Source: a virus. From it: a stretch of 64,000 nucleotides of DNA. This document shows positions 1 through 64,000 of the stretch, one piece after another (position 1 is the stretch's first letter; every line of letters starts with the position of its first letter). Both the position numbers and the translations under genes were made by a program. Under the pieces are notes generated by a model. It was not told the DNA's origin. It was given only the letters and a program-made list of their open reading frames with translations, and ran no database searches. The DNA is taken from positions 1 through 64,000 of the IMG/VR virus record IMGVR_UViG_3300030419_007010, one strand, 5' to 3'.

Positions 1-473
1 GCATCGTCGGCTACTATATCTTTTCCGACATTTATAGGCTCTTCACCGGGCAGATATTCTGGTGTGCCTCTAACAGTTGTGCCGCCTTCTGGATAATCAT
101 AGTGTTCTGCTATCTTTGTTACGCGGCGAGCGGGCGTAGGTGGATAATGTTCGGACGGAGGCTTTGGGGCCATCACCGCTGCCGGATCTACTTGGTGGCG
201 CCTTCCTTTGCCTCTCAACATCCATCTGGCAGTACCCCATTCTGGCTCGCAGTCAGATGTGTGTTTCCCCTCGGGGCTATGTATAGCATATGCATCGCTA
301 AGGGCTGTAACTAGCGCGCTGAAAGCTGCGGGATTTTCTTTCTGCAGATGATGCATAGTATTCATTATAGAACCCCAGCAGGGGTCTTCGTTCTCATGGA
401 GCAGGAAAGTTTCTTTCTTTTCGTTTAAAACGCCTTTAATAAAGTTCTTTAAATCATCTCGGGAATATTGCAT
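1..473 (-). CDS. Partial CDS of unknown function with a leader-like N-terminal helix
   Basis: The reading frame opens at the ATG at 473 and stays open to the left edge, so the C-terminus lies outside the window; 157 codons are visible. A GAGGTG ribosome site sits just upstream of the ATG. I recognise no enzyme domain. The N-terminus (MQYSRDDLKNFIKGVLNEKK) is a short amphipathic helix resembling, more loosely, the MxITKxxLxxIIKEE leaders at 54-55 kb, and it contains an LNE triplet that fits the (I/L)xE prohead-protease rule. The visible C-terminal part is rich in proline and charged residues and looks disordered. It follows the nucleotidyltransferase-like gene by 33 bases and is probably in the same transcript. 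Being a real gene is likely; its role is unknown. Confidence 0.7.
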   Translation of the reverse strand, partial: MQYSRDDLKNFIKGVLNEKKETFLLHENEDPCWGSIMNTMHHLQKENPAAFSALVTALSDAYAIHSPEGKHTSDCEPEWGTARWMLRGKGRRHQVDPAAVMAPKPPSEHYPPTPARRVTKIAEHYDYPEGGTTVRGTPEYLPGEEPINVGKDIVADD

Positions 474-486
474 GTTTCACACCTCT

Positions 487-496
487 AAATAAATAG
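487..496 (-). promoter_or_regulatory. CTATTTATT-type intergenic motif, candidate late promoter element
   Basis: The coding strand reads CTATTTATTT in the 33-base gap before the gene starting at 473. The same core (CTANTTATT) recurs in other gaps at 7548, 21051, 25838, 31611 and 55432. It lacks a -35 box. Treating it as a promoter is inference. Confidence 0.3.
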
Positions 497-506
497 CATC
501 TTAAGT

Positions 507-1328
507 TCATGAATCCACTCCTATTTTATTAAATTCTCGATAATTTAAAATATTCTTTGACGGCCTTTTAATTTTTCCATCAATTTCTGAAATATATTTC
601 GAATAGTTTTCCCAATTACTTATATTCCAGTAATAATCAATCTCGACCATTTCTGGTTCCTTAAAGACTAGCGTTTCAAACACTTCTTTCAGACCAAAGT
701 TCTTCGGTTCAGCCCGATATACTTCCGTTGCTTCATATTTCAAATATTTTGTTAATCTTTTGGTTTCTTCGAAGTCAGTTGTAAAACCCAAGTATTCTCC
801 GTCAATTATGCTTTTACCCTTACTTGTCAGCAAAAATGTTTTATCAGAAGAAATATGCCCTCTGTGTTCTCTCAAAAAAGAAACCTTGTAAACGCCATAC
901 GGAAAAGAAATATAGTATTTGTTGGGAGTCAACCACTTGCTCATGCCTCTCGATATTTTCCAAGACATGTAGGCGCCATATAAAACACTCCATCCCAAAC
1001 AATCCCTTTTTGCTCGATCTCTAGGATGAATCGGCACATAGTAAATTGGAATTGGCTTTTGGCTTTCTGATATATTTCTATCGTATTTTCTAAACGCCCA
1101 AACAGGATCTTGTACATAATCGCCCAAACGATAGCGTATAAGCGGTTGCATGTCGTCGTTGCACACAATCCATATTGTTTCGCAGCCAGCGTATGCACAC
1201 TCAAGCACGCTTCTCTCGATAGCAAGATAATCGGGAGCAATAGGCATCAAACAGTCATGCCATGGCATCTTGAAATTAAGTGGCTGTCCCGCGACTGGGA
1301 CAATACCGGCTAAATGAAATCCACTCAT
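507..1328 (-). CDS. Nucleotidyltransferase-like protein (GT-A / sugar-NTP transferase type fold)
   Basis: 273 residues. The N-terminus has the layout of nucleotidyltransferases: a hydrophobic first strand ending in a Gly-containing turn (GIVPVAGQ, about residues 8-15), then a basic/proline stretch (KMPWHDCLMPI) and a helix leading to a second strand (AGCETIWIVCNDD, about 47-59) typical of the NTP-binding half. The classical GxGxRxxPxxK signature is not intact, so the activity and substrate (sugar-1-phosphate or other) cannot be stated. From memory, similar proteins occur in other marine phage genomes. The start ATG overlaps the stop of the 271-aa gene by four bases (ATGA) and follows a GGAAG site, so the two genes are translationally coupled. 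A good sigma70-like promoter lies just upstream inside that gene. Confidence 0.55.
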   Translation of the reverse strand: MSGFHLAGIVPVAGQPLNFKMPWHDCLMPIAPDYLAIERSVLECAYAGCETIWIVCNDDMQPLIRYRLGDYVQDPVWAFRKYDRNISESQKPIPIYYVPIHPRDRAKRDCLGWSVLYGAYMSWKISRGMSKWLTPNKYYISFPYGVYKVSFLREHRGHISSDKTFLLTSKGKSIIDGEYLGFTTDFEETKRLTKYLKYEATEVYRAEPKNFGLKEVFETLVFKEPEMVEIDYYWNISNWENYSKYISEIDGKIKRPSKNILNYREFNKIGVDS

Positions 1329-2140
1329 TCTTCCAATAATATATCTTTTATACTACGATTGTCAACAACAATATTATTTTTTTCAATATAATCAAGTTTT
1401 TTGACCGCAACTATTTCTCTTTTCCACAATTCTATTTTGATCGGCAGCCAGCGGCCGTCGCCGTTGCCAGTACCTTTTATTTCTGCTTTTTTCATCATAT
1501 CAAGAATTTTTAATCTCGAAATAGAATCTGAATAGTCAACATCGTTTAGTTGCTCCTCCGTCAAGAAGGATTCGCACACAAGATCTTTTTTATCATAATT
1601 TCCGTCAATTCTCCAAGATAAATAAAAGTATATCTTTTTGCAAAAATCTGAATCGTCGGTTAGAAAGTCATATTGGTGCTTCATGCCAGATCTCACATCA
1701 AACCAGTCAAACACTCTATATCCCAAAACTTCAGCAGGCTCTAGATCAAGGCCCGAAACACCTTCGAGGTCAAATAACCTCAAACTCGAAAATCTGGAAA
1801 AATTGCCCCGGGAAAAATTTTTGAATATCGAGATTTTACTTTCCGATTCATCTATTGTCAGAGAGCTAACTTTGTCCCCATACGGCACCTTGCCGGCCAA
1901 AGCCATATCATATATTAGCTTATTACGGACGTCTCTTTTATAGCTGCCCTTCGGAAACGTTAAGGGCCCCAAATTAATATCATGGCTGATTTTGTCGAAA
2001 GCAAAAGAGCAACCATCAGTATTACAGATGAGTACACTATTCGTTTTGTATGCGTAGAAAACAGCATTTAAATCACCTCCAACAACAACTTGTTCATAGT
2101 CATAAGTATGATCTTTTAATTTAACAACCGTCTTCTTCAC
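1325..2140 (-). CDS. Conserved hypothetical protein coupled to the nucleotidyltransferase-like gene
   Basis: 271 residues, no confident family. Residues 17-40 (YEQVVVGGDLNAVFYAYKT) form a hydrophobic strand, a Gly-Gly turn and a helix, faintly like the first beta-alpha unit of a Rossmann fold, but the GxGxxG motif is incomplete, so I do not call a dinucleotide-binding protein. The rest is mixed alpha/beta with many aromatic residues. The start is a GTG at 2140 lying inside the end of the transglycosylase gene (20-base overlap). No good ribosome site precedes it, so the exact start is uncertain. Its stop overlaps the nucleotidyltransferase start (ATGA), suggesting the two products act together, perhaps in modifying a small molecule or surface sugar; that is inference. 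Confidence 0.6.
   Translation of the reverse strand: MKKTVVKLKDHTYDYEQVVVGGDLNAVFYAYKTNSVLICNTDGCSFAFDKISHDINLGPLTFPKGSYKRDVRNKLIYDMALAGKVPYGDKVSSLTIDESESKISIFKNFSRGNFSRFSSLRLFDLEGVSGLDLEPAEVLGYRVFDWFDVRSGMKHQYDFLTDDSDFCKKIYFYLSWRIDGNYDKKDLVCESFLTEEQLNDVDYSDSISRLKILDMMKKAEIKGTGNGDGRWLPIKIELWKREIVAVKKLDYIEKNNIVVDNRSIKDILLEE
1336..1365 (-). promoter_or_regulatory. Sigma70-type promoter ahead of the nucleotidyltransferase-like gene
   Basis: On the coding strand, TTGACA (1365-1360) is followed by an 18-base spacer and TATTAT (1341-1336). The -35 box is perfect and the -10 box matches 5 of 6. It lies in the last codons of the 271-aa gene, immediately before the start at 1328. Confidence 0.5.
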
Positions 2141-2708
2141 AAGAAATTATTTTTGCCATGCGATGCCATTTGTTAAGAAGCTTTAAATGTTTCGGTGCTT
2201 CTCTGCACCTTCCTCCAGGCTTCTTATATCTGATACCAGTGACCCAGGCAGCAATCCATATTCGACGTTCGCTCCTGTATTTACACTGCTTGACAACCTT
2301 TGGAAGCATCTTAACAATATGTTTCATCCAGGTATCTGCTGCTGAAATAGGATCGGTCCTGTCTGTACCATATATCTTCTCATATATGGGCCACTGTTGA
2401 AGTATCCCTACTGCCATTGGCTTCTTCTTGCTCTTGCTGAACTTTCTGTCACCCTTGGCCTTTGGATTGTACCCAGACTCCATACAAGCTGCCGCTAGTA
2501 TCATGCCTCGTAGTTCGTAAGGCACGTTATACTTCCTTTCTATCTCGACTAGAGACCAGAGAAGCTCCTCATCAACCTTATCGGGCTTTGCATTCTTGCA
2601 TTCTGTTATCGCAAGTTCAACGATAGTGTTATAATCAAGCGCGCTTTCTTCGCAATAAGTCGAAGATGCGACGAGGCTTGTCGCAAGTAATAATATTGCG
2701 GGACTCAC
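2121..2708 (-). CDS. Secreted lytic transglycosylase (SLT/lysozyme-like), probable endolysin
   Basis: 195 residues. An N-terminal hydrophobic segment (about residues 3-15, ILLLATSLVASS) looks like a Sec signal peptide or signal-arrest segment; there is no lipobox. The following domain has the transglycosylase/goose-lysozyme pattern: catalytic glutamate in AACMESGYNP (E77), then AVGILQQWP (about 99-107), the usual Gly-x-x-Gln element after the catalytic helix. It should cleave the MurNAc-GlcNAc bond of peptidoglycan, either at lysis or as a virion-associated enzyme. The start is GTG at 2708, chosen because a GGAG site lies about 9 bases upstream, just after the stop of the GroES-like gene. It lies about 48 kb from the small membrane-protein genes that look like holin and spanins. 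Confidence 0.75.
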   Translation of the reverse strand: MSPAILLLATSLVASSTYCEESALDYNTIVELAITECKNAKPDKVDEELLWSLVEIERKYNVPYELRGMILAAACMESGYNPKAKGDRKFSKSKKKPMAVGILQQWPIYEKIYGTDRTDPISAADTWMKHIVKMLPKVVKQCKYRSERRIWIAAWVTGIRYKKPGGRCREAPKHLKLLNKWHRMAKIISCEEDGC

Positions 2709-2713
2709 TTATC

Positions 2714-2989
2714 CTACTCCTCTAGAACACATAGAATATGATTTTCAAGAATCAGATATTTTGTCTCTTCTCCGACATTTATCTCTTGGACCATTGAATT
2801 ATCTATCACTACACAATCACCAGCGCCGACGAGGAGCTTACAGTCATTTGCGATTCCTAAAATTTTTGCTTTTCCGTGCAAACTCTTGGGTCTGTAATTG
2901 TCCGGTACCAATATTGGAGCCTGTTCATCTTCTTCAGCTTCTACAATAGGCTCAATTGAAATAAAGCGATTTAGTGGTATAACTTCCAT
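2714..2989 (-). CDS. GroES-like co-chaperonin (Cpn10 / gp31-like)
   Basis: 91 residues, close to the Cpn10 family length. It opens with the GroES-type strand (PLNRFISIEPIV, compare P-L-x-D-R-V in GroES). A variable loop (about residues 18-35, EEDEQAPILVPDNYRPKS) takes the place of the mobile loop that contacts GroEL. This is followed by GKAKILGIA, GDCVVIDN and the C-terminal strand ILENHILCVLE, which match the Cpn10 barrel. In T4, the equivalent gp31 replaces host GroES for folding the large capsid protein; a similar role is inferred for the 611-aa capsid protein here. The gene starts one base after the ribonucleotide reductase stop, so the two are co-transcribed. Confidence 0.8.
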   Translation of the reverse strand: MEVIPLNRFISIEPIVEAEEDEQAPILVPDNYRPKSLHGKAKILGIANDCKLLVGAGDCVVIDNSMVQEINVGEETKYLILENHILCVLEE

Positions 2990-4846
2990 TTATCTTATTT
3001 CACATGCACCGCCGGCACATGCTAGTTCTCCTTTCAGATCAGTGTTATCGTCTTCTTCTATAATACTAGATAAATCAACTTTAGTTAAGTTCTCAAACAT
3101 CTTTTCGTAAGTTTCTGATGAACAATCTTCGAACGGCGCTTGCTTATATGTATGTTCATCGTATGGAAGCACTGAAAGTCCGTTGTAACAATCTCGATTG
3201 TCCCACATCCAGTCTCCGACATCGATCCATTCAGCTTCTTTAACTGAAATGGTTGCAGAGACATTGTGACTGTTCTGCCCTCCCCTATGTCCTGGCTTGA
3301 CCCATTTCTCGCTTACATCTTTCACGCGTCGGAGCAACTGAAGCGCGCTTTCAGTTCTCATGATCGCACAGGATGGCGACTTTTGTGGCACAGAAATTAT
3401 AGCAGTGTCATGAGGTCTGAAATATTCATCCTCTATTAATTGTGGGTGATTTTTTACCAAATGTGTGTATATAGCCTCATTCTTTCCGACTCTAATGCGT
3501 CTAATATAATGGTCGTTGTGCCACGCGTGTATTCCGCTAGACGTGCCAAGAACTAGAGAGGTTGTTCCTGCCGGCTTGACGGTAGTACATCTAGCTGATC
3601 GGTTTATACCTATCAGAGCGGCTACTCTCTCATTTTCTTCTTTGACTATCTTTGCGGCGGATGACATATCCATTTCTAGAACTCGTCCAGAAGCAATTCC
3701 GGTCATGCTAACACCGATCAGAGCTTCTTTTTCTGTTGTTCTTCTCCAGACATCTCTCAAGTAGTGAAAGTCTGTGTAGCCAGCTTGCAAAGTTGCAATA
3801 AAAGATGCTGCTTTCGTTCTCTCTTCGTAATCTTTTTGGGATTCAATATTAGAAACGTTAACCTCGACTAAATTGCAAAACTGATAGGGCCTGAGAGCTA
3901 TCTCCGCGCAGGGGTTTGTTCCGTAATCTTTATCATTAGAGAAATAAAACCCTGGCTCTCCACATTTAGAAGCCTTAACTCTTTCCCATAGATTCATAAA
4001 GAAATCTTTCTGGACTCTGTGTCTTAACAGGACAACAGAGTTGTTTGCTCGGCCGCGTTGTGGGTTTGTCTCCCACCAGTTGCCTGTCTTGGACGCTAAC
4101 ATTTCATTATCATCTGCGCTAAAAAGCGAAATGAGCGCGGCTCTTCTAATTCCTCCGGCCAGCACTGCATCAGCAATATGACAAACAACGTCATGCACTT
4201 CTACTGAAGTTAGCTTTTCTCCATTTTCTTTTTCCGACAATATACCTTGCACTTTCACAAGACATTCTCGCAGTGGTTGCGGGCCGGGAGCCTTACCACC
4301 TGACGTCAGAAGTTTCTCTCCTTTTGCTCGGATGTCACTGAAATCAAAGCGAATTTTAGATCCGCCGAAAAAGTAATTTCTAATCAGAGCCTTTACAGCA
4401 TCTGCCCAGCCCTCTATTGAGTCTGCAATAAGAAATCTTCTGCTTCTATTTTCGTTTGGCTTCTGAATCTCTGGTAGTTTTTCTACATGATGTCTTTGGA
4501 CAGAGAACCCAACGCCCGTGCCGCCCAACAGAAGGAACATGACTTCACCAAAAGCGCGCCAGTCGTCAATAGGACAGAAAGCACAATTAAAGATTCTATT
4601 AGGAGCAACTTCAATTGGCTTGCCGCCGAACTGCAAGGAGCGCATTGAGGGTAGCACCTTTTTTTCATAAACAAGCTTATAGTTTTCTTCTATCTCGTTT
4701 TTTAATTCAGGATATTTTTTAATATGCATGCGCATGTTTCTAGTAACAAGCTCGCGCCATGTCTCTCTTCTATTTTTATCCTCAAGATACTTTGCGTATT
4801 TCATGTAAACTGTGATATCTGATAATATCTGACTAGCTAAGTCCAT
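2990..4846 (-). CDS. nrdJ: Class II (adenosylcobalamin-dependent) ribonucleoside-triphosphate reductase
   Basis: 618 residues, the length of compact monomeric B12-dependent reductases. Diagnostic features are FNCAFC (C88, C91), LLLGGTGVGFSVQ (about 106-117), NPCAEI with the thiyl-radical cysteine C313 and E315, QFCNLVEVN with C324, the phosphate-binding stretch VKPAGTTSLVLGTSSGIH, and the C-terminal redox pair in CAGGACEIR (C610, C615). It reduces ribonucleotides to deoxyribonucleotides for phage DNA synthesis, using a cobalamin-generated cysteine radical instead of a NrdB subunit; no class I partner is present nearby. It requires that the host makes or imports B12. The ATG at 4846 has an AAGGAG site 7 bases upstream. 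The GroES-like gene follows directly. Confidence 0.93.
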   Translation of the reverse strand: MDLASQILSDITVYMKYAKYLEDKNRRETWRELVTRNMRMHIKKYPELKNEIEENYKLVYEKKVLPSMRSLQFGGKPIEVAPNRIFNCAFCPIDDWRAFGEVMFLLLGGTGVGFSVQRHHVEKLPEIQKPNENRSRRFLIADSIEGWADAVKALIRNYFFGGSKIRFDFSDIRAKGEKLLTSGGKAPGPQPLRECLVKVQGILSEKENGEKLTSVEVHDVVCHIADAVLAGGIRRAALISLFSADDNEMLASKTGNWWETNPQRGRANNSVVLLRHRVQKDFFMNLWERVKASKCGEPGFYFSNDKDYGTNPCAEIALRPYQFCNLVEVNVSNIESQKDYEERTKAASFIATLQAGYTDFHYLRDVWRRTTEKEALIGVSMTGIASGRVLEMDMSSAAKIVKEENERVAALIGINRSARCTTVKPAGTTSLVLGTSSGIHAWHNDHYIRRIRVGKNEAIYTHLVKNHPQLIEDEYFRPHDTAIISVPQKSPSCAIMRTESALQLLRRVKDVSEKWVKPGHRGGQNSHNVSATISVKEAEWIDVGDWMWDNRDCYNGLSVLPYDEHTYKQAPFEDCSSETYEKMFENLTKVDLSSIIEEDDNTDLKGELACAGGACEIR

Positions 4847-4857
4847 GGCGGTCTCCT

Positions 4858-6216
4858 TTATTGGCTTCGACTTTCTTTGTAAATATTCTTAATCTTCTCT
4901 CTTTGTTTTTTAAGGGCCGTTCGACTGTCTACCTGTTCGATTGTTTCGTCTACAGGTTCAAGCACTTTTATTTTAACCCTTGAAGTGTCCATGAATAATG
5001 GATATATTAAACCATCTGGTCCGTTTCTATTTTTTGCAATGAACATCCTACCAGTATTGTTGTTCTTATTCTCGATTGTTCTTGAGATAGAAAATATAAA
5101 ATCAGCGATGAAGCATTTGTTAAATGCCTCTGAAATAGATTCCATCGTGATGACTTCTGCGTTCAATCCTGACCTATTCGTTTGGGAAGCTGTCCATACG
5201 GGACACTCGTACTCTTGAGCTATGGCTCGGAGTTCTTCATAAATAGATTCTAATTCGTTTCTTTTCTCTCGAAAATTATTTGTTGGTCTCAGGATGTCAC
5301 CGTAGTCAACGATGATCATATCTACCGTCTTATCCTTTCTCTTAAGCTTTTCTAAATGATTACGCAGAGTTCGAGGAGAAGCTGTCTTCGTGGGATATTC
5401 TTTTAGAATTAATTCGCCCTCTACTTCGATACAAGTTTCGTAAACATTTTCTTTTAAAGAGAACAAATCTTTTAAAGGTAAGCCGCTAAGACAGCTATCA
5501 TAACGAAGGCCAACAACTGCCTCGGAAAGCTCAAGAGTATAGTGAACTACATTCTTTCCTCTCTTAAGAGCTTCTGCTCCCAAGTGTACCAGGGCCATGG
5601 ACTTGCCGGCTCCAGTAGGAGCAATAACCACACCAAGCTCACCCTTCCCCAATCCATCCTTGCAAATTTTGTCGATGAGATCCCAGCCAGTAGAGACAGG
5701 ATTGCGCGCTTTTAATTGATACCTTGCTTCAAAATCTTTTTTGTAATCGTGACCGTAATCATTATCCAGTCCTAATTTTGTTGCCTCATCAATAACTGTT
5801 TTAATTTCCTCATAAGAAGAAGTTTCTAATAGATTTACAGATTTAAGAATAGCCTCTTTTAATTTTTGTTTTTTACAGAAATCTAGAGAGGTTGTTTTAA
5901 TATAATCTTCAGCATCAATATTATTTTTATTAATTCTTGTAAAGAAATCGCGGACTTGCTTCTGGATTACTGGGTTTTCTTCTTCCAGTGAAGACCTTAA
6001 GAGCATTGTCAGCGTTTCAGCACTCGGGTGAGTGTCGTATTCTTCTCTATAGTCAAATATAAGCTTTGTAAATACTCTAAGATATTTTAGTTCGAAGAAC
6101 GTCACGTCTAAAACCTCTTGCATCTGATCGCAGAAAGGGCGATCTTCTAAAAGAAGTTGAACTAAAGATTCTTGGAAAAGCTTTCCAAATTTTGAGAAGT
6201 CTACGCTTGAAGTCAT
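4858..6216 (-). CDS. Replicative DNA helicase, DnaB/T4 gp41 type
   Basis: 452 residues. The N-terminal ~150 residues are helical, as in DnaB N-domains. The RecA-like motor follows: STGWDLIDKICKDGLGKGEL, then Walker A APTGAGKS (199-206), the DnaB-type VVHYTLELSE (about 221-230), Walker B with VDMIIVDYGDI (about 301-311), and TASQTNRSG (motif H4/sensor region). It should load as a hexamer and unwind the fork 5' to 3', working with the gp61-like primase at 55.4 kb and the polymerase at 10.5-11.7 kb. A sigma70-like promoter lies just upstream within the end of the nuclease gene. The ribonucleotide reductase gene follows after 11 bases. Family assignment is firm. Confidence 0.92.
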   Translation of the reverse strand: MTSSVDFSKFGKLFQESLVQLLLEDRPFCDQMQEVLDVTFFELKYLRVFTKLIFDYREEYDTHPSAETLTMLLRSSLEEENPVIQKQVRDFFTRINKNNIDAEDYIKTTSLDFCKKQKLKEAILKSVNLLETSSYEEIKTVIDEATKLGLDNDYGHDYKKDFEARYQLKARNPVSTGWDLIDKICKDGLGKGELGVVIAPTGAGKSMALVHLGAEALKRGKNVVHYTLELSEAVVGLRYDSCLSGLPLKDLFSLKENVYETCIEVEGELILKEYPTKTASPRTLRNHLEKLKRKDKTVDMIIVDYGDILRPTNNFREKRNELESIYEELRAIAQEYECPVWTASQTNRSGLNAEVITMESISEAFNKCFIADFIFSISRTIENKNNNTGRMFIAKNRNGPDGLIYPLFMDTSRVKIKVLEPVDETIEQVDSRTALKKQREKIKNIYKESRSQ

Positions 6217-6225
6217 TACATACCT

Positions 6226-6254
6226 ATAGTAATACTATAAGCTCTTATTGTCAA
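6226..6254 (-). promoter_or_regulatory. Sigma70-type promoter ahead of the helicase gene
   Basis: TTGACA (6254-6249) is followed by a 17-base spacer and TACTAT (6231-6226) on the coding strand, ending about 10 bases before the helicase ATG. The -35 box is perfect and the -10 matches 4 of 6. The -35 box overlaps the last codons of the nuclease gene. Confidence 0.45.
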
Positions 6255-7200
6255 GAACAATCCGATTAAAGATCTGAAAAATACTGGACCAGTTATACTC
6301 GCCGAAGCCGTCCTGAATCATCATTTTAGTAACCTCTGTTTTATTAAATGTTACTTCCGGCTCCTGGACTGCATCGCGAGTTAGCTTCTTTGCTTTAGGG
6401 CTCAAAAATGGAGAGTATAACTGCATCATTTTATAATTATTTTCCAAGAGTTTGCTATTCTCTGATACATTTTTGTAAGCCTTGAGATCCAACTCCGTGT
6501 TATTACAATAATCAACAACTTCCTTTAAGGAATAAGATTTCTCTTCGCAAAGAAAAGGGAAACGTTTTTTAACGGTAGCCAAGCCAACGTTTCCAACGCC
6601 GGGGAGATTGTCTGATTTGTCTCCAACCATCGCCCGGGCCATTGCAAAATTATTTGGGTGAATACCAAACTTTTCTATTATATTGTTTTTATTAAGGATT
6701 TCTTTTTGTACTGGTCGAATGAGCACGGTGTTATCATCAAGTAGCTGATAAAAATCTTTATCACTTGAGACGATTACCTTCTGCCAGTCTTCGAAATACT
6801 TCAGACCCTTTACGTAAGCAATAATATCATCTGCCTCGATATGCGGGATCATAATTTGTGATACTGGACAGAAGTTAAAATACTCTAGCAATCTCATCTG
6901 TTGCCAGATCTTATTTTCCAACTCTTCGTTCTCGGTGAGATTACGGATCGCGCGGTTCAGCCTCAAAGGCTTACGGCCAGCTTTATAGTCTTTAACCATA
7001 GACTTTCTTCTCTGTGATCCGCCCTCGCCGTCCCAACATATAACTATCCTATCAGGCTTCGTCTCTCTGACAAGCTTCTGAAGAATTTTTAGTGAACCCT
7101 TGAGTCCGCCAATCGGCTGACCGTTTGAAGATAGAGATGGGTCGACTATGTATGCTCTAAAAAACATGTTGAGCATATCAACAATCAATACTCTTTTCAA
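6235..7200 (-). CDS. 5'-3' exonuclease / flap endonuclease (T4 RNase H, Pol I N-domain type)
   Basis: 321 residues. PIN/FEN-type motifs are clear: RVLIVDMLNMFFRAY with the first metal-binding Asp (D8), IGGLKGSLKILQKL, DRIVICWDGEGGSQRRKSMVKDYKAGRKP (the family's DG..R...Y K.R motif), then PHIEADDIIAYV and KVIVSSDKDFYQLL with the acidic cluster, and the helix-hairpin-helix region MVGDKSDNLPGVGNVGLATVKKRF. It would remove RNA primers from Okazaki fragments, the role of T4 RNase H, and is free-standing because the phage polymerase lacks such a domain. It starts one base before the 108-aa gene's end and lies between that gene and the helicase. Confidence 0.92.
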   Translation of the reverse strand: MKRVLIVDMLNMFFRAYIVDPSLSSNGQPIGGLKGSLKILQKLVRETKPDRIVICWDGEGGSQRRKSMVKDYKAGRKPLRLNRAIRNLTENEELENKIWQQMRLLEYFNFCPVSQIMIPHIEADDIIAYVKGLKYFEDWQKVIVSSDKDFYQLLDDNTVLIRPVQKEILNKNNIIEKFGIHPNNFAMARAMVGDKSDNLPGVGNVGLATVKKRFPFLCEEKSYSLKEVVDYCNNTELDLKAYKNVSENSKLLENNYKMMQLYSPFLSPKAKKLTRDAVQEPEVTFNKTEVTKMMIQDGFGEYNWSSIFQIFNRIVLDNKSL

Positions 7201-7201
7201 T

Positions 7202-7528
7202 TTATACCTCTGCTGTTATTTTCCTAATTTTTCTAACCTGGAAAGAATAAACTCCGTCGATTCTTCTTGCGCTATCGACAATTTCTTTTACACTTTCCCT
7301 TAGAGTTGGTTGCAGCGAGATAAATTTAATCTTGAGGCGAGTTCTCTGCTTATATAAGCTCAAAGTCTCTGTTGGTTCAGAGTCAACAATGGTGATACCA
7401 CAAACTGATCTAATCTCATTTTGAATATCAGTTAGATTCTTCCGCGTGCTTGAACTCATCAGAGCAACACACTCATAAATCTGGACGTCGACGTCTTCAT
7501 TTAAAAGACTTTCTTGTTGAAGGCTCAT
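7202..7528 (-). CDS. Small conserved protein in the replication operon, unknown function
   Basis: 108 residues, no recognised family. Predicted pattern is alpha/beta: two amphipathic strands (TRLKIKFISLQP, YSFQVRKIRKI) flank a helix with LRESVKEIVDSARRIDGV, resembling a ferredoxin-like or ACT-like small fold; this is only a secondary-structure impression. The ATG at 7528 has a good AGGAG site. It lies between recA and the 5' nuclease with a two-base gap to the latter, so a role in replication or recombination is likely by context. A promoter-like pair of boxes sits just upstream. Confidence 0.6.
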   Translation of the reverse strand: MSLQQESLLNEDVDVQIYECVALMSSSTRKNLTDIQNEIRSVCGITIVDSEPTETLSLYKQRTRLKIKFISLQPTLRESVKEIVDSARRIDGVYSFQVRKIRKITAEV

Positions 7529-7545
7529 AAAGCTTTCTCCTACTA

Positions 7546-7574
7546 ATAATAAGTAGTTAGCTTTTACTCTTCAA
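7546..7574 (-). promoter_or_regulatory. Promoter-like boxes downstream of recA
   Basis: On the coding strand TTGAAG (7574-7569) precedes TATTAT (7551-7546) with a 17-base spacer. The -10 overlaps a CTACTTATT motif (7556-7548) of the kind seen in other intergenic gaps. It would drive the 108-aa, nuclease and helicase genes. Confidence 0.4.
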
Positions 7575-8676
7575 GTTCATAAAAATCTGCTGCTGGAGCG
7601 GTTCTTTCATCGAACTTTAATATAACTTCTTCATCGATAAGTTCCAAAACACGAGTTCGGAACTTCTCATCTTGTAATTTCTCAATCCATTTGGAGGCTT
7701 GGAACTTCTCTGTAGATCCGTCACCGTAGGTAAGAGTGTACCAAGCGCCGCCAGAATTAAGACTCTCTGAACCTTTGATAGCTTCCAGCCAAGACTCCTC
7801 ATCTTGGACACCAACCGCGTCACCCCAAAGAATCTTAAAGCTGCACTGTCTACCTTGAGTTCCAAACCTAGATTTTTCTAGCTTAACTTTGACTTCCGAA
7901 CCTATCCTATATCCTCTATCGTCCATGACAAAGGAGTTCTTAGCTTTGCGGCCGGTGAGCCATACCCGGAGACTATACGTATAGTGCATCGCCTTACCTC
8001 CGGGAGTAAAATAAGGAGTTGTCATAGCTTCTGCTACATTGCTCGTAATATTTGTCTTAAGCTGGTTCAGGACCAGTAGCGTTGCTCCGGCGTTAGCTAT
8101 TGGCTGTACTAGCTTCGCCATACCTTTAGACAAGATCCTCGGCTTCACTGCCATCGAGGAAAGCGGATTGAAATCACCTTCCTGGTCTGCTACAGAGGGA
8201 GTCAGAGCAAGACTGTCCCAAATAAACAGCATCTGGCTCTCATTGCTTCCGAGCAGATCTTCTATTGTTTCCAGCACGAACTCTACGCTATTGGCTTGTA
8301 CATAGAGGAGTCGACTCAAATCACACCCAGCTTTCTCTAGAAAAGTTGGGTCAATGGCTGACTCGCTGTCAAAATATACTACATCAATACCCATCTTCTG
8401 GGCGTTTGCTGCGACCTGTGCAGCCAAAAACGATTTACCAGTTGATTCGAGGCCTGCGATTTCAGACACCTTTCCTACTGGTATGCCTGCATATTCTCCG
8501 CGACATATCATAGAATCTAGCCAGCGAGAGCCGGTCGGGATCCATTCTTTAACCTTTGTTGGATTATCCTCAACAAGATTGTGGGCTACATCAAACCCAA
8601 CTTTACGATTGATAAGCTTTCTCATCTCATCAATGCTTAATCTACCGTTGCTCACTTTTGTCTTACGTTTAGCCAA
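7564..8676 (-). CDS. RecA/UvsX-type recombinase
   Basis: 370 residues. RecA-core motifs: WIPTGSRWLDSMICRGEYAG (substrate-entry region), VGKVSEIAGLESTGKSFLAAQ with Walker A GLESTGKS (75-82), VVYFDSESAI (about 100-109), the Walker B-type strand MLFIWDSLAL, and the loop region with LLVLNQLKTNI followed by PYFTPGGKAMHY. Length and lack of a long C-terminal domain fit T4 UvsX-like phage recombinases. It should form filaments on ssDNA and promote strand exchange for recombination-dependent replication, alongside the gp32-like SSB and gp46/47-like nuclease. The start is TTG at 8676, with AGGG about 9 bases upstream; an uncommon start codon. It is separated from SSB by 123 bases containing a strong structured element. 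Confidence 0.93.
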   Translation of the reverse strand: MAKRKTKVSNGRLSIDEMRKLINRKVGFDVAHNLVEDNPTKVKEWIPTGSRWLDSMICRGEYAGIPVGKVSEIAGLESTGKSFLAAQVAANAQKMGIDVVYFDSESAIDPTFLEKAGCDLSRLLYVQANSVEFVLETIEDLLGSNESQMLFIWDSLALTPSVADQEGDFNPLSSMAVKPRILSKGMAKLVQPIANAGATLLVLNQLKTNITSNVAEAMTTPYFTPGGKAMHYTYSLRVWLTGRKAKNSFVMDDRGYRIGSEVKVKLEKSRFGTQGRQCSFKILWGDAVGVQDEESWLEAIKGSESLNSGGAWYTLTYGDGSTEKFQASKWIEKLQDEKFRTRVLELIDEEVILKFDERTAPAADFYELEE

Positions 8677-8711
8677 TTAAATTTCCCTATTCAAAATGAT
8701 ACAAACTAATT

Positions 8712-8792
8712 ACATAAAGCGGCAGAGGATGGTTGAGAAACCTAGGATATATAAGGGGGAATATATATCTGAATCCCTCTGCCGCTTTATGT
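8712..8792. other. Nested inverted repeats between SSB and recA, probable structured RNA element
   Basis: A perfect 17-bp inverted repeat (8712-8728 with 8776-8792) encloses 47 bases that contain a second perfect 8-bp hairpin (8746-8753 with 8762-8769, purine-rich 8-base loop) and a 4-bp hairpin (8731-8734 with 8739-8742). Folded, this is a long closing stem with two inner arms, a three-way junction. A run of six T follows on the plus strand, while the minus (coding) side has A's before and no clean U-tract after. It may be a processing or stability element, an attenuator, or an antisense terminator. Confidence 0.6.
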
Positions 8793-8799
8793 TTTTTAG

Positions 8800-9558
8800 C
8801 TATCCAAGTAGTTCTTGGAAAGCCTTGTCTACGGAATTAGTAGACTCACTGGAGTTGTTAGACTGATACTTCGTAGTCTCCGAAGAGGCAGACTCTGCGT
8901 CTCCTTCGTCTCCAAGCAAGAACTCATCGAGCATGCTCTGTACTTCTGCTGGAGTCTTGCGAGAATCCGAGAAAAGCTCGTCGAAATCCGGAACGCTGTC
9001 GAGGAAATCCTTGACTTGCTCCTGATCATCCGACAGAGGACTAGAGCGCCGGCGAGGAGTGATGGTTGTCTGCGGGAACTGTGCTCCCGGTGGCTTGCCG
9101 TAGGTAATAACCAAGTCGGTGCCAGACTCCACATCAGTAATATCGCCATAGTCAGGATTTAATACTAGCTGTAACAGCTCTTGGTAGGCAGTACGACCAA
9201 ACCCCCATGCCTTGACGCCCTCTTTCTCCTGGCCGCGTACAACGACAGGCGCAAAGAAACGCTGGCGAGCATTCAAAGACTTTGCCATCTTGATACTCTC
9301 GTCGTCTCCCTGTTGATAGAGGCTGCGCACGAAGTCATCCAGCGGGCATTGCTCGCCGAAGTTCTTCTTCGGGCTCAAGAATGCTGGGTTCTTGCCTACA
9401 TTGTAGTGGAACCAGAACTCCTTGAACGGGTCGCCGTCAGCAGTAGGAACAATACGAATAGTCGTATCTCCGTCCTGTGGCTTCCAGAAATTGTTCTTGT
9501 TTCCGTTGTTGTTCAAAGCTGCTAGCTTTGATTTCATCTTATTTAAATCGATTCCCAT
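8800..9558 (-). CDS. Single-stranded DNA-binding protein, T4 gp32-like
   Basis: 252 residues. The N-terminus (MGIDLNKMKSKLAALNNN) resembles the gp32 cooperativity region. The core has FWKPQDGDTTIRIVPTADG...FKEFWFHYNVGKN, the characteristic first strands of gp32-type OB folds, then ARQRFFAPVVVRG...KAWGFG. The cysteines of the T4 zinc site are not all present (only EQCPLDD is seen), so zinc binding is doubtful. The C-terminal ~80 residues are acidic and Ser/Asn-rich, ending in DKAFQELLG, the usual protein-interaction tail. It coats ssDNA at the fork and recruits the primase/helicase and recombinase. It has its own strong sigma70-type promoter and an AGGAG site before the ATG, consistent with high expression. 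Confidence 0.88.
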   Translation of the reverse strand: MGIDLNKMKSKLAALNNNGNKNNFWKPQDGDTTIRIVPTADGDPFKEFWFHYNVGKNPAFLSPKKNFGEQCPLDDFVRSLYQQGDDESIKMAKSLNARQRFFAPVVVRGQEKEGVKAWGFGRTAYQELLQLVLNPDYGDITDVESGTDLVITYGKPPGAQFPQTTITPRRRSSPLSDDQEQVKDFLDSVPDFDELFSDSRKTPAEVQSMLDEFLLGDEGDAESASSETTKYQSNNSSESTNSVDKAFQELLG

Positions 9559-9614
9559 AATTTTCTCCTATTGGGCTTGAGTATGCTTGGCTAATTTCCC
9601 AAACATCTGTATAC

Positions 9615-9643
9615 ATAATACTACGTGTGCAAACAAATGTCAA
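9615..9643 (-). promoter_or_regulatory. Strong sigma70-type promoter for the SSB gene
   Basis: TTGACA (9643-9638), spacer of 17, TATTAT (9620-9615) on the coding strand; -35 perfect and -10 5 of 6. The transcript would have an untranslated leader of about 50 bases before the ATG at 9558. The gap to the upstream gene is 92 bases, long for this genome. Confidence 0.7.
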
Positions 9644-9650
9644 CACTTTT

Positions 9651-10493
9651 TTAAAGATTTTCTTCCTGAACCAAAGTAGCGTGCGCAACGCAATAAACAT
9701 AGTTTTGTTCATACTGTGTTGAATAGATACCATACGATACCTTCACGTTCTCGCTCTCTGATTTTTCTTTAAGTTGAGTTGTGATCTTTTTATATAGACC
9801 TCCGGAAGACTGTAATTCTTCTTCATTGATTGCATAATAAAAGATCTTTTCCCTTGGCATCTTTAAATCATAAAATAGTTTTTCTTCGCCGGTTTCAATA
9901 TCTGCGAAACCGAAAGTTGAAATTCTTGCCGTCTCTACTGGTTCTGAAAATGTGCTCATTTCAGGTTTAATATTTGAGTAGACATTTATCATATGCATAG
10001 TCGGGACAATTAAATTATTTAGTTTTTCATGGTAGCCAATCACAGGAACATCGCCTAAAACTGATTCGACCACAGGATTAGATACAATAAACATTCTCTT
10101 AAGTAACCCAGAGCGCGCGTATTGTTGCAACACATGAAAAACTACTTTTTCTTGCTTTAGTTTTGTTTCTGATAAGAGATCCGTGTCCGGCTTTATGTAC
10201 AATACATACAAATCTAAATTCTTAAGCTTTTCCAGTACTCTTAAGCACGCTCCAGATATATCTCCAGATCCTGACAAAATAAAAATAACCGGTCCTTTAA
10301 TTTTTTCAAAGAACGCCTTTCTTAATCTGGTTTTTGACTCATACAGTTCATGATTATCTTGTTTTGTTATCTTAAGGTAGTTATCTTCCTTTTTCGACTC
10401 CGCATCAATATAAAAAGCTTCGTATTGCGGGTATTGTGAAAATAACTTTGCGATATTACAGCCTGCTTCTCCCAGGCCGACTACTGTTCCCAT
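9651..10493 (-). CDS. Divergent FtsZ/tubulin-like protein
   Basis: 280 residues. The N-terminus (VVGLGEAGCNIAKLF, 4-18) has the glycine-rich first loop and helix of FtsZ (GVGGxGxN). AFYIDAE (26-32) matches the FtsZ second strand. VIFILSGSGDISGACLRVLE (69-88) sits where the tubulin signature GGGTGTG occurs, in the form SGSGDISG. LYVLYIKPDTDLLSETKLKQ (95-114) and LLKRMFIVSN (130-139) match the FtsZ VVTKPF...EG.rR...A and D.lIviPN blocks. The T7-loop catalytic Asp of FtsZ (NxDFAD) is not visible at the expected place (about residue 168-180), so GTP hydrolysis may be lost or altered. The ATG overlaps the end of the polymerase gene by 13 bases after an AGAGG site. The fold call is inference from motifs; function could be a phage cytoskeletal or host-division-interfering protein. 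Confidence 0.6.
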   Translation of the reverse strand: MGTVVGLGEAGCNIAKLFSQYPQYEAFYIDAESKKEDNYLKITKQDNHELYESKTRLRKAFFEKIKGPVIFILSGSGDISGACLRVLEKLKNLDLYVLYIKPDTDLLSETKLKQEKVVFHVLQQYARSGLLKRMFIVSNPVVESVLGDVPVIGYHEKLNNLIVPTMHMINVYSNIKPEMSTFSEPVETARISTFGFADIETGEEKLFYDLKMPREKIFYYAINEEELQSSGGLYKKITTQLKEKSESENVKVSYGIYSTQYEQNYVYCVAHATLVQEENL

Positions 10494-11671
10494 TCTATTC
10501 CTCTCATCTCACCAAAATTCTTACCAATAGATACATTGACCTTAAAATCTCCAAAATTTGTCCCGGAAAAAATTTTGGCAATCTCGAAAATCAAGTTTCG
10601 CTCTTCTTTTGCGAAGTCAAGCACCAACGAGTCGTGTATACTAAATGCTATGTAAGATTTCTTATCTTCTAGAAACTTGTCTAGTTCAATAAGCTTTCTT
10701 AAAAACAAATCATTGGTCGAACTTTGTATAATATAATTCAGAGCATGATATTTATCTGACTGTATCTGTCGGCCAAAAATAGTGTTGACCTGTTCCCCAT
10801 CCCAATACCTTTCCACTACTTCGTCTCTTCTGTAAGCTCTGTTTGATAAAAAATCTCTTGAGCTAGGGTTATAAAGCCAAGCGAACACTCTCTTCTTTGC
10901 TTCTTCCCTGTTAAGTAACCCTCTATATACGTTCTTCGCATTCCACTCGTGGATATCTTCTCGTGGTTGTTTCTCTTCTAACAAAGCTAATAGCATTCTC
11001 AATTCGGCAGCGTTATAATCTAGCTCAACAAACAAATCATTGTTTGGTTCTAAAACATTTCGGAATTCTTTGTCTAAAGTTAGTATAGGGAAGCTATCTT
11101 TTTTCACCGACAATCTTCCTGTCTTTGTTCCAAAGATATCATAACAAATATGAGGAGAAATTTTAGTTATTTTTTTATAAAACCGGCGGCCTCTCTTACT
11201 AATCATATGTTTACTCATCTGTTTGAGATTGACATTTAGATCTCTTTTATTAATGTTGTCAAGAGCTTTCGTTAAAGACAGCAAGAAGTCATAGTTATCT
11301 GGCTTTTCATAATTCTGGAAAACATAATGAGTTATTTGATTTTTAATCTCGCAATATTCTTTCAGGAAGCGCTCCGGTACCAGATCAAAAAAACAATTTT
11401 TGTTTAAATCGATCTTCGCTTCAGAAAAAGATATCAAAAAAGCCTTTAGTTTATTACTAACCTCTTCATATCTATCTTTTAGGCCGGCAGGGCATACTTC
11501 TTCTAGCGTTTTGCCTTCACAGTACAAACTAGCGTACTCTACATCATCATTTAAGTAGGCAGCGTAGCTCCACGTTCTCGTCAGGCCATCTGGTATATCC
11601 TCATAGTACAGTTCGCCATTAAGATACACTGCTGCGCATTCTTTTTTGTTGTCTAGTGTTTGAAATAACAT
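10481..11671 (-). CDS. Family A DNA polymerase, polymerase domain only
   Basis: 396 residues. Pol I-type motifs are in order: the TxTGRLS element as GTKTGRLSVK (181-190), motif A DYNAAELRML (catalytic D218), motif B/O-helix EEAKKRVFAWLYNPSS (K259, F263, Y267), NYIIQSSTNDLF (about 312-323), and motif C SIHDSLVLD (H346, D347). Motif C has Ser348 where most family members have Glu (HDE). No 3'-5' exonuclease motif (DxE at the start of the usual exo domain) is visible in the N-terminal 170 residues and there is no 5' nuclease domain, so this is a minimal polymerase; the free-standing 5' nuclease is at 6.2-7.2 kb. Stop/start overlap couples it with the upstream structural gene and the downstream FtsZ-like gene. 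Confidence 0.88.
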   Translation of the reverse strand: MLFQTLDNKKECAAVYLNGELYYEDIPDGLTRTWSYAAYLNDDVEYASLYCEGKTLEEVCPAGLKDRYEEVSNKLKAFLISFSEAKIDLNKNCFFDLVPERFLKEYCEIKNQITHYVFQNYEKPDNYDFLLSLTKALDNINKRDLNVNLKQMSKHMISKRGRRFYKKITKISPHICYDIFGTKTGRLSVKKDSFPILTLDKEFRNVLEPNNDLFVELDYNAAELRMLLALLEEKQPREDIHEWNAKNVYRGLLNREEAKKRVFAWLYNPSSRDFLSNRAYRRDEVVERYWDGEQVNTIFGRQIQSDKYHALNYIIQSSTNDLFLRKLIELDKFLEDKKSYIAFSIHDSLVLDFAKEERNLIFEIAKIFSGTNFGDFKVNVSIGKNFGEMRGIEWEQ

Positions 11672-13063
11672 TTAGTACCCAGAAGAGCCGCCAGTGATGT
11701 TGGTATTGGGCGAGGTAAATACTTCCGCAGAAGGAAGACTCGGTAAGGGCGCCGGAGAAGACGTTGTTTGATTAAGAAAAAGCAAATTCTTTTCCTCCGG
11801 TGAATATCCTTGCCAAAAGCTGCCCTTTCTATTAAAAATTGTTCTTCTAAACCCGTTAGTTTTTGTGTTAATAAAATCAAGTGCTGGCAAAAATCCTTCT
11901 TTTTCCAAAATATATTTTGATTCCAGAAACATATCATTAAATCCGTGAGATAGGCTTTGTTCTAGCATTCTTATGTTAAGAAAAGTCCTAAGCCAAAACT
12001 TGTCTCCAAACTTTTTCTTATAGAGATATGGTAGATCACCGTTGGCTTCTATTTGGCCTATTTTTTGTCTCGTAAATTTCATTTTTTTTGTTTTTACTTG
12101 TTTACTACCAACACATACAAAAGATTTATACACATGAGGCTCTGCAGCAAGAAGAGTGTTATAAAATTGTAGCAAATAATATCTAAGCAAATCTATATCA
12201 CCGTTGGCGCCGTCTCTCCATGGATCACCTTCGAATACCTTAAAATACAGAGTATCAAAAACTTCGTCAGGTGTCAAGCCATATTCTTCTAAATAAGATG
12301 CCATCCCAGTTTTAATCGTTTGTGGTTCAAAATTTGTTTGGCTTGGAAATGGGGGAGATTCGAACTGTCCGCTAGAAAATATGTTAGCCACCAAAGTCCA
12401 TGGTGCATTTTTATCTATATAAAAGCCAAATTTCTTTGCTGCTTTTCGAAAGAACAAAAAATTAGGATCGTTAATAAACTTCTGTTTTTTATCCAGGTCG
12501 CCCTTAAGGGTGCCTTTGTTATCCAATTCAATTACAAGGCCGCTCACATGCGGAGGACAGTATCTCGAAAGTATAAAAGATGTTTTGGTTATAGGTACCC
12601 TTGGAGAAACTGATGCTGCAAAGTCCAAAAACTGTTTAACAAAATCTTTAAAAGACAATATGCTTTCGCTTCTTTTGCCGACACCAAAATAAAAAGCGAA
12701 GCTTTGCATCAAGGTTTCCATGTGTGAGTGATACAATGAAGAAGCGCTTCTCCAGCCGCCGAGTGCTTCTAGGGTGCCATAAACGCCGCCGGATTGGATC
12801 TTGCCGTGAGCAGCAGCCTTTTTACAATAATTGCGCAAGTCTTTATACGCGTCCACAACAAAATTAGCTGCAAATATAGTGCCCTGTTTGCTTGGTACTT
12901 GCTTTAATTGAGTGTCTTTAAAACAAATCGCATTAGCTTCTCTGTCAATTCTTCCATAAAATATATTTTCGTACCAAAAATCTAATGCAGTGACGTCACC
13001 GCTAGATGGATAATATACTTGTTCATAAGCTTTAGCTTTTTCAAATTTTTCTATTGTAGACAT
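11672..13063 (-). CDS. Probable virion (baseplate-region) protein, unknown
   Basis: 463 residues, no recognised domain. It is the last gene of the long tail/baseplate run, directly before the polymerase (stop overlaps the polymerase ATG region). Composition is aromatic-rich with mixed alpha/beta segments; the C-terminal 35 residues are Pro/Ser/Thr/Gly-rich and probably disordered. I looked for exonuclease motifs that could complement the minimal polymerase (DxE, HxxxD, YxxxD patterns in order) and saw none. By position it is more likely a baseplate component than a replication protein. ATG at 13063 has AGGA about 12 bases upstream. Confidence 0.55.
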   Translation of the reverse strand: MSTIEKFEKAKAYEQVYYPSSGDVTALDFWYENIFYGRIDREANAICFKDTQLKQVPSKQGTIFAANFVVDAYKDLRNYCKKAAAHGKIQSGGVYGTLEALGGWRSASSLYHSHMETLMQSFAFYFGVGKRSESILSFKDFVKQFLDFAASVSPRVPITKTSFILSRYCPPHVSGLVIELDNKGTLKGDLDKKQKFINDPNFLFFRKAAKKFGFYIDKNAPWTLVANIFSSGQFESPPFPSQTNFEPQTIKTGMASYLEEYGLTPDEVFDTLYFKVFEGDPWRDGANGDIDLLRYYLLQFYNTLLAAEPHVYKSFVCVGSKQVKTKKMKFTRQKIGQIEANGDLPYLYKKKFGDKFWLRTFLNIRMLEQSLSHGFNDMFLESKYILEKEGFLPALDFINTKTNGFRRTIFNRKGSFWQGYSPEEKNLLFLNQTTSSPAPLPSLPSAEVFTSPNTNITGGSSGY

Positions 13064-13084
13064 AAAAATTGTTTCCTATTTAAT

Positions 13085-16000
13085 CTACCATTGATCTTCC
13101 GGCACTTTAGATTGTCGACAGTGGGTGTCGGGAGGTTCACCTAATTGTTCCGCCTCGATTTCACACGGCGTGAGCATTTTGCCAGTGGGGGTGGTCCGGT
13201 TCTGTTTTGCAGTGCTCTTTTTTTCTGCTGGGGCTTCTTCTACTTCAGGTGGTGTTGGGCCGATTATTCTTGGTTGGCGCGTTAGATCGCCTTTCGAGCC
13301 TCCGATTCTTTTAACCATGCCATCATTGATACCGTGGAGTATCGTTTCAAATCTGCCCGGTTCGATTATATTTTCCACCTTCGTTAAGAACACGTATCCC
13401 CCTAGACCTAGCTTGTATGTCAAAGATTTTTCTAAAGTTGCAGCCACACTACCTTGTTTTGCTAACCTTGGAGTAACATGCACTCTCATACCGGGCTTGA
13501 ATATAGTACTTCCAAAACATTTAAGAGTTACATTATATTGGTGTCTTAATTGCGCGGCGATTGGATCCGAACCGTCGGACACTGTTCTGGCCTCACGGAC
13601 ATGCGGCTGGTCTTGTCTATCAAAAGTTGCGTTCTTTAAAATCCCCCTATCCGAGCCTATTTGAAAATGATAAATTCCTTTAGAGGAATCTTGTGATCTA
13701 TTGCCAATTAAATTCCACGGTATACCGTCTTGGCAATATATAAATTCATAGAAAAACTCTCTCGGCGGATTCGAACCAATATTTGATAAAGGATACGGAG
13801 CGATTTCGTTTATATCTTGTATTCTTCCCCCTTGCGTATACTGCGTGGGTCGACCTTTCTTGCCGGTAACCACCATACCTACTCTGTCTTTTGCATTGGA
13901 AGCCTTTCCTTTGCCAGGGGCGGATAGCGAGGTGATATTAAATCTGGGTCTGACCGGGTACTTATAGAAACACCCGGGGCTCAAAGTTTCTAAAATAAGA
14001 TCTTTAACAACATCTCTTATAAAATTTCTAATATAATAGGTATCTTTTTGCGCTGCAATAACATTATTTAAATACCAATTCATAAACAAATTCAAAGAAA
14101 CAGGAAGATCGGCTAGATTAATCTGTACAGGGCTGTGATCTCGCGGATCCACAAATGTTATTGGACCCAATAGAAAACGAATATTAGAAAAAGTATAATC
14201 TTCCGTGTCTTTTTTATCTTTTCCCTTTTTTATTTTTGGATCATCTAGAGCTTGATAAAATGCTGCCTCTAACAAATCTCCAAGGTAAAAGAAGTTTATT
14301 CTATATTTATCCTTGTCTTTTGCTGGCGTAACAAACTTTTCCTTCGCTTCTTTTCGTTTCTTTTTTCTAGTTTTTTCATCCGTAGTGGCTTCGTCAAGGG
14401 CGCCGGAGGCAGAATCTAGATATTCTTTGTGCCTTGCCTTCAAGTCCGCAGAATCAGCCTTAAGAATTTGTATACCTGGATCCTTACGCGTTGTACCAGC
14501 ACCTTGAATTTTTGAAGACGTCATTTTAGATAATTGCTCTCTACCTTCAGTTAGTATGCCCATCATATTATGATTTACATCGATGTATCTCATTTTATCC
14601 ATCGCCAAAAGCCTATTTATCAAAGCTCCATATCTTTCTGTCTTTTCGTTTCTAGCGAATCTTGCTCTTCTTTCCTCTAATATCTTTTTTCTGTCCTCAT
14701 ATGTTCCCCTGTTGTTTTCAACACGAATCGGTCCAAGATCTTTGTAATTTGGCGCGTCGCCCAAAAAATCAAGACCCACTAAAAAATCAAAAGCTGCCAG
14801 CGAGGCTTTCTCAGCCATATTGTAATCTCCGGCTGGGTCTTCCTTCGTAAATTCAACTGTACTTTCAGTGTCCGTAGTGCCCTCTAGCTGTCTATTAATA
14901 AAAGCTAACTCTTTATCAATCTTTTTTAATTGTGTAGCTAGTCTTTTTGAAGTATAAAATAAATCTGCTCTATTTGAAGATAAGTGACTCTCCACAATTC
15001 CTTGCAAATCTATATCCAGTGTTCCACTGCCGTCTTCATTGAAGCTAAAAGTATGGTTTAATAAAACTAATCCGAGCGTAACAGAAGAGTTCTTTAAAAG
15101 ATTAACTAATGAGTTACCATCTTTATCTACCAGTTCGTTACCGGGAGGTTTGTGATATCCTATCGAAGCTTTTATCTCATAGTAGTCAGGATTCCATTCA
15201 TTAAATTTAACACCGTAGGGGTTGGGCTCTGGCGATTTACCTTTTTCTGGGCCGAACAAAATCAAATCCAAAAAAGTAGCAGTTCTTCCTCCTCCGGTTC
15301 CGTCACTTGCGCCGAGATCTTCGAGGTTTCGAAAAAATAGTGTTAGTTTACATCTGATATTCACATCAGCCTCAATAGGATTGGCACCGTAATATGTCCA
15401 TTCAAATCTTTTTAACGCAACACCTTCTTTAGTTCCTCCGGCTTTTGGGGCAAATGCATCTTTGATAGATTCACTAGTGTCGTTGTCTGCGAACAATATT
15501 TCTTTCTGGACAATCTTATCTTGCGGCTGATACCAAGACACAACATAATCTGACCTTCCATCTTCTGTAGATATCGGAGAATATTGTTTTACTTGCCTTT
15601 GCTTTTGGCGAAATCTTTTAAATAACCTAATTTTTGGTTGGATTCTTGCAAATATTTCTTGTGGCGCAGACATCAGCGGGCTTACTTCTGTTGGCGCAAC
15701 AATTTTGCTTATCACCGCCGAGGGATTTATAGTAGGGCCGGCCCCAATACATGTAAAATAATTTCCATATGGATTTCCCGCGTTATAGCCACAAATTTTT
15801 TCATAGTGATCTATTAAAAAACATTGTTCTTGAAATTTTCTTTCGGCCTTTACATCTGCGTCACTAGTAAGAACTTCATCAGCTGCTGCGTCGTCAGAGG
15901 CGTCGGCGCCGGCTTCTGCTAAAGCTCTATTCCTGGTAGTATTATTTTTCGAAGATAAAACTTCGCCCCACCAGCCCGGGGCCCCGGGATCATTTATTGT

Positions 16001-16588
16001 TTTACCTTCGTGGGGGGAGTCTTTTGGATGTATGCTTTCTTTAATTGTGTTTGACCACACTTGACTCCTTCTCATATGGCCAAGGACACTCGTGACCCAA
16101 TTTATTTTAATTTTATGATTAGGAACATAATCTTTTGTGCCTTGCGTTGTAGGGTGTTTCCTCCAAATTGGAGTTCCGGGCGGAGCATATGCGTTATTCG
16201 AATAAAAGACAGCCGCTGTTGCAAGAATAGGGGGTTCCTGGCCGGGGGGATAATGTGAAGCAGGGACAGGGGAGAAGGAAGCAAGATCCAGAAAGGCTTT
16301 AATCATGACTGTTTCAACAGCCCATAGAGTGTTATTTGTCAACAAAGGATCAGAGAAGTTGGCGCCGTATTTAAGCTCCTGTTTAATTCGGGCATGGGGA
16401 TCGGTGAACCCCCTTTCATTAGCTAATACTTGAGCATATTGAGATTTTTCAAAAATATCAAGCGCATGTTCAATAATATAAGGCTTTAAAACATGTGTAA
16501 ACGCGCCGGCATAATTCCACGGCATTGAGGGGTCCGGTGGAAAATATTTCTTAAAATCTTTTTGATAATCTTGTAAAGTCTTAGCCAT
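13085..16588 (-). CDS. Large virion protein, probable baseplate hub
   Basis: 1167 residues, the largest protein of the baseplate block. No single family is certain. The C-terminal ~250 residues contain a beta-rich pattern of hub proteins (gpD/gp27-like): FGSTIFKPGMRVHVTP, then LGLGGYVFLTKVENIIEPGRFETILHG, i.e. strands around a G-x-x-x-I-x-P-G-M stretch and a terminal V-E-x-x-I-x-P-G-x-F-x-T motif. The middle (about 700-800) is highly charged and helical. The last ~60 residues are Pro/Thr-rich. It lies directly after the LysM baseplate gene and the tube-cap-like gene, which supports hub/baseplate assignment. ATG at 16588 is preceded by GGGGAATAA. Confidence 0.5.
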   Translation of the reverse strand: MAKTLQDYQKDFKKYFPPDPSMPWNYAGAFTHVLKPYIIEHALDIFEKSQYAQVLANERGFTDPHARIKQELKYGANFSDPLLTNNTLWAVETVMIKAFLDLASFSPVPASHYPPGQEPPILATAAVFYSNNAYAPPGTPIWRKHPTTQGTKDYVPNHKIKINWVTSVLGHMRRSQVWSNTIKESIHPKDSPHEGKTINDPGAPGWWGEVLSSKNNTTRNRALAEAGADASDDAAADEVLTSDADVKAERKFQEQCFLIDHYEKICGYNAGNPYGNYFTCIGAGPTINPSAVISKIVAPTEVSPLMSAPQEIFARIQPKIRLFKRFRQKQRQVKQYSPISTEDGRSDYVVSWYQPQDKIVQKEILFADNDTSESIKDAFAPKAGGTKEGVALKRFEWTYYGANPIEADVNIRCKLTLFFRNLEDLGASDGTGGGRTATFLDLILFGPEKGKSPEPNPYGVKFNEWNPDYYEIKASIGYHKPPGNELVDKDGNSLVNLLKNSSVTLGLVLLNHTFSFNEDGSGTLDIDLQGIVESHLSSNRADLFYTSKRLATQLKKIDKELAFINRQLEGTTDTESTVEFTKEDPAGDYNMAEKASLAAFDFLVGLDFLGDAPNYKDLGPIRVENNRGTYEDRKKILEERRARFARNEKTERYGALINRLLAMDKMRYIDVNHNMMGILTEGREQLSKMTSSKIQGAGTTRKDPGIQILKADSADLKARHKEYLDSASGALDEATTDEKTRKKKRKEAKEKFVTPAKDKDKYRINFFYLGDLLEAAFYQALDDPKIKKGKDKKDTEDYTFSNIRFLLGPITFVDPRDHSPVQINLADLPVSLNLFMNWYLNNVIAAQKDTYYIRNFIRDVVKDLILETLSPGCFYKYPVRPRFNITSLSAPGKGKASNAKDRVGMVVTGKKGRPTQYTQGGRIQDINEIAPYPLSNIGSNPPREFFYEFIYCQDGIPWNLIGNRSQDSSKGIYHFQIGSDRGILKNATFDRQDQPHVREARTVSDGSDPIAAQLRHQYNVTLKCFGSTIFKPGMRVHVTPRLAKQGSVAATLEKSLTYKLGLGGYVFLTKVENIIEPGRFETILHGINDGMVKRIGGSKGDLTRQPRIIGPTPPEVEEAPAEKKSTAKQNRTTPTGKMLTPCEIEAEQLGEPPDTHCRQSKVPEDQW

Positions 16589-16598
16589 TTATTCCCCA

Positions 16599-16943
16599 TC
16601 ACAAGCCCAAATAAATTTCGATAGCTCTATCGAGCGGAGTAGGGATATAAATAATATCACCAGTCTTTAAGTGAGCCTCTGTTGGCTTTTTATTATACCA
16701 CGCGATGACCCACCAATATCTAGAATCTTCATAATATTTATGAGCTAGTTTAAAATATCTATCCCCCACTTTCCATATATGACTTACACTATTTAATGTT
16801 CGAATAGCCTCATGTGAGGGAAAATAAATTGTTGGTGTTTCATATTGAGTTATTCTTTTCCTTCCTCGTTTTTCTAGAAAAGCTTTTTTAAATTTTTTGC
16901 TCGGATTTGATATAGCCATTTCGTTGTCATATCTGTTTGCCAT
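16599..16943 (-). CDS. LysM-like baseplate wedge protein (gp53-like)
   Basis: 114 residues. The C-terminal half (about 57-105) follows the LysM pattern: VGDRYFKLAHKYYEDSRYWWVIAWYNKKP, then LKTGDIIYIPTP. LysM-like domains of this kind occur in the T4 gp53 baseplate wedge protein and in tail proteins of many myophages, where they bind other baseplate parts rather than peptidoglycan. The N-terminal 35 residues are basic and probably extended. It is packed between the tube-cap-like gene (2-base gap) and the large hub-like gene, and the ATG has a GGGGG ribosome site. Confidence 0.7.
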   Translation of the reverse strand: MANRYDNEMAISNPSKKFKKAFLEKRGRKRITQYETPTIYFPSHEAIRTLNSVSHIWKVGDRYFKLAHKYYEDSRYWWVIAWYNKKPTEAHLKTGDIIYIPTPLDRAIEIYLGL

Positions 16944-16945
16944 AA

Positions 16946-17848
16946 TTAACCCCCGCCCCCGGCTTTAAATGTTAGGGCTTCAAGTATTCTTGCCTGTTTT
17001 TCGCTATCACTTAATGGATCAGTACCGGCAGTAGCCGCTGATGGTTCTTCAACAGGGGGGACTGCAGAGGCATCTTGGCCGGCTAGCGAGCCGGGGAGCG
17101 CGACAAATCCATCAACTTCTACGGATTCTTTTGTCAGTTCATTTTTTAGAGCACGTTTATCGACACCATATGGAAATGATTTTTCACCACGCCACTTGGG
17201 ATCGCCTCTAGTCCAGCCTAGGCTATCTTCGTGGATAACATTAAAAGAACAATTCATTTGTAATAGTTTTGGGTACAAGCGCAGACCAGCCGGCGGATCG
17301 TCTCCGGAGCGATCGCCCCCTCGCTCTTCAAAATATCCATTTTCTACAACCGGAGTTATAACTAAATTTGGTATATATCCTGCCAGTCCGCTTGTTGTAA
17401 CGTTTCCTAGGCCGTCTCCCTTCGAAATTATATTTGCAAATTTCAGTCTTATTATAGGAGACCCAATAATTGAAGCGTGACCTTTTACCCCTCCATACGA
17501 AGGGTATAACATCTTGGTTAATTCAGAGGAAGCGACAAGATTCGCGCGTGCTTCATCAGCATCCCAAGCTGGTATGTCCCATGCCAAACTTAAAGTCCTT
17601 ACGGTGTTTTGATAAATACGGAAAGGATCCATCCTACCGTAAGCAGCCTCTTCGTTGAAGTTAACATTGTAGGTGTCACTAAAAGACGTTAAAAATCCCT
17701 TAAAAACAACTATTTGTGCTCCTGCCTTTTTGCCGCCGGCGGCAGTATTAATATTATAAAATTCGATATTGGCGCGATTAGAATTGGCTTGAATTAATTT
17801 GGTACGGCTGGTTTGACCTGCTAAACTATTTGTCCAATTTGTTCCCAT
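16946..17848 (-). CDS. Probable baseplate tail-tube cap/initiator protein
   Basis: 300 residues. The core block (about 45-115: IVVFKGFLTSFSDTYNVNFN, then EEAAYGRMDPFRIYQNTVRT and LSLAWDIPAWDADEARANL) is a pattern I associate with myophage baseplate/tube-end proteins related in fold to the tail tube (gp48/gp54 type). The following ITPVVENGYFEERGG and LLQMNCSFNVIHEDSLGW also look like tube-fold strands. The C-terminal 60 residues are Ala/Pro/Ser-rich. Position between tape measure and LysM baseplate gene agrees with a role at the tube-baseplate junction. Which of the T4 counterparts it replaces is uncertain. GAGGAG ribosome site before the ATG at 17848. Confidence 0.55.
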   Translation of the reverse strand: MGTNWTNSLAGQTSRTKLIQANSNRANIEFYNINTAAGGKKAGAQIVVFKGFLTSFSDTYNVNFNEEAAYGRMDPFRIYQNTVRTLSLAWDIPAWDADEARANLVASSELTKMLYPSYGGVKGHASIIGSPIIRLKFANIISKGDGLGNVTTSGLAGYIPNLVITPVVENGYFEERGGDRSGDDPPAGLRLYPKLLQMNCSFNVIHEDSLGWTRGDPKWRGEKSFPYGVDKRALKNELTKESVEVDGFVALPGSLAGQDASAVPPVEEPSAATAGTDPLSDSEKQARILEALTFKAGGGG

Positions 17849-17849
17849 T

Positions 17850-20675
17850 TTATCTCCTCGATTTCTGTGCCATACGATTATGCATTCTCATATAATCGCT
17901 AGCAGAACTATCTCCAAGGCCCAGCCAGAAGTTCCAATCTCCGGATGAATCTTTCATTGAATTAACTATCTCCCCAGCTAAAATTTTTGCAGATTCTGTT
18001 GAAAGATTTACAGTTAGCGGGCTCTTTGGTGCTGCAGCTGTTGGCGCTCCCGTGACAGCCTGGATTTTTGCTGTGCCTGATTTAACTTCCGGCTTTTCAA
18101 AAGCACCAGCGGCGCCGGCTAGTTGATGTGTCACTGTAGCTAAAGCAGTATAGCCAGTAAGATCTTCAACACTAATCTCTTTTGCTGCTCCGGCAAGATC
18201 TTTAACACCCTGAACCATTCCCGTGAAGGCCACCCCGCCTGCTTCGGCAAACTTTCCTAAACCTTCGAACATCTTTCCTAAACTAGTAAGCCCGTCGCCC
18301 ATTAATTTAAGGGCCAGGGCAACCGCTGTTAAGGCGCCGGCAAATACAAGGAGCCCCATGGCGCCGGGAGTGCCGTAAAAGGCCATCAAAGCCATGCCGG
18401 CAGCTAATATGCCGACACCAGAAGATAATGCCAAGAAACCTAGACCAGCGTCGATTGCGGCGGGGCCGGCTTCTTTGAGCTTATCAACTAAAAGAGCCAT
18501 AGCTGCTATGGGAATTGCCAAGCCTACACCTATCAAAGCGACGGCTCCACCAATAGCGAGTAACCCAGGAGCGGCGAGACTAGAGGCAGCTCCTACTTTA
18601 ATAAGCGCTATCGAAAAAATAAGCATCCCAGCTGCGGCGCCGCCGGCGAGCATGGCGGTCATCCAAAATTCATTCCAACTCATACCTTTAACTGCATCGG
18701 CTAACGTGGCCACACCATGTGCAACGGCTAAGAATCCGACACCAACAAGAGCTAATGCGGCGCCGTAAGCCATAGCTGCTTTTGCTTTGGCCATCATACC
18801 GGCTGTGTCGACTACAGAAGTAACGCCGGTCTTGGCCCGATTTTTTCCAGCGATGGCCTCACGCTGTGTTGCAGAAGCATTTTGGTTTCTTGCTCTGGCT
18901 TCTTCTTTTTTCAGAACTGTTAAAATTTTCATTTGGCTTATTTCCGTGGCGGTTAATCCCAAAAGTACTTTTTTGGCGCCGGCGGAGACTGTTAGCCATG
19001 TCATCCACGCGCCGCCGGCCATAGTAACAAGGCCTGTGAGCGCCACTGCCCAAGCTTGAGTACTTCCTTCTAAATCTACAAACCAATCAATTGCCTTTTT
19101 AAACAATTCAACAAGAGGATCTAAAGTTATAGCTAAAGATTGAAAAGCGGACGCTAGTTTCTTTTGTACATCTATTGCTTGCTTCGCGCGCTCTTCCATT
19201 TCTTTTTGACTCATAGCGGCTGCGCCGGCTTTAGAGATCATCGCATCATATCCCGTAGTACCTGCCTTAAGTAACTTTGTAGCTTCAGCTACATCGCTAA
19301 TACCAGCAGCGCTAGCGAACGCTAGACGACCAAACTTGTTTTCTAATAGAGCAGCTTGCTGTCCAGAAGTTTCAATGGCGCCCAGGACCATACGAACGCG
19401 CTCTTCTTCATCAGCATGAAGTAATTTAACTGTATCTATATACTGTCCACCTAGAAGCGCATTAAGCTGTGCTCCTGCTGTGGCAGCGCCTTCGAATGTA
19501 TCCATCTGTGAGCCGAACGCGCCAGTGAGAGTTTGTACATCGGTATTTAAGGCCTTCGCGGCTGCAGATAATCTCTTAAACACGCCTTCCATATTATCAC
19601 CGTGTTTAGCCAACGAAGAAGCAGAGGCGGCGAATGCTGCGACGATTCTTTCCGGCGAGTCACCGATGGCATCTGCCAGTCCAAGCATCTGCTGTTGAGT
19701 TGCTATGGCTTGTTGTTCTGTCTCTCCAAGCACTGCCATAGCGACCTGGATAGATTGTGAACTAGTTTCGCTTGAGACCCCCATTGCTTCCATTGTGGTT
19801 ACAAAGGCCGTCATTTCTTTTGCGGCTGCTTTGGACAATTGAGAGAATTCACGCACATTATTGTATAGATTGTTATATGCCTTTCCAACTTGTTCTGCTG
19901 TTACAGCCATGCCAAGTTGTGAAATACGTATCTCATTTAGAGAATCATCATATTTACCAAACGCTCCCGTTGATAAATTAACAGATGATTGTGCTGCATC
20001 AACAGCTTTGGCCATGGCTAATGTTGATGCCCCGACGGCCTTTAAAATATCCCAGCCCTTCTCCATGACAGAGTGCCAAGCGCTAGCCAGGAATTCATTG
20101 CTCTTGAGATTCTCGCCTACTTTCTTTAAAACATCTGAAAATGAATGGCCTTGTTCTTTGGCGCTTACAAGGGCCCCAAATATTCCCTTTCGCCACTCCT
20201 CTGTGGCTCCTATCATTCCTTGTATTTCTTTAGTTATAGAGCCAGCCGCTGTTTCGATTTCCAGCATGGCCTCTCTCTGGGCGATGAGTTCCTCGTTTTC
20301 TTTTCTAAATAACTCTACTCCTTTTTCTAAAAGAGCTTGTTTTTTTTCTATCTCTTCGTTTATTTTTGCATGCGCGCCTGCAGACTTTTCTTCTTGTTCC
20401 AGCTGCAACTTTAATGAATCAATTGACTTTCTTAATGCTTCTTCTCCGCCTTCTATATAATCGAGGTTTGATTCTGCTAATTCTATTTCTTTCTCTAGAA
20501 GATCAATCTTTTTTTGAGCAAAGCTTAAGTTTTTTTGCTGTTGAGAAGCTTTCTTCATCTCGTAGTCGTGAAGTTTCTCTACAAGATTCAGCTGTTTTGC
20601 AATAACATCTGCAGCGTCTTTTGCTAGCCTTACCTCTTCTGCGGATATTTTCTTATTCTTAATCTCATCAGCCAT
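17850..20675 (-). CDS. Tail tape measure protein
   Basis: 941 residues, the longest coiled-coil protein of the tail block. The first ~170 residues are a near-continuous charged helix (LVEKLHDYEMKKASQQQKN onward). Residues ~200-520 are Ala-rich helical. Residues ~540-800 contain several long hydrophobic Gly/Ala stretches (for example WAVALTGLVTMAGGAWMTWL and AAAGMLIFSIALIKVGAASS) that are typical of tape measures which enter the host membrane. The protein sets tail length inside the tube and is ejected ahead of the DNA. Location between a tail assembly gene and the baseplate genes is canonical. Confidence 0.88.
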   Translation of the reverse strand: MADEIKNKKISAEEVRLAKDAADVIAKQLNLVEKLHDYEMKKASQQQKNLSFAQKKIDLLEKEIELAESNLDYIEGGEEALRKSIDSLKLQLEQEEKSAGAHAKINEEIEKKQALLEKGVELFRKENEELIAQREAMLEIETAAGSITKEIQGMIGATEEWRKGIFGALVSAKEQGHSFSDVLKKVGENLKSNEFLASAWHSVMEKGWDILKAVGASTLAMAKAVDAAQSSVNLSTGAFGKYDDSLNEIRISQLGMAVTAEQVGKAYNNLYNNVREFSQLSKAAAKEMTAFVTTMEAMGVSSETSSQSIQVAMAVLGETEQQAIATQQQMLGLADAIGDSPERIVAAFAASASSLAKHGDNMEGVFKRLSAAAKALNTDVQTLTGAFGSQMDTFEGAATAGAQLNALLGGQYIDTVKLLHADEEERVRMVLGAIETSGQQAALLENKFGRLAFASAAGISDVAEATKLLKAGTTGYDAMISKAGAAAMSQKEMEERAKQAIDVQKKLASAFQSLAITLDPLVELFKKAIDWFVDLEGSTQAWAVALTGLVTMAGGAWMTWLTVSAGAKKVLLGLTATEISQMKILTVLKKEEARARNQNASATQREAIAGKNRAKTGVTSVVDTAGMMAKAKAAMAYGAALALVGVGFLAVAHGVATLADAVKGMSWNEFWMTAMLAGGAAAGMLIFSIALIKVGAASSLAAPGLLAIGGAVALIGVGLAIPIAAMALLVDKLKEAGPAAIDAGLGFLALSSGVGILAAGMALMAFYGTPGAMGLLVFAGALTAVALALKLMGDGLTSLGKMFEGLGKFAEAGGVAFTGMVQGVKDLAGAAKEISVEDLTGYTALATVTHQLAGAAGAFEKPEVKSGTAKIQAVTGAPTAAAPKSPLTVNLSTESAKILAGEIVNSMKDSSGDWNFWLGLGDSSASDYMRMHNRMAQKSRR

Positions 20676-20690
20676 TAATTAAATTCCTTT

Positions 20691-21032
20691 CTAGAGAAAC
20701 GGCCATTTAAGACCAGTCCTTCTCTCAAAACTACTAACAGCAGCATTCAAACGTCCGCGCTCCTTATAGGTTCTCGGATCGTCTAAGCCATAATCACTAA
20801 TGGCTTGCATATATCTTTTTTCTCTGCCCAGAGCAGCGGCAAAAGAATCAACTTGCGAAGTAGTTCCCTTAACTTGTATTGGAATTGGCGAGCCATCAAA
20901 CATAGCCCCGAGGATCTTCTTCGTCCAATAACCAAACATTCTTAAGAAGCTTTCATTAAGCTGTCCGGATTCTGCCGTATTTAAATCAATAACGATCTCG
21001 GTTAGTTTGTCTTCATGAAGTTCTTGTTCCAT
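20691..21032 (-). CDS. Small conserved tail-region protein, unknown
   Basis: 113 residues. No named domain, but the C-terminal block (SQVDSFAAALGREKRYMQAI, then DDPRTYKERGRLNAAVSSFE and KWPF) is a pattern I recall from uncharacterised tail-gene neighbours of marine phages. It lies between the gp51-like gene and the tape measure gene, the slot where many phages keep tail assembly chaperones; it may assist tape measure folding (inference). A terminator and a CTACTTATT motif lie just upstream, and the ATG has an AGAGGG site, so it may start its own transcript together with the tape measure. Confidence 0.6.
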   Translation of the reverse strand: MEQELHEDKLTEIVIDLNTAESGQLNESFLRMFGYWTKKILGAMFDGSPIPIQVKGTTSQVDSFAAALGREKRYMQAISDYGLDDPRTYKERGRLNAAVSSFERRTGLKWPFL

Positions 21033-21050
21033 TAGGCATCCCTCTTATAC

Positions 21051-21059
21051 AATAAGTAG
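21051..21059 (-). promoter_or_regulatory. CTACTTATT motif after a terminator, candidate promoter
   Basis: The coding strand reads CTACTTATT between the terminator at 21076-21095 and the ATG at 21032, spaced as a -10-like element would be. No -35 box is visible. Confidence 0.35.
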
Positions 21060-21075
21060 TAACATTATAAAAATA

Positions 21076-21095
21076 AAGGGATCTTGTGATCCCTT
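21076..21095 (-). terminator. Rho-independent terminator after the gp51-like gene
   Basis: An 8-bp perfect stem (AAGGGATC / GATCCCTT) with a 4-base loop is followed on the coding strand by a T-rich tract interrupted by one A. It lies three bases after the stop of the 80-aa gene. Confidence 0.7.
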
Positions 21096-21097
21096 AA

Positions 21098-21340
21098 TTA
21101 TCTTGAATTAGATTCCGACTGTGCTTGCTCCATGGCTTCTTTTTCCATTTCAAATTGCTGCTGCAATCTTTGCACATACCAATTGCGAATCATAGTTGGC
21201 AAACTATAGGCTTCAGTGAAGCTCCAACCGCCATGGTATTTTAAGACGAAGATCTGTTCGTATACTTGTTGAATGTATGTATCATCTAGGCCAAAAAAAG
21301 TCCGTTGTAAACGGCACCTCCATGTCTTGGGCATGATCAC
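21098..21340 (-). CDS. gp51-like baseplate hub assembly segment, possibly expressed by frameshift from the gp26-like gene
   Basis: 80 codons from an ATG at 21340, but the first ~20 codons overlap the end of the gp26-like gene in another frame and no ribosome site precedes that ATG. The convincing part begins near 21280 (DDTYIQQVYEQIF, then YHGGWSFTEAYSLPTMIRNWY), a pattern of the T4 gp51 / gp26 C-terminal family (strand, GG, S-F-x-E-x-Y-x-L-P, R-x-W-Y). In this family the segment usually follows an FFW motif; here the gp26-like frame ends FFWPR-stop at a run of seven T, and a +1 shift there continues into this segment. So it may be the C-terminal half of a fusion rather than a separate protein. 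The last 20 residues are a charged helix. Confidence 0.6.
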   Translation of the reverse strand: MIMPKTWRCRLQRTFFGLDDTYIQQVYEQIFVLKYHGGWSFTEAYSLPTMIRNWYVQRLQQQFEMEKEAMEQAQSESNSR

Positions 21341-22151
21341 ATTCAGTGCATGCGAAGTGTTGAGCTAAATCCATAGTTGGCAAGCTCTTTGCATAGCCGG
21401 TTCTTAAAAATCTAGAATCCTTTGCCGGCATTGTATCAACAAACTGCTCAATTAGATGACGTTCTGTTCTTCCGTTAACCGAAACAATTAACATCTTTAA
21501 TTGATCTGTTAGTGATGAATCTGCCATCTTAATCTTCTTGTTAAGATTTTGTTTTCTCAACAATTCTTTTTCATCGCGGCCGGTCATCATTCTAACATTA
21601 ATAGAAGCCTTTGTAACAGGCAGTTCAAATAAGATTGTGCCATCGTCCTGAATATTTACACCATTTTGCAACAAATCTGTTGCTGTAATCAAATTTGATT
21701 CTTCTAGATCAAATTCATAATCCTGTTTTGAACCACAAGCAGGACACGTAACACTAGTCTGGTATTCAGCGCCATAACCAGTGATTCGGGATCTTACAAT
21801 TAGAGCATTTTTATCTCCAACCAAAAGATCATCTAACTTGACACTCTTGTCAATTAAAACATTCTGTAAAAATCTATCTAAAGCAATTCCCTTTCGAAGA
21901 AGAGCTTGAGAAGTAAGAATATCCTCATCTTTTGCTGTCATAAATCTAATTTCTAGACTTTCAACATTATGGAGAGGGTGCCCGGGTGGGTAGAATTTTC
22001 CCTGTGATGGTAAATCAACAAACTCGGTTGGCGTCGGAAACGCGAATGGCGTCTCTTCTTGCTGTTGAGTTTGCTGAATAACCTCCGGGATAGGGGGAGA
22101 AGAGCCAGCGTTAGCAACGCCTAGGCGCTCTTCGTTATTTCGGATTGTCAT
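21282..22151 (-). CDS. Baseplate hub assembly protein, T4 gp26-like, with zinc-ribbon cysteines
   Basis: 289 residues. After a disordered Gln/Pro-rich N-terminus, the motif DLPSQGKFYPPGHPLHN (47-61) and the helix MTAKDEDILTSQALLRKG are hallmarks of the T4 gp26/T4-type baseplate protein family. A zinc-ribbon-like pair is present: CPAC (C136, C139) and CTEC (C268, C271). The protein ends VPFTTDFFWPR. It acts in building the baseplate hub in the cell. The last 59 bases overlap the 80-aa gp51-like frame, and a T7 run in the overlap is a plausible frameshift site. It lies directly after the tail tube gene with an AAAGAGG ribosome site. Confidence 0.75.
   Translation of the reverse strand: MTIRNNEERLGVANAGSSPPIPEVIQQTQQQEETPFAFPTPTEFVDLPSQGKFYPPGHPLHNVESLEIRFMTAKDEDILTSQALLRKGIALDRFLQNVLIDKSVKLDDLLVGDKNALIVRSRITGYGAEYQTSVTCPACGSKQDYEFDLEESNLITATDLLQNGVNIQDDGTILFELPVTKASINVRMMTGRDEKELLRKQNLNKKIKMADSSLTDQLKMLIVSVNGRTERHLIEQFVDTMPAKDSRFLRTGYAKSLPTMDLAQHFACTECDHAQDMEVPFTTDFFWPR
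21293..21299 (-). promoter_or_regulatory. Seven-T run, candidate programmed frameshift site
   Basis: In the gp26-like frame the mRNA reads GAC UUU UUU UGG CCU AGA UGA. A +1 (or -2) shift at the U run gives GGC CUA GAU GAU, entering the gp51-like frame and bypassing the stop. A -1 shift would meet UAG within three codons, so only the +1/-2 direction works. Confidence 0.4.
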
Positions 22152-22178
22152 TTTAGCCTCTTTAAAAGATTATTTTAA

Positions 22179-22778
22179 TTATTCTGCAACGGCAGTTGCA
22201 CTACCGTGTACATGTAGTTTAGCATAATCGTAACGGAATGTTACATCTAATTGTAATAAAGCGTCACCAGAGTAATCCAAGTCGCCCCATTTTACATCCG
22301 TTGCCCATGCATTCTTTAGTGTCCAAGTCTCAGCAATATCAGTTTTATTATCAAGATTGTTGCCAATTTCAAGAGTCCTTAATGTTTGGATTTTGATTTG
22401 GTCAAAAGCTTTTGTTGCTAAACCCTTGCCTACGGTGTTTCTTTCAATTTTGCCAGGATATTGATCAGGAGATCTATAGCCAGACTCTAGAATCTTGTTA
22501 TATAACAAATGTGTTACATCACTTTCTGGGCCCTTACCATCTCCGGGATCAACAAAGGTCATCGCGACAGTGTTCCACTCAACTGTGCCTGGGTAATAGA
22601 AAGTATGATTAAGGAATTTGTGTGGCGTCTCGCCGATTTTTAATGAGGGTCTTGAGCATTTTGTAACCAAGAAAGGCTGGAATCCTGGGATCGTGACCAA
22701 AAACTTATATTGGCGTTTTGGCTCGACTGACGCTCCAGACCAAAATCTGAAAGCTGATGCTTTGGGTGTTTTTGCCAT
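22179..22778 (-). CDS. Tail tube protein (gp19-like)
   Basis: 199 residues, the typical length of T4 gp19-type tube subunits. Features are the N-terminal strand with FRFWSGASVEPKRQYKFLVTI, the conserved TKCSRPSLKIGE and HTFYYPGTVEWNTVAMTFVDPG block, and the C-terminal AWATDVKWGDLDYSGDALLQ followed by DVTFRYDYAKL, which matches the repeated strand of tube proteins. It stacks as hexamers to form the inner tube within the sheath. It follows the sheath gene by 63 bases and has a strong GGAGG site before the ATG at 22778. The gap upstream is T/A-rich and I see no hairpin in it. Confidence 0.9.
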   Translation of the reverse strand: MAKTPKASAFRFWSGASVEPKRQYKFLVTIPGFQPFLVTKCSRPSLKIGETPHKFLNHTFYYPGTVEWNTVAMTFVDPGDGKGPESDVTHLLYNKILESGYRSPDQYPGKIERNTVGKGLATKAFDQIKIQTLRTLEIGNNLDNKTDIAETWTLKNAWATDVKWGDLDYSGDALLQLDVTFRYDYAKLHVHGSATAVAE

Positions 22779-22841
22779 TATTTAATTCCTCCGAGTTTGT
22801 ACTCTATATTTAATTAGACCTTAATATTTTTTTTATGTTTT

Positions 22842-25778
22842 TTAATCTTCAAAAGCTGCCCCGGAGTTTGTAATTACAAAGTCTAGAGCGATAAATTCAA
22901 TAGCTCTGGCGGGCTTAAGGAAAATCTTTGCGTACAAGATGTTTCTATCAACAAGATCTGGTGTTGTCGTAGACTCATCTAATACTACTTTATAATCTGT
23001 CAAGCCCATTCTTGACTTTACATCTTCAAGGAATGGAATTACTCTTCCCAAGAAATTAGCCCAAGTTTGCGATACATTCTGCTCGAAGAGCGTCGTTGCG
23101 GAAACTCTAGAAATTTCTTTCTTCGTATAAATCAGTAGTCTTCTAACATTAATTCTATCCAAAGCCGAGTCTGTGAGTTGCAGAGTCTTTTGACCGAACA
23201 TCACAATACCTTCTGCTGGGAATGTTGCAATGGGATTAATATTAGCTTCGTACAGCTTATCTCTATCCTTGCTTGTTAAGCGCTCGCGGACATTAACAAC
23301 TGGGACGCCGGCAGAGCCTTCTGTAAGTCCGCCGCGCGTGAAGCCAGCAGGGGCGAACCAAAGTTCCGACTTTCTTTCAGAGCTTGAGAACGTTCCCAGC
23401 GCTGCTATGGAAGGTGGAGCCCAAATAATTGAACCGTTAATATTGTCGCGAATTTGTACCCATGGGTAGTAAGCACAACCATAGCTGCTGTTTAAGCCTC
23501 TGTCCTTTAAGTTATCAACTGCTTCAGTAACAGAGCCCAAAGCTTCTGCAGTGCCCTCGTGACGGCTCTTGTAGCCAGTTTTGAGGTCAATTATTGCAAG
23601 AGCGTCGCCACGATCTTCACATGTGTTAACCAAGTGGCCAGTTAAAGCTTCGTCCCAAATACCGGGTGCGGAAGCCAAGTTGAATTCAACAACTTCAGGA
23701 TCAGAAATGCTGTCGATAGCTTTCTTAACCGAGTAGAACGCCGAATTACCTTTTTCGGTAGCGCCGTCCATATCTGTGTTGTTGAACGGATCCGGCTCCA
23801 TAATATCTAGTCCGTCTCGGCCGCCCCACATTGGTGACGTGAATCTATCAAAGCCCTTTGTCAATACAGTCTGATGTGTACCAGAATGTGCAGTTAATGA
23901 GTAGGCGCCATACCTGGAACCGGAAGCGTATGTAGCATTTGTGCCATCATAAGTTAGATCATCTAGCGTGAAGATCCAGCTTTCTACGCCGGTCTCATCA
24001 TATGAGTCAGCATTAATATTTCTAGGCAATGAGCGCGCAATGTCAATATTGCTCTTTTCATATAATGTAGAAGTTTTGGACTCACGCGAGTCGTATCCAA
24101 AATAAGCACTCTTCGGGCTTGAAATTGTAGGATCATCACTTCCCGATCGCAGTGCGAAAGTTGGGAAAGTAAATGAGCAACTAAAAGGTATTTGATTTTG
24201 AGTTGCGACGCCATCAGCTTTGCTTTGATCTGTAATTACCAAGAAAGAACCAGTTGCTTTTGTTCCAAAGCAAGAGTCTTCAATAAAAGGATTAGTAAGT
24301 GCTGCGTTATTATGAATATTCGGAGCTTTTTCTGCTCTCAAAGCAGAGTGAACAACCGCGAAGCCTTTTATTCTTGGTGGGCCATATACGCCGAATGGTA
24401 GTAGGCCTGCATCAGCCTGAGCAGCGTCTACCTCTGAATTCATCTCGACATAAATAAACCTGGAACGATTCTCATAGTTGCCCTTGTCAATATATCTTTT
24501 TTCTGTCTCGTCCCATGTAACATAAGCATCACCAACTTTCTTAGCAATGTAGTTTACAGAGTTAGGATTAAGATTTAGGCCAGTGAACTTTTCTAGTACT
24601 CGGACGGCGCCGTCGTTATCAGAAGCGTGACGTACAACCAAGGAGAATGTTCCATAAGGGTTATCCTTGTTGGTAGAAGCTTTAATATCTTGAATTGAAA
24701 TCTTGATATTGCTGTTTGCCCATCCGCCGTCATCAAGGCTCTTAACTCTAAACAGCTTCTTTGTGTGATTGCGATTATTAGGGTTGAAACCTAGCGCAGA
24801 GCTTCTAACATCTTGCGAAATAAACCAGCCTGTTTTCGAAACTTCAGCTGCCTGTAGACGATCAGCCCATTCTGGAGATGCTCCGTCTTCTGCTAATCCG
24901 GTTATAAATCCAAAGTACCCGTCGCCTGTGTGAGCCAATCCTGTCGTAGTGTCAATAATATCATCTTTAACAGCTTTTTCAAAGGTTTCACCTAGCCAAT
25001 AGGTTTCTAAACTATCTGTGTTAGTGACGCTTGGATTGGTAAGTGTAGGATTAGTGTTGAAAACATTACGAATATATTTATCGCTTTTTCTGTTAAAGTT
25101 GAAAACAGTATTTTTGAGGACGGATCCGTCTGAATCTTTAATAATAGCGCGGAACTCTGGCGTACCGCCGGACGTTGTTTCATTGTTTACAAGAATGTTT
25201 GATCCTGTGACACCGATTGAACGGACAACTGTTGTTCCGGACAACTCAATGCTTCCCTGGCCAACATACCAAACTGCAGCTAGGGTACCCGTACCATGAT
25301 GGCGTGATACGTGTGAACCGGATCCAGCAACGAAGAGCCCGTAAGCTCCGCCGTTTGTGCTAGCAACAGTGGTAATTGAACTAGCGTTGCCTGCGCTTCC
25401 ACCAGTGACGTATCTCGTAGTCCATCCAGCTTCGCCGGCGCCTGCGGTTGCATTTGTGTGTTGGTGTCCCAATAAACGAACATACGTGAGTGGGCTACTA
25501 TTTCTTAACCACGCTTGCGCGGCATATGTACCGTGCATGGGTGAAATAGTGTTGCCGTCTCTCCAAATATCTCCGCCGCGGCCACCAGGAACAGGGTTGC
25601 CAAATACCTCAATAAACTCCGAAAATGACTGGACCCTAACAGGGCGCATGCCCGGGCCTCTAGAGGCGCGTCCGAAAATGACTGGGCCAAGGTTTTCTGC
25701 AACGGCCGGCAAGCCAGAGTTATCGATTTCATCAATAAAAACACCCGGCGATACGAATTTGAACTTTTTAACAGACAT
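22842..25778 (-). CDS. Tail sheath protein (gp18-like)
   Basis: 978 residues from the ATG at 25778, chosen over an upstream in-frame start at 25808 because a GGGAGAG site lies about 9 bases before it and the protein then begins MSVKKFKFVSPGVFIDEIDN, the family start. Sheath signatures: SPGVFIDEIDNS (9-20), GPVIFGRASRGPGMRPVRVQ, and the conserved C-terminal domain with NVRRLLIYTKKEISRVSATT, LFEQNVSQTWANFLGRVIPF and VVLDESTTTPDLVDRNILYA followed by KIFLKPARAIEFIALDFVIT. The central ~500 residues are a large insertion compared with small sheaths. It contracts on infection to drive the tube through the envelope. Confidence 0.93.
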   Translation of the reverse strand: MSVKKFKFVSPGVFIDEIDNSGLPAVAENLGPVIFGRASRGPGMRPVRVQSFSEFIEVFGNPVPGGRGGDIWRDGNTISPMHGTYAAQAWLRNSSPLTYVRLLGHQHTNATAGAGEAGWTTRYVTGGSAGNASSITTVASTNGGAYGLFVAGSGSHVSRHHGTGTLAAVWYVGQGSIELSGTTVVRSIGVTGSNILVNNETTSGGTPEFRAIIKDSDGSVLKNTVFNFNRKSDKYIRNVFNTNPTLTNPSVTNTDSLETYWLGETFEKAVKDDIIDTTTGLAHTGDGYFGFITGLAEDGASPEWADRLQAAEVSKTGWFISQDVRSSALGFNPNNRNHTKKLFRVKSLDDGGWANSNIKISIQDIKASTNKDNPYGTFSLVVRHASDNDGAVRVLEKFTGLNLNPNSVNYIAKKVGDAYVTWDETEKRYIDKGNYENRSRFIYVEMNSEVDAAQADAGLLPFGVYGPPRIKGFAVVHSALRAEKAPNIHNNAALTNPFIEDSCFGTKATGSFLVITDQSKADGVATQNQIPFSCSFTFPTFALRSGSDDPTISSPKSAYFGYDSRESKTSTLYEKSNIDIARSLPRNINADSYDETGVESWIFTLDDLTYDGTNATYASGSRYGAYSLTAHSGTHQTVLTKGFDRFTSPMWGGRDGLDIMEPDPFNNTDMDGATEKGNSAFYSVKKAIDSISDPEVVEFNLASAPGIWDEALTGHLVNTCEDRGDALAIIDLKTGYKSRHEGTAEALGSVTEAVDNLKDRGLNSSYGCAYYPWVQIRDNINGSIIWAPPSIAALGTFSSSERKSELWFAPAGFTRGGLTEGSAGVPVVNVRERLTSKDRDKLYEANINPIATFPAEGIVMFGQKTLQLTDSALDRINVRRLLIYTKKEISRVSATTLFEQNVSQTWANFLGRVIPFLEDVKSRMGLTDYKVVLDESTTTPDLVDRNILYAKIFLKPARAIEFIALDFVITNSGAAFED

Positions 25779-25837
25779 TAGAATATCTCTCCCGTATAAA
25801 GATTCCACATAATTGTGTAAACAATTCTATTTTCTTA

Positions 25838-25846
25838 AATAAATAG
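25838..25846 (-). promoter_or_regulatory. CTATTTATT motif upstream of the sheath gene
   Basis: The coding strand reads CTATTTATT in the 102-base gap before the sheath start. The same core occurs before the 473, 31577 and 55397 starts. The rest of this gap holds an A/T-rich stretch without a clear hairpin. Confidence 0.35.
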
Positions 25847-25880
25847 TGCTTTACAAGTCTAAAAGAAAAAATTATAGTAA

Positions 25881-26744
25881 TTATCGATCTCGGTAGAACC
25901 CATCATTTTCAATGTTTGTGTTTTCATCTCCGACAATGACTCTTTCTCTAGGAATTTTAACCTCTACAGCGTTTTCTCTTACTACTATTTTTGGTCTTGT
26001 TTGATTTTTGTCTTCGCCAACCAAATATCCAAGAACCTTGACGTCAACTTTAGTTTTAAACTTTCTTTCTTCTTCGGCTAAATTTGAAGCGTTATTTTCA
26101 AACGAAAAATCAGATTGGATGAGAGCATCATATTCATGGCCATCTCTACCAACTCTAAAAAAGTTAAGACTATTCGTTGTTGTAGCAAAAGGCGTCAATA
26201 GTTCGTTCATTTGTTGCTGATATTCTGTAATAATATTTATACTATAGTTCATTTCGACATAAATTGGCATCGGTATCGTAACAGTTTGTACGACGACTTT
26301 TTTATTTTTTCTCGGAAAATTAATTTGACCTCTTTTGCGTAAAGTATCTGCATTAGCAAAATTTGATGTCTTATCTTGCTTTATTTTTTTTGCAATTGTT
26401 AAACTGCCGCCGGCGACGTCAGGATGGCGCGGAATATTACCAAATATTCCCCCTTTCTTTTGTAGATCTTTTACCATCGAAGTTCTTTCTAAAGTTATAA
26501 CCGGAAAAGTTACGACATCATTGCTGTTTTTTAGATCTTTATTATTTTTTGTATAGAAAGCACGCTCTGCACCAACCCACATAACGGGAACTTTTTCCCA
26601 ACCAGAATTTTTTGTTGCAAATAGATTTAATCTTTTATCCAGCCAATCAAAAACAGCAAAATCAACTGTTTCAATTGTTGATGGCATAAGAATTTCTTCA
26701 TGAATAACAGAAGGATCTTCTAGTTCTGTATAATCACTTGGCAT
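25881..26744 (-). CDS. Tail completion / sheath terminator protein (gp15-like)
   Basis: 287 residues from the ATG at 26744, preferred because AGAGG lies about 9 bases upstream; an in-frame GTG at 26771 is possible. The C-terminal half follows the T4 gp15 layout: IPMPIYVEMNYSINIITEYQ, QQMNELLTPFATTTNSLNFF, a loop, then DALIQSDFSFENNASNLAEEE and KFKTKVDVKVLGYLVG (compare P-x-P-x-x-x-Y-x-L-x-I-x-T-x-Y and R-R-x-E-W-S-L-x-F-x-V-x-G-W in gp15). gp15 forms the hexamer that caps the completed tail and binds the neck. Its position between neck genes and the sheath gene agrees. Confidence 0.75.
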   Translation of the reverse strand: MPSDYTELEDPSVIHEEILMPSTIETVDFAVFDWLDKRLNLFATKNSGWEKVPVMWVGAERAFYTKNNKDLKNSNDVVTFPVITLERTSMVKDLQKKGGIFGNIPRHPDVAGGSLTIAKKIKQDKTSNFANADTLRKRGQINFPRKNKKVVVQTVTIPMPIYVEMNYSINIITEYQQQMNELLTPFATTTNSLNFFRVGRDGHEYDALIQSDFSFENNASNLAEEERKFKTKVDVKVLGYLVGEDKNQTRPKIVVRENAVEVKIPRERVIVGDENTNIENDGFYRDR

Positions 26745-27225
26745 TGAATAGACCCTCTCTAGCTCTGACACATTTTGCTGAAATTTCCATTCTATGATCT
26801 ACTTGTCCGAATATTTGTTTTGGTTCGTCAAGTGTTACTATCTCGAAATGAAAATCTCCGTATAAAATAAAGTCACCCTCCCTAACATATAATTCTTGAT
26901 CTTCAGTGAGTCTTCTTTTGTGAAAATGTACCTGAATCGAAGACATTTTATCAAGACCGTAAGAATCTGTTTTTGTTTGGTGGCCCTCCCAAGTTACGAG
27001 AGCATATACTCTAACCGGTGGGAGGAAAGTTTTGTTTATAGCTTCTCCGTACAAAGAATGATAGTTCGTATGTTCTAAACTTAGCGGATAATATAATATC
27101 TGCTGGCCAATAACCCTTTCAATTAGTTCATCATTAACTTGTTTTACAAGATCTCTTTCTTTCTCGCCAAGAAATAGCGGAGGAGGAGGAGATGACGGTT
27201 GTGACCATTTATCTTTATCAGACAT
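26734..27225 (-). CDS. Neck / head-closure protein (gp14-like)
   Basis: 163 residues. The N-terminal helix with GEKERDLVKQVNDELIERVI leads into QQILYYPLSLEHTNYHSLYG, a pattern shared by head-closure proteins of T4-like marine phages, followed by FLPPVRVYALVTWEG and a beta-rich C-terminus (EGDFILYGDFHFEIVTLDEP). It probably forms the ring between the portal adaptor and the tail terminator, by analogy with T4 gp14. It overlaps the gp15-like gene by 11 bases and lies 10 bases after the gp13-like gene. Ribosome site GGGGGTG before the ATG. Confidence 0.65.
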   Translation of the reverse strand: MSDKDKWSQPSSPPPPLFLGEKERDLVKQVNDELIERVIGQQILYYPLSLEHTNYHSLYGEAINKTFLPPVRVYALVTWEGHQTKTDSYGLDKMSSIQVHFHKRRLTEDQELYVREGDFILYGDFHFEIVTLDEPKQIFGQVDHRMEISAKCVRAREGLFNAK

Positions 27226-27235
27226 GTATCACCCC

Positions 27236-28525
27236 CTACCCGACAAATACGCCGAACGGTACGTTTTGAAGAACTTTGTTAGTAGCGTCCATCGTATCTG
27301 CATTAATCTGTGCAAGCTTATCATAAGTGAGTTCATCAAGAATAGTTTTCAATTCTTCGCGCAACTTTTCTTGTTCTTCTTTGGCTTGCGAAAGAAGCTG
27401 CTCTGCGTTTAAGGTTACAGACTCACCAGGAATTGGGATCGCACCGAACTTTCCTCTCACTTGTCCTAAAGTTTCTTTAACGAGAGAGAATGCGAATCTT
27501 CTGATCCATTGTTTGCCTATACTATTAATATTTTTATAAGGAATGTTTGCAAAAGGAAGAGTATTCATATTGTTTACGCCAGATGCGCCAACTTCTTTTC
27601 CTTCTTCTTCTTCCCAAGAATCTTTTTGTATAGTAAATCTAACCCATAAATTTTTTGGAGATACAGATGATGGTTCTGGGTATATTCTTAACTTATTATT
27701 TTTTATTTCATACGAATAATGAGAATTTCTGGTGTAAATTGCATCTTCATACGCCATAGCTTGCATCTTGTTGTGCCACGGAGGGATTACTTCAAAAGTA
27801 GAATCATCAGCAAACATGCCATAAGTAGATAAGTTACCAACAGAATTTAATCCTCCAAAATAACCATAGAATCTCCACATGGCGTGGGGCGTCTTAAAGA
27901 AAACACTTTTAATAACAACTTTTTTATTGCCAATTAAACTAGAAAATTCATCTTTTGCGGCGATGAGGCTTTGAAGATCATAGTCTTGTTTGTTGTCTTC
28001 TGTTTCAATAGATGCAGAATATTCAGTTTTAAGGCCACCGACACCAAGCTCTTCACCAACCCCATCAGCGACTCGGCGAGGATAAACAATATCATACTTT
28101 GGAAACTTCATATTGACATGATCGCCATCGAGGCTCGATGATAAATCGCCACTAAGTAGGACGCCATCGTGGTCAAATGTTCCAGTGGTATTTCCGAGAG
28201 CATTGGGCAACATATTTTTAGCTTGATGTATGTTGACAATATAAGAATATTCTAAAACAGCTTCTTCGTATGCAGCATATATATTAACTTCTTTAAGTTC
28301 AATGTCTAAGACATCACCACCAAGTTTTTTATATGTATATGCAACCTGATCGGAAGCTCCAGAAATAAAGTTCGCATCATAAAAAGCACTACTTGTATCA
28401 ACATATATTCCAAATGGATAATTTGCTACTCTTGCTGACCCGTCTGACGCATCTAAAACGCTGCCAGTTGCGGATAATGTTACAGCACTAGTGTTACTTT
28501 TTGGTGTTAATGTTGTAGTCGCCAT
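27236..28525 (-). CDS. Neck / portal-adaptor protein (gp13-like)
   Basis: 429 residues, longer than T4 gp13 (about 309). The C-terminal 110 residues carry the family features: IGKQWIRRFAFSLVKETLGQ, VRGKFGAIPIPGESVTLNAE and LLSQAKEEQEKLREELKTIL, i.e. a helix with R-x-F-A-x-x-L-V-K-x-x-L-G-x-x-R-G-K-F, the P-G turn and the long E/K helix. The N-terminal half contains beta structure and DYDLQSLI. T4 gp13 completes the DNA-filled head with gp14. Located first in the tail-ward transcript, after the terminator that follows the capsid gene. Start ATG at 28525 with a GGAG site. Confidence 0.72.
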   Translation of the reverse strand: MATTTLTPKSNTSAVTLSATGSVLDASDGSARVANYPFGIYVDTSSAFYDANFISGASDQVAYTYKKLGGDVLDIELKEVNIYAAYEEAVLEYSYIVNIHQAKNMLPNALGNTTGTFDHDGVLLSGDLSSSLDGDHVNMKFPKYDIVYPRRVADGVGEELGVGGLKTEYSASIETEDNKQDYDLQSLIAAKDEFSSLIGNKKVVIKSVFFKTPHAMWRFYGYFGGLNSVGNLSTYGMFADDSTFEVIPPWHNKMQAMAYEDAIYTRNSHYSYEIKNNKLRIYPEPSSVSPKNLWVRFTIQKDSWEEEEGKEVGASGVNNMNTLPFANIPYKNINSIGKQWIRRFAFSLVKETLGQVRGKFGAIPIPGESVTLNAEQLLSQAKEEQEKLREELKTILDELTYDKLAQINADTMDATNKVLQNVPFGVFVG

Positions 28526-28570
28526 TCATATGCACTCCTTTATATAACTTAAATAGTTTATAGAAATAGA

Positions 28571-28600
28571 AAACCCCACTCCGTTTCCGGAGTAGGGTCT
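28571..28600 (-). terminator. Rho-independent terminator after the major capsid gene
   Basis: Coding-strand RNA forms an 11-bp stem (one G-U pair, ACCCUACUCCG with CGGAGUGGGGU) closed by a GAAA tetraloop and followed by UUUUC. It sits 25 bases after the capsid stop and separates the head and neck/tail modules. Confidence 0.85.
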
Positions 28601-28625
28601 CTTTTAAGCTACGCTATTGTTTTGA

Positions 28626-30461
28626 CTAGCCAAGCAAGTCAGTAACAACAACTAGACCGTACATATCGGGTCTAACCATCTTCTTCGCGTAACGAGTCAT
28701 CACGCCCTTACGGGGTACGAAGTCCTCGGTACCGAAGATTGTCGGTGTGACCTGTAGTGGTACATATGGCGCGTATACATAGCCGCTCTCAAGGAAGCTT
28801 CCTCCCTTACGACCAACTAGTACAACGTTGCGTAGGAAGTAAGGATCTACGTATACATCCCACTTCTTGCTCAAGGAACCAACCTTGACAGCACCAACAG
28901 TTCCCTTGTCGTCATCAAGCGTAACGTTTGCACGGAATCCAGATGTGAACTCTAGAAGGTTCGCAATTTCAGGTGATACCACGATGAAATTAGCTCCGCC
29001 TCGGAGAGTCTTACGGTGGATTTGTGCTGACACGTCGTTGACTGTCTCAACAAGAGTCTCATACCACTCGGATACGTTACCAGTGAAGTCTGGACCAGCG
29101 GATCCGCCAGAAGTCAAATCTTTACCTGTTTGGCGATTGACAAACTTACCGGGTCGGCGCGACCAGTAAAGCACATCAGCAGTAGCTCCCTTAACGAGGT
29201 CATTGAGAATCTCACGGTCAATCTCAAGAGCAATTTGCTCAGAGAGAATGCTTGTAAGCTCTACCTCTGCATCCAAGTTGTGGTATGCGTTGAGGTCCTG
29301 ACCAAGCTCTGGGGTCCACTTTGCCTTGAGCTTCTTGGTGATTGCCGTTACAGCAATGCTGTCGACCTGGATGTCGATCTCTGGAATATCACCAGTTGTA
29401 TCACTAATGACACCATCAACAGTTGTAGCGGTCGACTCCAATAGCCACTCATTAGCACCCTTGACGGCACCGAGAGTATCCGAAGAAATGAAGTTATCAG
29501 CGGAAGTCCAGTTAAACGAGTGAGTATTACCAATAGTACCGTTCACATTACCTGCTGTGGTAGCGGTATCACCGTCTAGAGTAGATGGCGAAAGTGTAGC
29601 GGAAAGCTGCTGGATACCAGTGTCGTCAGCCGAATCAGCCTTGAAGAACAAGTAAATGTTGTCGCGATCTGGATTTTCTGGGTTGTCGAGATCATCGCTC
29701 TTTCTCGCGAAAGAAGTTAGTCGACGAATATGAGAACCAGAAATAGCATGTGCTGCTGAAGCAGTCAAAGCAATAGTTGTCAAGTTGTCAGTGTTGAGCT
29801 GACTAAAGACACTTGCAGAAACCTTAGTAACAACAACACCCGAACCAGAAAGATCAGGGTCGTGCTGACAAATAGAGTTGAACCGATCAAGCGTGAGGCC
29901 GGCCAATTCGCCGACGCCGGCAACAATACTAACACCTAGCGTACCGGAAGCAACTGTGGTCAAAACAACTCCGGAAGCTTCATCAGACGGGGAAGCATAA
30001 CCGTTACGTAGGTTATAGAAACCGCCACCATCGTCAGTAGCGAGGTCAACACCACCGGTCAACTGTGAACCGACAACGTTACCGCCATAGAGCGAATCAC
30101 CTGCAGAGTAAAGTCCGCGAGTGTCAGTAGCCTGGAAATCCAGGAAGAAGATGAGGCCAGAAGGCAAGCTCATCGGCTGCACAGATACTAGATCGTTAGC
30201 AACCAAGCCAGCGAATACGCGGCGGACGATGGGGAAAGCAACAGAAGCGAAACCTTCGACATCACCACCAGCCATTGTGCTAGCTTCCTTCAATAGCTGT
30301 GCGGCTTGGTTCTCAAGCAAGCGTGCCATTGTATTCTTTTGGTGATCGCCGCCGAGGCCCTCAAGAAGTCCAGTGCGATCCCATTTTTCTAGTAGGGCAG
30401 CACCTTCCTGCTGGAGGCTTCGATCAACGATACCTTCAGTTAATTTTTCTAAAACAGACAT
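28626..30461 (-). CDS. Major capsid protein (gp23-like)
   Basis: 611 residues. The HK97-fold T4-type capsid family is recognised from the N-terminal region FASVAFPIVRRVFAGLVAND and LVSVQPMSLPSGLIFFLDFQ, the mid-region KLKAKWTPELGQDLNAYHNL followed by EVELTSILSEQIALEIDREI, and the C-terminal FIVVSPEIANLLEF, then YVYAPYVPLQVTPTIFGTED and YAKKMVRPDMYGLVVV. Residues 1-59 are a helical delta-type propeptide; LLKEA (E59|A60) fits the (I/L)xE cleavage rule of T4 gp21, so the protease at 38.9 kb may cut there. Folding may be helped by the phage GroES-like protein. It follows the scaffold gene by 21 bases and is followed by a strong terminator. Confidence 0.92.
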   Translation of the reverse strand: MSVLEKLTEGIVDRSLQQEGAALLEKWDRTGLLEGLGGDHQKNTMARLLENQAAQLLKEASTMAGGDVEGFASVAFPIVRRVFAGLVANDLVSVQPMSLPSGLIFFLDFQATDTRGLYSAGDSLYGGNVVGSQLTGGVDLATDDGGGFYNLRNGYASPSDEASGVVLTTVASGTLGVSIVAGVGELAGLTLDRFNSICQHDPDLSGSGVVVTKVSASVFSQLNTDNLTTIALTASAAHAISGSHIRRLTSFARKSDDLDNPENPDRDNIYLFFKADSADDTGIQQLSATLSPSTLDGDTATTAGNVNGTIGNTHSFNWTSADNFISSDTLGAVKGANEWLLESTATTVDGVISDTTGDIPEIDIQVDSIAVTAITKKLKAKWTPELGQDLNAYHNLDAEVELTSILSEQIALEIDREILNDLVKGATADVLYWSRRPGKFVNRQTGKDLTSGGSAGPDFTGNVSEWYETLVETVNDVSAQIHRKTLRGGANFIVVSPEIANLLEFTSGFRANVTLDDDKGTVGAVKVGSLSKKWDVYVDPYFLRNVVLVGRKGGSFLESGYVYAPYVPLQVTPTIFGTEDFVPRKGVMTRYAKKMVRPDMYGLVVVTDLLG

Positions 30462-30482
30462 TTTTTGTTTTCTCCTTTTAAA

Positions 30483-31577
30483 TTATTTAATACCTGCTAA
30501 CGCCCGCCACCTTTCGGAAGCCGGGTCGTCGTTTTTCTCTGCTTTGCGATCTGAAGCCGCTAACAGAATAGTAGAGGAAGTTTTATTTACCGCTTCACTC
30601 AGCGATTTTGGCTGCTTTTTAGAGGTGCTGCCCACTGTGTTTTGAAGTGTTTCGAAAATAGTTTTCGCTTCCTCGACACTTTTAGCATTAGACAAAGCTT
30701 CGGCAATTGTACTTTTTTGCCGCTCATTCAGGGAGGTGCTAGTTAACGCTTTATTAGTGTATAGTAACCTTGCATTTAAAATATTACTCTCTTCGACTTT
30801 ATCTTTAAGAGACTCAATTAATTGCACAAGTTTTTGTTCGTTTTGTTGGTGTTGTTTTATCTTACTTTTATTTTTTGTAAGAATTTTATTTAATTTAGTA
30901 TTAGACTCGTTAAGATTTTCAGCTTCTTCTTCGAGTTTCTCAACAGCCTTTCTTAATTCTTCATTATGTTTCTTTACTTCAGTGTCTTGTTCGCGGGCTA
31001 ATAATTCTTCAGCAGCTTCTTCTAATTGTGAAGCCGGAGTTCCAGCCCAGCCAGATTTTTCTGGCTTGATATCTACTTTTAGTGTTTCTGTCAATTCTCC
31101 AACGATCTCTTCTAATAAATTAGAATCTATCTGGATGTCTTCTCCTAATCTTTCGCCTGTGTTAACAACGTCTGCCGCAAATTGTTCGCGTGATTCGAGG
31201 CCAGCTTCTGTTCCGATTACATCATCAACATGTTGTGTTAAAGCGTCGAGATCTAATTCAACCCATGCGTTAGGGCCACCTTCTTCTGCTTCATCTGGGC
31301 AACCACAAAGCTCTTCGCCATCGTGGGCTGCCAACGGCATATCGTCAATTACTGGATCAGTTTCGACTTCTTCTCCGGGAAGGCCGGCATCGTCGCCACC
31401 GAGAAGAGCATCTACTTCGGCGTCTAGGCCAGCTTCTTCTGGTTGTTCTAATAACGTTTCGACGGCTTCTTTGATTTGATCAGAGTATTTGTCAATTATC
31501 GCGGCTTCTGCATTTTTTAAAGCCACTTCTCTTAGTGCTTCAGCGTCAATTATCGCTTGTTCTAACATTGAAGACAT
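30483..31577 (-). CDS. Prohead scaffold / core protein (gp22-like)
   Basis: 364 residues, strongly acidic in the first 170 and a long coiled coil at about 185-275 (EEAAEELLAREQDTEVKKHN onward). The C-terminal LLYTNKALTSTSLNERQKST and IAEALSNAKSVEEAKTIFET is the conserved part of T4 gp22-type scaffolds. It forms the prohead core around which capsid protein assembles, and is then degraded by the prohead protease; several (I/L)xE sites are present (for example LLEE, LIE). Immediately upstream of the capsid gene, as in T4. AGGAG precedes the ATG at 31577. Confidence 0.82.
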   Translation of the reverse strand: MSSMLEQAIIDAEALREVALKNAEAAIIDKYSDQIKEAVETLLEQPEEAGLDAEVDALLGGDDAGLPGEEVETDPVIDDMPLAAHDGEELCGCPDEAEEGGPNAWVELDLDALTQHVDDVIGTEAGLESREQFAADVVNTGERLGEDIQIDSNLLEEIVGELTETLKVDIKPEKSGWAGTPASQLEEAAEELLAREQDTEVKKHNEELRKAVEKLEEEAENLNESNTKLNKILTKNKSKIKQHQQNEQKLVQLIESLKDKVEESNILNARLLYTNKALTSTSLNERQKSTIAEALSNAKSVEEAKTIFETLQNTVGSTSKKQPKSLSEAVNKTSSTILLAASDRKAEKNDDPASERWRALAGIK

Positions 31578-31610
31578 TTATAGTTCTCCTGGAAGATAAA
31601 AATTGTCATA

Positions 31611-31619
31611 AATAAATAG
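31611..31619 (-). promoter_or_regulatory. CTATTTATT motif upstream of the scaffold gene
   Basis: CTATTTATT occurs on the coding strand in the 83-base gap before the scaffold start at 31577. This is a logical place for a strong late promoter serving scaffold and capsid, but no -35 box is visible. Confidence 0.4.
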
Positions 31620-31660
31620 TATATTCTTAATGTAAAAGACTTTTTTCATACTGTGCTGTC

Positions 31661-32815
31661 CTAGTCGACGCTAATTACGCTCCAACCGCTGCCATTGTAA
31701 AAGTTTAATTTATTAGTCGTTATATTATAATAAATTTGCCCTGGTGTCGCAGAGCCGCCGGCGTGAATAGCGGCTAAAACGGCGCCGTCAGCGTGTGGTA
31801 ATCTAACAGAACCTGTAAATTCTGTTGAGCCCGTAAATTGTATGTTCGGTCCTCCACCCATCATTTTGCCGACTAGCAAAGAATTTCCGATAGTAACAGA
31901 ACCAGTTACACCAAGATCAGTGGCTGTCTCGATTCCGCCGACATTGAAAATCTTGCCGGAGCCGGAGATATCTCCCCAAATAGTGAGTGGGTGGCTTGCT
32001 CCTGCGTGTGTAGGGTGCGTGCCAATCCCAAGAGTACCAGTTACAGTAGCATTGTTATACACATCTAGAGCATTTCTAATAGTAACAGAGCCAGTTACAC
32101 CAAGGTCGCCTTGCGTTTCGATTCCACCGACATTGAAAATCTTGGCGGAGCCTGATATGTCTCCAATAACGGTAAGCGGGTGTGTAGCCGTGGCGCTTCC
32201 GATGTTTCCGCCGACTAGTGCATTATTTCTCACTGTCACCGAGCCAGTTACACCAAGTGAGCCTTGTGTTTCGATTCCACCGAGATTGAAGATCTTGCCA
32301 GAACCGGATATATCACCCCCAACATGCACGGTGTGAGTCGGTACCTCTGCACCGCCAAAATATGTTTTTTGGTTTTGAACTCTTATAGCATAATTTGAAT
32401 TATAATCGTATAGTAAAAGAGACTTATGCGCAGTAGGACCCCAGCTATAGTGTGAATTATTAACAGTTGATGACAACGCAAGTGCAACATAATTTCCATA
32501 CATGTTTAAGTTGCCCGACATCACAGTATTGCCAGACACGTTAAGATCACCTGCTGTTTCAACGCCTTTAACAAATATTCCTACGCCAGACCCGGAGACA
32601 CGGCCGTCGGCATAATTGGTACCAATATTATAAAAATTACCGTAATTATGTATCGTATTGCCGCTTACTTCTAGAGTGCCTGTGACCAGCATTGAGCCAG
32701 AAACAACTACAGAACCAGTTATTTCTGTTTTTTGCTCGCCCTGCTTGTTCTCTGAGACAATAGAGCCCGTGCCGTAGATTGCTTGTCCTTCTGAACCGGT
32801 TACTATTAATGGCAT
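31661..32815 (-). CDS. Fibre-like repeat protein (shorter of two)
   Basis: 384 residues. It shares with its 1117-aa neighbour a repeated unit of the form GDISGSGKIFN-VGGIET-(5-6 residues)-LGVTGSVTI; I count three clear copies (about 170-310) plus a degenerate one. The repeats are Gly/Ser/Thr-rich beta segments as in trimeric fibre shafts. The C-terminus (QIYYNITTNKLNFYNGSGWS) is a small domain common at fibre ends. Lying between head decoration-type genes and the scaffold gene, it could be a head fibre or a tail fibre. Its start overlaps the 1117-aa gene stop by one base. Confidence 0.7.
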   Translation of the reverse strand: MPLIVTGSEGQAIYGTGSIVSENKQGEQKTEITGSVVVSGSMLVTGTLEVSGNTIHNYGNFYNIGTNYADGRVSGSGVGIFVKGVETAGDLNVSGNTVMSGNLNMYGNYVALALSSTVNNSHYSWGPTAHKSLLLYDYNSNYAIRVQNQKTYFGGAEVPTHTVHVGGDISGSGKIFNLGGIETQGSLGVTGSVTVRNNALVGGNIGSATATHPLTVIGDISGSAKIFNVGGIETQGDLGVTGSVTIRNALDVYNNATVTGTLGIGTHPTHAGASHPLTIWGDISGSGKIFNVGGIETATDLGVTGSVTIGNSLLVGKMMGGGPNIQFTGSTEFTGSVRLPHADGAVLAAIHAGGSATPGQIYYNITTNKLNFYNGSGWSVISVD

Positions 32816-35800
32816 TAGTCTTCGATCTCCTCAAGCATCATTTTATATTTCTTATTTGTCTTGTTATTGATCACAGATAAATATTCTTCTTCCTCAACAA
32901 TTGTCCAATCACCTCTATCATTTTTCAAATGAAGGTCGCCGGTGTAAATGTTTGCCCAGCGCTTAGACTCGGATCCGAGATCAAATGTGTTGTCAGTTCT
33001 TGGCATTACGTTGCCGGCGGTGACTGATCCGGTTACGCCAAGGTCTGCAGCAGTTTCAATACCGCCAAGATTGAAGATCTTACCCGAACCAGATATGTCA
33101 CCGGAAACCATCAAGGGATGAGTTACAGATGCAGCGGCGGCATAGCCAATTTGTGCTGAAGTAGCAAACCTTGAGTTACCGTTTATAACACTTGTTCCTA
33201 GAATTGTAGCAGAACCGGTTACGCCAAGACCACCTTGTGTTTCGATCCCGCCCACATTAAAGATCTTACCCGAACCAGATATATCTCCAGCAACAGTTAG
33301 TGCGTGTGACGGCGCAATATTAGATAATCCTACTTTCCCATCTCGGATCCATAAAGGAAAAGTTGTATCATTATAATCATATATACGAAGGTCTCTGGAG
33401 GTGGTAGTAAGCGTATAATGTGCTATTGTGGACGTAAGATACAGCGACGAGGCCCCGCCGCCCTGGATATACATACTCCCGTGACTGTACATGCTCCCGG
33501 AAGATATAACATTGTGTCTGGAAATTATTGAACCGGTTACTCCAAGCTCGCCTTGTGTCTCGATTCCGCCAGTGTTCAGGATCTTACCGGAGCCTGATAT
33601 ATCGCCGGCGACAGTTAATGTATGAGTAGGTGTGGTAGTGCCAACGGCTAACATAGAAGAAAAATATGAGTTAGCAGTACTTTGTATAGCCGCGGCAGAA
33701 GTTGTTCCTCTAATTGTGACAGAGCCTGTTACACCTAAATCACCTTGCGTTTCGATCCCGCCGACATTTAAAATCTTGCCGGAACCGGAGATATCTCCAG
33801 TGACAGTTAATGTCGCGCCGACCGTGAGTGGGGCGTATATTCCTCCATACAGATAAGCCGGTCCCCTTACGATCATTGAACCAGTTACACCAAGCGCGCC
33901 GTGAGTTTCAACCCCTCCATAAATCAGAGCGCGACCGGAACCTGAAATGTCTCCAGCAACGGTTAAAGCGTGGGTCGCAAATCGATTGTTTACTGCAAGA
34001 TAGCCGCTGGTGGTTAATGTGCCAGTGACTTGATGATTGTCCGCCGCGTTATCGCCAAATTTTGTAGAGCCGCTGACACCTAAGCCCCCTGCAGTTTCGA
34101 TGCCGGCCATATTAAAGATCTTTCCGGATCCTGATAAGTCGCCAACTATGGTTACAGGATGTGTCACAGTCGCCGAGGCGGCGTTGTCCCCAAGAACGAC
34201 CTTGCCATCTCGCGTTAAGAAGGGATAGTTAGTGTTGCCGGCACTTTTATCTGTTAAGTAAAAAGTTCTGTTTGCCTGATTAAACTCAAAGAGAGTGTTT
34301 TGTGCAGAAGAGGTTGTTCTGAAGAAGATTGGTGATGCCCGAGACTCGATCCTCTGAGATGTATACAAAACACCAGTGTGAAAAGTCGCATTTGCGAACT
34401 CGGCGTTTCCGGAAACTATCAAGTCATCATTTACAGAAACTGGTTCGTTTGCTATTATTCTACCGGTAAACGTATGTGTGTCGTCGTTGGTATTACCAAA
34501 TGTTGTAGAGCCGCTCTTGTGTAGCGTAGTGGAAACAACCGTATGATTATGCTCTGTAGTGTGGAATTGTTCGGCATAAACGTTTCCACTTACATATACT
34601 GAACCAGAGAACTGATGGACATCTGACGCGTCGTCTCCAAATTTTGTTGCTCCTGCCAATGTAGTGCTACCAGAAACATTTAGCACTCCTTCTGAAACTA
34701 GACCAGTTTTAGATTGTATTGTTGCGCTGGAACTAAGATAAGCTGCAACTCCAATGAGCTTGTCCGCGGAAATCAGTGTCATGCCGGTGCCGGCGGCATA
34801 TTGTATATAAGCTACCCCGCCAGCATAATGCTGGGCGCTCGTTCCTAGGAAACGAATATAAGTATCATCAGTTTCCTTATGTCTAATATATGATGAAACT
34901 TCAAGATCTCCATCTATATAAACATTGCCAGTATGTTCAGCAATTCCTCTGAATAACGCGGACCCAGTTACACCAAGATTTCCTTGCGTTTCGATCCCGC
35001 CGACATTTAGAATCTTGCCAGAGCCAGATACATCTCCCAGTGTTTTTATTGAGCCAGTTACACCAAGATTTCCTTGCGTTTCGATCCCGCCGACATTTAG
35101 AATCTTGGCGGAGCCTGATATATCTCCCGTTACTGTCAAGGCATGAGTAGGTAAGTTAATACTATTGATAGCGACATACCCGTCATACATAGACAGCGGA
35201 TATCCTACTGCGACGGATCCGTTCTCGCTGGAAAAATTAATCAAACGTAGTCCGCGAGGGGATGATGGGGTCCATCTAAAGTCAGTATTGGAGGAACTTA
35301 GCCGTACAGGAACAGTGTCATTGATGATTAGGCCACCATTGAATGTGTGAGTGTCAGTTCCGTCACTTCCGAATGTTGTAGATCCCCTAATGGTAGCAGA
35401 GCCTGTCGCACCAAGATCTCCCTGTGTTTCGATCCCGCCGACATTTAAGATCTTGCCAGAGCCTGATATGTCGCCGTGAACAGTTAGTGCGTGAGTTGAA
35501 GCTATATTTTCAGCCCATGTGCCGCTTACTGAAATATTTCCTCCAGTATAAATGCTGCCACTAAATATGTGCTGGTCTCCGGGGCTATCGCCGAACGCTG
35601 TTGATCCGCTCTTCGCTATATGAGTAGTTGTAACAGTGTGATTATGAACTGTGGTATTTAATTCTTCAGCATACAAAGCGCCGCTGACATATAAACTACC
35701 GGTAAATTCATGAACATCTGCAGGAGTTAAGCCAAATACTGTTGAGCCTCCCGAACCGTTGCCATACATTATAGAAGATATAGTATCGGTATAACTTAAT

Positions 35801-36168
35801 TTTTGCCAAACACTGCCAGATGTGGAACCTGAAGTGTAAGTGAATACAACAAAGTCGCTTATTCTCCAAGTATCTTCATTATCCACGGGAGTGGTGCCAG
35901 CCGCAGAGACCTTCCAAAAATCGCCAACCGTTGCAGTTAGATTAGTCGTGGCATGGTAACCGCCAAGCTCATTTGGCGCCCTTTGTAAAACATTACCTGA
36001 TGGAAAAAGTCTTGTACAATTATGGGCTGCCCATGGATTTGAGCCATCACCATTAACGCCGGTCCAGCCCGGGCCAGGGTTAGCTAAAGTTCCGCTATTG
36101 GTGCTTGCGTTCCAATAGCCTTTGAACCGGCCAACTCCTAAAAATACTGGTAAATCTGGATATCCCAC
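32815..36168 (-). CDS. Large fibre-like repeat protein
   Basis: 1117 residues with about nine copies of the unit GDISGSGKILN-VGGIET-x-LGVTGS spread from about 230 to 1050, separated by variable segments of 25-90 residues. The N-terminal ~130 residues (IFLGVGRFKGYWNAS-type beginning and an Ala/Gly-rich region) differ and may be the virion attachment part. The C-terminus (TDNTFDLGSESKRWANIYTG then DLHLKNDRGDWTIVEEEEYL) is a head-domain pattern seen in many marine phage fibres. The start is GTG at 36168 with GGGAA about 9 bases upstream. At DNA level some copies are nearly identical, so the gene can be expected to gain or lose repeats by recombination. Confidence 0.75.
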   Translation of the reverse strand: MGYPDLPVFLGVGRFKGYWNASTNSGTLANPGPGWTGVNGDGSNPWAAHNCTRLFPSGNVLQRAPNELGGYHATTNLTATVGDFWKVSAAGTTPVDNEDTWRISDFVVFTYTSGSTSGSVWQKLSYTDTISSIMYGNGSGGSTVFGLTPADVHEFTGSLYVSGALYAEELNTTVHNHTVTTTHIAKSGSTAFGDSPGDQHIFSGSIYTGGNISVSGTWAENIASTHALTVHGDISGSGKILNVGGIETQGDLGATGSATIRGSTTFGSDGTDTHTFNGGLIINDTVPVRLSSSNTDFRWTPSSPRGLRLINFSSENGSVAVGYPLSMYDGYVAINSINLPTHALTVTGDISGSAKILNVGGIETQGNLGVTGSIKTLGDVSGSGKILNVGGIETQGNLGVTGSALFRGIAEHTGNVYIDGDLEVSSYIRHKETDDTYIRFLGTSAQHYAGGVAYIQYAAGTGMTLISADKLIGVAAYLSSSATIQSKTGLVSEGVLNVSGSTTLAGATKFGDDASDVHQFSGSVYVSGNVYAEQFHTTEHNHTVVSTTLHKSGSTTFGNTNDDTHTFTGRIIANEPVSVNDDLIVSGNAEFANATFHTGVLYTSQRIESRASPIFFRTTSSAQNTLFEFNQANRTFYLTDKSAGNTNYPFLTRDGKVVLGDNAASATVTHPVTIVGDLSGSGKIFNMAGIETAGGLGVSGSTKFGDNAADNHQVTGTLTTSGYLAVNNRFATHALTVAGDISGSGRALIYGGVETHGALGVTGSMIVRGPAYLYGGIYAPLTVGATLTVTGDISGSGKILNVGGIETQGDLGVTGSVTIRGTTSAAAIQSTANSYFSSMLAVGTTTPTHTLTVAGDISGSGKILNTGGIETQGELGVTGSIISRHNVISSGSMYSHGSMYIQGGGASSLYLTSTIAHYTLTTTSRDLRIYDYNDTTFPLWIRDGKVGLSNIAPSHALTVAGDISGSGKIFNVGGIETQGGLGVTGSATILGTSVINGNSRFATSAQIGYAAAASVTHPLMVSGDISGSGKIFNLGGIETAADLGVTGSVTAGNVMPRTDNTFDLGSESKRWANIYTGDLHLKNDRGDWTIVEEEEYLSVINNKTNKKYKMMLEEIED
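34964..35107 (-). repeat. Exact tandem repeat within the large fibre gene
   Basis: 54 bases at 34964-35017 recur identically at 35054-35107, an offset of 90 bases (30 codons), encoding two successive GGIETQGNLGVTGS units. More diverged copies occur throughout 31.9-35.5 kb. Confidence 0.85.
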
Positions 36169-36185
36169 TTATTGTTCCCGCTTAA

Positions 36186-36689
36186 TTAATCCATTCCATA
36201 GTACTCAATAATAACTGTCAGAGTACCAGAGGTTGAATTAGTTGTACCATTCCCGCTGCCGGCATTACAAATATACACATATTGATCAGAAGTTCCATTT
36301 CTTACAGTATCTCTGCAAATCCACACTTCCTTTGGATCGTTTTTTAAATCAATATCTTCAGCGCTGGCGCTGTCTGTGCTGTCAGTATTGGATACGCCAG
36401 CACCTAATATTTCCGTTCCAGAAGAAATGCTAGAATCGGCCGCTGTACCAGACGTAGCAGATAATTGAATATTTACCGAGTGTGTTGATAGATTACTAGC
36501 CGTCTTTACTGCTGCAGCGACAGTTGTTATGATGGCTCCGGCAGGAATTTTAACATCAGCTAACTCAACTATAACTGTATTATCGCCACTGTGTGCATAT
36601 CTAATATCTTGATCAACCGATATAATATGTTTTCCTATACCAACGGATAGATCTGGTGTTGATGTTCTGCTCGGTGTAAACTTTGCCAT
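36186..36689 (-). CDS. Probable virion protein, unknown
   Basis: 167 residues, no recognised family. It is beta-rich and Ser/Thr/Asn-rich (STPDLSVGIGKHIISVDQDI at the start; GTLTVIIEYYGMD at the end), as expected for a decoration or small structural protein. Start and stop overlap neighbours by one base or lie within 20 bases, so it belongs to the head operon. The ATG at 36689 overlaps the previous stop as TAATG. Confidence 0.55.
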   Translation of the reverse strand: MAKFTPSRTSTPDLSVGIGKHIISVDQDIRYAHSGDNTVIVELADVKIPAGAIITTVAAAVKTASNLSTHSVNIQLSATSGTAADSSISSGTEILGAGVSNTDSTDSASAEDIDLKNDPKEVWICRDTVRNGTSDQYVYICNAGSGNGTTNSTSGTLTVIIEYYGMD

Positions 36690-37126
36690 TATACTTCTTT
36701 CCCATCTACAACGAGGGTGTCAAGGCCCGCGCCGGTCATGTAGTTGTCGTCCATCTCGCCAGTTTCTATACTGGTTAACTCGGCCACGACTTCATATGCG
36801 CCGTTGTTACCTTGAGAAGTAATATAAATTTCCTTGCACTTAACATTAAATGTGATCGAATCTCTATCTTCAGTGAGAGTAACATAATGCAGTCCGTTGA
36901 AAACTTTTGCCTCTGCTTTGTCTGCAAAATGAATTCTTAAGTCGACAGCAGATTTATTAATAACTGTTACTGATTTTGCAATATAAGGAAAAGTAATTTT
37001 ATTTTGTACGTTATTGTCAATATCGGTTGAGCCGGTCATATATGGTTTACCAGAAACTTGATAAGAACCTACATTTGAAATTCCCGGAAGATAAGATTGA
37101 AAACGATTATTGCCTGTGTTTGCCAT
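36689..37126 (-). CDS. Probable head decoration-like virion protein
   Basis: 145 residues. The N-terminus (NNRFQSYLPGISNVGSYQVS then GKPYMTGS) followed by VQNKITFPYIAKSVTVINKS is a pattern I know from uncharacterised but virion-associated small proteins in marine T4-like phages, usually near the capsid gene. The rest is beta-rich with a likely single sandwich. The role (capsid decoration or fibre base) is inferred from context between bS21 and the fibre genes. AGGAG site before the ATG. Confidence 0.55.
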   Translation of the reverse strand: MANTGNNRFQSYLPGISNVGSYQVSGKPYMTGSTDIDNNVQNKITFPYIAKSVTVINKSAVDLRIHFADKAEAKVFNGLHYVTLTEDRDSITFNVKCKEIYITSQGNNGAYEVVAELTSIETGEMDDNYMTGAGLDTLVVDGKEV

Positions 37127-37146
37127 TTTTTTCTCCTAACACACTA

Positions 37147-37383
37147 TTAAGTATACTTAATTTGTAGTTTTTTTCTTCTTTGAGCTTCAGCTTTTCTAAC
37201 ATTTTGAAGCTTTTTTAATTTTGCTCTTCGTCTCTTCTTTGAAGGCTTCTCGAAAAACATTTTTTCTTTGTATCTTTCAATGACTTTTTCTTTTTTAACT
37301 TTTTTAATAAATTTTTTAATTAATCTGCTGGTGTTTCCGCCAACTTCTTTTAAAGAAACCTCAACATGTACTGGTTTAGCCAT
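37147..37383 (-). CDS. rpsU: Phage-encoded ribosomal protein bS21
   Basis: 78 residues, the family length. The bS21 pattern is clear: an N-terminal strand (VHVEVSLKEVGG), a first helix rich in Lys (RLIKKFIKKVKKEKVIERYK), the hallmark F-F-E-K-P-S-x-x-R-R-R-A-K (43-55, compare F/Y-E-K-P-T-x-x-R-x-R-K in cellular bS21), and a basic C-terminal helix. bS21 binds the 30S platform near the anti-Shine-Dalgarno region and aids initiation. Phage copies are known in aquatic phages and may bias host ribosomes towards phage mRNA. It is unusual in lying within the head operon, between a leader-type protein and virion genes. Confidence 0.85.
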   Translation of the reverse strand: MAKPVHVEVSLKEVGGNTSRLIKKFIKKVKKEKVIERYKEKMFFEKPSKKRRRAKLKKLQNVRKAEAQRRKKLQIKYT

Positions 37384-37395
37384 TGTTTTTCCTTT

Positions 37396-37815
37396 TTAAA
37401 TTAAGTGCTTCCACTTGCCATTAGCAAGATTCAAAATACCGTCGATATTTACTCCGGGATCTTCAGCGCTTTGGCCGCCAAGTGGCCCTTTTCCTGGTGC
37501 ATCTGGGGGGAGGTCGTTTCTATCGATTCCCTCGAATACATTTACTCCAGTTACTTTTGTTGATTCGTTAAGTTTGCGAATCCTTTCCTGTCTTTCTGCT
37601 TCAGCCTTCTCTTCTAAAATTCTTAGCTTCTCTTGCTTCTCGGTATCATCTGGCTTGGTTTTGATCGTGACACCTTCTGTCACAACTCTTCTAGTCTCTA
37701 AACCAGAAACAACTTCGGTAATAATTCCAGATAAAACACCGTCTTCAAAAATGCATTCTTTAATACACTCTTTAATTAAAGGCTTAAGTACTTGTTTTAA
37801 TTCATTTTTCTTCAT
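37396..37815 (-). CDS. Small protein with helical leader, possible prohead core protein
   Basis: 139 residues. The N-terminal helix (MKKNELKQVLKPLIKECIKE) is related in style to the MxITKxxLxxIIKEE leaders and contains two I-K-E triplets. A charged coiled coil follows (about 57-85), then a Pro/Gly-rich tail. I recall similar starts in marine phage proteins near the prohead protease. A core or internal head protein is the most likely role, but it is inference from leader and position. AAAGGATAACA precedes the ATG. Confidence 0.5.
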   Translation of the reverse strand: MKKNELKQVLKPLIKECIKECIFEDGVLSGIITEVVSGLETRRVVTEGVTIKTKPDDTEKQEKLRILEEKAEAERQERIRKLNESTKVTGVNVFEGIDRNDLPPDAPGKGPLGGQSAEDPGVNIDGILNLANGKWKHLI

Positions 37816-37825
37816 TGTTATCCTT

Positions 37826-38914
37826 TCATGGAGCGGGGAAGGCCCCTGCTCGAATCCTGTCGCTCACAGCCGCAGCATTCTCCTCGCCGGAAGTTTTTAA
37901 AACGTTATCTTTTTTTGCTATAGCATTAAGCACATCTTGCAGCTTTAGAGGATCAAGAAGATCACGCGTGTGTAAACTATGTAGAGCGTTTCCTACAGCC
38001 TTTGCAAGATCTGCAGAACGCTGGGGGCTGTCGTCGGCGCTATATTTTTCAAATGCTTTTAATAGGAGAGCCGTTACAGCTTTGCGCTCACCTTTTGTCC
38101 AGCCGCCATGGCCGACTGGCTCGGAACCTAGCGCTCCCTTGAGGCGATCAAGAATTCCCTCTTGGTATATCTTTTCTTCGGAAAAATGTCTCGTCTGCCA
38201 ATCATCTCGAAGGTCCTCCACTTTTGTCTTCAGCCAGTCGATGAGTTCGTGATTCCCCCCAACACCAGTTTTTAAAAGATCGCCGGCCGTTTTGATCGCC
38301 GCGGCGGGACTCTCTTTCTCTAAGTCATTGATAGTTTTGGTAACCTCTTCAAATTGTTTGTTATAGGCCTGAACTCTGGCTTTAATTTTAGCGTCGTACT
38401 CGGGGTTTGGTGGATAATCTTTCCAACTCTCTAATACGGCTGATGTCTCTTCTTTAATGATTCTTGCCAATTCTTCTTTGGTGATATTCATTTTGGATTC
38501 TTGCTGGGTGGATTCGTTATAACGGGTCCAGATGGGCCTCGGGCGGTCTTGGCGACGTTGGTGGAGGTAGGGGCTCGGTCGGTCTCCGGAGAGGCGCCAT
38601 GTGTTTCTGATGCTTTCGGCGGCCTTTCGCGCCTTTTCGGCGAAGTCGCCTTTGATGCGCATGGCGTTGATGCAATCCATATGCTTTTTTAGAAGGGCTG
38701 ACTCTAGCGGACTTCCGGGTGGTAAATCCAGGAGGCCGGCGTCCTTGAACTCGTTGGCCAATTGCTCAAAGCACTTCTCCCGGGCCTGGATGGACATGGT
38801 GTTATATTTCGGGTGAGGGTGCTCCTTCTTCGCGCGTAGCCGCCACCGCGGTGGATTTGAATTATTTATCTCTTCTCTAATGATTTGTTCCAGTTGTTCT
38901 CTTGTAATTCCCAT
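37826..38914 (-). CDS. Two-leader fusion protein, candidate internal head protein
   Basis: 362 residues. It starts MGITREQLEQIIREEI and a second leader (MNITKEELARIIKEET) begins at residue 142 (ATG at 38491), so the protein is two leader-bearing units fused in frame. The first unit (about 16-141) is Arg/Pro-rich and its DNA is clearly GC-richer (by hand count about 58% over 38521-38820, against roughly 35-45% around it), suggesting a recently acquired insert. The second unit is mostly helical (LEKESPAAAIKTAGDLLKTG; WTKGERKAVTALLLKAFEKY). No enzymatic family recognised. A shorter 221-aa product from the inner ATG is possible, though no good ribosome site precedes it. It directly precedes the start of the core/bS21 genes and follows the protease gene. 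Confidence 0.6.
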   Translation of the reverse strand: MGITREQLEQIIREEINNSNPPRWRLRAKKEHPHPKYNTMSIQAREKCFEQLANEFKDAGLLDLPPGSPLESALLKKHMDCINAMRIKGDFAEKARKAAESIRNTWRLSGDRPSPYLHQRRQDRPRPIWTRYNESTQQESKMNITKEELARIIKEETSAVLESWKDYPPNPEYDAKIKARVQAYNKQFEEVTKTINDLEKESPAAAIKTAGDLLKTGVGGNHELIDWLKTKVEDLRDDWQTRHFSEEKIYQEGILDRLKGALGSEPVGHGGWTKGERKAVTALLLKAFEKYSADDSPQRSADLAKAVGNALHSLHTRDLLDPLKLQDVLNAIAKKDNVLKTSGEENAAAVSDRIRAGAFPAP

Positions 38915-38916
38915 TG

Positions 38917-39549
38917 TTAATCTCCCAAGATATCATCAAGAACATTGTTGATTCTTTGAGTTTTTGTAGTATTTTGCTGGTTTTCTGCCAGTCCGATAGA
39001 AACTCTACTTCTTGACCCGCCTTCCGGATTCAAGTAAGCCCCTGGCGTTGAAGGTTCCGAAACAATATCAAAGCAAATAAGCTGAAAATCATCTTCAACC
39101 ATTGTTATGCCGTTTGATTCTTTTACTGAACCTAATCCTCTCGAAGAAATTCCTAGTTTTACTCCCGATTGAAGCAAAGCTTTTAATACTTTGCCCGAGG
39201 GGGTATCCAAAACTTCAATTTTGCCCATTACATTATCGCCATCCCACCAAGTTTTCGTAACAAGATGAGAAGCGTTCTTCAAGTTGATAACAGAATCATC
39301 AGGATGATCTAGTTCTCCCAACGATCTTCTTTCTTGAACCGCTCTTTGGTAATTTTCTACTTCTCTCTGCAAAGTTTCTTTACGATAGATTCGACCATTA
39401 CCATTTTTTGTTCCGGCGCGTTGAATCACACCAACAAGATAAACCGATCCGCCATCAACACGACGTTTTTCGTCTTCGGTTAATACAGTTAGATCACAAA
39501 TGCCATCCGGACATAATTGGAAATATTCTTGTAAAAGTGTTTTTGACAT
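38917..39549 (-). CDS. Prohead protease (gp21-like)
   Basis: 210 residues from the ATG at 39549; an in-frame TTG at 39570 lies in a hairpin and is less likely. The fold of herpesvirus-type prohead proteases is seen from VYLVGVIQRAGTKNGNGRIY, catalytic His in GELDHP (H82), VMGKIEVLDTPSGKVLKALL, and the catalytic Ser in LGISSRG (S135 or S136). The C-terminus (about 165-210) is charged and probably removed. It cleaves scaffold, capsid and internal proteins after (I/L)xE in T4; matching sites occur in the capsid protein and in the small leader proteins of this phage. The own N-terminus (SKTLLQEYFQL) has an L-Q-E triplet. Confidence 0.88.
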   Translation of the reverse strand: MSKTLLQEYFQLCPDGICDLTVLTEDEKRRVDGGSVYLVGVIQRAGTKNGNGRIYRKETLQREVENYQRAVQERRSLGELDHPDDSVINLKNASHLVTKTWWDGDNVMGKIEVLDTPSGKVLKALLQSGVKLGISSRGLGSVKESNGITMVEDDFQLICFDIVSEPSTPGAYLNPEGGSRSRVSIGLAENQQNTTKTQRINNVLDDILGD

Positions 39550-39555
39550 AATATT

Positions 39556-39575
39556 AAAAAGCAGGCGCAACCTGC
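39556..39575 (-). terminator. Weak terminator-like hairpin before the protease gene
   Basis: A 5-bp GC stem (GCAGG / CCTGC, 5-base loop) is followed on the coding strand by TTTTT. An alternative pairing GCGCA/TGCGC competes. It lies between the DUF1360-like gene and the protease ATG, so it may only partly reduce read-through. Confidence 0.4.
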
Positions 39576-39584
39576 GCGAGCTAG

Positions 39585-39929
39585 CTACCCTTGCAACAGC
39601 GTCTTACTTCTGGCCTGTTTTGGCGTCTCATTCTTTATCCTCTCTATTTTTATTCCACAATCTCCAAAAACCATATTCAATATATATGAAGTTCCGGAGC
39701 TTATGCATCCCAAAAGGAGCGCATTTACTAAATTATATTCAAAACTAAATAGTTCCGTTAAGTTACTAATTCCCAAAAGAAATACACCAACCCAAAAGCC
39801 CATGCACATGGGACATTCAAACAGTTCACCCATTTTTCCTTTAGTTGGCCTTATAGAATTGAAAATCTTTCCATAAACTAATATTTGAGTCATGCCGTAA
39901 GCGCAAAGAATAAAATAGATTAAATCCAA
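39585..39929 (-). CDS. Small membrane protein, DUF1360-like
   Basis: 114 residues. Two or three hydrophobic segments (about 2-17, 46-60 and 68-85). The stretch GELFECPMCMGFWVGVFLLG (about 36-55) with the C-x-x-C-x-G-F-W pattern resembles DUF1360 proteins found in phages and Gram-positive bacteria. Function unknown. The start is TTG at 39929, supported by a strong GGAGG site 7 bases upstream; overlap with the previous stop indicates coupling. Located unusually in the head operon between the portal-side genes and the protease. Confidence 0.6.
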   Translation of the reverse strand: MDLIYFILCAYGMTQILVYGKIFNSIRPTKGKMGELFECPMCMGFWVGVFLLGISNLTELFSFEYNLVNALLLGCISSGTSYILNMVFGDCGIKIERIKNETPKQARSKTLLQG

Positions 39930-40514
39930 TTATTCCTCCTTGCTTTCTTCTAGACGATAAATGTTAGCAATACCAAATGGTTTGATTCCCGGACGAATTG
40001 AGCCCTTGTCCGTATGATGGTATCTTTCCGGATCGTATTCGGTAGAATCTTCTGGTCCGGGTTCGGCCAATCTTCTCTCCTCTTCTGCATCGAAAGCCTT
40101 TTCGAATTCGAAGTATGGTCTCTCTTTTTCTATGAACTTACTGATAGTAAATAAAGCGATTTGTGTAGAATTATAATCTTTGCTCTCGCAAATTTTCGCT
40201 TCCATAGAAGAATAAATATTCCCGCCTTGTATTGAGTCGTATTCGATAACGCCTTTTCTTCTTAAAAACCCGAAGAGGCGATCTTGAGCATTATATACTT
40301 CATCACCGAAAACTTGTTTAGCAAAAGCGACAATCTTATTCTTTGAAGGCATCAAAACAATATCTATATCTTTATGATCAAAAATCATAACGTTGCCATC
40401 TAAAGTTCTACGAGCGTTTAATTTAATAGTTACTGCAGAGCTTTTTGGCTTTTCCTGTTCCGGAAGAGCTTCTTGTGTTTTTTGTTGATTGCCAACTTTT
40501 ACTGTTATTGCCAT
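39930..40514 (-). CDS. Conserved head-operon protein, unknown
   Basis: 194 residues. The middle (about 28-135: AVTIKLNARRTLDGNVMIFD, then HKDIDIVLMPSKNKIVAFAK and QVFGDEVYNAQDRLFGFLRR) is well structured with alternating strands and helices; the last 55 residues are acidic and Tyr/Pro-rich. It lies between portal-linked core protein and protease genes, where T4 has gp67 and gp68 prohead core proteins, but I see no sequence evidence for identity with them. ATG overlaps the previous stop (TAATG). Confidence 0.5.
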   Translation of the reverse strand: MAITVKVGNQQKTQEALPEQEKPKSSAVTIKLNARRTLDGNVMIFDHKDIDIVLMPSKNKIVAFAKQVFGDEVYNAQDRLFGFLRRKGVIEYDSIQGGNIYSSMEAKICESKDYNSTQIALFTISKFIEKERPYFEFEKAFDAEEERRLAEPGPEDSTEYDPERYHHTDKGSIRPGIKPFGIANIYRLEESKEE

Positions 40515-41335
40515 TAGCTTTGTATCTCTTTTACTAAACTTTGAATTTTCATAATCTTTTGAATCATACTCGAAGTTATTTCTGTGTTTCTAAACTCTTC
40601 TATTGTATTAATAACTTTCTGTGTTTTTTCAAAAATCAAAGGATTGCTTTTAACCGCCTCGGAGTGAAGCGATTCTGTCATTTGGGTTTTTAATCTTCCA
40701 ACTTCTTCATTTAAGAAGACTTTGAACTCAACACCATTGTCTGAAAAAGAAGTAATATACTTATTCAGCAATTCTTTTTGTTCTTCTTGCAGGTTCTTGG
40801 AATAAATTGAATTAAAGTTTTTTGTAAATGTATTAAAAACCAACTTGTCGGTTGTCACAATTTTTTCTTTTAGCATTTCCTGTGGCTCGCTCAACTGGCC
40901 AATCACTTTTTCTTCTAAAAGAACTCGTTTTTTAGGTCCATCTTCTTCATTGAAAAGTTGATAGATCGTGGCGATATTTTTATATTGCGGAACAAAGTTA
41001 GAAAATATATTTCTTGAGAGAGATTTGTTTATTTGATTAATAAGTTTGCTTTGAGCTTCAAAAACCTCTTCTCTATCTAAACTTTTATATTCTCTTCTAG
41101 CTTCGTATACTAGCTTTTCTGCTATTCTGCTTGACAAGTTTCTACTTTCTAATAAAGATTTATAAATATCTAATTCTTTTTTGAGAATGCTGTCTTTTTT
41201 AAAGTTTTCTTTTATTAGTGAAATAATCTTGTTTTTTGTTTGTGAATTATTCTTGACAATTGATTTTGTTAGTTCTTTTACAAGTGCTTCAAATAAAAAC
41301 GCTGTATTTCTTTTCTTATTATGTCTAAACTTCAT
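40514..41335 (-). CDS. Conserved protein next to portal, possible prohead core protein
   Basis: 273 residues, highly helical and charged throughout (Lys/Glu-rich, with long heptad-like stretches at about 15-120 and 215-270). The N-terminus MKFRHNKKRNTAFLFEALVK with ELTKSIV is conserved in my memory among unannotated genes that follow the portal in marine T4-like phages. A prohead core or portal-associated role is likely by context. Its start overlaps the portal gene by 11 bases. Confidence 0.5.
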   Translation of the reverse strand: MKFRHNKKRNTAFLFEALVKELTKSIVKNNSQTKNKIISLIKENFKKDSILKKELDIYKSLLESRNLSSRIAEKLVYEARREYKSLDREEVFEAQSKLINQINKSLSRNIFSNFVPQYKNIATIYQLFNEEDGPKKRVLLEEKVIGQLSEPQEMLKEKIVTTDKLVFNTFTKNFNSIYSKNLQEEQKELLNKYITSFSDNGVEFKVFLNEEVGRLKTQMTESLHSEAVKSNPLIFEKTQKVINTIEEFRNTEITSSMIQKIMKIQSLVKEIQS

Positions 41336-43316
41336 TCTTTTTCGTCTCCAACAATTCCATTTCGTTGATTAACTGCTTTATATCATGATCAACTTTTAAT
41401 AAATTATCTTCATCTCTTTTATAATTAGACTCTAAATTCTCTGAAATACCTTTTGCTAGTCTTCGCATGTCGTCAGCGCCTTTCCAGATATTTCTTGTGG
41501 TATTTTTTGTTAATTCATCTGCCCACACACCCTTATAATGTCTTTGCCTTGCGGAGCCGGCATAATTGGGATTTTTTTCGGGCATATACCACTTTTTAGA
41601 TTTCGGAGTAGTTGTTTGTACGCTCGTGCCTTTCTTTCTAACTAGCTTTATAGGCATCTCCTTTCCATCATCTCTTTTTGCCGGGGCAGCGAGCAGGGCA
41701 CCGGGATCGGCCGGCTCTTCAGCGCCAGCTTCGGGCACTGCCAATTCCTCATCACCAGCCGCGATGGCTTCTTCTTCGGGCGGCAGGCCTCCACCAAGAT
41801 CGTCCATCGGTTCATCGAGACCCTCCAGATCACCAAGTCCTCCGGCTCCAGGTTCGGCGCCTGCTGTGACTTCTTCAACTGTTCTTTCTAGAGCAGCCTC
41901 AAACTTTCTGTCATAGAACATCTCTCTCTGACATCTAGTAAACTCTTCTTCGGACATGCTGAATAGGTGATCTGAAATCCATCGCTTGCTGAAATATCCT
42001 TCGGTGGCTGCGCTAGCAACATCAAATTTAGTTCTCCAGTGTTCTAGTTCCTGCATCTCTGCTAGTTTAGATGGATTGTTCAAAGCAATCTTGAACGAAA
42101 CCAAGTCGGCGCCTCTGTAGCCAAGAGTAAACAAATGGACAATGCCAATTTTCTCTAGTTCTGAAATTATAACTCTTTGAAGCCTCTGAATGGTTCTCGC
42201 AAATCGAATATCTTTTTGAGCTAGCGTTGTTTTATCTTCTTCTGCGCCGCCTTCCGTCTGCGCCAAATAAGATGCCGGTATCTTTAGTGCCGAGAATAGC
42301 TTATCTCGCAAATATTTGATATCATCAATATCACCAGTATACGTGCCGCCCGGTAGAGACTCAACTTTAGAAGAAGTATCCCCGCGAACTGGAATAAAGT
42401 AATCTTCTTCAACGCTCATCGGGTTATAACGCAAATCGACGCGTCCGGTATCTTGATCGATGACCTGATTTCTCTTCATTTGCGTCATGACCTTCTGCAT
42501 ATACTGTTCAACATCGGCAGGAGGAATATTGCCTACATCAATATAGAAAACTCTTCTCTCTGGCGAGCGGACAATACGATAGGCCATTACGGCGTCTTCC
42601 ATAAGAGTTAGCTGGCGCCAAATTCTTCTAGCCGGCTCCAAAATAGAGGTTCCATAAGGAGAATACTTATCGTTGCCTAAAATTCTAAAGTGTGCAATCT
42701 GCCAGTTCTCAAATGTAATGCCACCGGTGTTCCATTGATACTGAATATAGTTTGGATTAGTCTTGTCTTCACCCTCAAGTCTTTCTATTTCTTGCGGAGG
42801 CAGGCCAACTGCATATTGGATGCCTTCTTGTTCGTCAATATCTAAATAAAGAAAGAAGTCGCCGTATTTGCACATTGTGCGAGCCCAGCCGAATAAATTA
42901 AATTCAATATTTAATACATTCTTATATAAGTTATCCAAAACTGTTTTTATTTCTTCGTTATGACAACTAATTTTCATCAACGGCTGCAAATCGCTAGATG
43001 TAGTCATCTCGTCTGCATAAATATCAAGCGCTGAAGCGATTTCTGGCGTATATTCCATCTGATCAAAGTCAACATACCGATCGGCACGGTTTTGATTCGC
43101 CATATAATTGGCTTGAATTGAATCATAAGGATTATACTCTGACTTTTTAAACTGTTGACCGGAAGATGAGCGAATATTATACTTTGATATTTCTCTACGA
43201 TGAGGTTGTCGAGGAAGCTGCCTACGATAGTTTACAATCGGGCCTGACAAAAGTCGCGTGAGTTTTCGGAATAATATATTTTTTGAATTTCTAGGGTTAT
43301 TTTTATTTTCAGCCAT
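41325..43316 (-). CDS. Portal protein (gp20-like)
   Basis: 663 residues. The T4 gp20 family is recognised from the wing/clip region YVDFDQMEYTPEIASALDIY with ADEMTTSSDLQP, LFGWARTMCKYGDFFLYLDI, the stem region LEPARRIWRQLTLMEDAVMA with YRIVRSPERRVFYIDVGNIP, and YTGDIDDIKYLRDKLFSALK followed by PASYLAQTEGG. The C-terminal ~170 residues begin with an acidic Gly/Pro/Glu-rich stretch (about 470-540) that is longer than in T4 and ends in a helical tail. It forms the dodecameric DNA entry ring and the terminase docking site, and nucleates the prohead. Terminase lies two bases upstream. Confidence 0.92.
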   Translation of the reverse strand: MAENKNNPRNSKNILFRKLTRLLSGPIVNYRRQLPRQPHRREISKYNIRSSSGQQFKKSEYNPYDSIQANYMANQNRADRYVDFDQMEYTPEIASALDIYADEMTTSSDLQPLMKISCHNEEIKTVLDNLYKNVLNIEFNLFGWARTMCKYGDFFLYLDIDEQEGIQYAVGLPPQEIERLEGEDKTNPNYIQYQWNTGGITFENWQIAHFRILGNDKYSPYGTSILEPARRIWRQLTLMEDAVMAYRIVRSPERRVFYIDVGNIPPADVEQYMQKVMTQMKRNQVIDQDTGRVDLRYNPMSVEEDYFIPVRGDTSSKVESLPGGTYTGDIDDIKYLRDKLFSALKIPASYLAQTEGGAEEDKTTLAQKDIRFARTIQRLQRVIISELEKIGIVHLFTLGYRGADLVSFKIALNNPSKLAEMQELEHWRTKFDVASAATEGYFSKRWISDHLFSMSEEEFTRCQREMFYDRKFEAALERTVEEVTAGAEPGAGGLGDLEGLDEPMDDLGGGLPPEEEAIAAGDEELAVPEAGAEEPADPGALLAAPAKRDDGKEMPIKLVRKKGTSVQTTTPKSKKWYMPEKNPNYAGSARQRHYKGVWADELTKNTTRNIWKGADDMRRLAKGISENLESNYKRDEDNLLKVDHDIKQLINEMELLETKKNEV

Positions 43317-43318
43317 TT

Positions 43319-44893
43319 TTAACCTTTAAGCAGCCACGAATATTCTTGATATTTCTTTTTCTCGTCTGTTTCTTTTATAGGACGAAAGCCCTGTTGGCCC
43401 GGAATATTTGTATTGATTTCGGAAGATGTTTTCTTTATAGCTCCCAAGAAAGCTTTCTTATATTCTAGATCTCTTTGGTTCATTGTAAATGCTGTATCCT
43501 TGATCCAGCATCCGATTGCACAAGATATAATTAAATCATCATTATATTTTTTCATTGCTTGTGGTTTACCATGATTCCAAACAAAAGTTTTCATTTCATT
43601 AAATAGTCTTCTAGAATATACTGTAATTAGTTTATTTCTAATGAATTCTTCCATTTTCGCCACAACTAGAGGGCGCGTCTTTAAAGACATCGTAAAACCA
43701 GGAACTGTATTAGATTTATATTCTGCCGTAATTGGGTCTACATAATCGTGAGAAGACTTGTAAGAATAGTAAATGTTAGGATAATTCATTTCCTGAAGTT
43801 TTTCCAGTACTGCCCATCCAATAGAGTTATTTTCAATAGCAACCATGCAGTTGCCGTACTCTTTTCCAACCTCATTTAAAAGGTTTGAGAATATATCGGG
43901 TGTAGGCTTGCCTCGGTACTCTGCTACAATCTCCATTGTCTCTATTTTTAAGATATGAAAGACAGAGAAGTCGGCGCCATCTCCGCGAGCGACGTCTGCA
44001 GAAATTAAATATGTAGAGCCTTGTTGGAACTCTTCCCAAATCCAGAAGTTTCTATCGAAGCCAGTTTTATACTTTGGCTCTTTTATAGATTTTTCTATTC
44101 TTTCCATATCTTCTGGGTGGAATACCGTCTCACCAGACATGTTGAAGTTGCATTCAAGCTCTTGAGCAATTTGGCGGCGAGACATGTTCATTGTTTCTTT
44201 TTCGAACCACTCCTGATCTCGTTCAGGATGCACATCCCACGGCAAAATAGTCGAATGAAAATCGTTTTTGTCCTCTTCAGAATCAATATAAGTCTGATGG
44301 AACCAGTTTCCAACACCATTCGGAGTCGATAGAGCAATGCAGCGGCCACCAGTTGATAGCGTCGGGTACAGGCCTGTCCAAAGCTCTTCCAAGCCCTCTA
44401 CGTGTGCGGCCTCATCGATTACAAGTAGTGAAAGAGCCTCTGAACGACCTGCGTCGCCTGAAGTAGACGACGCTTTAATCTGCGAGCCGTTCGATAATTC
44501 GAAAGAAGTTCTGTTGTCTACTGAAATTGTTGCTATTTTCAACCAACTGGGCAAGTTTTTAATAATTGATTTTACTTTTTTAACAAGATTTGCTGCAGTA
44601 TTAAACTTTGTAGCAATCACAAGAATGTTTTTGTCTCGATGAAACATCATCATCCAAACAATATAAGCTGCTGAAATAGTTGATATTCCTAACTGGCGTG
44701 CTTTTAGGATAACATTAAATCGATAGTCGTTAAAATCATTTATTAAATCTTCCTGGTAATCAAACATCTTAAAAGGGATAAGACCTTTCAGTGGATGGGA
44801 GATTTTTGCGTAAGTATTAATAAAATAGCCAGCGTTCTTGCCGCATTTAACTATCTCTTTGAGTGCCTCATCTCTTGAGATTTCGTATGACAT
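43319..44893 (-). CDS. Terminase large subunit (gp17-like)
   Basis: 524 residues from the ATG at 44893; a GTG one codon upstream is an alternative. The ATPase domain has the adenine-binding YQEDLINDF region, Walker A-type KARQLGIST (about 64-72), the helicase-like VIATKFNTAANLVKKV, and Walker B/catalytic VIDEAAH (about 158-164), then ALSTPNGVGNWF. The RNase H-like nuclease domain begins with YLISADVARGDGADFSVFHI (metal-binding Asp) and has CMVAIENNSIGWAV and a late acidic DDLIISCAIG. It powers DNA packaging and cuts the concatemer. It sits before portal in the conserved head gene order. Confidence 0.93.
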   Translation of the reverse strand: MSYEISRDEALKEIVKCGKNAGYFINTYAKISHPLKGLIPFKMFDYQEDLINDFNDYRFNVILKARQLGISTISAAYIVWMMMFHRDKNILVIATKFNTAANLVKKVKSIIKNLPSWLKIATISVDNRTSFELSNGSQIKASSTSGDAGRSEALSLLVIDEAAHVEGLEELWTGLYPTLSTGGRCIALSTPNGVGNWFHQTYIDSEEDKNDFHSTILPWDVHPERDQEWFEKETMNMSRRQIAQELECNFNMSGETVFHPEDMERIEKSIKEPKYKTGFDRNFWIWEEFQQGSTYLISADVARGDGADFSVFHILKIETMEIVAEYRGKPTPDIFSNLLNEVGKEYGNCMVAIENNSIGWAVLEKLQEMNYPNIYYSYKSSHDYVDPITAEYKSNTVPGFTMSLKTRPLVVAKMEEFIRNKLITVYSRRLFNEMKTFVWNHGKPQAMKKYNDDLIISCAIGCWIKDTAFTMNQRDLEYKKAFLGAIKKTSSEINTNIPGQQGFRPIKETDEKKKYQEYSWLLKG

Positions 44894-44898
44894 CACAA

Positions 44899-45441
44899 TT
44901 ACTTCTGTGGTGCTCTCTGATTTTTATTCTCGGCCTTCTTGCCTAATCCGCCCAAACCCAAGAACTCTCTAAAGCTCGAATCTAGACGATCCTCTGTTGG
45001 TTCTAGACGATCAACTACATCATCTAATCCGCCGATCTTGTAGACCTTCGTAGCTTGGCACCAAACTCTAACTTTCGAAGTCTTTTGAATTAGAATATCT
45101 GCTTCTGCTGCTTCTTTTAGAGATAAAGTATTGCCAGTAATTTTTTTGTATTCTTTCTTAAGATATTTAACAATATCACTAAAGGCGCTTTCAATTACAT
45201 CTTCATAATTTGTCGAATATACATCGCGTAATTTAATGTCAGATTGATAAAGAACAACCAGTCTAGAGCCGTCGATTCTGACCTTGAATCCATCAACCAC
45301 TCTAGAATCCGTAATTGGATTTCCCTCTTCTCTTCTTAAACCTACTTTAAGAGGCTCGCCTTTTTCGTCAAGGGCTCCATCATATGCATTTGCTGCAGCT
45401 TGGGCAATGCCTCTAACGACATCTAGTGCTTTCTGTGACAT
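44899..45441 (-). CDS. Conserved protein upstream of terminase, unknown
   Basis: 180 residues. The first part is helical (LDVVRGIAQAAANAYDGALD), followed by a beta-rich region (VVDGFKVRIDGSRLVVLYQS) and a helix (FSDIVKYLKKEYKKITGNTL). The C-terminus (SSFREFLGLGGLGKKAENK) is a short motif followed by a basic tail. It lies directly upstream of the large terminase (5-base gap), where a small terminase subunit is often found, but no DNA-binding fold is evident, so the role is unassigned. It overlaps the 128-aa gene by one base. Confidence 0.5.
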   Translation of the reverse strand: MSQKALDVVRGIAQAAANAYDGALDEKGEPLKVGLRREEGNPITDSRVVDGFKVRIDGSRLVVLYQSDIKLRDVYSTNYEDVIESAFSDIVKYLKKEYKKITGNTLSLKEAAEADILIQKTSKVRVWCQATKVYKIGGLDDVVDRLEPTEDRLDSSFREFLGLGGLGKKAENKNQRAPQK

Positions 45442-45827
45442 TATTTATCTCCTTTATTTGGGCGCCAGCCTTTTTGCCAGCGTTCCTCTCGTCCTTCTAC
45501 ATATTGGACAAAACATTTAAAACAACAATCAAATTTTGACATGTATACATCATCTTTTATATCAAACGAATAAGTTTCGCAAACTAAACAAGTTCTTTCT
45601 AGCTCTTTATTAAGTAGTTTTTTGGGAACTAAAAAACCATTAGTTTCGACCTTTTCTAGTTGTTCTTCTACTTTGCGCTCTTTCTCTGCTAATTCTTTTA
45701 GCTGCTCAAGATACTCTTTTTCTTTATTCTCGTCCCAATCTGATTTAGGATTACGAGTAGTCAGTTGGCCATATTTGCTTGAAATAGCCTTTTCGAGCTT
45801 TGCGATATAATTCCAGTCTTTTTCCAT
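45441..45827 (-). CDS. Zinc-ribbon-like small protein upstream of terminase
   Basis: 128 residues. The N-terminal 75 residues are a charged helical region (coiled coil around EYLEQLKELAEKERKVEEQL). The C-terminal part has two cysteine pairs, CLVC (about 80-83) and CFKC (about 103-106), with an extra Cys before the second, spaced as in a zinc ribbon. It might bind DNA or another protein, and by position might serve as a packaging accessory such as a small terminase; that is a guess. It is the first gene after the 119-base gap carrying a strong terminator. Confidence 0.5.
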   Translation of the reverse strand: MEKDWNYIAKLEKAISSKYGQLTTRNPKSDWDENKEKEYLEQLKELAEKERKVEEQLEKVETNGFLVPKKLLNKELERTCLVCETYSFDIKDDVYMSKFDCCFKCFVQYVEGREERWQKGWRPNKGDK

Positions 45828-45865
45828 AACCTATAGTATATAATGCTTTTTATATAGTTTTAACC

Positions 45866-45904
45866 AAAAAAGCATGGCCCGCTCGGAGAAAACTCCGAGC
45901 GGGC
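45866..45904 (-). terminator. Strong rho-independent terminator after the 906-aa fibre gene
   Basis: A 12-bp perfect GC-rich stem (45877-45888 with 45893-45904) with a four-base loop is followed on the coding strand, five bases later, by six T. A smaller 6-bp hairpin (GTTAAC/GTTAAC, 45926-45941) lies nearer the stop. It separates the fibre gene from the packaging/head operon; an ACTATATAAAAAG stretch follows it. Confidence 0.88.
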
Positions 45905-45946
45905 GCTGTCTAAAAAATAGACGTTGTTAACAAAAGTTAACGAGAC

Positions 45947-48667
45947 TTAGCTATTATCTTTCGAAAGCTTCGCCTTTAATTCTTCAATTTGCTCTTGCTG
46001 CTCTTTGACAGCTTCAACAAGTACTGAAGTTAACTTAGCATAATCAATACCAAGAGTACCTTGATTTGTTGTAGAAACAACTTCTGGTACAGAGTTCTTC
46101 ATTTCTTGAGCCAAGAAACCGATCTCTTGCTTCTCTGGATTGTGCTTGAATTGGTAAGTTACACCTCTCATCGACATAACCTTGTCAAGAGCGCTATCAA
46201 GGTTCTTGATATCTTTCTTGAGGGTTTCATCAGAATTAAGGACGAACGCATCAGCAGTAACATTTGCACCTTCTGCCAAGTTAAGATCAACTCCCACTTC
46301 AATAGACTCAGAGCTGTTGGTTGTAACAAACTTCAAGTAAGAGTTGTCACCTTCTCTAAAGTCTAGAGCGTTGGAACTGTTGTCAACTAGCCTGGCTCCG
46401 TTTCCGCCTACAAAGTATACATCCTGACCAGAAGCAACACTTAAACCAGTGGAAGCTGTCACCTGGGCCATGATACCAACAACATCGGAGGTCGCGTTAC
46501 CGAGAGTAGTGTTTCCTAATGCTGAGAACGTGTTGCCGTTGGCAACTGTGGTCACTGCATTGAACGTCGCGCCGCCGTCGAAGACAGCTGAATCTGAGAA
46601 AGTGCATGCACCGCCGGCGGCGATGGTGATAGCAGCAGTATCGCTTACTGAACCAATTGTACCGCCGTCTGCTACTGTCATGCTAGAAGCATTAACGTTA
46701 CCACCAGAACTGTAAATTACAGCTTTGTTGTTTACAACGCTATTGGCAGATGAACCATCAAGCAAGTTGAGTTCGCCAGCATCTGAAGTAACGAGTGTAC
46801 CTCCGAGCTTAAGACCATTGGTGCCATCATGTGAGGCAATATCATAGTCATAAGCGCCATCGCTGAAAGTAAGATCGCCGTCGCCGTTCCAGGTCAGCGA
46901 AGCGGCGACGTCAGCGGTACCAATAGTACCAGCAGACTTAATCAAGATATCGTCTTTGAAGGTTACGATACCGGTAGATGCTAAAGTCATGACATCAGCA
47001 ACCGTTGCGTTTCCGATTGTACCGCCGTCTTTGATCTTAATATCGTCTTTGAAAGTTACGATACCGTCTGCAGCAAGCGTCATTGCATCAGCAGAAGTTG
47101 CGTTACCGATTGTACCGCCGTCTTTGATCAAGATATCGTCTTTGAAGGTTACGATACCGTTTGCAGCAAGCGTCATTGCATCAGCAGAAGTTGCGTTACC
47201 GATTGTACCGCCGTCTTTGATCTTAATATCGTCTTTGAAAGTTACGATACCGGCGCTGGAAATTGTCATTGCATCATAGGCACCGTCGGAGCCGATATTA
47301 CCGTCGTTCTTGACAGTAAGGCGGCCAACGAAGTGACCGTCATTGCCGTAGACATCACCAGAGGCTGAAAGGTGGGCCGCGGACGCAGCGGTAGAGCCAC
47401 TAACAACAACACCATTAAGTTCCGAATCCCAAGAAAGGGTACCTGCAGCAGCAGTTGGGCCTTCCATGCCGTCGGGTGATCCGTGACCACCGAAAGCAAT
47501 ACCAGCACCATTGACGTTGCCGCCAGTTGAACCGGAAGCAAGTACGATGTACTTGTCGGCAACTTCTAATGTGTTGACTGTCTTGGTAACACTGTTAATT
47601 GTGTTGACGTCAAGATGATCAACAGCGATATAAGAAGCGCTCAGAGAGCCATTGAGTCTCACATCGTGTGCATAAATGCTTTTGAACAGAAGAGAGTTAG
47701 TTCCTAGATCAACATCGTTGGTAGTAGTCGGCTTAAGAACTCCGTCGACTAGCTGAACTTGCGATGTTCCGGCGATATCAAAGATATGACCAGCGGCATC
47801 ATTAGCTCTATATGTGATCTGACCATCGGCAGTCAAAGCGAGATCGGCATCTGTGCCAGTGCCGTCGGCTGTGGCGATCGTGGAAGCACCATTAGTTGTT
47901 GATGTGATCGAAAGTGTATCACCAGAGCTTGGAGTCATGACGATTGAATCGTCTGTGATAACAGTAGAGCCAACGGTGTAACCTGAAGTAGTAGCAACTG
48001 CGCCGTCGGTACCGACTGTGAACTCGCTGCCATCGGTAGCGAACTCGTCGGCAGTAAGGCTCCCGGCAGCAACAACTACGCCGGCATTGCTAACAGTGAA
48101 TTTGTTGCCGCCGTTGTCAATTTCGATACCACCGTCGAGGTTAGAAAGACCCGTGACAGCAAGAGTGCCAGCAGCGGCAAAGTTCTTGTTTGCTGTTACC
48201 GTCTCAGAGCCGTTACTTGTAGCAAACGTCATGTACGCGGCGTCGGCCTCTTCGATTACTAAAGCCGTGGCCGAGTTGTCCGGGATCTTAACAGATCCGG
48301 CTGATCCGAAGGTGAGTGCTCCGTCACCACCGTTTAGTGTGACATCACCTGAAAATGTCCAATCACCGCTAACAGTCTCGTCAAGGTTGTGACCAAGAAT
48401 ACGAGCTGGTTTTGATAACTCAAGGTTGTCAGTTGATGGCTTTAGAAAGTAAAGACTGCCTGTTAAGCCGGCTTGCACACTGCTTTGTTCCAGATCGGAG
48501 CCAGAAGCAAAAAGTCGAATAACAGAACCAGAAGCTTGCAGCGAACCAACTTGATCCGAAGCAGCGTCAGTTTCACTGTCCCAACGACTTGAAGTTATGT
48601 TTAATTGTAAGACGCTTGCACCAAACTGTGCTACAGTTGGCTTTCCGTCTAGTAATGAATGTCCCAT
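45947..48667 (-). CDS. Fibre protein with C-terminal S74 self-cleaving chaperone
   Basis: 906 residues. Most of it is a beta-rich shaft of Thr/Asp/Gly/Ala repeats. Residues of about 465-590 include four tandem 31-residue units (TFKDDILIKDGGTIGNATSA type). The C-terminal 95 residues are an intramolecular chaperone of the Peptidase S74 family: NSDETLKKDIKNLD (S812 the likely autocleavage serine, in the S-D-x-x-L-K motif), MRGVTYQF, IGFLAQEM, LGIDYAKLTSVLVEAVKEQQ and a terminal coiled coil. The chaperone trimerises the fibre and cuts itself off. It probably acts in host recognition or as a whisker/head fibre. It has a promoter-like sequence upstream and a strong terminator downstream, so it may form its own transcription unit. 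Confidence 0.85.
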   Translation of the reverse strand: MGHSLLDGKPTVAQFGASVLQLNITSSRWDSETDAASDQVGSLQASGSVIRLFASGSDLEQSSVQAGLTGSLYFLKPSTDNLELSKPARILGHNLDETVSGDWTFSGDVTLNGGDGALTFGSAGSVKIPDNSATALVIEEADAAYMTFATSNGSETVTANKNFAAAGTLAVTGLSNLDGGIEIDNGGNKFTVSNAGVVVAAGSLTADEFATDGSEFTVGTDGAVATTSGYTVGSTVITDDSIVMTPSSGDTLSITSTTNGASTIATADGTGTDADLALTADGQITYRANDAAGHIFDIAGTSQVQLVDGVLKPTTTNDVDLGTNSLLFKSIYAHDVRLNGSLSASYIAVDHLDVNTINSVTKTVNTLEVADKYIVLASGSTGGNVNGAGIAFGGHGSPDGMEGPTAAAGTLSWDSELNGVVVSGSTAASAAHLSASGDVYGNDGHFVGRLTVKNDGNIGSDGAYDAMTISSAGIVTFKDDIKIKDGGTIGNATSADAMTLAANGIVTFKDDILIKDGGTIGNATSADAMTLAADGIVTFKDDIKIKDGGTIGNATVADVMTLASTGIVTFKDDILIKSAGTIGTADVAASLTWNGDGDLTFSDGAYDYDIASHDGTNGLKLGGTLVTSDAGELNLLDGSSANSVVNNKAVIYSSGGNVNASSMTVADGGTIGSVSDTAAITIAAGGACTFSDSAVFDGGATFNAVTTVANGNTFSALGNTTLGNATSDVVGIMAQVTASTGLSVASGQDVYFVGGNGARLVDNSSNALDFREGDNSYLKFVTTNSSESIEVGVDLNLAEGANVTADAFVLNSDETLKKDIKNLDSALDKVMSMRGVTYQFKHNPEKQEIGFLAQEMKNSVPEVVSTTNQGTLGIDYAKLTSVLVEAVKEQQEQIEELKAKLSKDNS
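46930..47275 (-). repeat. 93-bp tandem repeats inside the 906-aa fibre gene
   Basis: About four direct repeats with a 93-base (31-codon) period. Two adjacent copies are identical over 61 bases (47069-47129 and 47162-47222), indicating recent duplication or gene conversion. Confidence 0.85.
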
Positions 48668-48682
48668 AAATATTTTCCCCCT

Positions 48683-48710
48683 ATTATATGGTTTATAAAA
48701 TTATGGACAA
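48683..48710 (-). promoter_or_regulatory. Possible sigma70-type promoter for the 906-aa fibre gene
   Basis: TTGTCC (48710-48705), spacer 16, perfect TATAAT (48688-48683) on the coding strand. The -10 is only 15 bases from the ATG at 48667, so the leader would be very short. The 143-base gap is the longest in the window; its remaining part is T-rich on the coding strand and holds a weak 5-bp hairpin over the previous stop (48803-48816). Confidence 0.35.
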
Positions 48711-48810
48711 GACAAAATCATCCTGCCCAAGTTAAGTAGATCTTCACGCGGGAAAAGAAGAAAAATAAAAATGAAAAATATACTGAAAAACTTTATTTAG
48801 AGACGTAAAT

Positions 48811-49716
48811 CTACGTTTTTGTTGATCTATTTAGCTTTAAAAATTTATATAAAAAATTTATATGTTTTTCTTGTTTCTCGATTGTTATTTGTTGTTGCTT
48901 AATAGATTCAACCAATAAGCTGGTTAATCTAGAATAATCCAGACCTGAAGCGTTTTCTTCATCCTCATATGAAACAACTTCTGGAATTACTTTTCCTATC
49001 TCTTCTGCGATAAAACCCATGTCTCGTTTGCCAGATTCTTTCCAGTCAAAATAAACACCTCTTAGCTTCTTTAATTTATTTATAGCGTTATCTATCTCGA
49101 CAATGTTTTCTTTTAGCCTTATAGAACTAGGCGTCATGTACGTTGAAGCTTTTATTGGAGCATATGCAGTTATATTGACTGCTCCAGAAGTGCTCTGGTC
49201 GGATGTTGTCTCAATAAAAGCAAACTCGTCGTCGCTCTCATCCCAAACCAAAGCTTGATTATTTGCACCGCCTCTTTTAAAAATAACACCATGATCGGAA
49301 GTAGAAGCGGTACCGGAGTTATCATATCCGATCAACAAATAATTGTTATTAACGTATGAAATATTACCAGTAATTGTTATTGCATCAGATGAAGCGTTAG
49401 TTGTTATAACTACATTTGCGCCAGCAGTTAGTGTTAAGCTGTCTGTTGCAGAGTCTGCGACCACATCATCTTGGCCGGAGACACTGATTGTTTTAAATAC
49501 ATTACTGCCTCCGCCGGCTGCAGAAGCAATAGTGAGTGTGTCTGTGCGAGCATTTGTAGTTAAGGTAATATTACTTCCGGCAGCGATGTTTAATTTATCT
49601 GCTCCATGATCCGCAATAATATTGCTTTGTCCAGAAACAGCAAGAGCAGCGAATGATCTAATTTTGCCTTGCGCTGTTCTTCCGCGAGAGCCTCTTCTTA
49701 CGCGTCCTCGACCCAT
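48811..49716 (-). CDS. Second fibre protein with S74 self-cleaving chaperone
   Basis: 301 residues. A basic N-terminus (RGRVRRGSRGRTAQGKIRSF), two beta-rich repeat units (SGQSNIIADHGADKLNIAAG; SGQDDVVADSATDSLTLTAG) which are clearly duplicated, then the S74 chaperone: PSSIRLKENIVEIDNAI (S197 the likely cleavage serine), LRGVYFDWKESGKRDMGFIA, VIPEVVS, SGLDYSRLTSLLVESIKQQQ, and a C-terminal coiled coil. It is a compact fibre or tip protein. Its ATG overlaps the preceding stop (TGAATG arrangement), tying it to the small membrane-protein cluster. Confidence 0.82.
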   Translation of the reverse strand: MGRGRVRRGSRGRTAQGKIRSFAALAVSGQSNIIADHGADKLNIAAGSNITLTTNARTDTLTIASAAGGGSNVFKTISVSGQDDVVADSATDSLTLTAGANVVITTNASSDAITITGNISYVNNNYLLIGYDNSGTASTSDHGVIFKRGGANNQALVWDESDDEFAFIETTSDQSTSGAVNITAYAPIKASTYMTPSSIRLKENIVEIDNAINKLKKLRGVYFDWKESGKRDMGFIAEEIGKVIPEVVSYEDEENASGLDYSRLTSLLVESIKQQQITIEKQEKHINFLYKFLKLNRSTKT

Positions 49717-50184
49717 TCATTCGTTTTCCTTAATTTCTACTGCTGCATAAAATATAGCTATTGATGTTACAATGCCAGCGACTACTCCGCCGGCCATCCA
49801 CCAATGATTGTAGTCATTGGGGTTATCTTTTAATATGTCTCTTAATCTATTTATCTCGTCGTTCTTTATTTTCAACAAAGAAATATGTTTATCTTCAAGA
49901 GAATCGTGCTGTGCTTGCAGAGTTCCCAACTGTAGATCGTATTGAGCTTTTATCTTTTTAATTTCCAAATCTAGCTCTAGATCATATTTCAATAGTGAAT
50001 ACTTCTTGTCAACATTAATCTTCGCTGCTGCAATAGAATCTAGAAGTATTCCGGAATAAGGAGCTAGTTCGCCTTTGTTTATAGTAGTTAGCTTTCCTTC
50101 TTCTTCGGCATCTTGCGCCAAGACGACAGTAGGCAAGAAGGCCATAACTATAACCATAAATAATGATAATATTCTTTTAGACAT
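49717..50184 (-). CDS. Periplasmic coiled-coil protein with signal peptide and C-terminal membrane anchor, spanin-like
   Basis: 155 residues from the ATG at 50184, which has GGAG 6 bases upstream (an in-frame TTG at 50196 overlaps that site). The N-terminus (SKRILSLFMVIVMAFLPTVV, then LAQ) is a good Sec signal peptide without a lipobox. A long charged coiled coil follows (about 55-115), then a C-terminal transmembrane segment (WWMAGGVVAGIVTSIAIFYA). Such a periplasm-spanning topology fits a spanin or lysis accessory, but it is not a classical two-component or unimolecular spanin because the lipid anchor is missing. It overlaps the upstream 133-aa membrane protein gene. Confidence 0.6.
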   Translation of the reverse strand: MSKRILSLFMVIVMAFLPTVVLAQDAEEEGKLTTINKGELAPYSGILLDSIAAAKINVDKKYSLLKYDLELDLEIKKIKAQYDLQLGTLQAQHDSLEDKHISLLKIKNDEINRLRDILKDNPNDYNHWWMAGGVVAGIVTSIAIFYAAVEIKENE

Positions 50185-50578
50185 TTTTAACTCCAAATAA
50201 TTTGCTCATCTCTTCTGCTAGTTTATCTGGATTTTCTTTATTCTCTCGAACAACTTTGTCTAGCTCTTTCTTTTTCTTCTTCTCTAGATCGTCGATCTTA
50301 ACATCATATTCTTTTTCTATGTTCTCCAGAATAATTCTGTGCTCTTCGATAAGCATATTTCTTTTTTCAATTTCTTCTTTATGTGTTTTGTTTAATATGT
50401 TGATCTCTTCTCTGTATTTTTGATCAGCTATATCAAACATCTTAATTAATCTTTCGTTGTCTTTGCGAAAAACAATCCACATAGCCAACGTATAAACGAT
50501 AAGTGCTGGGACGTACCAATAATTTTTTAGTACAACCCAGGCTTTTTTAATAGCCAACTTTGTAGCGGGCCATGTCAT
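50177..50578 (-). CDS. Membrane-anchored coiled-coil protein, inner-membrane spanin-like
   Basis: 133 residues from the ATG at 50578 (ATGA overlap with the previous stop, GGAG upstream); a GTG at 50593 is an alternative. One N-terminal transmembrane segment (YWYVPALIVYTLAMWIVF, about 20-37) is followed by ~75 residues of uninterrupted charged coiled coil (IADQKYREEINILNKTHKEE onward, with KKKKKEL). The topology (N-terminal anchor, long periplasmic coil) is that of Rz-type i-spanins. Together with the 65-aa gene before it and the 155-aa gene after it, it forms a probable lysis cassette. The assignment rests on topology only. Confidence 0.6.
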   Translation of the reverse strand: MTWPATKLAIKKAWVVLKNYWYVPALIVYTLAMWIVFRKDNERLIKMFDIADQKYREEINILNKTHKEEIEKRNMLIEEHRIILENIEKEYDVKIDDLEKKKKKELDKVVRENKENPDKLAEEMSKLFGVKNV

Positions 50579-50772
50579 CGACCACTTCTCCACACGGAAG
50601 CGAGGTCGACGGCAGCTTCAGAACCAATGTATACCAGCGAGACCGCTACCCAGTCCTCTGATGTTACGCTGCTAGTTAAAGCTAGACCAGTCGCAGTCAA
50701 CCAAACTAAAAGTTTCCTGCTTGTTAATTTTGATAAAGCTCTATCTAAAAACGCTTTTGCTTCTTCACTCAT
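50575..50772 (-). CDS. Small membrane protein, holin-like
   Basis: 65 residues. A short charged N-terminus (SEEAKAFLDRALSKLTSRKL) precedes one clear hydrophobic segment (LVWLTATGLALTSS, about 22-35) and a second weaker one (WVAVSLVYIGSEAAVDLAS, about 41-59), with a basic end. Size and topology fit small class II holins, and the gene leads the cluster of coiled-coil membrane genes. A very strong GGAGG site precedes the ATG. No sequence family is certain. Confidence 0.6.
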   Translation of the reverse strand: MSEEAKAFLDRALSKLTSRKLLVWLTATGLALTSSVTSEDWVAVSLVYIGSEAAVDLASVWRSGR

Positions 50773-50796
50773 AATATAAACCTCCTTATTATGTAA

Positions 50797-53700
50797 TTAG
50801 AAACTAACATAAGCATATCCGTCCTTTTTCTCAATAATAAGTTGAGAATCTACACAATCTTTCAACGAGTCCAAGTGCGAAATCAATACGACTGTTTTAA
50901 ATTGTGTCTTAACCATGTCCAACATCCTGACAAAGCCTTCCATATTATCTTCGTCAAGCGCAGTACCGGGCTCGTCGAGAATAAATATATCAGACTTTGG
51001 AAGAGTCGAGACATTTAACAGCGCCAAGCGGATGGCCATTGCAGCAATAGTTTTTTCTGCTCCGGAACCCATTTCGATCGGACGTGGATCGTGGCGCGGG
51101 TGTTTAATATGAATATCCAGCTTCTTACCATCTTCTTCAAAGAAAATTTCAAACTCTACAATATTGGTAAGAATTTTAGATATTTCTTCGTTAATGATTG
51201 GAAGCTTTTTCTTAATAATATCATATGATATGCCGTTAGTATGCATGCATCTCAAGTATAAATCAATAGAAGAATATTCATTTTGAAGAGTTATATACTC
51301 TTGTTGTTGTTGCTCTAAATTTTTAACACTCTGTTCCAAAGAGCCGTGAACTTTATAAAGCTCCAAAGTCTCTTCATTGCATTTCTCATATCTATCTTTA
51401 AAATCGACATGTTTATTAAAAGTGTGCTCTTTTTGTTTAATAAGCTCTTCAAGATTTTCTATAGTTTCTTTATTGTCTTCATACTCTCGTTTTTTATCAT
51501 TAAGATCTTTTAAAGCGCTCTGAGTCTTTAAGAGTTTGGTCTTGTTCTTTTCTATCAAAAGTTTGGTGTTGTTGACAGAACGTTGAACTTCGTTTCTCTT
51601 TTCTAAAAGTTTATCATACTTTTCCAGATACTCGTTAATTTTATCTGGCTCCAATGACGAAACTTCTTGTTCCACTTCTTTCTTGAAAAAGCTTAATTCT
51701 TCGATTGAAACCTGTACTTTCCCAATTTCGTTTTTGGATTCATATGCGTCTTTGATAAATTTACAACTAGGAAAACTATCGCCACACGGCACTTCGTCGA
51801 GGAGTTCAATCTTCTCACCATGGTGGCTAAACTTCATTTCCAAGACTTTTAGCTCTTGTTCAAAGTTCTCAATTTTCTTTCTATGTTGCTGAATTAACAA
51901 AGCTTTTTCTTCATATGAAGCATAATCAAAGCTGCTAATGAACTCTTCCATTCTCACGAGAAGGTCCCTGTTGTCGCTCAATCGAGAACTGAATTCAGTG
52001 CTTTGTTCTTTGACAGTCTCAAGAAGCTCTTCTTGTTCATCAATTCTTCGATTCACAAAAGCAATATCAATAATCTCCGCAGGAATTGAATCAATCACAG
52101 AATTTAAGTCATTGATCTTGCCAGCCAGTATTTCAATATCTTTGCTTAAAAGCTCGCATTCTTTCTTTTTTCTCTCCGCAACAATTTCATTTAAGACCAA
52201 TTCTTCGTTAGCTAGTTTAATTTCTTCTTTAAAATCACGACCTTCTAGGCGTTTTAAAGCCGCGCGAATTTCAGAAGCTTCTTCTTTGGCTAACTTAAAC
52301 TTCTTTTCAAACAACTCTAAATCTAGAAATTTAGCTAGAATTTCCTTTCGCCGGGTTGAACCTTCATTAATAAATGAAAGCGAACCTAACTGGCTAGCCA
52401 TTGAAGTCATAAGGAAATCTTCGATGGTTCCAAACACCTTCTTGATATTCTTGTCGGTGTCCATTCGGCTCAAGCCGTTCAATGAATCGACTTCTCCAGT
52501 TGTGTTGTTGCGCTTAACAAAATTAACATCAGTTTTTGCTTCAAGAGTAACTTCACCTTTAAGCTTCTTTGTATATTTTTCAGAAGTTCTCTCAATCAAA
52601 TAAGTGTTATGGCCAACATCAATTTCTATTTCGCCAACACATGATTGTTTATTTTGATTAATAAAGTTAAGATTCTTTCTTACATTCTTCGAAGTTGAGT
52701 TGTATAAAGTGTAAAGAATACTATCAACAATGCTGGACTTTCCTGAATAGTTCTTGCCAAACACGCCCAGAATTCCATGAGAGTTTCCAAAGTCGATTTC
52801 ATTATCTGAACCATAATTGAAAAGATTATCCCACTTCACGCTTCGCAAACGCCAGTTTACGTTTCTTGCAACTTCTTCTTCTTGTTCAGCTAAAGTGTTA
52901 TATCTTTTGTTGAGATCAAAAATAATATCAAGAAGTTCTTCCGGAGTATCATACTCTTCAAGATATCCAGAAATAAGCTTTTCTTGGGTTTTCAGATTTC
53001 TTAAATCTTCTTGGACCAAGTTTTTTGCTAATTCAGATACATTGGCGTTGTCTTCTGCTCTGTTAAGGTAGGTGATAGCTTCTGGCTTAAAACGGTGTTT
53101 AGCTACGTCTATTGCCTTCCTCACGGCATCCAAGGATAAATTACTAGTGGATACCAGCCTTAACCTCGCGCCTTCCGGCAAGGAGGTGTTTTTGGGCATC
53201 CTGCCCTTCTTGGTTAGCTCGATAGTAATAAAGGGCTTTGGATTAGAAATTGGGATATGCTTGACAGTAAACTCTTCTTTGTCTTTGATATCCCAAACCA
53301 AGAAGCCTTTATCGTTTGTCTCGCCGTGATTCTGCTGAATAGTAGAACCTGGATATCTGACTCGACCTTCGGGATCTAATGCCTGATTTGTCTTGTGGAT
53401 ATCACCAAGGAAGGCAAAATCGAAATCCTTAAAGATTGTAATGTTGTCATCAGTGTGTTCTAGTGTCCAACCAATGTCGGTTTTTGAACTAGAGACAGAC
53501 CCGTGATACAAAGCGATATTCACGGCATCTTTATTTGATGGTTTAACCCAATTCTCTCTATCAAAGACGGAAAGCACGTTAAAATAGAAGCCGTCTTTAA
53601 GCTTCATCTCTTGCGAATCTTTTAGGAGATATAGATCGGGGTGATCAAGCGAACGAACAATTGGTGTCAAAGCATCGAGACGGCCACTGTTTTTCAAGTT

Positions 53701-53946
53701 CCCGTCGTGATTACCAAGAATTACAACTGTTGGTGCTATATCAGCTAATGAAGACAGAAACCAGCTGACCATACTGATCATCTCTGGACTCATGTCGGTT
53801 TTTGTGTGAACTAGGTCACCACATATAACGATGTTATCTACTTCTTCTTTTCTTAAAACATCATAAAGCTGTTTGAAAACTGCTCTATATTCAGTATGAT
53901 ATTTTAATTTCCGAATGTGAACATCTGCCAGATGGGCAATGCGCAT
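50797..53946 (-). CDS. Mre11-Rad50 (SbcD-SbcC, gp47-gp46) fusion protein
   Basis: 1049 residues joining two proteins that are normally separate. Residues 1 to about 345 are a metallophosphoesterase: DVH (D8, H10), GDLVH (D44), GNHD (78-81), YHGS (H148) and GDIHK (181-185). From about 363 on is a Rad50/SbcC-type ATPase: NWRLRSVKWDNLFNYGSDNE, Walker A GKNYSGKS (397-404), a long coiled coil (about 545-930) with a hook-like CGDSFPSC (C721, C728; spacing six rather than the usual CxxC), then the signature/Walker B region with MGSGAEKTIAAMA and FILDEPGTALDEDNME. It resects DNA ends for recombination-dependent replication and degrades host DNA in T4. Good promoter and SD upstream. Confidence 0.92.
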   Translation of the reverse strand: MRIAHLADVHIRKLKYHTEYRAVFKQLYDVLRKEEVDNIVICGDLVHTKTDMSPEMISMVSWFLSSLADIAPTVVILGNHDGNLKNSGRLDALTPIVRSLDHPDLYLLKDSQEMKLKDGFYFNVLSVFDRENWVKPSNKDAVNIALYHGSVSSSKTDIGWTLEHTDDNITIFKDFDFAFLGDIHKTNQALDPEGRVRYPGSTIQQNHGETNDKGFLVWDIKDKEEFTVKHIPISNPKPFITIELTKKGRMPKNTSLPEGARLRLVSTSNLSLDAVRKAIDVAKHRFKPEAITYLNRAEDNANVSELAKNLVQEDLRNLKTQEKLISGYLEEYDTPEELLDIIFDLNKRYNTLAEQEEEVARNVNWRLRSVKWDNLFNYGSDNEIDFGNSHGILGVFGKNYSGKSSIVDSILYTLYNSTSKNVRKNLNFINQNKQSCVGEIEIDVGHNTYLIERTSEKYTKKLKGEVTLEAKTDVNFVKRNNTTGEVDSLNGLSRMDTDKNIKKVFGTIEDFLMTSMASQLGSLSFINEGSTRRKEILAKFLDLELFEKKFKLAKEEASEIRAALKRLEGRDFKEEIKLANEELVLNEIVAERKKKECELLSKDIEILAGKINDLNSVIDSIPAEIIDIAFVNRRIDEQEELLETVKEQSTEFSSRLSDNRDLLVRMEEFISSFDYASYEEKALLIQQHRKKIENFEQELKVLEMKFSHHGEKIELLDEVPCGDSFPSCKFIKDAYESKNEIGKVQVSIEELSFFKKEVEQEVSSLEPDKINEYLEKYDKLLEKRNEVQRSVNNTKLLIEKNKTKLLKTQSALKDLNDKKREYEDNKETIENLEELIKQKEHTFNKHVDFKDRYEKCNEETLELYKVHGSLEQSVKNLEQQQQEYITLQNEYSSIDLYLRCMHTNGISYDIIKKKLPIINEEISKILTNIVEFEIFFEEDGKKLDIHIKHPRHDPRPIEMGSGAEKTIAAMAIRLALLNVSTLPKSDIFILDEPGTALDEDNMEGFVRMLDMVKTQFKTVVLISHLDSLKDCVDSQLIIEKKDGYAYVSF

Positions 53947-53986
53947 ACTCTTATCCTATATATCTGCTCATTATGAGCCACAATAC

Positions 53987-54015
53987 ATTCTAGCAAATCA
54001 TAAGGGACAAGTCAA
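53987..54015 (-). promoter_or_regulatory. Strong sigma70-type promoter for the Mre11-Rad50 fusion
   Basis: TTGACT (54015-54010), spacer 17, TAGAAT (53992-53987) on the coding strand; both boxes match 5 of 6. The leader would be about 35 bases before the ATG at 53946. Confidence 0.65.
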
Positions 54016-54022
54016 GCTTTTT

Positions 54023-54424
54023 TTAATAACTTGTTGGTCCCGAATTTCTAGTCAATATTGGCTTAGATTCCTCTTTCTCTTGTGCCCAACTTGGAGTTGG
54101 AAAGTTTGGCACGGCTTCTTTACTTTTATCTAGTTTGTTTCCGTAGCCTTGTTCTTCGAGCGCAACTAATGCATCTCGAAGGTTTTGTGCTGCGTCAACA
54201 ACTTGTTCTGGTAATATGTCTAGTGGAAGCTCTTCTAAAATTCTAGAAGCTACTTTAACGTTATTATATACTGCGTCTGGATCTTCTTCTGAAGTGTCCA
54301 TAAGATCTGACGGGCCTAGGCCTTGGGGTTCTGGTGTGACGCCGGTGGCAATAGAGAACGGGCCGATAGTCTCTTTCAGTTCTTCTTTAATGATTTGTTT
54401 TAATCTTGTTTTAGTTATCTTCAT
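54023..54424 (-). CDS. Leader protein 4: small protein with MKITKTRLKQIIKEEL N-terminus
   Basis: 133 residues from the ATG at 54424, chosen because GAGGAAGAG precedes it and it aligns with the other leaders; a longer reading frame opens at 54499 but overlaps the preceding gene. After the 16-residue leader the protein is acidic, Pro-rich and partly helical (VASRILEELPLDILPEQVVD). No known domain. The leader's I-K-E triplet fits the (I/L)xE cleavage rule of T4-type prohead proteases, so it may be an internal head protein (inference). It overlaps the preceding leader gene by 14 bases. Confidence 0.6.
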   Translation of the reverse strand: MKITKTRLKQIIKEELKETIGPFSIATGVTPEPQGLGPSDLMDTSEEDPDAVYNNVKVASRILEELPLDILPEQVVDAAQNLRDALVALEEQGYGNKLDKSKEAVPNFPTPSWAQEKEESKPILTRNSGPTSY

Positions 54425-54737
54425 TGATCTCTTCCTCAAGCGGCGCGTGAGCCGGCGTGGATCCGCGGGGGCGTTCGGCGCCGGCGAGAGGTTCTCCAAT
54501 CGATTCTGAGTCTATAAAATAAGAAAGTGTCTCTAGCATATCCCGCACAATTTTCTGAACCTCTTTTTCTGGCATATGAGGATGATTTTGGCGAAGCTTC
54601 ACGGTCAGCGCAGTACCGAGTTCGTGTCTAGTGGCTTCTGTCAAAACTAATTCAGTTTCTTTTTTAGAAGCAGAAGCTTCTACTAGATCTAGTTCTTCTT
54701 TAATAATTTCTTTTAGTCTTGATTTTGTTATTTTCAT
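54411..54737 (-). CDS. Leader protein 3: small protein with MKITKSRLKEIIKEEL N-terminus
   Basis: 108 residues. The leader is followed by a mixed helical body (VLTEATRHELGTALTVKLRQ; EKEVQKIVRDMLETLSYFID) and a short Pro/Gly/acidic tail whose DNA is locally GC-rich (54445-54490). No family recognised. Same I-K-E triplet as the sibling genes. Its start overlaps the stop of leader protein 2 by one base. Presence of the shared leader on an otherwise unrelated body is the main observation. Confidence 0.6.
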   Translation of the reverse strand: MKITKSRLKEIIKEELDLVEASASKKETELVLTEATRHELGTALTVKLRQNHPHMPEKEVQKIVRDMLETLSYFIDSESIGEPLAGAERPRGSTPAHAPLEEEINEDN

Positions 54738-55066
54738 TATCTGGGAGCCCTATATGTATCTTCACCAGTGCGGGCGAACTCAGCATCACTCTTGGCGAAG
54801 GAACTAAGCCCATGTTTTCGTTTAAACTCTATAGCAATTTCATCAACCATCGTCTTAAGTCTTCCACCAGTAATAGATTTTCGAATTGTTTCTAAAGCCT
54901 CTTCTGCTGAAAGTTTTACTTGATATAACTCGTCGCGACAGGCTTCTACTGATGCTTGTGCGCGCTTCTTGCCAAATAAATCAATCTCGTTGATTTTCTT
55001 TTCAGCCAATACATTAGCTACTTCTTCTTTAATGATCTGTTCTAGTTGTGATTTTGTTATGTTCAT
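54737..55066 (-). CDS. Leader protein 2: small protein with MNITKSQLEQIIKEEV N-terminus
   Basis: 109 residues. The leader is identical in protein and DNA to that of leader protein 1 because both lie in a perfect 64-bp repeat. The body (KKRAQASVEACRDELYQVKL; RLKTMVDEIAIEFKRKHGLS) is helical and basic and bears no similarity to the neighbour's body. No known domain. Part of a four-gene run of leader proteins between primase and the Mre11-Rad50 gene. Confidence 0.62.
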   Translation of the reverse strand: MNITKSQLEQIIKEEVANVLAEKKINEIDLFGKKRAQASVEACRDELYQVKLSAEEALETIRKSITGGRLKTMVDEIAIEFKRKHGLSSFAKSDAEFARTGEDTYRAPR

Positions 55067-55082
55067 GATATTATTTGCTTAA
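55019..55082 (-). repeat. Perfect 64-bp direct repeat, copy A (leader of protein 2)
   Basis: Identical to 55350-55413. It covers the upstream spacer, start codon and the first 16 codons (the leader). The flanking bases differ at once on both sides. Confidence 0.95.
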
Positions 55083-55397
55083 CTTATCCGTTATTATATC
55101 TACTAGATCTGCCCATTCAGCCGCCGGCGAGGACTTGCTCGGGAGAAGGATCTTCGCGCCTAGGGTATAAAGCAGGTTTTGTGCAAACTCTTGAGTTAAA
55201 TATTCCGGGAGTCCACCGCCCAAACTTGCGCCATCGCCGGTCGCGATGGAATAATAATCATTAAGAACTTCAGGATTTATTTTAGCTTTTTGCAAAATTT
55301 CTTCCGGGGAGGGCGGAGAACCAGGGGCCTCTCTTAAAATATTCTCTATTACTTCTTCTTTAATGATCTGTTCTAGTTGTGATTTTGTTATGTTCAT
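55071..55397 (-). CDS. Leader protein 1: small protein with MNITKSQLEQIIKEEV N-terminus
   Basis: 108 residues. After the leader come a Pro/Ser segment (REAPGSPPSPEEILQKAK), then a helical body (LNDYYSIATGDGASLGGGLP; YLTQEFAQNLLYTLGAKILL) and a C-terminal helix (EWADLVDIITDKLSK). No family recognised. The start and leader lie in the second copy of the 64-bp repeat. No clear Shine-Dalgarno site precedes the ATG in either copy of the repeat, unlike most genes here. It follows the primase gene by 12 bases. Confidence 0.62.
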   Translation of the reverse strand: MNITKSQLEQIIKEEVIENILREAPGSPPSPEEILQKAKINPEVLNDYYSIATGDGASLGGGLPEYLTQEFAQNLLYTLGAKILLPSKSSPAAEWADLVDIITDKLSK

Positions 55398-55413
55398 GAT
55401 ATTATTTGCTTAA
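55350..55413 (-). repeat. Perfect 64-bp direct repeat, copy B (leader of protein 1)
   Basis: Identical to 55019-55082, offset 331 bases. On its right side it carries the stop codon of the primase gene (TAA), whereas in copy A the same bases are read in a different frame at the end of leader protein 1. Confidence 0.95.
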
Positions 55414-56351
55414 GTAGAAAGCACACTCCTTAATAAATAGTTAGAACTATTCATAAGTATAGCATTTTTTTTGCGCTCTTCAAACTCGCTTTTGCTCATC
55501 TCGCCAACATCTGAAAATGGGAAGATATTTATCTTATAAACTTCAATCCCGTATTCCATCAAATTGTTGATCAATCTCAACGCTTTTTTCTCAACATCAG
55601 GATCCAAAGCGATATATATTGTTGTCTCGTTTGCTGCAAGTTCTTGAAATAATTTAGAGTTTTCTTTTAACGTCGAACCCAAAATAGGAATTGCGCTCGG
55701 TCCAGCAACAATGGCATCATAAACGCCTTCAACCAAAGTGACGCTTTCTTTCCAATTAACATATAGATGATTAAATATTATATCCTTCTCAACCGGCGGG
55801 TTCTTATACTTCATCCAATCGTCAACATATGTTCGAGAAACAAAGTAATTGCAATATCCTGTTAAACCAAAAGAAGGAACGATTATTCTATTTGCGTATT
55901 CTCCTTCTGAACAATATCCTATTTTCCATCGGACAATATCCTTTTCTGTTATGCCACGAGACTTAAGATATTTTCTTGCGGCCAGCGAGCCAATAGAGTT
56001 GTTTCCGTTGGCTAATGATATAAATTCTTTTGGCAAGCCAACTTGTTCTTCTAATGTTTTTGTTTCTTCTGTTCCGAAGATCGATTCTTCAAAATCGTTA
56101 ACATCAACAGAGCCATCCAATTCTTTCCAAGATTCAATCTGTTTGAAGTTGCCGAAGCGCCGGATGAGTCTTGAGATGTTTCTTCCACTATAATCACAGA
56201 TCCAACATTTGAAAGCATTCTTATCAACATTAACTGATAGCTTGTTTTTATGGTGCGTGCATTCTGGACAGCGAAAAAGAAACTCTTCGCCAGTTCTATA
56301 AAACCGGCCGAGGATATCAACTAGGATTCTTCTTTTTTCTGCTTCTGCCAA
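55410..56351 (-). CDS. DNA primase (T4 gp61 / DnaG type)
   Basis: 313 residues. A zinc ribbon at the N-terminus has C-x2-C (C28, C31) and C-x2-C (C49, C52) in RCPECTHHKNKLSVNVDKNA followed by FKCWICDYSGR. A TOPRIM-type core follows, with IGYCSEGEYANRIIVPSFGL, VTLVEGVYDAIVAG (acidic Glu of the TOPRIM motif) and IYIALDPDVEKKALRLINNL (DxD). It makes RNA primers for the lagging strand with the gp41-like helicase. The start is TTG at 56351, inside the end of the RuvC-like gene (31-base overlap) with AGG about 10 bases upstream; no good ATG is available near the N-terminus. Confidence 0.88.
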   Translation of the reverse strand: MAEAEKRRILVDILGRFYRTGEEFLFRCPECTHHKNKLSVNVDKNAFKCWICDYSGRNISRLIRRFGNFKQIESWKELDGSVDVNDFEESIFGTEETKTLEEQVGLPKEFISLANGNNSIGSLAARKYLKSRGITEKDIVRWKIGYCSEGEYANRIIVPSFGLTGYCNYFVSRTYVDDWMKYKNPPVEKDIIFNHLYVNWKESVTLVEGVYDAIVAGPSAIPILGSTLKENSKLFQELAANETTIYIALDPDVEKKALRLINNLMEYGIEVYKINIFPFSDVGEMSKSEFEERKKNAILMNSSNYLLRSVLST

Positions 56352-56848
56352 AGACTGTAACCTGCGCGAGCGATGACGATTGCGTCCGCTCTGTCGTATG
56401 TACCGGGTTTTGGATTACCCTGCTTTGTATATACAATATCAAAATCAGATTCGTTTGTCAATACATATTCCAAAACAACTTGTTTAGCTTTCGTTCCGCG
56501 TGGTATTTTAATTCCACACATCTTTCTTGCTGACGTAGCTGCCAAATAATCTGGCTCCATTGCAAAATGTCTATAGCAAATCCACGAGACAACACCGTTG
56601 AATCTAGAGAGAGTTGATAAAGTTTTTGCCGACGAGAATCCAGATCGGAACGATTGCAACGATTGCTCAATAAAGATCCTATCTGGCTTTATGGGAAAGC
56701 TTTCTATCTTTTCTCGAATAACCTGCGCTTTGGTAAAAAAGTTTTTATATTTGCGCAGATCCCAAACGTCGCTATGAACCAACTCTCCATTATCGTCCAC
56801 AACGGCAACACCAGTTATGCTGGTACTGACGTCTAATCCTAAAATCAT
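56321..56848 (-). CDS. RuvC-like Holliday junction resolvase
   Basis: 175 residues. RNase H-fold acidic residues of RuvC are in place: ILGLDVSTSITGVAVV (D6), PDRIFIEQSLQSFRSG (E61), and YDRADAIVIARAG (D152 and D155). It should cut four-way junctions made during recombination-dependent replication or packaging; T4 uses the unrelated gp49 for this. Located immediately before primase and overlapping it, and sharing ATGA/TAA coupling with the preceding virion gene. Family assignment is good; whether it resolves junctions or acts on other branched DNA cannot be told. Confidence 0.82.
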   Translation of the reverse strand: MILGLDVSTSITGVAVVDDNGELVHSDVWDLRKYKNFFTKAQVIREKIESFPIKPDRIFIEQSLQSFRSGFSSAKTLSTLSRFNGVVSWICYRHFAMEPDYLAATSARKMCGIKIPRGTKAKQVVLEYVLTNESDFDIVYTKQGNPKPGTYDRADAIVIARAGYSLWQKQKKEES

Positions 56849-58018
56849 TTAAAAGTCCAATTTTAATTTGAACGTATAATCCTTATCTTCTGTCTTTTTG
56901 ACTGGATTGGCAAGTTTTGCAACTGCAATTAAATTCTTATCTTTATCATAAATGCCAATTTTAGAAATATACGTCTGCTTTTCAAAGCTAGCAGTATATT
57001 CATTATACGGGCTTTTGATAATATTTTTAATAACTAAATTAGGATTTTCTTTATAATGTTTTCCAACTGTGCCTGTTTGTATGTTTTGAATCTGCCCTTT
57101 GCTAATAAAAGTCGAATTGTTGGAATTATTCAATGCAGCTTTTGGAGCATGCGCCATCATTGTTATAGTTGGAATATAATTTGTCCCTTCAAATTCTAAA
57201 TTAAAGCTCGAAGAAACAATCCTATCATAAGAATCTCCTTGAGAATTAAAGTGAATCCATTTTGGATTAGAATTTGAACCGCCGGCAATATATTTTTCTT
57301 GATGGCTCTTATCAATTCCAATAGCGTTTGTTCCTGTTAGAATTAAAAACCCTTCATTATATAATACAACGCCAGCTACAGAGCCTGAACCGATACTATC
57401 GATTGGGCCGGATTGTACTAAAGCACCGTCTCTATTTTCGTCTGTTGCTTCTGCAATCAAAGTTCCAGTAACATAAAAACTTAATTTAACTGTGCCTTTC
57501 TTTATTGAAGAGCCGTAGAAAATAGAAGGAATACTGATTAAAGTTAATTCATCTTGAGCAAGATCGTGATAAAGGCTAGCTGAATATTGATAATGAGGAT
57601 TTAGCCGAGAATAATAGTCTAAAGTAGTCCTTAAAGATTGAATCCGAGGGCGGGCATAAGTAGTAGCATAATAATCTCTAGAAATAGTGGCAGTCATCGG
57701 ATAACTTCCACTTATAACATCACCAAAATTAAAGTCAGTATTAAAATTCGAAGTCGTTATAGTTTTAAAACTAGTTGAGCTGCCTTGTTTTGTTACAAAC
57801 GGATAAACTAAATTATCATCTGGCCGATCAACACCGGGGCCTCTATTTACATTTATTTCGTAAAGATTTATATGACCGTTAGGAATATTTGGATTAGAAG
57901 AAGTTTGGCTAGTATTGTTGTAATATACCGATCCGCTCCAAGTTAATAACTCAACTTTAGGATGGGTTTGGATTCTATTACGAAATATGTCATTTTTACC
58001 AAACTTATAATAAGGCAT
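56849..58018 (-). CDS. Virion protein, paralogue of the 392-aa neighbour
   Basis: 389 residues, no known family. The C-terminal ~80 residues (NLVIKNIIKSPYNEYTASFE, then KQTYISKIGIYDKDKNLIAV and AKLANPVKKTEDKDYTFKLK) match the end of the 392-aa gene at 58055, so the two are paralogues sharing a common terminal domain. The rest is beta-rich and Ser/Thr/Asn-rich. Probably a baseplate or tail structural protein of this fibre-type cluster. The stop lies one base from the RuvC-like start. Confidence 0.6.
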   Translation of the reverse strand: MPYYKFGKNDIFRNRIQTHPKVELLTWSGSVYYNNTSQTSSNPNIPNGHINLYEINVNRGPGVDRPDDNLVYPFVTKQGSSTSFKTITTSNFNTDFNFGDVISGSYPMTATISRDYYATTYARPRIQSLRTTLDYYSRLNPHYQYSASLYHDLAQDELTLISIPSIFYGSSIKKGTVKLSFYVTGTLIAEATDENRDGALVQSGPIDSIGSGSVAGVVLYNEGFLILTGTNAIGIDKSHQEKYIAGGSNSNPKWIHFNSQGDSYDRIVSSSFNLEFEGTNYIPTITMMAHAPKAALNNSNNSTFISKGQIQNIQTGTVGKHYKENPNLVIKNIIKSPYNEYTASFEKQTYISKIGIYDKDKNLIAVAKLANPVKKTEDKDYTFKLKLDF

Positions 58019-58054
58019 AACTAATTGTTCCTATAACATTAATTAGTGTTAAGC

Positions 58055-59233
58055 CTAATAATCTAATCTAACTCTTAAAGTAAACTCCGTAGTTGGATCT
58101 TTCTTAAGTGGTTCTGAAAGTTTCGCAACAGCCAACAACTCGTTATCTGCAGAATACAAGCCAACTGTTGTGATATAAGAAACCGGCATATCTGCGGAAA
58201 CATTTTTAGTTACGAGCTTGCTATTAGAAACATATGTTGGGTTAGCACTGTAATTAAACTCGTTATGATTTGCTCTCGCATAATAAATGGTTGAGTTAAG
58301 TTCAACAGTATTATTAAAACTAACGTTACTTACTCTGTTCCTAAATCCATTACATAGAGTTTGGATTGTTGAGCCGGTGGAGTGTCGCCAGATTGGCGTG
58401 TTTGTGGTACCAAAAAAGGATGCCATTGTGCCGTGAGGCAGAGAACCAGAATCAGCAGTTGAACCGGTAGTATTATGGCTACCAGGAGAACGTCCCGCAT
58501 TATTAGCAAAAATAGATGACGTAATTACAGCGATACCTGCTTGATAATAAATTAGTCCCAGGCCAGAACCAGGAACAATATTAGCAGATGACGAATAAAG
58601 AATACCATATTCTCCTGCTGGGGAGTTTACGAAATAATTATTTGTTGCATCATAATCACCAAGAGTGAATAGGGCGTCTCGTCGTGAGCCAAAAGAAGCC
58701 GATAAGCCCGTACTGTAGTCCAGAGGAACATTGTCCCAAGAGCCGCCTGTAACGAATGATAGTGCCATGGAACCTTTCTTAACTTCGTCCTTGGTTAGAA
58801 GCCTAGCAAAAGAAACAAAGAAACATTCGTCAAGTGTCTCCCCGCCGCCAGCAATATTGCCATCGCGATCGAAGTCTCTAATTGTGCCATCTTGTTTATA
58901 TCCAGCTAGTGTTTGTGCCATCTGTGCGTAAATTCTTGATTTCTTATCCAACTGAGTCGACTCGGCGCCGGCGGAGGCCAGCGAAGACGTTATTGTTGGC
59001 GAAATGCCATAAGTAATATCAAAGATGTGATTTGCGGAAGAACTTAAATAAGGATAGTCATAAACTGACTGAAACATTCCGTGTGAAAAATTCTTAATAT
59101 TTTCTTCTGTTCCACCTTCACCTCGTTGGTAAGTGCCTGAAACGATTGTTCCTGTAATGGGGATTGCTTCATGTAATAACGTTCTAGTTGAAGTTACGTC
59201 GTTATTTGTTAAAGACTTAAAGGATGTTGCCAT
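58055..59233 (-). CDS. Virion protein, paralogue of the 389-aa neighbour
   Basis: 392 residues. The conserved end (NSKLVTKNVSADMPVSYITT, then VGLYSADNELLAVAKLSEPL and KKDPTTEFTLRVRLDY) parallels that of the preceding gene product, with Y-I-T/S-x-V/I-G-L/I-Y-x-x-D and V-A-K-L-x-x-P-x-K-K. The N-terminal part is Gly/Ser-rich beta. Structural role in tail or baseplate inferred from cluster. AGAAGG site before the ATG at 59233. The short gap (36 bases) to the next gene shows a CTAATTAAT-like stretch. Confidence 0.6.
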   Translation of the reverse strand: MATSFKSLTNNDVTSTRTLLHEAIPITGTIVSGTYQRGEGGTEENIKNFSHGMFQSVYDYPYLSSSANHIFDITYGISPTITSSLASAGAESTQLDKKSRIYAQMAQTLAGYKQDGTIRDFDRDGNIAGGGETLDECFFVSFARLLTKDEVKKGSMALSFVTGGSWDNVPLDYSTGLSASFGSRRDALFTLGDYDATNNYFVNSPAGEYGILYSSSANIVPGSGLGLIYYQAGIAVITSSIFANNAGRSPGSHNTTGSTADSGSLPHGTMASFFGTTNTPIWRHSTGSTIQTLCNGFRNRVSNVSFNNTVELNSTIYYARANHNEFNYSANPTYVSNSKLVTKNVSADMPVSYITTVGLYSADNELLAVAKLSEPLKKDPTTEFTLRVRLDY

Positions 59234-59258
59234 TTTTTATACCTTCTAAAATATTTTA

Positions 59259-60284
59259 TTATACTTTTCTAAGAAATCTAATCGGAATGTCAATTCTGTA
59301 TCCAGTTGTTACTCCGGTTACTCTTACAATTGTATCGATGTATTTAAATGTAGCTGCGGTGAGCGTGGTACCATCAGTGGTACCTAGGTTCATTCTTCCA
59401 GAGGAGCCATCTGCGGTTTCTTGTCCACCATACCTATCAAACAAGTAAGTGCTCTGTTGCAACTCTAATGATGGCTTAACGCTGAAACGTAATATGCTTC
59501 CTCTTGGGCCGGCAATAACTTGATTAGCTGCGTCAGATTGGGTGTTGGTGTTATTTGTTACCATTGAGGCATCCGCGTCAGAAACATAATAGCTAGCTAT
59601 TTCGTCGTCATCTTTGAATGCATATGCGATTGGAGATTCGGGGGTGGGCCCGGGCGGGGTAATAGAGCCAAATCGGTTATCGATCTCAATTAAATACTGC
59701 GTTTCATATAAGTCTTGATCAATCTGCAAGGACGGCGATATTTCATTCGTATCCAGACCTTGGTCAATACGAATTCCATTTGTTTGAGCATTATAATCTG
59801 CAACGGCTGCATCGTTAGGATTCCCAGCAATAACACCCTGGGCGGCTTCGCTAGCGCCGGCGGAGGATACGCATGCGTTAATCGTCTCATCTGTACATGC
59901 AATTGCGGTTAGTAATTTTTGGTTCCCTTCACCTTCAAGAGTGCCAAGCGGGGAAGCTAGCATACTCATGTTTTGAGCGACTCCATTCCTCTTAAGTCTG
60001 GGCAGGTAAAGTAAATTCGTTCTAGAAATCGAAATTAATTTTGATTTCATCGTAGAAGTATTGTTTGTAAAAGACTCTAAAATAGGCGTTTGTAGAACCT
60101 TTAAATCATAATATGCAGAACCGCTAGCATGATTCTTATCATAATTTCCATAATTTATTTCTTCGTCGCCTAAAGCAAATTTTGCAATTTTAAAGCTTCC
60201 GTCTCCTCTAGCTAATCTAAATCTTCCTGTATCTGTCAATACTGCGTCAAGAATTATGTCGCCAGAATTATCTAAAAAACCCAT
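59259..60284 (-). CDS. Probable virion structural protein
   Basis: 341 residues. N-terminus MGFLDNSGDIILDAVLTDTG with RFRLARGDGSFKIAKFALGD, a pattern I have seen in virion proteins of marine T4-like phages but without a defined function. The middle is Asn/Ala/Asp-rich and probably partly disordered; the C-terminus (FKYIDTIVRVTGVTTGYRID, then IPIRFLRKV) is beta-rich. GAGGAG ribosome site before the ATG. The 72-base gap upstream is A/T-rich with a CTAATTATT motif. Confidence 0.55.
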   Translation of the reverse strand: MGFLDNSGDIILDAVLTDTGRFRLARGDGSFKIAKFALGDEEINYGNYDKNHASGSAYYDLKVLQTPILESFTNNTSTMKSKLISISRTNLLYLPRLKRNGVAQNMSMLASPLGTLEGEGNQKLLTAIACTDETINACVSSAGASEAAQGVIAGNPNDAAVADYNAQTNGIRIDQGLDTNEISPSLQIDQDLYETQYLIEIDNRFGSITPPGPTPESPIAYAFKDDDEIASYYVSDADASMVTNNTNTQSDAANQVIAGPRGSILRFSVKPSLELQQSTYLFDRYGGQETADGSSGRMNLGTTDGTTLTAATFKYIDTIVRVTGVTTGYRIDIPIRFLRKV

Positions 60285-60356
60285 ATCACGGTCTCCTCGC
60301 TCTTAATAATTAGTATATAATATCAATAATTTACTTTTAAATCATTTAGTTAAAAT

Positions 60357-63356
60357 TTATTGTTGTCTCTGTTTGTTTGTGAATTTAAAATTAATGTCAA
60401 TTTTTCTACCAGTCTTTTTTGATGTAACTCTTAATTTATACCTTGGCACCGAGCCAGAAGGTTCGGTCCAAGTTCCTTCGCTAGGGTTATATTCTCCTGA
60501 TTCAGACGAGAAAATCTTTTTTTGTTTTACTCCAAAGTTAGGACTTATTAAATTGGGATTTTTTTGCTCATCTGCCGAAATTATATTTGAATTATTGTAA
60601 TCTAGCTCGTCTTGTCCCAAGGCCGGCTTTATTAATAAATATTTTCTAAAATCTCTAGTAGCATAAGAATCGATAGCTTCTGGAAAAGTATACTCTTTAA
60701 TCAAGGGCAGGATCGCAGCTTTAGAAACATCGCTGCCGTCTTCTAGCGTAACTAATTCAACTTCGAAAACACCCGTAGGATTAGACATATGACCATTCTC
60801 GTCAATGGCTCTAAATGTATAGTAGTATTTTTGATTCGGACTTATTGTGTCAATATATGAAGTTTTTTCAATATTTATTGGTTCCTCTATTTGAAAATCA
60901 TCATAAGACAGCGGCGCGGTAGCTGTTCTGAATATTTGATAAGACACATTTGCATCATCTGTTTGAAAATTTATAGGATCGTCCGAACCAAGACCTTGTG
61001 AATCTCTTATTTTTGAAAATTGTTCGCCGTCTTCAAGGGCTAAAGAAATAGGATCTAAAGTATAGTCACCGACGCTAGCGTTTAACATAATGAAAATTTT
61101 ATTATGGATTCCGCTAAAAGGCACAATATTAACATCCGGAGGTACAGGAGGTCTATCAAGCACAATCGTTGGCTTCGTATCTAAAACATTAAAATATGGT
61201 ACCTCAATTAGTCTTAACGAAGATTGCGTCAAAATATTAAATGAAGCTTGCATATATATATTGCCGGCAGGTTCTATTAATTCAGGAACGGGCATGCCAA
61301 ATTCTTCTTCTATACCAGCGGCTGATGTAGAACAATCTACCGGCGTATTCGAACTGTCCTCATCACAGTCCGGTACCGGCGCACCATCGGGAGGCGGATC
61401 GGACACTTCATCGGTATCCCAACTATAATAGTATTCTACGGGACCAGTATATTTATACATTGTACCGGGGACGGCGTGGTAAGCATAAACTCTATATTCA
61501 TAGTATTTATCATATTTTACCTGTGTGTCCAGAATATTAATAACACTCTGCTCGGCCATGTTTGGAACTAATATGTTTTGTATTGTGTTGCCGTTGCTGC
61601 TTTTTTCAATTCTATAAAACAAAATTTCCGATTCTTCGTTTTTCTCTCCTTTCATAATTTGTTCATAATCTCTAGATTCTTGATCTAATAATTCTACTAT
61701 TTTTGCGTTGGCAACTGTTGAGAATAAAAATTTAAGCAAAGAGTCTTGTGGATTTATAAAATCTATTTCGTTATTGGAGACAAACGTTGTTACTTCTTGG
61801 TTTTGTAAACTAAACACATCCCCGGGATTTTCCGTATATTTCTTGATTATATTGTTGAGATCCCAAGATCTTCTATCACTATCAGCTATAGTGTGCTTTT
61901 TTTGTGTTTCTGTTGTTTCTTCGGTTAGTTCCGTAAACGGGGTTATAACAGCTTCTGGTAGTGTATAAGCCACGTTAGCCATTACGGGAGCCATCATACT
62001 CGTTTGATTAAGGACATTCGCAATATTCTTCTTCTTGTTCGTATTAAAACTAATTCCGACACTCATGGGATGTTGTGATCTTACGGAATCGAACTCTTTA
62101 AGCAAATCTTTTCTAGAATCTGTTAAGCAAATATTAGTATATTTACTAGCGATTTTATCATGAATCGGGCCCGGAGAGGAGGTTCCTGCCAAAAATTGTT
62201 CTGTGCGCGCTGAATATAGTTTGTAATATAGTTCTTTATCAGAGCTACCAGCTAGCTGATGGTCTATTCCGTCGTCTCCTTTGATTGTATTGCCATTATA
62301 AAGATTGTTAAGGGTGGCATAATTTGTATCCATGCCTGTTACTTCTTGATATTCTTGCGCAAAAACTTGGCCGGCGTTTAGTTTAATCGATTCTTTAAAA
62401 ATATCACGAAAAACCAATTGATAAAATTCTGGTAATCCAGAAAACATTCCGGGTGGAGATTGTTCGTTGTCATTATAGCCGGCGATCTCCGGGAATGCAT
62501 AATACATTGGTAGCGCTTTTTCTGATATGCTTTTATCCGAAATCGTTTGCCTGTACTCATCGAAATTAAAATCAGGAGAATAGTGTACGTCTATATTCGC
62601 ATGCAGAGCCCCGGGTAAAGAATTTAAATTATTTAGTTCAGTGTTTGTAAAGGCTCGATCATATTTAAAAGAATAATCAAAAAACCATGTATCGAAGTTA
62701 ACAATTGATTTTAATTCTGCTCCAGTAGCAACTTTACTCAAACTACTATTATAGTAGCTATATGTTCCATCAACGAACAGAGATTCAAATCGTGACTTCA
62801 TCAAATTTGAATCAAAAGAATCATTTAAATGAACCAAACTAACATGAACTCTCATAGTTTCTTTTTCTTGCTTCGTGAAATCAAAAGTATATTCATCGTC
62901 AACAACAGGATCCTGAACAACAGTCTTGTCCGGCTCTATATCAAGATAGGAGCCAAACTTCAAATGCATGAAGTCCGTATGTAGATTTCCCGCTAAATCG
63001 ACACTCTTAGCAGTGTCCGGCATGCCTAAAGGAAATATCTGTGCTTCTGAAAAAGAATTAAACCAATCAACCAAAAATCTATCTTTTGCATAATACGGGC
63101 CGCCGGGGTGTTGAAACACCAATTGTTGTGTATCATCTTCGTTGATAACACTCCAGGTTGCATCAAACAAAAATCTTAACCGGTCGCTAGAATCATATAC
63201 GGAAGAAAAAATTGGATATCCATTTATTAAATCCCCTGTCTGATTAAGTTCACCAAAAGAACTTTTCGATATAGCAATCGTTTTCTTACCAATGTTAGTA
63301 GCACCGGCGCCGGCGGGGACAATTGATGAATTCATATTTGAGGCTTCTGAAGGCAT
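60357..63356 (-). CDS. Large virion protein with fibronectin III-like domains
   Basis: 999 residues. At least two fibronectin III-type beta sandwiches: about 585-650 (LFYRIEKSSNGNTIQNILVP; KYDKYYEYRVYAYHAVPG) and about 830-905 (SYQIFRTATAPLSYDDFQIE; ISPNQKYYYTFRAIDENGHM), each with the W/Y-x-Y-R/T-V-x-A pattern at the F strand. The C-terminal PRYKLRVTSKKTGRKIDINF-type segment and N-terminal ~500 residues are unassigned. FN3-bearing proteins of this kind are commonly tail or fibre components. It follows the 198-aa gene by 13 bases with a CAGGAG site. Confidence 0.6.
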   Translation of the reverse strand: MPSEASNMNSSIVPAGAGATNIGKKTIAISKSSFGELNQTGDLINGYPIFSSVYDSSDRLRFLFDATWSVINEDDTQQLVFQHPGGPYYAKDRFLVDWFNSFSEAQIFPLGMPDTAKSVDLAGNLHTDFMHLKFGSYLDIEPDKTVVQDPVVDDEYTFDFTKQEKETMRVHVSLVHLNDSFDSNLMKSRFESLFVDGTYSYYNSSLSKVATGAELKSIVNFDTWFFDYSFKYDRAFTNTELNNLNSLPGALHANIDVHYSPDFNFDEYRQTISDKSISEKALPMYYAFPEIAGYNDNEQSPPGMFSGLPEFYQLVFRDIFKESIKLNAGQVFAQEYQEVTGMDTNYATLNNLYNGNTIKGDDGIDHQLAGSSDKELYYKLYSARTEQFLAGTSSPGPIHDKIASKYTNICLTDSRKDLLKEFDSVRSQHPMSVGISFNTNKKKNIANVLNQTSMMAPVMANVAYTLPEAVITPFTELTEETTETQKKHTIADSDRRSWDLNNIIKKYTENPGDVFSLQNQEVTTFVSNNEIDFINPQDSLLKFLFSTVANAKIVELLDQESRDYEQIMKGEKNEESEILFYRIEKSSNGNTIQNILVPNMAEQSVINILDTQVKYDKYYEYRVYAYHAVPGTMYKYTGPVEYYYSWDTDEVSDPPPDGAPVPDCDEDSSNTPVDCSTSAAGIEEEFGMPVPELIEPAGNIYMQASFNILTQSSLRLIEVPYFNVLDTKPTIVLDRPPVPPDVNIVPFSGIHNKIFIMLNASVGDYTLDPISLALEDGEQFSKIRDSQGLGSDDPINFQTDDANVSYQIFRTATAPLSYDDFQIEEPINIEKTSYIDTISPNQKYYYTFRAIDENGHMSNPTGVFEVELVTLEDGSDVSKAAILPLIKEYTFPEAIDSYATRDFRKYLLIKPALGQDELDYNNSNIISADEQKNPNLISPNFGVKQKKIFSSESGEYNPSEGTWTEPSGSVPRYKLRVTSKKTGRKIDINFKFTNKQRQQ

Positions 63357-63369
63357 AGATTACTCCTGG

Positions 63370-63966
63370 TTATCCTTCTGTATTTTCAATCGTAAAATAT
63401 TCGTCATATAGCGGCACATACATGGGATCCTGTTCCGATAAAGTCGTAACATTAAACAAGGGCTCATGATAATTAACTAGTCTACAATAAACAGTATTTG
63501 AATCATCACTGTTCTGTGCGCGCATTTGTTGTAATAAATCTGGCGTTAACAATTGCCAAATAGGAGACATAACATCGCCATTGTTTTCATATCCCGTTAA
63601 AGCCTGAACCGTGAATATAGTTTTATAGTTAAAATGATAATATGTATACAATCCAAGATTTGATAGGGCGCCCAGGGCGCCTTCGCCAGGGTCGGCGGCG
63701 ACTGTCATCCAAAATTTTGTAGACGGATTTTCAGATTCTGGATGGCCATGGCTGCTAGCATGAATTAGAGATATTATTTGATTTGGTAATGCAGAAAACT
63801 TGGTGTCGATGCTAGCAAAGGAATCCCCGGCCTGTTGATGCATCTCGTATACTATATTCCATAGAAGAGAATCCGAATCTGCGAGATTATACAATTGTAA
63901 ACTATCTCTAAAATTTGGACCCAGGCTATCCGCGAGTTCATGTATAGTTGGCAAAAGTTTTTTCAT
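63370..63966 (-). CDS. Unknown protein, probably virion
   Basis: 198 residues. No recognised domain. The start MKKLLPTIHELADSLGPNFR is an amphipathic helix, followed by aromatic-rich alpha/beta (GLYTYYHFNYKTIFTVQALT). It belongs to the same operon as the FN3 protein. There is no good Shine-Dalgarno site before the ATG, and the frame stays open upstream to the right edge, so a longer form starting beyond the window cannot be excluded; the 34 bases to the edge also hold the possible end of another gene (TAG near 63982). Confidence 0.55.
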   Translation of the reverse strand: MKKLLPTIHELADSLGPNFRDSLQLYNLADSDSLLWNIVYEMHQQAGDSFASIDTKFSALPNQIISLIHASSHGHPESENPSTKFWMTVAADPGEGALGALSNLGLYTYYHFNYKTIFTVQALTGYENNGDVMSPIWQLLTPDLLQQMRAQNSDDSNTVYCRLVNYHEPLFNVTTLSEQDPMYVPLYDEYFTIENTEG

Positions 63967-64000
63967 GATAATTAATTCTAGTGCTTTTCTGGACTGTATC

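What the first reader, a model, noticed from the sequence alone, without database searches (positions are those of the whole stretch)
9651..10493. FtsZ/tubulin-like protein embedded in the replication operon
Four blocks align in order with FtsZ (glycine-rich loop, second strand with DAE, tubulin-signature position as SGSGDISG, and the KPxxxxxxxK / IVSN blocks), though the canonical GGGTGTG and the T7 catalytic Asp are changed. Phage tubulins (PhuZ) position replicating DNA in jumbo phages, but here the gene lies between polymerase and SSB in a T4-like phage, and overlaps the polymerase gene by 13 bases. It could be a DNA-positioning filament, a degenerate GTP-binding regulator or an inhibitor of host FtsZ.
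Basis: partly seen in the sequence, partly recalled or inferred. Interest (0 to 1): 0.7.

Follow-up and report, generated by a model that had tools for sequence, protein, structure and literature searches.

The report
Stripped-down tubulin in phage replication operon
A large group of uncultured, apparently marine viruses of bacteria carries, always between the genes for their DNA polymerase and their single-strand DNA-binding protein, a small protein with the fold of tubulin and FtsZ but without the parts those proteins need to hydrolyse GTP in filaments, so it is probably a tubulin relative reused as a replication accessory protein.

Summary
The 280-aa gene (minus strand, 9651-10493) overlaps polA by 13 bases and precedes a gp32-like SSB gene. 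By sequence its link to FtsZ is no better than marginal (no Pfam hit; hhalign E 0.045). AlphaFold models of two members (pLDDT 95 and 93) nevertheless have the full two-domain tubulin/FtsZ fold (CetZ Z 24.8, TubZ 23.5, FtsZ 22.6). At least 592 IMG/VR stretches encode relatives, and dN/dS is about 0.07. polA-ftz-ssb order held in every locus with enough flank, including 77 of 77 found by searching with polA. Guanine-site Asn residues (N139, N159) and loop T1 are invariant, but T3, the GGGTGTG loop, the T7 catalytic acids and helix H8 are missing. A canonical GTP-hydrolysing protofilament is therefore unlikely. Related cultured phages (Flavobacterium phage immuto, Microcystis phage Mel-JY01) have the same operon without this gene. 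Some relatives carry a second, canonical FtsZ-like gene elsewhere. Best reading: a divergent, probably nucleotide-binding, non-GTPase tubulin homologue that serves the PolA/SSB replisome. The fold is well supported; the function is inferred. A covarying hairpin before ssb was found in passing.

The parts
9651..10493 (-). tubulin/FtsZ-fold protein, 280 aa ('ftz' in this report)
   Evidence: ORF; AF2 pLDDT 95.1 pTM 0.92; PDB fold matches; at least 592 related IMG/VR stretches
10455..10478 (-). codons of residues 6-13: T1 loop GLGEAGCN, G6 L7 G8 G11 C12 invariant in 67 members
   Evidence: aligned to FtsZ T1
10251..10271 (-). codons of residues 75-81: T4 position, GSGDISG in place of GGGTGTG
10077..10079 (-). 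codon of N139 (T6), invariant; aligns with E. coli FtsZ N165
9975..10034 (-). codons of residues 154-173: predicted core helix H7, with invariant N159 and M168 and H167 in 66 of 67
9924..9974 (-). codons of residues 174-190: T7/H8 position; 17-residue loop, no helix, no invariant acidic residue
10481..11671 (-). PolA-family DNA polymerase, 396 aa, directly upstream, 13-base overlap with ftz
8800..9558 (-). gp32-like single-strand DNA-binding protein, directly downstream
7564..8676 (-). RecA-family recombinase
   Evidence: PF00154 E 1.5e-34
6235..7200 (-). 5'-3' exonuclease
   Evidence: PF02739 E 2.6e-29
4858..6216 (-). DnaB-type replicative helicase
   Evidence: PF03796 E 9.9e-20

Best explanation
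The gene encodes a highly diverged, minimal member of the tubulin/FtsZ superfamily. It has been recruited as a constitutive accessory of a PolA/SSB phage replisome. It probably still binds a nucleotide through the T1, T6 and H7 side of the pocket, but it does not hydrolyse GTP the way FtsZ does, because the parts that complete the active site of a neighbouring subunit are missing. It most likely acts as a monomer or a small fixed oligomer on the polymerase or SSB, for example as a processivity or assembly factor or a nucleotide-sensing regulator, rather than as a dynamic filament. Shown here: fold (predicted), conservation, invariant gene order, loss of catalytic motifs, no T4-type clamp detected in the genomes tested. 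Inferred: nucleotide binding, lack of filaments, physical partners, role in replication.
For: Fold: AF2 pLDDT 95.1, pTM 0.92; Foldseek FtsZ E 1.5e-13, TMq 0.73; VIA CetZ 3zid Z 24.8, rmsd 2.8, 257 aligned residues, with TubZ, FtsZ and tubulin next. A member only 41% identical gives the same result, pLDDT 92.6 and Z 24.1. Core replication gene: PolA upstream and SSB downstream in all 89 ftz-seeded loci wherever the contig reaches that far, and ftz downstream in 77 of 77 polA-seeded loci not cut by a contig end. It evolves at the pace of polA (mean identity 46% and 49%), and ftz-polA distances correlate best of six gene pairs, r 0.75. Purifying selection: median dN/dS 0.07. Pocket kept: T1 residues, N139 and N159 invariant, D30 in 65 of 67. 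Catalysis and protofilament parts lost: no T3 GAGANP, no GGGTGTG, no T7 acids, no H8 in either model. In S. aureus FtsZ the single changes D46A, R143Q, N208L, D210N and D213N each suppress assembly (PMC8936486). No gp45 clamp in six clade genomes; the T4 control was found. Some members also carry a canonical FtsZ-like gene, so in them this one is not the only tubulin-type protein.
Against: No biochemical or interaction evidence. Operon position shows probable co-expression, not contact. The mirror-tree correlation can come from linkage alone. A Pfam profile for one clamp family does not exclude other clamps. Absence of T7 and H8 does not by itself exclude nucleotide-independent or atypical filaments. 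The pocket was mapped by a profile alignment of marginal significance, not by superposition, because no model coordinates were available. Related phages with the same operon do without the gene, so it is not needed for this kind of replisome in general.
Confidence: 0.4

Rival explanations
1. It is a true cytoskeletal phage tubulin that forms filaments to position or segregate replicating phage DNA, like PhuZ or TubZ, with an atypical interface and little or no GTP turnover.
For: Full tubulin/FtsZ fold with CetZ and TubZ among the best matches; replication-operon location; PhuZ positions phage DNA at mid-cell (PMC4244570, abstract).
Against: T3, T4 signature, T7 acids and H8, which make the canonical protofilament interface, are missing; the chain ends about 8 residues after the last strand, so there is no TubZ/PhuZ-type tail; loop T7 and the base of H8 occupy the same space in PhiKZ TubZ, tubulin and FtsZ protofilaments (PMC3678025); some members carry a separate canonical FtsZ-like gene.
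Confidence: 0.2
2. It poisons the host FtsZ ring, for instance by capping or co-assembling as a defective subunit, so that the infected cell stops dividing.
For: FtsZ fold with one half of the interface lost, as expected of a chain terminator; phages commonly block host FtsZ (own knowledge: T7 gp0.4, lambda Kil).
Against: Fixed position between polA and ssb in all testable loci, rather than among variable early host-takeover genes; only about 12% identical to FtsZ in structural alignments.
Confidence: 0.15
3. It is an enzyme or nucleotide sensor that uses the tubulin fold for something other than polymerisation or replisome structure (for example a GTP/dGTP-dependent switch, or a translational regulator of the replication genes).
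For: Strong conservation of pocket residues plus unusual invariants C12, R127, S128, M168 and near-invariants H167, N170; same module as a ribonucleotide reductase; a covarying RNA hairpin lies right after the gene.
Against: No known enzymatic activity in tubulin-fold proteins other than GTP hydrolysis (own knowledge); no direct evidence of any ligand.
Confidence: 0.2
4. It is a plain Rossmann-fold protein and the FtsZ resemblance is spurious.
For: TrkA_N and other NAD-binding profiles score as well as PF00091 on single members.
Against: Both AF2 models contain the tubulin-type core helix H7 and C-terminal domain, and match tubulin-superfamily chains over 257-275 residues at Z above 20.
Confidence: 0.03

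Closest known systems
CetZ (archaeal tubulin-superfamily proteins; PDB 3zid, 4b45, 4b46)
   Same: best structural match, Z 24.8 over 257 residues, both domains
   Different: only about 16% identity; CetZ keeps the GTPase motifs (own knowledge), which are lost here; archaeal cell-shape role, not phage replication
TubZ / PhuZ phage and plasmid tubulins
   Same: tubulin fold (TubZ Z 23.5); PhuZ is phage-encoded
   Different: no detectable sequence similarity to PhuZ (hhalign E 0.15); lacks T7 catalytic Asp, H8 and the C-terminal tail; sits in the replication operon of phages of about 150-200 kb rather than nucleus-forming jumbo phages
FtsZ
   Same: fold (TMq 0.73, Z up to 22.6) and block order
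   Different: T3, T4 signature, T7 and H8 changed or missing; no C-terminal linker or tail
Canonical FtsZ-like protein of related phages (L189:2887-3981; at least 107 IMG/VR stretches)
   Same: tubulin superfamily; co-occurs with ftz in five records
   Different: keeps GVGGGGGK, AGGGGGTGS and an invariant acidic pair in the T7 region; hhalign to FtsZ E 5.5e-12 but to ftz only 0.013; in the one record read, it lies by a sigma-factor-like gene, not in the replication operon
Replication operon of Flavobacterium phage immuto (MW353176) and Microcystis phage Mel-JY01 (PP395634)
   Same: polA - x - ssb - recA - 5'-3' exonuclease - dnaB gene order
   Different: the slot between polA and ssb holds an unrelated 129-151 aa family plus others, no tubulin-fold gene recognised

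Membership tests
Tubulin/FtsZ superfamily (fold) | N-terminal nucleotide-binding domain, core helix H7 and C-terminal domain in one chain | tested here: met
   two AF2 models; PDB matches CetZ, TubZ, FtsZ, tubulin over the full length
Tubulin/FtsZ superfamily (sequence families PF00091, TIGR00065) | profile match above curated cut-off | tested here: not met
   best E 0.0086 (PF00091) and 0.011 (TIGR00065) among 67 members, none for the window protein
FtsZ / polymerising tubulin GTPase | tubulin signature GGGTGTG in loop T4 | tested here: not met
   conserved GSGxISG instead
FtsZ / polymerising tubulin GTPase | T3 loop GAGANP near the gamma-phosphate | tested here: not met
   aligned stretch ITKQDNHEL has no such motif
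FtsZ / polymerising tubulin GTPase | T7 loop NxDxxD followed by helix H8, completing the active site of the next subunit | tested here: not met
   residues 174-190 form a loop in both models; best acidic column 72%, and Lys there in the window protein
FtsZ / polymerising tubulin GTPase | guanine-site Asn in T6 and H7 | tested here: met
   N139 and N159 invariant in 67 members and aligned with E. coli FtsZ N165 and N186; register rests on a marginal profile alignment
FtsZ / polymerising tubulin GTPase | GTP binding, hydrolysis and filament assembly | not testable with these tools
   needs purified protein
PhuZ/TubZ | sequence relationship to PhuZ | tested here: not met
   hhalign against 201phi2-1 PhuZ aligns only 27 columns, E 0.15
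PhuZ/TubZ | C-terminal helix and acidic tail beyond the last strand | tested here: not met
   window protein ends 8 residues after strand 265-272; some members have a few more residues
CetZ | closer to CetZ than to other tubulin-superfamily groups | tested here: inconclusive
   top structural match but within about two Z units of TubZ and FtsZ; no phylogeny attempted at about 16% identity
Replisome component of this phage clade | invariant linkage to polA and ssb | tested here: met
Replisome component of this phage clade | physical or functional interaction with PolA or SSB | not testable with these tools
   only monomer folding was available; distance correlation r 0.75 is weak support

The most novel reading that the evidence does not exclude
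A tubulin-fold protein has become a non-polymerising, fixed subunit of a DNA replisome (a clamp-like or assembly factor for a clampless PolA), a use of the tubulin fold outside the cytoskeleton that, to my knowledge, has not been described.
Probability: 0.25. Interest if true: 0.88.

Novelty: new variant of a known kind. Interest (0 to 1): 0.66.

Why it matters
Known tubulin-superfamily proteins are, with few exceptions, polymer-forming GTPases. An abundant viral clade that keeps a stripped tubulin fold as a core replication gene would show that the fold can be separated from GTP-driven polymerisation, and would give a small test case for what the fold does without it. It also points to a PolA-type replisome with no detected T4-type clamp, whose accessory factors are unknown, and makes a hidden family (no Pfam, PHROG or NCBIfam hit above threshold) available for annotation of viromes.

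Tried and rejected
Single-sequence searches of Pfam, PHROGs, PDB sequences and cultured phages: nothing useful. PDB profile searches gave only unrelated marginal hits. Host assignment through the WOR-3 MAG hit (L092): rejected, the roughly 5-kb phage piece is bounded by N runs inside bacterial sequence, so it looks like a scaffolding artefact. Idea that the 129-151 aa protein in the same slot of cultured relatives is a split or shortened ftz: no support, hhalign E 0.2; no Pfam or PHROG identity. Idea that Mel-JY01's 428-aa ORF in the slot is FtsZ-like: rejected, it matches S-AdoMet lyase. Idea that canonical FtsZ-like genes elsewhere simply replace ftz: not supported, both occur together in five records. 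Pseudoknot between the ssb hairpin loop and its tail: only 59% of cells pair, not supported. Literature searches found no description of this gene in the open-access library, which does not exclude one elsewhere.

Full report
What was checked. The gene lies on the minus strand at 9651-10493, 280 codons from ATG. It overlaps the upstream polymerase gene (10481-11671) by 13 bases and is followed after 92 bases by a gp32-like SSB gene (8800-9558). The operon continues with RecA, a 108-aa ORF, a 5'-3' exonuclease, a DnaB-type helicase and a ribonucleotide reductase. The record is a 161,727-base IMG/VR virus contig; with a simple ORF caller 162 of 171 ORFs point the same way. Terminase, SbcCD-like and primase genes are present.

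Sequence evidence is weak. The window protein has no Pfam, NCBIfam or PDB-sequence match, no PHROG match better than E 0.17, and no relative found among cultured phages. Among 67 family members the best tubulin-type hits are E 0.0086 (PF00091) and 0.011 (TIGR00065), and Rossmann profiles do as well. A positive control, the canonical FtsZ-like protein of related phages, aligns with the same FtsZ set at E 5.5e-12 over most of its length, so the method works and this family is simply very far away.

Structure settles the fold. With 67 relatives AlphaFold2 gave pLDDT 95.1 and pTM 0.92. Foldseek's first 50 PDB matches are all FtsZ or TubZ (best E 1.5e-13, TMq 0.73). VIA-align gives CetZ 3zid Z 24.8 (rmsd 2.8, 257 residues), TubZ 23.5, FtsZ 22.6 and tubulin 21.6, spanning residues 1-280. 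A second model seeded on a member 41% identical gave pLDDT 92.6 and CetZ Z 24.1. Among viral models the best match is an uncultured Caudovirales protein named FtsZ, E 3.8e-13.

The family is large and the gene is core. In 89 ftz-seeded loci, PolA lies upstream in 79 and the other 10 have at most 645 bases of upstream sequence; SSB lies downstream in 87 and the other two end within about 130 bases. Starting instead from PolA, 77 of 80 loci have ftz downstream and the three others are cut by the contig end; the two genes are usually adjacent, with insertions of about 200-310 bases in 12 and about 2 kb in 2. All 12 long records searched have exactly one copy. The gene is under strong purifying selection (median dN/dS 0.07 over 34 pairs). 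Mean pairwise identity is 46% for ftz, 49% for polA, 64% for ssb and 73% for recA, and ftz-polA distances correlate best (r 0.75), though linkage alone could do this.

What the protein kept and lost. Invariant in 67 members are G6 L7 G8 G11 C12 in T1, N139 in T6, N159 and M168 in H7, and Y24, L84, Q123, Y125, R127, S128, Y220, Y261; D30 (by block position the equivalent of E. coli FtsZ D45) is kept in 65 and H167 in 66. By the hhalign register N139 and N159 match the guanine-site Asn residues of FtsZ; that these contact guanine in FtsZ and tubulin is textbook knowledge, not tested here. Lost are the T3 motif, GGGTGTG (now GSGxISG), the acidic T7 residues and helix H8: residues 174-190 form a loop in both models and hold no invariant acid, and the window protein has Lys at the most acidic column. 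There is almost no tail after the last strand. In S. aureus FtsZ single changes in D46, R143, N208, D210 or D213 suppress assembly (PMC8936486), and loop T7 and the base of H8 are shared interface elements in PhiKZ TubZ, FtsZ and tubulin (PMC3678025). A canonical GTP-hydrolysing protofilament is therefore unlikely (inference).

Relatives and contrast. Cultured phages with the same replication gene order lack the gene. Flavobacterium phage immuto and Microcystis phage Mel-JY01, and a huge uncultured phage (LR756508), carry in the polA-ssb slot a shared 129-151 aa family that is not recognisably related. Some members of the clade carry in addition a canonical FtsZ-like gene, 364 aa in the record read, next to a sigma-factor-like ORF (identified by eye only). 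Relatives of that gene are in at least 107 IMG/VR stretches, both genes occur together in five records, and other records have only the canonical one together with a distant PolA type. The window phage has only ftz. No gp45-type clamp was found in six clade genomes, while T4 was positive.

Mechanism. The simplest reading is a tubulin-fold protein kept for nucleotide binding and protein contacts, without GTP-driven assembly, serving the PolA/SSB replisome. The steps from fold to function are inferred. Rivals are an atypical DNA-positioning filament, a host-FtsZ poison, or a nucleotide- or RNA-binding regulator. I put the fold at about 0.96 and the accessory role at about 0.4.

In passing. Between ftz and ssb lies a near-consensus sigma-70 promoter and a hairpin with an 8-bp stem in which all eight pairs change on both sides across 49 distinct sequences, and an 8-base loop such as GAAATTAG. 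The 49 sequences were picked for having the hairpin, which inflates the pairing counts, but 65 of 76 gaps contain it in this geometry. It has no credible Rfam match and occurs once in the window's genome. T4 autoregulates its gp32 and polymerase genes through leader RNA structures (own knowledge), so a translational operator is a natural guess.

Noticed in passing
window 9575-9606, minus strand (gap between ftz and ssb): Covarying RNA hairpin (8-bp stem, 8-base loop such as GAAATTAG, then an ACTTTA-like tail) about 40 bases before the ssb start, in 65 of 76 related loci and once in the window's genome; candidate translational operator of the SSB gene, no credible Rfam match.
   Followed up: partly
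window 9615-9643, minus strand: TTGACA-17-TATTAT promoter-like site (11 of 12 matches) just upstream of the ssb hairpin, suggesting ssb can be transcribed apart from polA-ftz.
   Followed up: partly
L189:2887-3981 (minus), record G006:C1:103386-104480: Second, canonical FtsZ-like phage protein with an acidic N-terminal region, GVGGGGGK and AGGGGGTGS; at least 107 related stretches in IMG/VR and no hit in cultured phages; co-occurs with ftz in five records.
   Followed up: partly
L187:7374-7763, L186:1346-1801, L185:7498-7887: A conserved 129-151 aa family of unknown function occupies the polA-ssb slot in cultured relatives and a huge phage, where this clade has ftz.
   Followed up: partly
L092 (CP070664.1, WOR-3 MAG): A roughly 5-kb phage piece bounded by N runs inside a bacterial MAG chromosome, apparently a scaffolding artefact rather than a prophage.
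   Followed up: partly
window 10481-11671: The PolA here is only 396 aa, with an N-terminal region that matched no family and no recognised 3'-5' exonuclease domain; how the phage proofreads is unclear.
   Followed up: no

What the first reader, a model, noticed from the sequence alone, without database searches (positions are those of the whole stretch)
54023..55397. A modular leader (MxITKxxLxxIIKEE) on unrelated small proteins: candidate capsid-targeting signal for internal head proteins
Four consecutive genes (starts 54424, 54737, 55066, 55397) begin with near-identical 16-residue amphipathic helices but have unrelated bodies. The same leader occurs twice in the gene at 37826-38914 (residues 1 and 142), and looser versions start the genes at 473 and 37815. 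T4 delivers internal proteins (IPI-III, Alt) into the head through a short N-terminal signal that gp21 cuts after (I/L)xE; these leaders carry I-K-E, and this phage encodes a gp21-like protease at 38917-39549. The inference is that the bodies are packaged and injected effectors, e.g. early host-takeover or anti-defence proteins.
Basis: partly seen in the sequence, partly recalled or inferred. Interest (0 to 1): 0.75.

Follow-up and report, generated by a model that had tools for sequence, protein, structure and literature searches.

The report
Phage leader peptides for capsid cargo
This uncultured virus of bacteria puts the same short, apparently cleavable peptide on the front of many otherwise unrelated proteins, very probably an address label that loads them into the virus head, which would let researchers list head-packaged proteins in thousands of uncultured viruses from sequence alone.

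Summary
Four consecutive genes (54023-55397, minus strand) and the gene at 37826-38914 (twice) carry the leader MxITKxxLxxIIKEE on unrelated bodies; the loose versions at 473 and 37815 are not leaders. Both leaders are widespread in viral contigs; leader 1 is essentially absent from 257 Gb of cellular genomes. 316 leader proteins fall into 194 body clusters. Large leader-bearing contigs nearly always carry the gp21-type (S77) protease. Both leaders end in the gp21 site (I/L)xE, which persists when its register shifts. Leader genes often flank the protease gene. One body family carries different (I/L)xE leaders in other phage lineages. A blind test that recovers T4's known capsid-targeting sequence recovers these leaders. 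Copies also occur at C-termini, so a start-of-gene DNA element does not explain them. Best explanation: capsid-targeting propeptides removed by the phage's own prohead protease (0.8). Cleavage, virion location and injection are inferred; I found no virion proteomics. T4 precedent makes this a new variant of a known kind; the scale, two labels per genome and enzymatic cargo appear new.

The parts
55071..55397 (-). leader-1 gene 1 of the array, MNITKSQLEQIIKE|EV..., 108 aa
54737..55066 (-). leader-1 gene 2, MNITKSQLEQIIKE|EV..., 109 aa
54411..54737 (-). leader-1 gene 3, MKITKSRLKEIIKE|EL..., 108 aa
54023..54424 (-). leader-1 gene 4, MKITKTRLKQIIKE|EL..., 133 aa (ATG at 54424, not the upstream TTG)
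55350..55413 (-). 64-nt exact repeat, copy A (16 nt spacer + 48 nt leader)
55019..55082 (-). 64-nt exact repeat, copy B
55434..55441 (-). ACTATTTA, putative late promoter element in front of the leader array
   Evidence: most enriched upstream 8-mer in this genome and five relatives; T4 control gives its known late promoter TATAAATA
37826..38914 (-). two-leader gene directly downstream of the protease gene; leaders at residues 1 (38914) and 142 (38491); possible polyprotein
38917..39549 (-). gp21-type prohead protease (Peptidase_S77); its own N-terminus carries a VLTE site
28626..30461 (-). major capsid protein (gp23-like by position and N-terminal similarity to T4 gp23); predicted cleavage LLKE|AST after residue 59
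   Evidence: conserved as LL(K/R)E|(A/S/T) in six relatives
30483..31577 (-). scaffold (gp22-like by position); ACTATTTA at 31613-31620 in front
   Evidence: identification by gene order and conservation, inferred
   Evidence: profile score 5.4
41325..43316 (-). gp20-type portal
   Evidence: E 2.8e-83

Best explanation
The leaders are capsid-targeting propeptides. During head assembly the amphipathic N-terminal helix (leader 1 MxITKxxLxxIIKEE, leader 2 MKLLLENWRKYLNE) docks its protein onto the growing prohead core. Once the shell is complete, the S77 (gp21-type) protease cuts after the (I/L)xE that ends the leader and frees the body inside the head, to be packaged with the DNA and ejected at the next infection. 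Shown here: the modular leader, its two kinds, the conserved (I/L)xE, the link to S77 phages, the location beside the protease, and leader exchange between phage lineages. Inferred: docking, cleavage, packaging and injection, by analogy with T4 IPI-III and Alt.
For: 1) Modularity: 316 leader proteins from viral contigs form 194 body clusters, 148 of them singletons; outside the leader the alignments have almost no consensus. 2) Site: scans that left the end of the leader free show leader 1 with [ILVM]xE at 12-14 in 106/115 and leader 2 in 132/173; of the 41 leader-2 exceptions 23 carry [IL]xE shifted within residues 10-19, against about 11% in body windows (p 6e-12); 61/115 leader-1 proteins have a second [IL]xE at 16-25, against 3-7% in body windows. 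3) The predicted capsid-protein site of the same phages is LL(K/R)E|(A/S/T), at the T4 gp23 position. 4) S77 in 27/32 leader contigs of 100 kb or more against 2/10 controls (p 4e-4), and 19/19 against 1/4 at 140 kb or more; three S77-negative leader contigs (one of them of 100 kb or more) simply end between portal and protease. 5) In the window and in about seven of 19 related neighbourhoods a leader gene lies within two genes of the protease. 6) Natural leader swap: one body family (invariant HxT, S..R, ExE) carries MKLLMENWRKFLKE in uncultured phages, MKIDSLYESLLEE in Alishewanella phage Slickus01, MIKLKSLLQE in a Microcystis phage and MKKFNEFANELAE in a Vibrio phage. 7) Blind search for repeated N-termini returns T4's known capsid-targeting sequence, an 11-gene leader in Slickus01 and leaders 1 and 2 in window-like genomes, but no (I/L)xE leader in four S77-negative genomes. 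8) T4 rules: 10-19 aa propeptides, cut after L/I-X-E (PMC9026906).
Against: I found no virion proteomics for any phage carrying leader 1 or 2. Neither leader resembles T4's MKTYQEFIAEA in sequence. The Glu at position 6 of leader 2 is nearly as strict as the one at 14, so Glu conservation alone does not prove a cleavage site. One T4-portal contig (G006) has a leader-like start and no S77. C-terminal copies, some ending at the E, show that part of the signal works without cleavage of a downstream body. A random S77-positive T4-like genome (G024) gave no (I/L)xE leader array. The putative late promoter precedes leader genes only about as often as other genes (11/79 against 87/1006, p 0.15).
Confidence: 0.8

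Rival explanations
1. The leader is an uncleaved docking helix that sends proteins to some other phage structure (replication complex, membrane, tail, phage nucleus); the (I/L)xE is part of the helix.
For: Helical, amphipathic; cargo includes DNA- and nucleotide-handling enzymes; C-terminal copies without a downstream body.
Against: (I/L)xE persists in shifted registers; leader genes lie beside the prohead protease; tied to T4-like head modules; the blind test that finds these leaders also finds T4's proven capsid-targeting sequence.
Confidence: 0.12
2. The repeat is a DNA- or RNA-level element at gene starts (translation enhancer or recombination cassette) and the peptide itself does nothing.
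For: A 64-nt exact DNA repeat spans spacer and leader in two neighbouring genes.
Against: The peptide is conserved on many different upstream and downstream sequences across phages, and copies lie at C-termini without a start codon, e.g. L383 ...ESKITKEDVKQIIREEIKNFKR, L055, L449.
Confidence: 0.03
3. The leader-bearing genes are degraded scaffold or core-protein duplicates whose shared start is ancestry, with no cargo function: they shape the prohead core and are digested.
For: Location beside the protease; T4 core proteins gp22, gp67 and gp68 are digested (PMC9958956); many leader-1 bodies are short, charged and unmatched in Pfam.
Against: Leader-2 bodies include intact enzyme families (NUDIX, GNAT, amidase, M23, S-AdoMet lyase, kinases), and bodies are too diverse to be one duplicate family.
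Confidence: 0.05

Closest known systems
T4 internal proteins IPI-III and their capsid targeting sequence
   Same: Short shared N-terminal leader on unrelated bodies, ends in (I/L)xE, S77 protease in the genome; recovered by the same blind test.
   Different: Leader sequences unrelated; two kinds per genome; up to 24-25 leader genes in one genome against 3 in T4; enzyme cargo; C-terminal and internal copies.
T4 Alt (injected ADP-ribosyltransferase cut by gp21 at both ends)
   Same: Enzyme cargo; leader copies at both ends in some proteins.
   Different: No Alt homologue shown; the HxT/ExE body family looks ADP-ribosyltransferase-like by motif only, and the structure test failed.
Giant-phage ejection proteins cleaved by prohead protease (phiKZ, SPN3US)
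   Same: Propeptides removed after a short motif ending in Glu; redundant sites in propeptides (PMC9026906).
   Different: Different motif; PMC9026906, in the parts read, describes no short leader shared by many unrelated cargo proteins there.
P1 DarA/DarB/Hdf head-packaged anti-restriction proteins
   Same: Proteins packaged in the head that act in the next host.
   Different: No short shared leader array comparable to this is known to me; literature lead only, not tested.

Membership tests
T4-type capsid targeting sequence / internal head proteins | 10-19 aa N-terminal segment shared by proteins with unrelated bodies | tested here: met
T4-type capsid targeting sequence / internal head proteins | Segment ends in L/I-X-E | tested here: met
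T4-type capsid targeting sequence / internal head proteins | gp21-type (S77) protease in the same genome | tested here: met
T4-type capsid targeting sequence / internal head proteins | Sequence resemblance to the T4 CTS (MKTYQEFIAEA) | tested here: not met
   Leaders 1 and 2 show no visible similarity to it beyond the (I/L)xE end; so it works like a CTS and is not claimed to descend from T4's
T4-type capsid targeting sequence / internal head proteins | Leader removed in the prohead; body present in mature virion | not testable with these tools
   needs virion mass spectrometry
T4-type capsid targeting sequence / internal head proteins | Leader alone packages a foreign protein | not testable with these tools
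   needs fusion experiment
Peptidase_S77 (gp21) | Profile match over curated cut-off | tested here: met
   PF03420, 110.1 bits, cut-off 27
ADP-ribosyltransferase fold for the HxT/ExE cargo family | Structural match to solved ARTs | tested here: inconclusive
   AlphaFold mean pLDDT 52; no Foldseek hit below E 0.4; no relevant profile match among PDB sequences

The most novel reading that the evidence does not exclude
Leaders 1 and 2 are two separate address labels in the same phage, each docking to a different prohead component (leader 1 somewhat resembling the start of the conserved 140-aa protein that follows the protease; leader 2 to a different one), so that two cargo sets are loaded at different places or in different amounts; the same labels are also used at C-termini and between fused cargo domains, with the protease cutting a polyprotein inside the head.
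Probability: 0.25. Interest if true: 0.8.

Novelty: new variant of a known kind. Interest (0 to 1): 0.66.

Why it matters
T4's capsid-targeting sequence has been known mainly from three small proteins. If these leaders do the same job, injected proteins can be read straight from sequence in a large group of uncultured T4-like phages: candidate head-packaged enzymes (S-AdoMet lyase, NUDIX, GNAT, kinases, wall hydrolases and hundreds of orphans) become a ready list for anti-defence and host-takeover screens. A general blind test (repeated N-termini ending in (I/L)xE) extends this to other phage lineages, each with its own leader.

Tried and rejected
My first leader pattern lacked one N and found nothing. 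tblastn with the short leader is too weak in 2.3 Gb. The search for related loci with three window proteins found no relatives: the bodies are orphans. The idea that leader 2 copies the capsid-protein N-terminus (LLEKWDRTGLLE) was not supported by profile score. 'MKLTKERLKALIxQEITNSLGFYGGE' hits were set aside as look-alikes (recalled as a podovirus portal; not tested) and excluded. A portal in the leader-2 set (L448) is a chance internal methionine. The ART-like reading of one cargo family could not be confirmed structurally. The late-promoter link is suggestive only: leader genes are not preceded by ACTATTTA significantly more often than other genes. No paper in the library contains the leader strings I tried, apart from unrelated chance matches; literature searches for marine internal head proteins gave nothing on them. 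The Flavobacterium phage immuto head region has no such leaders.

Full report
What was checked. The four genes at 54023-55397 and the gene at 37826-38914 carry the leader exactly as described, with an in-frame second copy in the latter at 38491. Two of the neighbouring genes share a 64-nt exact repeat made of 16 nt of spacer and the 48-nt leader, after which the sequences diverge at once. The two 'looser' examples fail a profile test: 37815 belongs to a conserved 140-aa family that follows the protease in most relatives, and 473 scores like background.

Where it is. The window is bases 1-64000 of a 161,727-bp virus record with a gp20-type portal and a gp21-type S77 protease. Reading the rest of the record shows more leader-1 genes at 140838-141531 and 151027, and a second leader, MKNLFENWRxYLNE, on four consecutive genes at 137204-139006 and on 155187, with looser forms on the 810-aa and 651-aa genes at 144214 and 135765. 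The two leaders form runs: leader 1 in runs of four and three, leader 2 in a run of four. In relatives the two kinds mix within one run (G010 2-2-1-2-2-2, G014 2-2-2-2-1, G038 2-1-2-2-2-2-2), and G049 has 24 leader genes (25 in the looser clustering).

How common and how modular. Complete leader proteins of at least 60 aa number 108 (leader 1) and 208 (leader 2); with the leader removed they fall into 194 clusters, 148 of them singletons. In aligned representatives only the leader survives in the consensus. Leader-2 cargo includes NUDIX, polynucleotide kinase, AAA_33/zeta-toxin-like, GNAT, M23 peptidase, amidase, LysM, HD, DNA methylase and S-adenosylmethionine lyase domains, one or two proteins each. 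Leader-1 cargo has no Pfam match. One portal match is a chance internal start. In 84,980 cellular genomes a stringent leader-1 pattern hits only 7 stretches on 5 contigs, all in metagenome-assembled genomes; two of those four MAGs also hold an S77 protease, and I take these for binned phage contigs; two do not. Leader 2 was not searched in cellular genomes.

The protease site. T4's gp21 cuts after L/I-X-E, and T4's capsid-targeting sequences are 10-19-residue propeptides in which residues 4 and 7 target and residues 8 and 10 govern cutting (PMC9026906). In scans that left the end of the leader free, leader 1 has [ILVM]xE at residues 12-14 in 106 of 115 cases, with the middle residue variable (K, R, Q, L and others), and a second [IL]xE a few residues later in 61 of 115, against 3-7% in body windows. 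Leader 2 has it at 12-14 in 132 of 173; of the 41 others, 23 have [IL]xE shifted elsewhere in residues 10-19, against about 11% in body windows (p 6e-12). Conservation of leader 2 drops abruptly after the E. The capsid protein of the window phage has LLKE|AST at the position where T4 gp23 is cut (the T4 position is from my own knowledge), and six relatives have LL(K/R)E|(A/S/T). The proteases themselves mostly carry an LTE near the N-terminus. A caution: Glu 6 of leader 2 is nearly as strict, so the register shift, not Glu conservation, is the real argument.

Link to the T4-like head module. Of leader contigs of at least 100 kb, 27 of 32 have S77 against 2 of 10 random contigs (p 4e-4); at 140 kb or more it is 19 of 19 against 1 of 4. 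Three S77-negative leader contigs with a T4 portal (G018, G060, G064) end before the protease position; only G006 is a true exception, and its leader-like start is weak. In the window and in about seven of 19 neighbourhoods a leader gene of either kind lies within two genes of the protease, on both sides in L396. Since T4-likeness and S77 go together, this ties the leaders to T4-like heads, not to the protease alone.

Leader exchange. One cargo family (HxT, S..R and ExE invariant) was followed into cultured phages. Its N-terminus is MKLLMENWRKFLKE in the uncultured phages, MKIDSLYESLLEE in Alishewanella phage Slickus01 (T4-like, S77 present), MIKLKSLLQE in Microcystis phage Mel-JY01, MKKFNEFANELAE in Vibrio phage K566, and absent in Dickeya phage JA29. 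The leader changes with the phage lineage, the body stays, and the leader, where present, ends in a hydrophobic-x-E motif. In Slickus01 the same leader begins 11 genes, 10 of which have the motif.

Blind control. A search for 13-residue N-termini shared by genes with unrelated bodies, run without knowledge of any leader, returns T4's known ipII/ipIII sequence (plus gene 61.1, MKTFKEFIKED), the Slickus01 leader, and leaders 1 and/or 2 in all six window-like genomes. Four S77-negative genomes give no (I/L)xE leader. One random S77-positive genome (G024) gives none either.

Not just the start of a gene. Copies of both leaders also occur inside proteins that already begin with one (about nine, including the window gene) and at C-termini (eight, six of them in proteins with an N-terminal leader). 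Some internal copies may be independent starts. The C-terminal copies argue against a start-codon DNA element, and suggest that the peptide acts as a docking signal beyond being a cutting site. T4 Alt is cut at both ends (PMC9026906).

Expression. The 8-mer most enriched upstream of genes is ACTATTTA in this genome and five relatives (p 2e-8 to 1e-16); the same search in T4 gives its known late promoter TATAAATA. ACTATTTA precedes the scaffold and tail-sheath genes here and in several relatives, the baseplate-like gene at 82035, and also the first gene of the 54-55 kb leader array (55434-55441) and the 135765 gene; a one-base variant, ACTACTTA, precedes 144214. Late timing would fit head loading, but leader genes are not preceded by the element significantly more often than other genes (p 0.15), so this is consistent, not decisive.

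Conclusion. The simplest account is a capsid-targeting propeptide system working as in T4, with lineage-specific leader sequences, two per genome here, and a far larger cargo. Steps shown: leader, modularity, site, genome context, exchange between lineages. Steps inferred: docking on the prohead core, cleavage, packaging, injection, effector function.

Noticed in passing
whole record and relatives; in window at 55434-55441, 31613-31620, 28550-28557, 25840-25847: ACTATTTA is the most enriched 8-mer upstream of genes in six related uncultured T4-like phages, in front of scaffold and tail-sheath genes: a likely clade-specific late promoter replacing T4's TATAAATA.
   Followed up: partly
G030 (IMGVR_UViG_3300035529_000070), loci L516-L524: A phage without S77 or T4 portal has eight genes with unrelated bodies starting MI[SHNR][DE]EF[IMW]K[TS]A or close to it: a different leader type without (I/L)xE.
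   Followed up: no
T4 genome, gene 61.1 (L508:18966-19130): T4 gene 61.1 begins MKTFKEFIKED, clustering with the ipII/ipIII capsid-targeting sequence; it may be an unrecognised internal head protein.
   Followed up: no
T4 genome (L509) ORFs at 53358, 58534, 70360: Three T4 ORFs share the upstream-extended start CGTIQxS; probably a repeated non-coding stretch read as protein.
   Followed up: no
window 37147-37383: A small protein just after the conserved 140-aa family weakly matches phage ribosomal protein S21 (PHROG 21469, E 0.0004).
   Followed up: no
Alishewanella phage Slickus01, 86664-93266: Nine adjacent genes share the leader MKIDxLYESLLEE, several of them paralogues of one HxT/ExE family: an internal-protein array in a cultured phage, good for virion proteomics.
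   Followed up: partly
L174:9854-13258, L449, L164, L383, L055, L051, L382; record 141782-144214: Leader copies at the C-terminus, sometimes ending exactly at the (I/L)xE; their function is not explained by N-terminal cleavage alone.
   Followed up: partly
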